Assembly (NCBI GenBank): GCA_026985515.1
Contig: JALSQH010000018.1
Coordinates: forward strand, 1 to 19,220
Length of the DNA: 19,220 nt
Direction: 5' to 3'
Origin: a bacterium
GTDB taxonomy: Bacteria > JALSQH01
The notes beneath the pieces are model-generated. The model did not search any database. It had not been told where the DNA came from and saw only the letters and a list, made by a program, of their open reading frames with translations. A program made the translations under genes and the position numbers. Below, one piece after another: positions 1 to 19,220 of this stretch. Within the stretch, counting starts at the first letter, position 1. Every line of letters begins with the position of its first letter.

Positions 1-1830
1 GAGTTTAAGAACTATCTCTTAAAGTACGGAAGCATAGAGGAAAAATTGAAAAAGTTTCTTCAGAGTCACAGGGATCTCCATAATTTTTACGAGGAAATTC
101 TGGTTAAGTCTGAAACAGCTCTTACAGGACTGCCTGTACCTGTGGATGTTCTTCTGCGGTTGAAGAAGAGCAGAAGAGTGAGAAAAAGTGAAGAGCTTTA
201 TGAGAAGATAAGCAGAATGCAGAAGGATCTTGAGGATATTTCCAAGAGGCTGGAAGAAGTTAAATTAATTGCTGAGAAATCTGGAAGGCAGGCCATAATC
301 CCAGGAACCATTTTCAGCCATAATAAAATAAAGCAGATCCTTTATACAATGAGAATGATTGAACTCAAGCTTCTTCAGTACAAAAAGGCAGAGATAATAA
401 ACGCGGTATCTCTTGAAGGTGCCAAGGTTCTGGGAGAGGTTTATGAATTGAGAAGACTTACTTCCTATCTTATGGATGTACTCGAAGAGTTGAGGAAAAA
501 AGTAGCAGAAAAAAGGAACGAGCTTCTCTCCATACTTGATTTTCTGACTGGAGTTTTGCCTCCAGATGTCATTTCGAAGTACGCCGCTGGAATAACCACG
601 GGTATCACCCCTGAACAGAAGAGATACCTTGCGGCAAAGGCGGAACTGGAGAGGGAATTGAAACAGCTGGAAAATATGAACCCTCTGATAGATTTCTATG
701 AAAATAGAGTTGCTTCAATGAGGGAAATGACCTTTACCATTGAAAAAAGGATAATGGATCATTTTGCAAGAAGGATAAGGTATCAGCGAAAAAAGTATTT
801 GAAAAAGATAGATGCGCTGCTTAAAAAAATTGAGTATCTCCGTAATCAGATTAATGTAATAAGACAGGAAATGGTAAGAAAGAAACTCCAGGCAATAGCC
901 AGAGTGAGAAAGGAAATAACGGAAAAGGAAAAAATACTTGCACAGTATATAAAAGCACTTGGAAGGTTAAAAAGGGAAGCTGATCAGATGAGGGGTAAGG
1001 TTGTGTATGCGGAGCTGGAAAATTTCAGAAAGATGATGGATTTTTACACAATGCAGGCTCATATGGGATTTATTGATATAAGCTGGAAGATAAAGGAGGA
1101 GAATGAAAAGAAGGTGAATAACCTGTATGAAGCTGAGGCAGATGAAATAAGCAGGGCTGAGAATTACTACAGCAATCTTCTTGCAGAGGCAAGAAAAAAA
1201 CCTGAGGTTAAATTAAAGCTCGGAGAGGGAGTTAATTTAAAACCTGTCAGTGTTGATGAACTTGATAAACTGGAGGAGAATCTTGACTTAAAGGATAGTC
1301 TTTACGGATTTGACTTCAGGGATGTTGGTAAAAAGGTTGCATCTGTGGAACAGAAAGTAGATAGTTACAGCAGGGTTATAACGACCCTCAAAGAATCTCC
1401 CTTTAATCCACTTAAGCCGGTAAAACTGAAAGCGGGTAAAAAGGAGAATGTTTATTTAAGATTACGCATAAGAGATAGAATGGGATGGCAGTACAGGTTG
1501 CAAAAAGTAGAGGCATTTATTGACGGATTTCTCCTCTTCCAGAATGATAGGGTGCAGGACCTACCTAATGCGAAGAATTTCATAGGCTTTGCAGGTATGA
1601 TTTTACCCGGGGAACACCATCTGGAACTCAAATTTTACTATAAAACGAGGGGTTTTCTCTTCTGGAAGCCTGCCAGGAAGAATCTCATAGTCAGAGAATC
1701 GTACGATTTTGATTGTGCGCCACATGACAATGTTTTCATCACATTTTCAATTGAAAAAGAGAAGGGTGCTCCGGAGGTAATTGAAGCATTTAAAAGAAAA
1801 AAGGCTTCTGTAAAGGAAGGAAAAAAATGA
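1..1830 (+). CDS. Large coiled-coil envelope protein with C-terminal beta domain, 5' end outside window
   Basis: The reading frame is open from the first base, so the N-terminus lies outside the window. The first possible start inside it (TTG at 46) has coding-like codons before it and is probably not the real start. About 609 residues are visible. Roughly the first 430 are highly charged Lys/Glu-rich helix with long coiled-coil character. The last ~150 change to a predicted beta-rich domain with a 'PGEHHLELKFYYKTRG' stretch near residue 540. That pattern recalls myxobacterial proteins often labelled 'dihydrolipoamide acetyltransferase' that lie beside glt-type TPR genes. The label is almost certainly wrong, because no lipoyl or acyltransferase motif is visible here. 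The gene overlaps the next by 4 bp (ATGA), suggesting translational coupling. A structural role in an envelope complex is inferred from context. Without the N-terminus, secretion cannot be judged. Confidence 0.85.
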   Translation, partial: EFKNYLLKYGSIEEKLKKFLQSHRDLHNFYEEILVKSETALTGLPVPVDVLLRLKKSRRVRKSEELYEKISRMQKDLEDISKRLEEVKLIAEKSGRQAIIPGTIFSHNKIKQILYTMRMIELKLLQYKKAEIINAVSLEGAKVLGEVYELRRLTSYLMDVLEELRKKVAEKRNELLSILDFLTGVLPPDVISKYAAGITTGITPEQKRYLAAKAELERELKQLENMNPLIDFYENRVASMREMTFTIEKRIMDHFARRIRYQRKKYLKKIDALLKKIEYLRNQINVIRQEMVRKKLQAIARVRKEITEKEKILAQYIKALGRLKREADQMRGKVVYAELENFRKMMDFYTMQAHMGFIDISWKIKEENEKKVNNLYEAEADEISRAENYYSNLLAEARKKPEVKLKLGEGVNLKPVSVDELDKLEENLDLKDSLYGFDFRDVGKKVASVEQKVDSYSRVITTLKESPFNPLKPVKLKAGKKENVYLRLRIRDRMGWQYRLQKVEAFIDGFLLFQNDRVQDLPNAKNFIGFAGMILPGEHHLELKFYYKTRGFLFWKPARKNLIVRESYDFDCAPHDNVFITFSIEKEKGAPEVIEAFKRKKASVKEGKK

Positions 1831-4800
1831 GAAGATTCAGATTATTCTTCCTTGCAGGAGTGCTGTTAATACTTTTTCCTGTCACAGTGATGGCAGACAA
1901 TATTCTCCTGGAGTATGAGACACTCATGAATGATCTCAAAGTCAGGGCAAAAATGCTTGAAAAGGAGTCTGATTGGCGGGAGAAAATGGTAGAGGAGTAT
2001 CTGAAAACCCGTCTCAAGAGAGATAAAGAGCTCATAGAGAGAAAATATAACAGGTTGATTGATCCCTTAAAGGAACAGGAAGTAAAACAGAGAAAGGAAT
2101 ACATAGCTACACTAAAGCTCTTTATTGCACGATATCCCAATGCAAAGGTAACCCCTGCCGCCATGCTGAGGCTTGCCGAACTTTATTACGAATATGATGG
2201 TGATCTTTATCTTCAGGCTATGAAGAGATATGAGAAACTTCTCGAACTTTACGATGCTGGCGTGATTGTGCAGAAGCCACTTTTGCCTAAGAAAGATTTT
2301 TCAAGGTCCATTGAACTTTATAAACAGGTGGTAACCAGATTTCCTCATCACAGGTTGCTTGATGTGGCCTATTATTTGATTGGCTACTGTTACGAAGAGA
2401 TGGGAGAGCCTCAGAAAGCCCTCGTAGCTTTTCAGAAGCTGATTGAGCTCAGACCTGACAGTGTTTTTGTCCCCGAAGCATATTTCAGAATAGGGGAGTA
2501 CTATTTTGACCCCCCCGGAGATGTACCACCAGATATTCCAAAGGCAATTTACAACTATAAGCAGGTGCTTAAATACAGGAATGAAACCAACCTCTACGAC
2601 AAGGCTCTTTACAAACTGGGATGGTCATACTACCGGTTAAATCAGTATCCCCTCTCAGTAACCTATTTTGTAAAAGTTGTTGATTATTACGAAAAAAGGA
2701 AAAAGGAAGGGATTCTTAAAAAGAAAGGAGCCTCAGATGTTTATAAAGAATCCCTCGATTACATTGCCATTAATTTTTCTGAATGGACGGGGCTGCAGGG
2801 TCTTATAGATTATTTCAAAAAAATTGGAGACCGCCCCTACGAGATATATGTTTTCAAAAAACTTGGAGATGTCTATTTTCAAAGAACCGAATATGATAAG
2901 GCACTCAAAGTCTACTATTATGTGTTGAAACGGTGGCCCATGGATATCTCAGCACTTGAGGTTCAGAAAAAGATAATGCAGTGTTACGAGAGAAAAAACG
3001 ATATTGAACATGCTGTGGAAGCAAGGGAAAAGCTGGTGACACTTTATGGTCCCGGTTCGGAATGGTATGAAAAAAACAAGGACAATCCCGCCCTTGAAAA
3101 AATTTCGAAAGAGATGACAGAGAAGATATTAATTGAGTACGCGACATTTCACCATGCAAGAGCTCAGGAGAAAAATGACCTCAGGGAATATCAGCTTGCT
3201 ATAGAGGGTTACAAAAAATTTCTTAAATTGTTTCCCTTCTCCCCGAGAACAGCAGAAGTTGAATTTTACATTGCAGAGATTTATTACTCCCTTGGTAAGT
3301 ATGAGGAGGCGGCAAAATATTATCTCCTTGTTACTCAGAATGTGGTAACAAGGGAGAATAAATATCTATCAGATGCTGCCTACAGCCTCGTTATGTGTTA
3401 CAATCAGATTCTTTCTCAGGAAAAGAAATTTATAATAGAGGAGGCGAAAAGGAAGTATCGTGAGCTTAAGCAGAGGGTTACGCCACCTCCTGTTACTTAC
3501 TCAACAGGGAACACTGCTCCCTCATCAGTATCAGCCACCACTATAAATAAGAGCTTGAAAAGTTTTTCTTTACCGGTATCTGCTCCAATATATGTGACTG
3601 CTACGGGAGAGAGGTTGTTTTTCACACTTCCCGCATCTCCACCGACAAAGGATGATGAGTGGCTTGCCTATGTTTCTTTTCCCAGAAGCGCTGACAGGCT
3701 TATAAAAACATGTAACTATTTTCTTAAACTTCTCCCCACTCACAAAAAAGCTCCTAAAATCATTTATATTGCGGGACAAACATATTTCACCTTTGGCAGA
3801 TATGATGATGCCCGTAATGAGTTGATGAAAGTTGTAGAGTATTATCCGCGAAACCCCCTTGCCAGGGAGGCTGTGAAAACAATTGTTTACAGTTATGTGA
3901 AACAGAAGAGGTATGATCTTCTTGCAAAGTGGGCAAAGGAAATTGAAAAGAGAGAAGAATTCTCTGATCCAGAAATGAAGAAGTTCTTCGCTGAAATTGT
4001 GGGAGGTGCCATTTTCAAAGAGGCAAGGGAAAAGGAAAAAAGTGCAAAAAATTACATAGAGGTTGCCAAAAAGTACCTCGAAATAGTAAAAAAGTATCCC
4101 AGATCCCCCATTGCATATAAAGCACTTTTTAACGCTGCAAAGGATTACGAAAAAGGTGGAGATCTCAACACTGCAATAGCCATATACAGGAGACTTATAA
4201 AGGAGTATCCCGGTAATGAATTGCTCCCGGCTGCATATTATCAGATAGCCTATGATTATGATACGATGCTGGATTTTGACAGAGCGATAAACGCCTATCT
4301 GACTATGGCAAAGAAGTTTCCAAAGGATCCTCTTGCAAAAGATGCCCTCAATAACGCTGCCTGGGCTCTCTACAGACTGGAGAGGTGGGAGGAAGCCGCA
4401 AATGTGTTTAAAATGTATGCCACCAGATATCCTCAGGATCCCTCTATCAGGGAGATTTTATGGAGAATTGGAGAATGTTACGAGAAGGCAGGCAAGTGGG
4501 ATGAGGCTTTAAAGTCATACAGATTTTATTTGAAAAAATATCCGGATGATTACGAGAAGGAAATGCTTGTTTATTACAAAATTGCCACACATTTTAAAGA
4601 GATTGGTGATACGAAGAACATGGAGAAGTATTACAAACTCATTCTCAAAAAATTTGCCGAATTGAGTAAAAAGGCTGGAAAACCTGTTGGAAATGCATAT
4701 GCCGCAGAGGCAAGTTTCTACTTTGCAATGAAGACATTTAAGGTATACCAGAGCATAAAACTGAAGCTTCCTCAGAAAGTGATGGCCAGGTTACTGGTTA

Positions 4801-5408
4801 AAAAGAAAAAAATGATGCCGGTAGTATTAAAGGCTTTTAAAAAGGTTATTGAGTACAAGGACCCCAACTGGAGTGTGGCAGCACTTTACATGATGGGGAG
4901 AACCTTTACAGAGTTTGCTGATACACTTTTCAATGCCCCAATTCCTGCCAACCTCACAGAGGAAGAGAAGGAGGTTTACAGAGAAGAGCTGGAAAATCTT
5001 GCCTATCCTCTCGAAGATCAGGCAAGTGCCTTTTATGAAAAATGCGTTGCCCTGGCTGAGGAAAAAAATATTGACAATAAATGGGTGAGGGAGGCAAGAA
5101 AAGCGGTCCATGAATTCAAACCTGAGGTACCTGTCTATGTATTGAAAGTAAAACCCGAGCCCGCCTTTGGTAAATTGTTTCCAATTTTCGGTTTCAGAAA
5201 AGTTGCTCTCAAGAAGAAAAAAAGAGCGGCTCCAGCCATTGTCTCTTTTGGAGGAATTAAGATAGATCCTCTGAATATCAGGGAATACAGAAAGTGGCAG
5301 GCTATTGACAGAACGAGAAAAACCATTACCTATTCTTCCACCATGGAGAAATTTATTATGAATGATCCTTTTTTAAGAGAATTGAGGAAAACAAGGGTTG
5401 AGCAGTGA
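1827..5408 (+). CDS. Exported giant TPR-repeat protein (GltD/AgmU-like role suggested)
   Basis: This 1193-residue protein starts with a clear signal peptide: basic RRFR, a hydrophobic core and a likely cleavage after VMA at about residue 23. Most of the rest is tetratricopeptide-type helical hairpins with recurring patterns such as 'YYLIGYCYEEMGEPQKALVAF', 'FYIAEIYYSLGKYEEAAKYY' and 'YYQIAYDYDTMLDFDRAINAY'. TPRs run from about residue 110 to 540 and again from about 630 to 1010. A Ser/Thr/Pro-rich linker (about 552-608) separates the arrays. The last ~90 residues are basic and non-repetitive. Start and stop overlap both neighbours by 4 bp (ATGA, GTGA). Size, secretion and position before a TPR lipoprotein resemble GltD (AgmU) of the Myxococcus Glt machine, a periplasmic TPR scaffold. 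The family call (TPR) is secure and the Glt equivalence is inferred. It could also be a generic YbgF/BamD-like scaffold. Confidence 0.93.
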   Translation: MRRFRLFFLAGVLLILFPVTVMADNILLEYETLMNDLKVRAKMLEKESDWREKMVEEYLKTRLKRDKELIERKYNRLIDPLKEQEVKQRKEYIATLKLFIARYPNAKVTPAAMLRLAELYYEYDGDLYLQAMKRYEKLLELYDAGVIVQKPLLPKKDFSRSIELYKQVVTRFPHHRLLDVAYYLIGYCYEEMGEPQKALVAFQKLIELRPDSVFVPEAYFRIGEYYFDPPGDVPPDIPKAIYNYKQVLKYRNETNLYDKALYKLGWSYYRLNQYPLSVTYFVKVVDYYEKRKKEGILKKKGASDVYKESLDYIAINFSEWTGLQGLIDYFKKIGDRPYEIYVFKKLGDVYFQRTEYDKALKVYYYVLKRWPMDISALEVQKKIMQCYERKNDIEHAVEAREKLVTLYGPGSEWYEKNKDNPALEKISKEMTEKILIEYATFHHARAQEKNDLREYQLAIEGYKKFLKLFPFSPRTAEVEFYIAEIYYSLGKYEEAAKYYLLVTQNVVTRENKYLSDAAYSLVMCYNQILSQEKKFIIEEAKRKYRELKQRVTPPPVTYSTGNTAPSSVSATTINKSLKSFSLPVSAPIYVTATGERLFFTLPASPPTKDDEWLAYVSFPRSADRLIKTCNYFLKLLPTHKKAPKIIYIAGQTYFTFGRYDDARNELMKVVEYYPRNPLAREAVKTIVYSYVKQKRYDLLAKWAKEIEKREEFSDPEMKKFFAEIVGGAIFKEAREKEKSAKNYIEVAKKYLEIVKKYPRSPIAYKALFNAAKDYEKGGDLNTAIAIYRRLIKEYPGNELLPAAYYQIAYDYDTMLDFDRAINAYLTMAKKFPKDPLAKDALNNAAWALYRLERWEEAANVFKMYATRYPQDPSIREILWRIGECYEKAGKWDEALKSYRFYLKKYPDDYEKEMLVYYKIATHFKEIGDTKNMEKYYKLILKKFAELSKKAGKPVGNAYAAEASFYFAMKTFKVYQSIKLKLPQKVMARLLVKKKKMMPVVLKAFKKVIEYKDPNWSVAALYMMGRTFTEFADTLFNAPIPANLTEEEKEVYREELENLAYPLEDQASAFYEKCVALAEEKNIDNKWVREARKAVHEFKPEVPVYVLKVKPEPAFGKLFPIFGFRKVALKKKKRAAPAIVSFGGIKIDPLNIREYRKWQAIDRTRKTITYSSTMEKFIMNDPFLRELRKTRVEQ

Positions 5409-7219
5409 GAAAAATTTTAACGTTGTTCATGCTTCTGATTGTGGTTTCATGTGCCACTTCCAGAGTGACGGAGAAGGGACCTTCTGCCGAAAAAAAAGAA
5501 AAGGCAAAAGTTGAAAAAAAGTTCAAAACAGTTGAAAAAGCAGAGAAGATTGAGATAAAGTACCCTGTAACGGAAGATATTAAAAACAGCGGAGATTACA
5601 AGAAATTTGAAGAGCTGATAGAACTCCTTCGAAAAGATCCAACTCTGGCGGATGCCCATTACGATATTGGAGTAATTTACAGCAGACATAAGGAATTTTC
5701 CCTCGCAGCAAAAGCGTATGAAGAAGCTCTGAAGATCAGACCGGATTATGTTGAGGCAGCTGTTAATCTTGCAGATGCATACAAAGAACTTGGCAGATAT
5801 GGTGCAGCAGAGGCCATCATAAAGAGAGTTTTACGAGAAAATCCAGATGACATAAGATTGCTGAATGCCCTGGCAATAATTTACAGGGAAAAAGGGAAAC
5901 TTGATGAATCCCTTGACCTCTCTCTAAAGGTTTTAAAAAAGGATCAGAAGTATCTACCAGCAAGAATTAACATTGGTCTCATATACCTGTTAAAGAAAAA
6001 GTATGCAATGGCATATTATGTTTTTGATACATCCAAGGATATTGATCCAAATAACCCTGCCATCCATGAATATAAGGGTTACACTCTCTATTTTCTGGGG
6101 GATCTTAAAGGGGCTGAGGAAGAATTCAAGAAAGCACTTAAGTTGAATCCCGGTAAGCCGGAGCTGTATGTTAATCTTGCAATAATCAGGATGAAGCAGG
6201 AAAAGTGGAATGAGGCTGAGAAGTTTTTGAAAAAAGCACTGAAAATAAAACCCCTGATGGGAGAGGCACATCTTGATCTTGGAGTTGTTTATCTAAAACT
6301 TGGTAAATTGAAGGAGGCTTACAGGGAACTGAAAAAGGCCATAAAGTATGGGGCGGATAAGGCTGCGGCGTATTACAACCTCGCTATTGTGGCTTCCCTT
6401 TACAGACGTAAACCAGACGTTGCGGCAAAAAAAGCTGTTGAGTATCTCCAGCTGTATTTGAAGTATGCGGTTAATATCTCTCCTGATGAGAGAAAGGAAG
6501 TCGAGGACCTTATCAAGGATATCAAGGAAATCGGAGTTGAAGTAGTTTACCTTTACAAACCGAAATTTTCTCAGCTTCCTCCATACGCAAGACCCAAAGA
6601 GGAAGGAGCTCCTCAGCTCGCTTCAGGTTACGGAAGTGAATCCACATCTCCTGCTTATTCAGGCTCCACAACCTATGCAACATCTACAACACAGTATACC
6701 TCATCCACGACTCAGCCTCCTTCACCTGCAACAACTGCAGTTTCTTCTTATGGTAAACCTGTTACTTCCCAGGCATCCGTAAGTGAAGGTGGGGGTAGAC
6801 CGGTAACTTCAACTGCTGAAAAGTATCCTGAAGTCGCCACAGCTTCTTCATTAAATAAAAAAAGTTCTTCACAACGGGAAAATTATCCCTCAGAAATAAC
6901 CGGTAAGGCTCCTCGCAGATTTCCAGAAACTCAAACTGCTCCATCCACTTCTCCTCTTCCAGTGACATCGGAAGGTGGTAAAGTAAAGCCTCCAGAGTCA
7001 ATGCAAAACAGTCAACCATCAATTCCGAAATCAGTGACATCATCTGTTGAAAGGGAAACAACAGCTTATCCTCAGGAAGTTTCCCCGGTGGGGGAAGCTC
7101 CTTCTGTTGAGGAGATTACTCCTGCTGAGGAATCTCCTGAGAGTGTGGAGGAGGCACCAGAGGTTACTTCTCCTGTGGAACCAGAGGAACCTGAGGAAAT
7201 ATCCCCGGAGGAACCATGA
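5405..7219 (+). CDS. TPR lipoprotein with Ser/Thr/Pro- and Glu/Pro-rich tail (GltE/AglT-like role suggested)
   Basis: Translation starts at GTG, overlapping the previous stop (GTGA). The N-terminus MRKILTLFMLLIVVSCATS is a lipoprotein signal with the lipidated Cys at residue 16. Alanine at +2 is compatible with outer-membrane sorting under the E. coli Lol rule. A Lys/Glu-rich stretch (25-75) leads into about eight TPRs (about 80-355) of textbook form, e.g. 'AHYDIGVIYSRHKEFSLAAK' and 'AHLDLGVVYLKLGKLKEAYR'. From about residue 385 the protein becomes low-complexity, rich in Ser, Thr, Pro, Gly and Tyr with recurring PVTS motifs. It ends in an acidic Glu/Pro tail. An outer-membrane TPR lipoprotein directly after an exported giant TPR protein resembles GltE (AglT), which partners GltD in Myxococcus. 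The long disordered tail could span the periplasm or lie at the surface. That is a guess. Confidence 0.93.
   Translation: MRKILTLFMLLIVVSCATSRVTEKGPSAEKKEKAKVEKKFKTVEKAEKIEIKYPVTEDIKNSGDYKKFEELIELLRKDPTLADAHYDIGVIYSRHKEFSLAAKAYEEALKIRPDYVEAAVNLADAYKELGRYGAAEAIIKRVLRENPDDIRLLNALAIIYREKGKLDESLDLSLKVLKKDQKYLPARINIGLIYLLKKKYAMAYYVFDTSKDIDPNNPAIHEYKGYTLYFLGDLKGAEEEFKKALKLNPGKPELYVNLAIIRMKQEKWNEAEKFLKKALKIKPLMGEAHLDLGVVYLKLGKLKEAYRELKKAIKYGADKAAAYYNLAIVASLYRRKPDVAAKKAVEYLQLYLKYAVNISPDERKEVEDLIKDIKEIGVEVVYLYKPKFSQLPPYARPKEEGAPQLASGYGSESTSPAYSGSTTYATSTTQYTSSTTQPPSPATTAVSSYGKPVTSQASVSEGGGRPVTSTAEKYPEVATASSLNKKSSSQRENYPSEITGKAPRRFPETQTAPSTSPLPVTSEGGKVKPPESMQNSQPSIPKSVTSSVERETTAYPQEVSPVGEAPSVEEITPAEESPESVEEAPEVTSPVEPEEPEEISPEEP
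7207..7211 (+). promoter_or_regulatory. Shine-Dalgarno-like GGAGG before a micro-ORF
   Basis: GGAGG ends four bases before the ATG at 7216. It also encodes Pro-Glu-Glu of the acidic lipoprotein tail, so it may be coincidental. Confidence 0.3.
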
Positions 7220-7287
7220 ATGTTGAAGATAAACTGGAGTTGTGTTTAAATGAATATGTAATTGAGGGGAGAGATGAAGGTTTTTAA
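7216..7287 (+). CDS. Possible 23-residue coupling micro-ORF
   Basis: The ATG overlaps the upstream lipoprotein stop as ATGA, the same junction style used between the earlier genes, and is preceded by GGAGG. The peptide (MNVEDKLELCLNEYVIEGRD followed by EGF) ends 14 bases inside the next gene, in another frame. No domain is recognisable. It may be translated only to carry ribosomes to the next start, or it may be an accident of the Glu/Pro-rich upstream codons. Low confidence. Confidence 0.22.
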   Translation: MNVEDKLELCLNEYVIEGRDEGF

Positions 7288-7552
7288 ATTTCTTTTAACA
7301 ACCTTGATATTTCTTCTGAGTTCGGCTATTATTGTAACAACTGTCAGAGCCCAGCAGGTGATAAGGATGGAAGAGATGATAGTAAAAGGAAGGGTTCAGA
7401 AGCCGCAGGCAATGTATATCCTCCAGAGGTCAACCCACGTTACATTTGAGACTTCCATTAAAAACAAGAGAGAGGATTTCAGACTTTATATTCTTGAAGC
7501 GATAAGAGAATATGATGATCTTTTTTCACCTGGTGCTGAAAGTAAAAAATAA
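7274..7552 (+). CDS. Small exported protein (GltF-like position)
   Basis: I place the start at ATG 7274, preceded by a purine-rich GAGGGGAG ribosome-binding site, rather than the TTG four codons upstream. The product is 92 residues. It has a signal peptide (MKVFKFLLTTLIFLLSSAII...) and a likely cleavage after VRA at about residue 26, leaving a mature protein of about 66 residues. The mature part begins with a conserved-looking 'EEMIVKGRVQKPQAMYILQR' segment followed by a charged helix. I recognise no named domain. The 'V(K/E)GRVQKP' style is reminiscent of small proteins beside AgmX/PglI-type genes in myxobacteria, but I cannot confirm homology. Its position between the TPR lipoprotein and the proton-channel subunit matches that of GltF in glt clusters, so a periplasmic accessory role is inferred. 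It ends 19 bp before the next gene. Confidence 0.8.
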   Translation: MKVFKFLLTTLIFLLSSAIIVTTVRAQQVIRMEEMIVKGRVQKPQAMYILQRSTHVTFETSIKNKREDFRLYILEAIREYDDLFSPGAESKK

Positions 7553-7571
7553 GTAAAGGAGGAGTAAGGAT

Positions 7572-8429
7572 ATGAAGCGGATCATTATGGTGGTTACACT
7601 CCTGTTGTTTCTGGCAGGAAGCGGGAATGTTTATGCCCGAAAGAGAGTTAAGAAACATAAAAAGACAAAACCCGCTGCTGCAAAGGTTGAGAAAAAAGCT
7701 GTTGCCAAGCCTGCTGCTCCACAGCCAGCCGCCGCTGCTCCCGCAACAACAGCTGCAGCTGCTCCCACGAAGAAAGAGGAGAGTATGAATCTATGGCAGT
7801 GGTTTATGGATAAGATGAATAAAGGTGGAACATTTATGTGGTTCATTCTCCTTGCAGGCTTATATGCAATTGGAGGCTCCATAGAAAGAACCTATGCCCT
7901 CTACTTTAAATATTCAATAAATGGAAAGGCTTTCTGGGAAATAATCAGAAAGCACGTTATGACCAACAACATAAGACAGGCTATTACCACCTGTGAGGCA
8001 AAATCTCAGGCGGCGCTGCCACAGATTCTAAAAGCTGCACTTGAAAGAGCTGATGGAACTGAGAGGGAGATTCAGGATGCTGTGGATGAAGCTGCTCTCG
8101 AGGTTGTACCAAAGCTTCAAAGAGGATTACCATTCCTCTCAATGATAGCTAATGTTTCAACACTCCTTGGTCTTCTGGGGACGATTCTTGGATTGATCCA
8201 GGCTTTCAGGAGCCTTGCCATTGCAACCAACCAGACACAGAAAAGCGTGATGCTTGCGCAGGGTATTTCCATAGCAATGTACACTACTGCTTTTGGATTG
8301 ATTGTTGCAATCCCAACATTGATAGTTTTTACCATCCTCCAGGCGAAGGCAAATGCAATTATGGAAGATATAGATCTCTACTCTGTAAAGCTTATTAATC
8401 TTCTTGTTGCAAAGAAAGGTGGGAAATAA
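7572..8429 (+). CDS. TolQ/ExbB/MotA-family proton-channel protein with extra exported N-terminus
   Basis: The last ~215 of 285 residues are a canonical TolQ/ExbB/MotA domain. TM1 is near residues 85-105. A cytoplasmic helical loop follows, with 'ALPQILKAALERADGTEREI' and 'VPKLQRGLPFLSMIANVSTL'. Then comes the hallmark 'TLLGLLGTILGLIQAFRSLA' (TM2) and a third TM at about 232-256. In the family this subunit forms a pentameric channel around an ExbD/TolR/MotB dimer and turns proton flow into motion. Unusually, a signal-like hydrophobic segment (residues 4-22) and a Lys/Ala/Pro-rich spacer (24-68) precede the domain. A canonical-length protein would begin near Met71. Strong AGGAGG upstream supports the annotated start. 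The closest role by context is AglR of the Myxococcus Agl-Glt motor. No ExbD/TolR gene is visible in the window. Confidence 0.95.
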   Translation: MKRIIMVVTLLLFLAGSGNVYARKRVKKHKKTKPAAAKVEKKAVAKPAAPQPAAAAPATTAAAAPTKKEESMNLWQWFMDKMNKGGTFMWFILLAGLYAIGGSIERTYALYFKYSINGKAFWEIIRKHVMTNNIRQAITTCEAKSQAALPQILKAALERADGTEREIQDAVDEAALEVVPKLQRGLPFLSMIANVSTLLGLLGTILGLIQAFRSLAIATNQTQKSVMLAQGISIAMYTTAFGLIVAIPTLIVFTILQAKANAIMEDIDLYSVKLINLLVAKKGGK

Positions 8430-8434
8430 AAAAT

Positions 8435-8465
8435 GGGAGATAGAGGGGGAAAAAGGGGTAAAGGG
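8435..8465 (+). promoter_or_regulatory. G-quadruplex-capable purine tract over a ribosome-binding site
   Basis: Four G-runs (8435-8437, 8445-8449, 8455-8458, 8463-8465) are separated by 7, 5 and 4 bases, meeting the usual G3+N1-7 rule on the coding strand. The last run includes the first G of the GTG start of the next gene, and the third run is its only good Shine-Dalgarno-like sequence. Folding in mRNA could block initiation. Alternatively this is only a strong purine-rich ribosome landing site. Confidence 0.4.
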
Positions 8466-9808
8466 TGCAGAGAACCGAGAGAGTATTAAAGGTTGCAGTT
8501 GTTCAGAATGACATTATAACCGGTGAATTTCTGCTCCGTGAAAGTGGCAAATTCACAGTAGGAACTGGTTTTAATGTTGATGTACATGTTAATGACGAGT
8601 CTCTGCCCCGAAAGACCACTTTTTTCTTTAAAAAGGGTCCAAGGTACGGGTTTGTAATTTTACCTGGAGCAAGGGGAAAAGTAGTTTCCGTTGAGGGACG
8701 GGTTTATACTCTGGACCAGCTTGTCAATTCAGAATTCTCAAGAATTGAGAGAGGTGCCCCTGTAGTTTATCTGGACAGGATCGAGAGGGGTAAAATCATT
8801 ATTGGTGACACCACATTCCTCTTCAAGTATATTGAATTGCCACCGCCTCCCAAACTTGATTTGCCTGCTCCCAAAAAGGACTGGAGATATCTTTCAATCC
8901 TGGCGGTCTCGCTTCTTATCCATGGAGCTTTGATGTACTATCTGGGAACGGCAAATGTAAAAACTACGGCACCTGAATCTCTGCAGGCGATTCCGGCGAG
9001 ATTTGCTAAGTTGATTGTTGAAAAGCCTCCAGAGAAGCCAAAGCCTCAGAAGGTAAAAAATCTCCCCATAAAGGCTCAAAAGGAGAAGGTTGGTGAAAAT
9101 AAAGGAAAGGTGCAGAAAACCAGACCTAAGGAAGAGGCTGGTGGAGGAACAAGCACAAGAAGGGCAAAGGCTGCCAGACCATCAAAAGCTGCACTCAGAA
9201 AGAAGGTCAGATCCGTGGGTGTCCTCGCTATTCTCACATCTAAAAGCGCAGGTGGAAGTGTGGCAGATGTTATAAGTGCAGGAGCCGGTGTCACCGGTGA
9301 TCTGGATAAGGTTTTATCTGAGGTTGGCGGTGTGGGTGTTGCGAAGAGTACAGCTGAAGTTCTTGCGGCTGCAAAGAGAAGAAGAGGTGCAGCTGCCGGG
9401 GGTGGCGCAGATATAGGCGAACTTGCCGTGGGACCGGGTGAGAGCATCGGGCTCGGGAAAAAGAAAGTGGTTAGAGTGAGAAGCAGAATATTGACCGGGG
9501 CTTTTGCAAGTCAGGGGTCACTTGATTCAAGAGTTATTGCAAGAGTTGTTAAACTGGGAATGGGTGGAATAAAGTACTGCTATGAAATGGGGTTAAAGAG
9601 AAATCCAAAACTTGCCGGAAAGGTGGTGGTGGAGTTTGTAATAGGTTCTGGAGGTAGAGTTAGAACAGCGAGAGTTACCTTTTCCTCACTTGGAGATAGG
9701 GAGGTGGAGAGTTGTATAGTGAGAAGAATATTGAGATTCAGATTCCCTCCTCCAAAAAATGGGAGTGTGAGAGTTTCCTATCCTTTTATTTTTACATCTG
9801 CAGGGTAA
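8465..9808 (+). CDS. FHA-like / TM / TonB-like protein with AgmX/PglI-type C-terminal domain (GltG-like)
   Basis: GTG 8465 is the only usable start, since an in-frame TAA lies two codons upstream. The 447 residues fall into four parts. An N-terminal FHA-like beta domain spans about 5-125. One membrane span lies at about 142-160 ('LSILAVSLLIHGALMYYLG'). A TonB-like Pro/Lys-rich then Gly/Ala-rich periplasmic linker covers about 180-345. The C-terminal TonB-type domain (about 354-447) has paired cysteines C372 ('KYCYEMGLKRNP') and C417 ('ESCIVRRILRF') and a 'RFPPPKNGSVRVSYPFIF' end. This is the pattern of the AgmX/PglI C-terminal (myxo_SS_tail) family. In Myxococcus GltG (PglI) has the same order and links the inner-membrane motor to periplasmic partners. 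The FHA-like domain has lost the usual phosphothreonine contacts (GT at 33-34 for GR, P48 for Ser, T51 for His). Directly follows the TolQ-like gene. Confidence 0.92.
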   Translation: MQRTERVLKVAVVQNDIITGEFLLRESGKFTVGTGFNVDVHVNDESLPRKTTFFFKKGPRYGFVILPGARGKVVSVEGRVYTLDQLVNSEFSRIERGAPVVYLDRIERGKIIIGDTTFLFKYIELPPPPKLDLPAPKKDWRYLSILAVSLLIHGALMYYLGTANVKTTAPESLQAIPARFAKLIVEKPPEKPKPQKVKNLPIKAQKEKVGENKGKVQKTRPKEEAGGGTSTRRAKAARPSKAALRKKVRSVGVLAILTSKSAGGSVADVISAGAGVTGDLDKVLSEVGGVGVAKSTAEVLAAAKRRRGAAAGGGADIGELAVGPGESIGLGKKKVVRVRSRILTGAFASQGSLDSRVIARVVKLGMGGIKYCYEMGLKRNPKLAGKVVVEFVIGSGGRVRTARVTFSSLGDREVESCIVRRILRFRFPPPKNGSVRVSYPFIFTSAG

Positions 9809-9815
9809 AACAGGC

Positions 9816-9837
9816 TTCTGTGACTCCGGTCACAGAA
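9816..9837 (+). terminator. Perfect 9-bp hairpin at operon end
   Basis: TTCTGTGAC and GTCACAGAA flank a four-base TCCG loop, beginning eight bases after the stop of the TonB-like gene. It sits between two apparent operons, so it may be a terminator, 3'-end stabiliser or operator. It lacks the U-run of a classic intrinsic terminator, so the terminator call is tentative. Confidence 0.5.
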
Positions 9838-9843
9838 ATGGCT

Positions 9844-9872
9844 TTGTATTTATGATAAAATTATGGTAAGAT
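9844..9872 (+). promoter_or_regulatory. Possible sigma70-type promoter for the export operon
   Basis: TTGTAT (9844-9849) and TAAGAT (9867-9872) are spaced 17 bp apart, and a TG dinucleotide one base before the -10 gives an extended -10. Matches to consensus are partial (3/6 and 4/6). The position just after the hairpin and before the next gene supports it. Confidence 0.35.
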
Positions 9873-9897
9873 ATAAGGGCTAAATGGAGGTTAATAA

Positions 9898-10431
9898 ATG
9901 TTTTGCAGAGTAAAAAACATACTTTTGATAGCATTTCTGGCTGGTTTTGCAGTGGTTGCATTTGCCCAGGGGAAGGTCCTTCCAAGACCTGAATTGCTGG
10001 CAAAATACAAAACTCTGCTCGGGACTGCATCTGATCAGATTTCCAAAATGAAAAAGATGGAAGATGACGCAAGAGAGCAGAATGATATGGTTGTGGTGAA
10101 CTGCATTCATCCCAAATATGTGACTGCCAGGAGACTGCTGGAAATTGCAAAAAAAAGTTATGATAGACTTCAGACCCTTGGAGCCAGGGGCGGGGAGGGA
10201 GTCTCAGTTGAGGTGATAAACAGCATTACAAGAAAAATCAAGCTCGCCTGTGACAGAATTGCTGATCTTTACAGGGCTGCACAATCCTGTTTGAGTATCT
10301 CCGCCGCCAAAGCGATAACAAAGGTCAAGATACTTCAGGGTCAGGAGCTGCTTCCGGGGAAAAAGGAAATAGGAATCACAACAGAAATCCCTGCGAAAGT
10401 GGAAACTCCACCACCATCAGGAAGCGAATAG
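9898..10431 (+). CDS. Exported helical protein with three cysteines, export-locus accessory
   Basis: ATG 9898 is preceded by GGAGG at good spacing (7 bases). The 177-residue product has a signal peptide with likely cleavage after AFA at about residue 23. The mature part is mainly helical and ends in a Pro/Ser-rich tail. Three cysteines stand out: C69 in 'VVNCIHPKYVTARRLL', C118 in 'KLACDRIADL' and C131 in 'AAQSCLS'. I recall similar small proteins with an N-terminal 'CxxxK' and a C-terminal 'CI/CL' beside outer-membrane porin and Wza-like genes in deltaproteobacterial exopolysaccharide clusters. They have no established name that I know. By position it is likely a periplasmic accessory of the beta-barrel encoded next. 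Function unknown. First gene of the second operon, 20 bp before the barrel gene. Confidence 0.85.
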   Translation: MFCRVKNILLIAFLAGFAVVAFAQGKVLPRPELLAKYKTLLGTASDQISKMKKMEDDAREQNDMVVVNCIHPKYVTARRLLEIAKKSYDRLQTLGARGGEGVSVEVINSITRKIKLACDRIADLYRAAQSCLSISAAKAITKVKILQGQELLPGKKEIGITTEIPAKVETPPPSGSE

Positions 10432-10438
10432 AGGAAAG

Positions 10439-10444
10439 AGGAGG
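10439..10444 (+). promoter_or_regulatory. Shine-Dalgarno AGGAGG that decides an ATT start
   Basis: A full AGGAGG lies seven bases before ATT 10452. No ATG, GTG or TTG lies in the correct frame at this spacing, so this site identifies the unusual initiation codon of the barrel gene. Confidence 0.65.
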
Positions 10445-10451
10445 GGAGTAA

Positions 10452-11594
10452 ATTAAAAGGATAATTGCAGGGGTAGTTTTATTCATTTTTTTTGCTGTGT
10501 GTAATCTGTTTGCATCTGGAAAGGGCATTCGTGCAGGAATACTTCGTATAAAGCCGACACTCCAGCTGGATACCGGTTATGAAAGCAATGTTTATCTTAC
10601 CTATGAGTCTGGATCGCCGGGGGATTTTTTTGTCAGTCCTTTTGTTGAATTGAAGATTGTGCTTCCATTTCTGACTCATTCCTTTTCTTTTGGTGTTAAC
10701 TACAGCTACATAAATTATTTTCACGAAAAGAAACAGAGTGGATCGAGTTATAATTTTTTTGGTGACCTTGATATGAACTTTATTGGTGGGTTATCCTTCG
10801 ACATTGCAGAGAAATACTCATATACAGAGGAGCCCATCCTTGGGAATTACGAGGTCGTATCCAGCAGATTACCTCACAATACTAACACACTTTCACCCTC
10901 AATAATATATAAAATTCCATCTGGAGCAATAACTTCAAGGTTTAATTTTCAGTGGATTCTGGATTCTTTCCCGACTCAGCCCGATTATGACAGAACGATG
11001 TATAAATTCAATCTTGGTACAGTTTATCGATTTCTTCCCAAAACAGGTCTATATTTTGACCTCAATATAATAAATGTGGGCAAAAAGAACAACGGTGGCA
11101 TTTCCTCAACAAAATATGGTGGTGAGATAGGTTTAAAGGGGTTGATAACCCCCAGGCTTTCGGCCACAGCAGGCTTTGGATGGAAGTATGGTGAATATTC
11201 CGATGGGTCCCTTGAAAATGAACCAGTAATCAGGCTTTCACTTGAAGAGAGATTTTCGCAGATTATGAAGATGAGTCTGAGTTACCTGAGGATGACAAAT
11301 GATTCTTTTATAAGCGACTTTTATGTGTTGAATATGGTTAAGCTTTCCCTGTGGAGGGCTTTAACTGCCACCATAGCCACTGACATTACGCTTAAATGGT
11401 GGCTTGTGGATTATTCACCTTCTACTCAGAAAGATAACAATTACAATGCAAAAGTTTCTATTAATTATTCGCCAGCGGTTGCCACATGGTTGAGCGGGAC
11501 CTTCTCATATGTTTTCAGCAAAAGAGATTCAAATGTTGAGGCCTTCAGATATACCGATCATAAGATCTTTCTCGGTGTAAAACTCTCCTGGTAG
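10452..11594 (+). CDS. Outer-membrane beta-barrel protein, probable polysaccharide porin, ATT start
   Basis: The frame becomes open after TAA 10449-10451. Reading from ATT 10452 gives (M)KRIIAGVVLFIFFAVCNLF followed by ASGKG, a perfect signal peptide. The first conventional start, GTG 10497, would delete nearly all of it. With the ATT start the protein has 380 residues. It shows alternating hydrophobic and polar beta strands rich in aromatic residues (e.g. 'SFSFGVNYSYINYF', 'RLSLEERFSQIMKMSLSYL', 'AKVSINYSPAVATWLSGTFS') and ends in a C-terminal aromatic (KLSW), typical of Bam-inserted barrels. It resembles the 'putative beta-barrel porin 2' type found in exopolysaccharide loci. In Myxococcus such barrels (EpsX/Wzp type) are thought to form the outer-membrane exit for polymers. 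The Wza-like gene follows after 6 bp. The barrel call is strong. The porin role is inferred. Confidence 0.87.
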   Translation: MKRIIAGVVLFIFFAVCNLFASGKGIRAGILRIKPTLQLDTGYESNVYLTYESGSPGDFFVSPFVELKIVLPFLTHSFSFGVNYSYINYFHEKKQSGSSYNFFGDLDMNFIGGLSFDIAEKYSYTEEPILGNYEVVSSRLPHNTNTLSPSIIYKIPSGAITSRFNFQWILDSFPTQPDYDRTMYKFNLGTVYRFLPKTGLYFDLNIINVGKKNNGGISSTKYGGEIGLKGLITPRLSATAGFGWKYGEYSDGSLENEPVIRLSLEERFSQIMKMSLSYLRMTNDSFISDFYVLNMVKLSLWRALTATIATDITLKWWLVDYSPSTQKDNNYNAKVSINYSPAVATWLSGTFSYVFSKRDSNVEAFRYTDHKIFLGVKLSW

Positions 11595-11600
11595 TCAGCG

Positions 11601-12455
11601 ATGAAGAGGTTTCTCATACTGATTCCCATAATCCTTTTTACTGCTTCCAGCATGCTGGCAGATTATCATGTTGGAGCAGGTGATGTACTGGATATAAAGA
11701 TTTTTGAAGATCCAGATGCATCGGGTACCTTTGAAGTTTCCCCCGATGGATTTATTAATTTCCCCTATATTGGAAGGATAAAAGTTGAAGGTAAAACCAC
11801 TTCACAGATTGAAAATTTGTTAGAGCAGAAGTTGAAAGAGGGGAAGATCTATGTAAATCCACATGTTTCCGTTTCTGTGGCAAAATACAGAAGTAAGAAA
11901 GTGGTTGTTCTGGGGGAGGTGGAAAAGCCGGGTGTTTATTCAATAAACAGGGAATTGACAATCCTCGATGTTCTATCAATGTGTGGTGGCTTAACTGACA
12001 GGGCGGGAGATCGTCTTATACTTCTGAGGGGAGGATCGGCGGCTACCTCTGTCACATCTGCTTCTGGAAAATTCGTCAGGGGGATCGGCGCCGGTCAAGA
12101 GGTCAGGGTTGTGAGTCTTGTTGATCTGCTCCAGAAGGGCAACCTGAAGGAAAACTATCGTGTAAAGAATGGAGACATAATTTTTGTGCCGGAAGCTGGT
12201 AAGGTTTATCTTTTCGGTGAGGTGAAAAAACCTGGTGTTTACAAGTTCCACGAGGGTATGACCCTTCTCCAGGCAGTTGTCAAGGCTGGTGGTTTTACGG
12301 TCAGGGCAGCCCCCTCAAGGGTGAGAATAATAAGAATGAGCGGTGGCAAAGAGAAAGTCATTGAAGTGAATATGAAAAAAATTATTGATAACGAGGAGAA
12401 AGATGTTAAACTAAAAAATGGTGATGTGGTTGTTATACCTGAGAGTTATTTCTGA
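11601..12455 (+). CDS. Wza-like polysaccharide export protein (OPX), short and non-lipidated
   Basis: This 284-residue protein has a signal peptide cleaved after about SMLA (residue 20). It has no lipobox cysteine, unlike E. coli Wza. The mature N-terminus 'YHVGAGDVLDIKIFEDPD' starts a polysaccharide biosynthesis/export domain (about 21-97), including 'EVSPDGFINFPYIGRIKVEG'. Two SLBB domains follow: 'VVVLGEVEKPGVYSINRELT' (from about 101) and 'VYLFGEVKKPGVYKFHEGMT' (from about 200). The protein ends right after the second SLBB in 'NGDVVVIPESYF', so the amphipathic helix that forms Wza's outer-membrane pore is missing. It probably forms a periplasmic ring that hands polymer to a separate barrel, which the preceding gene provides. 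No clear Shine-Dalgarno is seen, so translation may be coupled to the upstream gene. Wzc-like gene follows after 8 bp. Confidence 0.94.
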   Translation: MKRFLILIPIILFTASSMLADYHVGAGDVLDIKIFEDPDASGTFEVSPDGFINFPYIGRIKVEGKTTSQIENLLEQKLKEGKIYVNPHVSVSVAKYRSKKVVVLGEVEKPGVYSINRELTILDVLSMCGGLTDRAGDRLILLRGGSAATSVTSASGKFVRGIGAGQEVRVVSLVDLLQKGNLKENYRVKNGDIIFVPEAGKVYLFGEVKKPGVYKFHEGMTLLQAVVKAGGFTVRAAPSRVRIIRMSGGKEKVIEVNMKKIIDNEEKDVKLKNGDVVVIPESYF

Positions 12456-12463
12456 GGAAAAAG

Positions 12464-14554
12464 ATGGAAAATAATGAAGCTGTTGTTGATTTAAAGCAAC
12501 TTATCGAGATTATAAAGCGCAAGAGAAACTATGTGGCAGGGTTCTTCCTGCTATCGCTTTTTCTCGCTCTGCTTTATATTTTTCACACCACTCCCCAGTA
12601 TCGGGCTGTTGCCACCCTTCTGATAAAACTTGAACCTCCCAAACTTCTCCCCCTGCACAGTGCAGCTGATCTTCAGACCACAGATTACTGGTTTGCCAAG
12701 GATTACTACAATACGCAGATAAAAATAATTAAGAGTGCAAAGGTGGCACAGAAGGTTATAGAAAAACTTGATCTTCGTGATCCCCATGATCCCTCAAAGT
12801 ATGTTGATCCTGGCTATATCATTGGGAAGATTAAGGTTGTCCCCATTGAAGATACCCAGCTTGTTAGAATTGTTGTGGATGATCCCGATCCCAAAAAGGC
12901 CGCAAAGATCGCCAACGCGGTGGCTGAGGCCTATTCCGAATTCAATGTGGAGGAGAGAGTAAAACTTGCAGAATCAGCTGTTGAATGGCTGAGTAAGAGA
13001 CTTGAGGATATGAAGAAAACATTGAGGGAATCTCAGGAAAAACTCTTCAGATTCAGGCGTGATAATGACATTATATCCATTGAAAATCAGGAAAATGTTC
13101 TTGCTCAGAAACTTGAAGTTGTTAACAAGAATTATATTCAGGCGAAGGCTGATAGAGCTGCAAAGGAAGCGAGGTACAGATATCTCCAGTCCCTTCTTAG
13201 AAGTAACAACGATGTTCTCAAGTATACATCTATCTTTGATGATCCAGTTCTGGAGAAAATGAGATCTGACCTTGTTGCTGCCCAGGAAGAGAGGGTGAAG
13301 CTTTCAAAAATATTCTCTGAAAATCATCCAAAGATCATGTCTCTTGATAATCAGATAAATTTTATAAAGAAAAAGATGAGGGAAGAGATCTTCAAAATGC
13401 TGGAAAAGGCAAGAGTTGATTATGAGATAGCCATCCAGAGGGAGAAAAAACTTAAGAGTCTCCTGGATGAGTATAAAAAGGAAGTTTTTGACCTCAATCA
13501 GAAGATGATTCAGTATTCTTCACTTTTTCAGGATGTGGAAAAAAACAAAAAGCTTTATGATCTCCTTCTTGAAAAGTTGAAGGAAAACGATATAGCCAGG
13601 CATTTGAAGGAAAATAATGTTTCAATTGTTGAGTATGCGAGAGTACCAAAGGCACCATTCAAGCCAAAGAAATCTATCATTCTATTGCTTTCCATAATTA
13701 TGGGGTTGATGGGAGGTGTGGGACTTGCTCTTGCAGTTGATTATTTTGATAACACAGTTAAGGGGAGGGAGGATGTGGAGAATTACATTAAATTGCCGCT
13801 CATCGGGTATGTGCCTGCCCTGATGCCAGAGGAAGCCGAAGTAGTGAAAAAAGATCTCTTTACCTTTTACCATCCCAAATCGTCAATTTCTGAACAGATC
13901 AGATCCATAAGAACTGCCATTCTTTTCATGTCCGCTGATCATCCTTTAAAAACCATTCTTGTTACCAGTTCCATCCCCCTTGAAGGCAAGTCCACCATTG
14001 TGGCAAATCTTGGAGTTACCATGGCTCTGAATGGTGCACGCACCCTCATAATAGATGCTGATCTCAGAAGAGGGAGATTGCACAAAACATTTTCACTTGA
14101 TGGAAGGAAGGGTTTGACAAATCTGATCCTTGGTCAGTTTGAACCGGAAGAGACAATTTTCAAAACAAACATAGAAAACCTATGGTTCCTGCCCAGTGGA
14201 CCGTTCCCTCCAAATCCTGCTGAATTGCTGGGATCATCAAGGATGAATGAACTCATAAAACAACTTGAGGGTAAATTTGACAGGATTCTCATTGACTCGC
14301 CACCCGTGATGCCTGTTACCGATCCCATTGTTCTGAGCAAGATAGTGGATGGTGTGATTATTGTTGCAAAATTGGGAAAGGTAACAAGAGAGATGGTTAA
14401 TCACACAAAAGAGAAACTCAATGGAGTGGGGGCAAATATTCTTGGAATAATTCTCAATGAACTTGAACTCAAGAAGAAAAGCTACGGGTACTATTATAGT
14501 TATTCTTACTCCTACTATTATCACTCCCCTGAGGAAGATACCTCTGCCAGATGA
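12464..14554 (+). CDS. Wzc-like polysaccharide co-polymerase / bacterial tyrosine kinase
   Basis: The 696 residues match the Wzz plus BY-kinase fusion typical of Proteobacteria. TM1 is at about 26-42, inside a Wzz domain. A long periplasmic coiled coil spans about 165-370, with the GNVR-like 'VSIVEYARVPKAPFKPKK' just before TM2 (about 405-425). The cytoplasmic kinase follows: Walker A 'SIPLEGKSTIVANLG' with G508-K509-S510, Walker A' 'LIIDADLRRG' (D531, D533) and Walker B 'ILIDSPPV' (D611). The C-terminus has nine tyrosines between 674 and 686, the usual autophosphorylation cluster, here alternating with serine. In the family, cycles of phosphorylation control polymer length and export with Wza. 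Walker A has Leu where many relatives have Gly (PLEGKS versus PGEGKS), though Wzc itself varies here. GAGG precedes the start. The stop overlaps truA as ATGA. Confidence 0.95.
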   Translation: MENNEAVVDLKQLIEIIKRKRNYVAGFFLLSLFLALLYIFHTTPQYRAVATLLIKLEPPKLLPLHSAADLQTTDYWFAKDYYNTQIKIIKSAKVAQKVIEKLDLRDPHDPSKYVDPGYIIGKIKVVPIEDTQLVRIVVDDPDPKKAAKIANAVAEAYSEFNVEERVKLAESAVEWLSKRLEDMKKTLRESQEKLFRFRRDNDIISIENQENVLAQKLEVVNKNYIQAKADRAAKEARYRYLQSLLRSNNDVLKYTSIFDDPVLEKMRSDLVAAQEERVKLSKIFSENHPKIMSLDNQINFIKKKMREEIFKMLEKARVDYEIAIQREKKLKSLLDEYKKEVFDLNQKMIQYSSLFQDVEKNKKLYDLLLEKLKENDIARHLKENNVSIVEYARVPKAPFKPKKSIILLLSIIMGLMGGVGLALAVDYFDNTVKGREDVENYIKLPLIGYVPALMPEEAEVVKKDLFTFYHPKSSISEQIRSIRTAILFMSADHPLKTILVTSSIPLEGKSTIVANLGVTMALNGARTLIIDADLRRGRLHKTFSLDGRKGLTNLILGQFEPEETIFKTNIENLWFLPSGPFPPNPAELLGSSRMNELIKQLEGKFDRILIDSPPVMPVTDPIVLSKIVDGVIIVAKLGKVTREMVNHTKEKLNGVGANILGIILNELELKKKSYGYYYSYSYSYYYHSPEEDTSAR

Positions 14555-15300
14555 TTAAAAGAAATCTGAAGCTTCTCCTTGAATATGATGGAACAGAATT
14601 CCACGGATGGCAGTTTCAACCGGAGAGGCGTACAGTTCAGGGTGTACTTCGTGAAGCAATTTCAAAAATTGAAGATCTGCCTCTTTCAGAGATAAAATTA
14701 ATTGGTGCCAGTCGGACAGATGCCGGAGTTCATGCGGTTGGCCAGGTTGCAAATTTTTTCTCAAGAAGAAGAATTTCTCCTGCAAATTACAGGAAGGCAC
14801 TGAATTCTATTCTTCCTGAAGATCTGGTTGTAAAAGGAATTGAAGAAGTTGAGCTTTCTTTCAATGCCAGAAGAGATGCCAGGGGGAAGTGGTACAGATA
14901 CATAGTTTTAAACAGCGATTACCCATCTGCTCTTGAAAGAAAGAGAGTTTTCTTTTTTCCTCATAAGGTTGATGTGGATTTGATGAGGGAGATAGGTCAT
15001 ATCTTCGTGGGAAAAAAAGATTTTTCATCCTTTCGTGCATCGGGAAGTGATGCGAAGAGTTCCATCAGAGAAATTTTTTCTCTTATAATTGAGAAGCATG
15101 GCGATTACATATACTTTGACATAAGAGGTTCAGGTTTCCTCAAGCAGATGGTGAGAAATATTGTGGGTACACTTCTATGGGTTGGGATCGGGAAAATACA
15201 ACCTGAAGAGCTGGAGTCAATTTTTTCTGCCAGAGACAGGAGGAAAGCTGGTCCCACCGCCCCCGCACATGGATTGTATCTTATGGAAGTTGAATACTGA
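14551..15300 (+). CDS. truA: tRNA pseudouridine(38-40) synthase TruA
   Basis: TruA converts uridines 38-40 of the anticodon arm of many tRNAs to pseudouridine. The 249 residues are the normal size. Seen are the N-terminal 'LLEYDGTEFHGWQFQP', the catalytic motif 'GASRTDAGVHAVGQVANF' with nucleophile D57, 'FNARRDARGKWYRYIV' and 'DIRGSGFLKQMVRNIVGTLL', then the usual C-terminal 'RRKAGPTAPAHGLYLMEVEY'. All are family signatures. The start overlaps the tyrosine-kinase stop by 4 bp, so this housekeeping gene is probably translated from the polysaccharide-export mRNA. No sign of degradation or transfer. Confidence 0.98.
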   Translation: MIKRNLKLLLEYDGTEFHGWQFQPERRTVQGVLREAISKIEDLPLSEIKLIGASRTDAGVHAVGQVANFFSRRRISPANYRKALNSILPEDLVVKGIEEVELSFNARRDARGKWYRYIVLNSDYPSALERKRVFFFPHKVDVDLMREIGHIFVGKKDFSSFRASGSDAKSSIREIFSLIIEKHGDYIYFDIRGSGFLKQMVRNIVGTLLWVGIGKIQPEELESIFSARDRRKAGPTAPAHGLYLMEVEY

Positions 15301-15310
15301 GTATGTTGAA

Positions 15311-15339
15311 TTGATTTACCTATTTCTTTGTTATAAAAT
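15311..15339 (+). promoter_or_regulatory. Sigma70-type promoter for the regulatory pair
   Basis: TTGATT (15311-15316) and TAAAAT (15334-15339) are exactly 17 bp apart, with 4/6 and 5/6 matches to consensus, in an AT-rich gap after truA. Transcription would begin around 15346, a few bases before the GGAG ribosome-binding site (15352-15355). Confidence 0.5.
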
Positions 15340-15361
15340 TAAAAATGAGACGGAGTAAGGT

Positions 15362-18091
15362 GTGGTAAAAGCCAAAATATTAATTGTTGAATCAAATCTG
15401 AGGGATAAAGGTCTGCTTGAAGTTGCACTGAAAAAGGCCGGATTCAGTGTAGCCACCACATCCACCCCGGAAGAGGCCCTGAGCATTCTGGATATTTTTA
15501 TGCCAGACCTGATTATTTCCAATACCAGATTCCCCAAAATGGATGGCTTTGAGTTTTGCAAACGGGTAAAGGAAAATCCGAAATACAAACATATACCCTT
15601 TATATTTCTCACTCCAGATAAGAGTCTCAATTCCAAGATAAAGGGACTCGAACTGGGTGCCGATGATTATCTGGTGAAACCCCTCTACCTCAGAGAACTT
15701 GTGATGAGAGTCAAGATCCTGGTTGAAAAAAAGGAAAAGGAGAGTCTTGAACTGGTTGATTCCAGGAAAATGTTTACCGGAAGCCTGGAGGATATGGGAC
15801 TTGTGGATCTTATTCAGACTATGGAGCTGGGAAGAAAAACCGGGATCATCTATCTCTATCGCAAAGACAAGATAGGAAAGATTTATTTCTCTGAGGGGAG
15901 GCTCATTAATGCTGTTGTGGGTGATATAGCGGGTGAGGAGGCAGTATACAGACTTTTTACATGGAATGAGGGAACTTTTAAAATAGAGTTTCGTGATATT
16001 AGCGGGATCGATGAACTGATCACTTCTTCCACACAGGCGATATTGATGGAGGGAATGAGGAGACTCGATGAAATTGAGAGGTACAAAGAACAGCTGCCAC
16101 CCTTTGATACCAGGCTTAAAGTGGATAATGAAATGATTCTGGAAAGTAACATAGAAAAGTTTCCCAGGGAAGTTGAAGATATTCTGGTTCTCTTTGATGG
16201 AAAGAAGACCCTTGGAGAAATCCTTGATGAAGTTAAAATTGATCAGGTTAAAGCGGTTGAAATAATATCAAAGCTTTACTTCGAAGGATTCCTTACGCCT
16301 GTGGCTGAAGATAAAGAAAAAACAGGGTCCTTTGTGGTCAGTCAATTTGACCTTTTCGAAGAGGAGGAAACTGAAGTTTCCAGACCCCCTGAAATTCCAC
16401 CAGAGGAACTTTTCAAAGATGATCCCTCAACCACAGAGGGAAAAGGTATGTTTGAACTTGCACCTCCGGAAGAGGAAAACCTGGAGGATAAAAGGGTAAC
16501 AAAGGGTCCTGTGAGAAAGGAAGATGTTGGGAAAGTAATTCCTTTCCCTGCCACATCTGCTGAAACAGCTCCTGAAATTGAAAAGATCTCATCCTCGGAA
16601 AAGGTTTCTCCTCCTGTGATGGAACCTCCCCAGTTTGTAAGGGTGGAGAAGAAGAGGGGAGTGGGAAGAATCCTTTTCCTTTTTTTCTTTGTGATTCTCC
16701 TCTCTGGAGGAGGAATTTACTACTATTACTCCAGAGTAAACAGAGCCACCTATGAGCCTCCAGAAAGTCTTGTCTATTCTGATGCTATTTCAGAATTTTT
16801 ACTTGATACGGAAGAAGGGTATCGCAATGCAGAGAAAATTTTTAAGAAGCTGGAAAATCTTTCTGGAGAAAACTGGAAAATTAAGTACTTCCTGTCCCTT
16901 ATCCATTTGCGCTGGGGTGAATTAAAGAATGATGAGGTTATGATTGATCGGGGCTGGGAAGAAGTACTGCAGCTAAAGGAAACGAATGATAACCCGTTTG
17001 TAGAAGGAGCTTATGCTGAAGCTCTCATGATAATGGGGAAAATTGACGATGCCAGACATCTGATCCAGAAGATGCTGAAAAATAAGAAGTATTACCAGTT
17101 TTATTATGTACTTGGTGATTCCTATCTCCGGGAGTATGATACCGAGAGAAGCAGAGATCCGCTGATTAAGAGCGTCAAATTAAATCCAAGGTTTGTGAAA
17201 GGACTCGCCGAGATTGGAAAACTTTACTTTATGAAGGGTGATTTTACCAGCTCAATTACCTATCTAAACAGAGCGATTCAACTGAGCCCTGAACATGTTG
17301 AATCCCTGGTATATCTGGGTAGAGCCTATTACAGGCTGAAAAAATACAATACAGCAACTTCATATTTGATCAGGTCTCTTTCCTACAGGAAGGATGAGGC
17401 TGTAATGTTACTCCTGTCCAAAATATATGTTGAAAATCTCCTTATGCCAGAGAAGGCCCTGAGTTTTTTGAAAGATCTCTGGTTTAAAAGTGAAAAGCAA
17501 TTGATAAGAATGGAAGCGGGTTACCTTCTCGGCAAAGCATACATTGAAATGGGACAGAAGAAAAAGGGGATAAGAATTCTGAGAAAAATTTACAACGTTA
17601 ATCCCGGGTACAGAGATGTGGGTGTTATTCTGGATACATTAAAAGAGGGGATGAAGAAAAAAATAGCAGGAAAATCGATTCATGGAGAGAAAAAGAAACC
17701 TGAGGGTGGAGTTAATGTTCTTTCAGGCAGAGATCTTGGAGAGAGGTATCTTCAGCTCGGGATTTATGAATACAGAAGAGATAATTATGAAATGGCTTAT
17801 CAGTATCTCAGTAATGCCATGAAACTCATGCCTGACGATTACAGGGTTTATTACGCCCTTGGCCGGGTTCTCGAGGATATGGGGAGAGTGCATGAAGCGA
17901 TAGCTGCATTCCTGAAGGTGGTATATCTCAATCCCTCTCATGCTGATGCCCATCTTCATCTTGGAGGTTTGTATTATTCTATTGGAAGAACACAATCAGC
18001 TATTAAAGAATACAGAACATATCTTCAACTTGCACCGAATGGTGCCCACGCTGAAGAAGTTAAACGAATACTGAGGAGCTTAGGTGGTTGA
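15362..18091 (+). CDS. Pseudo-receiver / PATAN (DUF4388) / TM / TPR fusion protein
   Basis: The GTG start follows GGAG-TAAGG. The 909 residues show a receiver domain (about 4-125) keeping T84 and K106 ('GADDYLVKPL'). The phospho-acceptor Asp is N54 ('DLIISNTRFPKMDG') and the acidic pair is reduced to E10-S11, so normal phosphorylation is unlikely. A PATAN/DUF4388 domain follows at about 137-215 ('FTGSLEDMGLVDLIQTMELG', 'GKIYFSEGRLINAVVG'), then a winged-helix-like segment (about 255-315), an acidic Pro-rich linker and one membrane span (about 436-453). The rest, about 480-909, is TPR hairpins such as 'YYALGRVLEDMGRVHEAIAA'. The N-part should be cytoplasmic and the TPRs periplasmic, giving a regulator that could reach the envelope machine encoded upstream. 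This topology is predicted from the single span. Overlaps the PilZ gene by 8 bp, so the two are likely co-translated. Confidence 0.93.
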   Translation: MVKAKILIVESNLRDKGLLEVALKKAGFSVATTSTPEEALSILDIFMPDLIISNTRFPKMDGFEFCKRVKENPKYKHIPFIFLTPDKSLNSKIKGLELGADDYLVKPLYLRELVMRVKILVEKKEKESLELVDSRKMFTGSLEDMGLVDLIQTMELGRKTGIIYLYRKDKIGKIYFSEGRLINAVVGDIAGEEAVYRLFTWNEGTFKIEFRDISGIDELITSSTQAILMEGMRRLDEIERYKEQLPPFDTRLKVDNEMILESNIEKFPREVEDILVLFDGKKTLGEILDEVKIDQVKAVEIISKLYFEGFLTPVAEDKEKTGSFVVSQFDLFEEEETEVSRPPEIPPEELFKDDPSTTEGKGMFELAPPEEENLEDKRVTKGPVRKEDVGKVIPFPATSAETAPEIEKISSSEKVSPPVMEPPQFVRVEKKRGVGRILFLFFFVILLSGGGIYYYYSRVNRATYEPPESLVYSDAISEFLLDTEEGYRNAEKIFKKLENLSGENWKIKYFLSLIHLRWGELKNDEVMIDRGWEEVLQLKETNDNPFVEGAYAEALMIMGKIDDARHLIQKMLKNKKYYQFYYVLGDSYLREYDTERSRDPLIKSVKLNPRFVKGLAEIGKLYFMKGDFTSSITYLNRAIQLSPEHVESLVYLGRAYYRLKKYNTATSYLIRSLSYRKDEAVMLLLSKIYVENLLMPEKALSFLKDLWFKSEKQLIRMEAGYLLGKAYIEMGQKKKGIRILRKIYNVNPGYRDVGVILDTLKEGMKKKIAGKSIHGEKKKPEGGVNVLSGRDLGERYLQLGIYEYRRDNYEMAYQYLSNAMKLMPDDYRVYYALGRVLEDMGRVHEAIAAFLKVVYLNPSHADAHLHLGGLYYSIGRTQSAIKEYRTYLQLAPNGAHAEEVKRILRSLGG

Positions 18092-18437
18092 AAAAAGAAG
18101 AGACAGAAGAGTCCCTCTGAGAGTTCAGGTTTTTGTGAGGAATAAGGAGTTTGAAGGTACAATATTTTTCTATTCTGCTAATATAAGCACAGGTGGTATT
18201 TTCCTTGAATCAGACCTGCTTTTCGATGTTGGAACAGAATTTTTGCTTGAGTTTACACTACCTCTCCATCCAGGGTTTATCAGGGCGAAAGGTGTTGTGG
18301 TGTGGGTAACCAGACCAGGTGTCATAGGACAGGAGAGAAGTGACCCACCAGGAATGGGAATAAAGTTCGTTGAAATATCCGATGAAGACAGGAAAAAACT
18401 GGAAGAATTTATTGCCAGGAAACTCAGCAGAAGCTGA
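18084..18437 (+). CDS. PilZ-domain c-di-GMP-binding protein
   Basis: A 117-residue single-domain protein starting at GTG inside the end of the previous gene. It carries both PilZ ligand motifs: RxxxR at R5-R9 ('RRDRR') and NxSxxG at N33-G38 ('NISTGG'). These are followed by the expected barrel strands ('GIFLESDLLFDVGTEFLLEF', 'AKGVVVWV', 'GMGIKFVEIS') and a C-terminal helix. The arrangement resembles the small PilZ paralogues common in myxobacteria. PilZ proteins bind cyclic di-GMP and act on partners controlling motility or polysaccharide. The overlap with the pseudo-receiver/TPR gene makes that protein the most likely partner. Only two bases separate this stop from that of the convergent gene. 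Confidence 0.95.
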   Translation: MVEKRRDRRVPLRVQVFVRNKEFEGTIFFYSANISTGGIFLESDLLFDVGTEFLLEFTLPLHPGFIRAKGVVVWVTRPGVIGQERSDPPGMGIKFVEISDEDRKKLEEFIARKLSRS

Positions 18438-18439
18438 TT

Positions 18440-19220
18440 TCACTCCATGAGGTGTTTGAAATACTCCCTGTTTATTTTCCTGTAGGGATGGGGGAATCCC
18501 TCTTCCAGTGATTTTATAATCTCTTTTCTTTTTTCAGTGTATCCTCTGGATGGGGGAGGGATCTTGATTTTTTCTTCTGAGGGCCTGCCAGAAGTTTCTC
18601 CATAACCACCTCTTTTAGCCACCCCTTTTCTGTAAACTTCTCTCTCCTTTTCAAGCTCTTTTCTACTTTCTTTCATCGCATTTATTGCTTCATCAAGCCA
18701 GAACTGAGCCTTTTTTTCACTTTCATATCCTTTGAAGGTATTCTCTTTTTCAATTCTCTGGTATGCTTCATTCATCTTTTCCCTGCTCCTGCTCACAAAA
18801 TCAACGCTTTTTCCAGCAAGGTGTGGATATTTTGTTGCAATATCTCTCAGTTGCCTCTCTATCTCCCCTGTTCTTTTTTCAAATCTTCTGTTTTCCCTCT
18901 CGAAAAATTTTACACTGCTACTGTTCTGTATATCTTTTATTTCCCTTTCAGTCTGATCTATTTTCCGCAGCATATCATCTATGTCATATCTGTTTACATC
19001 GGGATATCTCTTTAACTCTTTTAGAAGTTTTTTCAAATCACTCAGATTGTTTTCCGTTTTTATCTTCTGTATCCTTTTCGAAATGGGGGGTGAGTAGAGA
19101 TAAAAGGAAGGTATGCTTAAATTCATCTCGTCCAGAATCCTTTTGATCATGTTTCTTATTCTTTTTGAGGCAGATTTTGAAATCTTCCGGTTGTAGCGGT
19201 GAAGAGACGCCAGGTACTTT
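18440..19220 (-). CDS. Charged coiled-coil protein of unknown function, 5' end outside window
   Basis: The minus-strand frame from the stop at 18440 stays open to the right edge. The ATG at 19150 is preceded in frame by coding-like residues ('YLASLHRYNRKISKSASKRI'), so the real start probably lies outside the window. About 260 residues are visible. They are mostly Lys/Glu/Arg-rich helix with coiled-coil character (e.g. 'ENRRFEKRTGEIERQLRDIA'). A short Gly/Pro break follows, then a C-terminal 'YTEKRKEIIKSLEEGFPHPY...INREYF' segment. That ending recalls the C-terminus of large DUF4175-type membrane proteins of Myxococcota and relatives, but I cannot verify it. No catalytic motif seen. Plus-strand frames through this region give hydrophobic, Cys/Ser/Phe-rich products typical of shadows. 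The gene is convergent with, and probably unrelated in regulation to, the rest. Confidence 0.75.
   Translation of the reverse strand, partial: KYLASLHRYNRKISKSASKRIRNMIKRILDEMNLSIPSFYLYSPPISKRIQKIKTENNLSDLKKLLKELKRYPDVNRYDIDDMLRKIDQTEREIKDIQNSSSVKFFERENRRFEKRTGEIERQLRDIATKYPHLAGKSVDFVSRSREKMNEAYQRIEKENTFKGYESEKKAQFWLDEAINAMKESRKELEKEREVYRKGVAKRGGYGETSGRPSEEKIKIPPPSRGYTEKRKEIIKSLEEGFPHPYRKINREYFKHLME

Follow-up and report, generated by a model that had tools for sequence, protein, structure and literature searches.

What does a gene cluster resembling the Glt/Agl machinery, which drives gliding in Myxococcus xanthus, do in a bacterium from another phylum, and is its work gliding at all? The window analysed here (19,220 nucleotides) is the entire contig C18 of a 2.36-Mb assembly (97.6% complete) from a phylum with two genomes in the collection, the source and G001 of the same family, and its GC content (0.41) is the same as in the other contigs of the genome. 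Since the window is all of the contig, the 5′ part of the block is absent. Reading frames and profile searches delimit a block of genes, all on the + strand, at 1..14554 (Table 1). The initial annotation had named six genes and ended the cluster at 9808; all six were found, co-directional and almost contiguous, but the co-directional run continues to 14554, and the polysaccharide-export genes thus overlooked are the best clue to function. Downstream of 14554 lie truA, genes for a response-regulator/DUF4388/TPR protein and a PilZ protein, and a minus-strand gene for a coiled-coil protein; no Wzx or Wzy was recognised within the window.

Table 1. Features of the Glt/Agl-type and polysaccharide-export block.
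Feature	Position	Strand	Basis or remark
Coiled-coil protein, C-terminal part	1..1830	+	MXAN_1923-like; 5′ side cut by contig end
Fused C-terminal beta domain of coiled-coil protein	about 1276-1827	+	matches separate secreted protein elsewhere
GltD-type giant periplasmic TPR protein, 1193 aa	1827..5408	+	M. xanthus G4 best match, reciprocal best, tree
GltE-type TPR lipoprotein, 604 aa, long S/T/P-rich tail	5405..7219	+	NCBIfam GltE 6.8e-36
GltF-type small exported protein	7274..7552	+	CglF/GltF model 8e-4; motif
AglR-type MotA/TolQ/ExbB proton-channel subunit	7572..8429	+	PF01618 (MotA/ExbB) 2.3e-28
GltG-type protein	8465..9808	+	NF033760 7.2e-54; NF033768 (PglI tail) 2.8e-30
Hairpin, gltG/177-aa gene intergenic	9815..9838	+	folding z -4.7
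177-aa secreted helical protein	9898..10431	+	family limited to export-linked loci
Outer-membrane beta barrel (BBP2_2; Wzp-like porin)	10452..11594	+	PF10082 2.6e-11
OPX polysaccharide export protein (Wza type), 284 aa	11601..12455	+	Poly_export 3.2e-25; SLBB 2.9e-26
Wzc-type polysaccharide co-polymerase/BY tyrosine kinase, Tyr-rich tail	12464..14554	+	GNVR 3.7e-17; Wzz 1.8e-10; eps_fam kinase 3e-61

By their profile matches, the kinship of these proteins to Glt/Agl is confirmed far beyond chance, and the GltD-, GltE-, GltF-, AglR- and GltG-type genes follow the M. xanthus order with the AglR-type gene sited between those for GltF and GltG, so that the proposed kinship and parallel in gene order both hold. 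A proton-channel gene inside the cluster, singled out earlier as peculiar, is indeed present but usual in the branch to which the window belongs (the core/export clade, below), and not special given that clustered core genes including aglRQS were reported outside Deltaproteobacteria and in Geobacter (Luciano 2011, PMC3169522). What is unusual here is that AglQ and AglS, the two ExbD-type partners, are absent from the cluster.

Individual proteins add detail to this kinship. The AglR-type protein is extended at its N-terminus by about 75 aa, made up of a signal-like segment and a K/P/A-rich linker, and matches AglR of both M. xanthus motors, M1 (E 3e-34) and M2 (E 5e-34); the GltF-type protein carries a GRIQKPQ..YILxRSN motif common to GltF of Myxococcaceae and others. 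GltG would comprise a cytoplasmic FHA-like fold, one transmembrane segment, a disordered linker and a periplasmic TonB/PglI C-terminal domain. The FHA domain with which it had been annotated was not detected by sequence in the window protein, which shows no evident sign of the usual phospho-binding residues (G-R, S-x-x-H), but in Foldseek the N-terminus of the predicted model matches FHA folds and its C-terminus is TonB-like. The coiled-coil protein may well be related to GltC/NfsC: its family (TPR plus coiled coil in relatives, with profile matches in G015, Myxococcaceae, G233 and G095) occupies the place of GltC in the window cluster and aligns with the NfsC family in hhalign (100%, E 7e-40), a match that lies in the TPR-rich region beyond the contig end and outside the window fragment, TPR matches being promiscuous. 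Its missing N-terminus, sought elsewhere in the genome, yielded generic TPR proteins only. In other clusters, the counterpart of its beta domain is a separate secreted protein encoded upstream of the coiled coil (E mostly 1e-28 to 6e-60, iterated); the predicted structure of the window domain, of low confidence (pLDDT 57), had no significant fold match.

The export half begins beyond a strong hairpin that lacks a clear U-run on the + strand, is terminator-like on the - strand and is possibly a terminator or attenuator, and hence the block may form two transcription units. The barrel gene, with a probable ATT start at 10452, directly precedes that for the OPX protein, whose sequence stops after the second SLBB domain. 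Short OPX proteins pair with a barrel (PMC9603273, PMC9601211), and the window has both features of such a composite OPX/beta-barrel translocon, its own barrel gene and a short OPX protein that, as read from sequence, lacks the C-terminal outer-membrane helix (PMC9601211); the pair may serve export. In profiles run over the fetched loci, the barrel and 177-aa families are present only where export genes are linked.

We traced which Glt lineage the cluster belongs to through GltD. In M. xanthus AM003 the best match of window GltD lies on C76 (E 2e-84; next paralogue, 2e-43), where mglB and mglA are accompanied by genes for the beta-domain and coiled-coil proteins, GltD and GltE. From the adjoining mglBA we identify C76 with the G4 cluster (MXAN_1922, PMC3169522). 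C76 ends before wzaB; from other Myxococcaceae and MXAN numbering, G4, which directly follows mglBA, is situated between it and the ‘orphan’ wzpB-wzaB. Myxococcaceae G4, and not gliding G1, provides the best partner of window GltD, GltF and GltG (for the latter two, Citreicoccus G4), and for GltD the match is reciprocal in the profile comparison. GltE was rejected as a marker of paralogue identity, as TPR similarity fails to discriminate. In a tree from profile-aligned GltD columns, with Fibrobacterota left out as too partial, a 100/100 split separates a gliding/sporulation (Glt/Nfs) clade from a core/export clade, and the window falls in the latter with G4. Moreover, the gliding equivalog models score window GltE at 124 bits (cut-off 225) and GltG at 183 (cut-off 650), compared to 746 for M. 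xanthus G1 GltE and 1033 for Citreicoccus G1 GltG. The earlier suggestion of an ancestral or divergent version whose job may not be gliding is therefore in keeping with the best partners, the tree and the sub-threshold scores.

The resemblance to G4 extends to the same flanking coiled-coil and beta-domain proteins, and Myxococcaceae relatives continue with the 177-aa protein, barrel and Wza in the same order, wzpB-wzaB being MXAN_1916/1915 in M. xanthus. In contrast to the window, the myxobacterial cluster lacks AglR and keeps the beta-domain and coiled-coil proteins separate, and Wzc is part of the window block. The cluster also resembles the Group B core complex (Luciano 2011, PMC3169522) in having GltD, GltE and GltG clustered with AglR and a coiled coil in the GltC place, but differs in its attached export genes, in lacking clustered AglQ/AglS and in having GltF, a Group A gene described as restricted to Myxococcales and Bdellovibrionales (PMC3169522).

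Relatives of the block were collected by one contig scan and by genome searches with neighbourhoods, and window and relative profiles were run over these loci. The full block, [beta-domain protein]-[coiled coil]-GltD-GltE-GltF-AglR-AglQ-AglS-GltG-[177-aa type or similar]-[barrel]-Wza-Wzc, occurs in G317, G233, G363 and G095 (loci L153, L147, L160 and L158); the window differs in lacking AglQ and AglS and in its fusion of beta domain and coiled coil. It runs through Wza in G130 and G266 (L154, L155) and from a truncated GltD to Wzc in G036 (L054). A Glt core is followed by Wza, mostly with barrel and Wzc, in all of these and in Myxococcota (L055, L064, L066-L070, L081 and L088), where AglRQS is missing from the block and Wza is in place. 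It is likewise followed by Wza in Fibrobacterota (L071, L074, L096 and L113), without a barrel match and in the variant order AglR-AglQ-AglS-GltG-Wza-Wzc, preceded by GltF in two loci. The block is thus safely placed in several lineages, the phyla identified being Myxococcota, Fibrobacterota and that of the source. Among the clusters in the GltD tree, Wza is linked to none of the 22 in the gliding/sporulation clade versus at least 10 of 33 in the other, a lower bound because contigs end (Fisher p 0.004, on rows that are not independent). The export-linked rows are spread over three subclades inside the core/export clade, and the linkage may be ancestral or may have arisen more than once.

This distribution bears on whether the two halves are mere neighbours, with Glt performing a general, Tol-Pal-like maintenance of the envelope and the export genes serving an unrelated polymer. 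Such independence, to which the hairpin between the halves and an AglR-linked subclade of the core/export clade with many clusters devoid of export genes in the stretches read would lend themselves, is improbable: both halves, the 177-aa protein and barrel included, keep one shared arrangement side by side even in lineages that long branches set apart, and Fibrobacterota retain AglRQS-GltG-Wza-Wzc while other genes differ.

Elsewhere in the genome, C97 encodes GltF-AglR-AglQ-AglS-GltG and a 180-aa protein, and GltG is followed there by a weak relative of the window 177-aa protein. It holds the sole copies of AglQ and AglS found, further ExbB/ExbD pairs on C10 and C68 not being of this type; a second GltD-GltE pair lies on C27, and C223 encodes a PglI-tailed TPR protein. 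A window copy in decay, its AglR and GltG idle for want of AglQ/AglS while C97 and C27 supply the working machine, is very unlikely, as every window gene is an intact open frame and the spacing is tight, motor genes also act in trans in M. xanthus (PMC3169522), and, among the Glt copies read in the genome, only the window copy has export genes.

AglQ on C97 differs from that of M. xanthus at a critical residue. Residue 28 of AglQ in M. xanthus motor M1, counted from the MAGG start, is the Asp within SINLTAFIDLM, and D28N halts the machine (PMC3858216). AglQ of C97 has Asn at this position, and its AglS retains Asp. Across the aligned set, column 28 of AglQ is Asn in 32 rows and Asp in 8 (the two M. 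xanthus motors, Bdellovibrionota L097, L101 and L107, and L156, L099 and L163), and AglS has Asp in 40/40. Asn typifies most of the core/export clade, an imperfect agreement between residue and clade: L163, which belongs to that clade, has Asp, and L059/L176 and L173, placed within or close to the other, have Asn. In Asn motors a single ExbD-type subunit, AglS, could carry the proton, which argues for an AglQ/AglS heterodimer or an AglS homodimer. The Asp-to-Asn change did not turn up in the literature searched.

These data weigh on a gliding role, in which the polysaccharide genes would supply slime and MglA/MglB would regulate the motor, as in M. xanthus. The source genome does have an MglA/MglB module: one end of C48 bears MglB beside an MglA with 75% identity to the M. 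xanthus protein, the pair being oriented so as to run on into a cluster of the window type. Joining C48 to the 5′ end of the window gave no exact overlap and stays a suggestion. Myxococcaceae G4 comes directly after mglBA, slime helps Glt adhesion (PMC7310880), and the window shares with the gliding machine (G1/G2/M1) a homologous GltD-E-F-G order and AglR, yet no G1-type N-terminal FHA was found in it by sequence. We nevertheless regard gliding as unlikely. Besides the affinity of GltD, GltF and GltG to G4, the placement of GltD outside the gliding clade and the low GltE and GltG scores, the GltJ model is matched in the genome solely by C-terminal tails (three places), C97 AglQ has the very Asn that stops the M. 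xanthus machine, and G4 gltD mutants have normal motility (PMC3169522).

We consider it reasonably probable, from the sequence comparisons, that the block encodes a proton-driven Glt-Agl machine of the core/G4 lineage, co-directional with an OPX-type outlet, that handles exported polysaccharide. AglR, with ExbD-type AglQ/AglS assumed to be supplied in trans from C97, would form a proton-driven inner-membrane stator that drives GltG, whose TonB-like periplasmic arm would work the scaffold of GltD, GltE and the coiled-coil TPR protein together with GltF. At the outer membrane, the scaffold would engage polysaccharide on its way out via a Wzc-Wza-barrel conduit, and the work done, we infer, may be export, compaction or surface movement of the polymer, a task akin to the movement of the Exo spore-coat polymer by Agl-Nfs in M. 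xanthus, where AglR binds GltG and NfsG in two-hybrid assays (PMC3858216). That precedent, the recurrent adjacency to a polymer outlet, the pairing of short OPX proteins with barrels and the role of wzaB together suggest this function; ‘orphan-like’ as it is, wzaB (MXAN_1915) forms part of the BPS pathway together with the barrel MXAN_1916 (PMC7310880, PMC9603273). With Nfs and Exo the window would share a Glt-type scaffold acting on exported polysaccharide under AglRQS (PMC3858216), but Nfs has a GltD of the other clade and nfsABC, and the nfs-type clusters read have no adjacent Wza. Exo export foci form in M. xanthus without co-localisation of NfsD (PMC3858216), and so scaffold and export machines need not touch.

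In our literature search, which lay outside most subscription literature, no paper was found whose listing states a link between Glt and Wza or OPX, and six MXAN numbers of the G4 region appeared in PMC3169522 only, where the core complex was reported in 2011 with its function given as unknown. More tentatively, the Glt/Agl core may be an ancient proton-driven polysaccharide-handling machine coupled to OPX export, with a one-Asp AglQ/AglS heterodimer stator, from which gliding and spore-coat rotation would have come later, in the clade that left the export genes and has an Asp in each ExbD subunit. The natural replacement of Asp by Asn in AglQ bears on the question, raised in PMC9389320, of whether AglQ pairs with AglS or each forms homodimers. 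Altogether, the conserved adjacency across distant lineages offers one proposed answer for both the core complex (G4) and the orphan wzaB, namely that they would be parts of a PMF-driven machine for exported polysaccharide.

Most of the core/export clade, the GltD-tree clade that holds the window, encodes an AglQ with a conserved Asn, usually followed by Pro (MNL..xLIP), where gliding-type AglQ has Asp (Asp28 in M. xanthus), as in the L016 gene and other AglQ genes. The proton-channel subunit AglR of the window carries an extra N-terminal segment that is absent from most relatives, and a good ribosome-binding site (GGAGGAG) lies immediately 5' of its long start. A GltF-AglRQS-GltG cluster resembling that on contig C97 of the window's genome occurs in RFIY01000055 (locus L061, labelled Candidatus Dadabacteria).

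Coordinates of the features described
Feature	Location	Strand	Remarks
AglR N-terminal extension	window 7572-7800		signal-like segment and K/P/A-rich linker; ~75 aa ahead of usual TolQ fold
Hairpin, ten pairs	window 9815-9838		gltG/177-aa gene interval; z -4.7
Barrel gene start region	window 10452-10497		apparent ATT start codon at 10452
Coiled-coil protein	window 18440-19219	-	cut by contig end
AglQ gene	L016 6706-7287		example of Asn in place of Asp
TPR lipoprotein	L017 2191-4323		PglI/AgmX tail at its end
MglB-MglA pair	L142 1-643 (G000:C48)		at contig end
MglA-like GTPase	L143 2024-3064 (G000:C93)		second in genome; 59%

The outer-membrane barrel gene seems to start at a rare ATT codon, preceded by a GGAGGGG site; read from there its product has the signal peptide IKRIIAGVVLFIFFAVCNLFA, which would be truncated if translation began at the first ATG/GTG/TTG. 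The hairpin is terminator-like when read on the - strand, though no - strand gene was recognised at that place. The - strand coiled-coil protein gave no Pfam match. The L017 TPR lipoprotein is an exported protein bearing a TonB-like tail, and one of this kind, with the PglI/AgmX tail, is also found in another genome of the family (G001, locus L051).

On C48 of the window's genome (G000), 2-oxoacid:ferredoxin oxidoreductase-like genes precede MglB-MglA, which is followed by the beginning of an uncharacterised gene (ATGCAGAAAGTG). The MglA-like GTPase on C93 has a long, acidic C-terminal extension.
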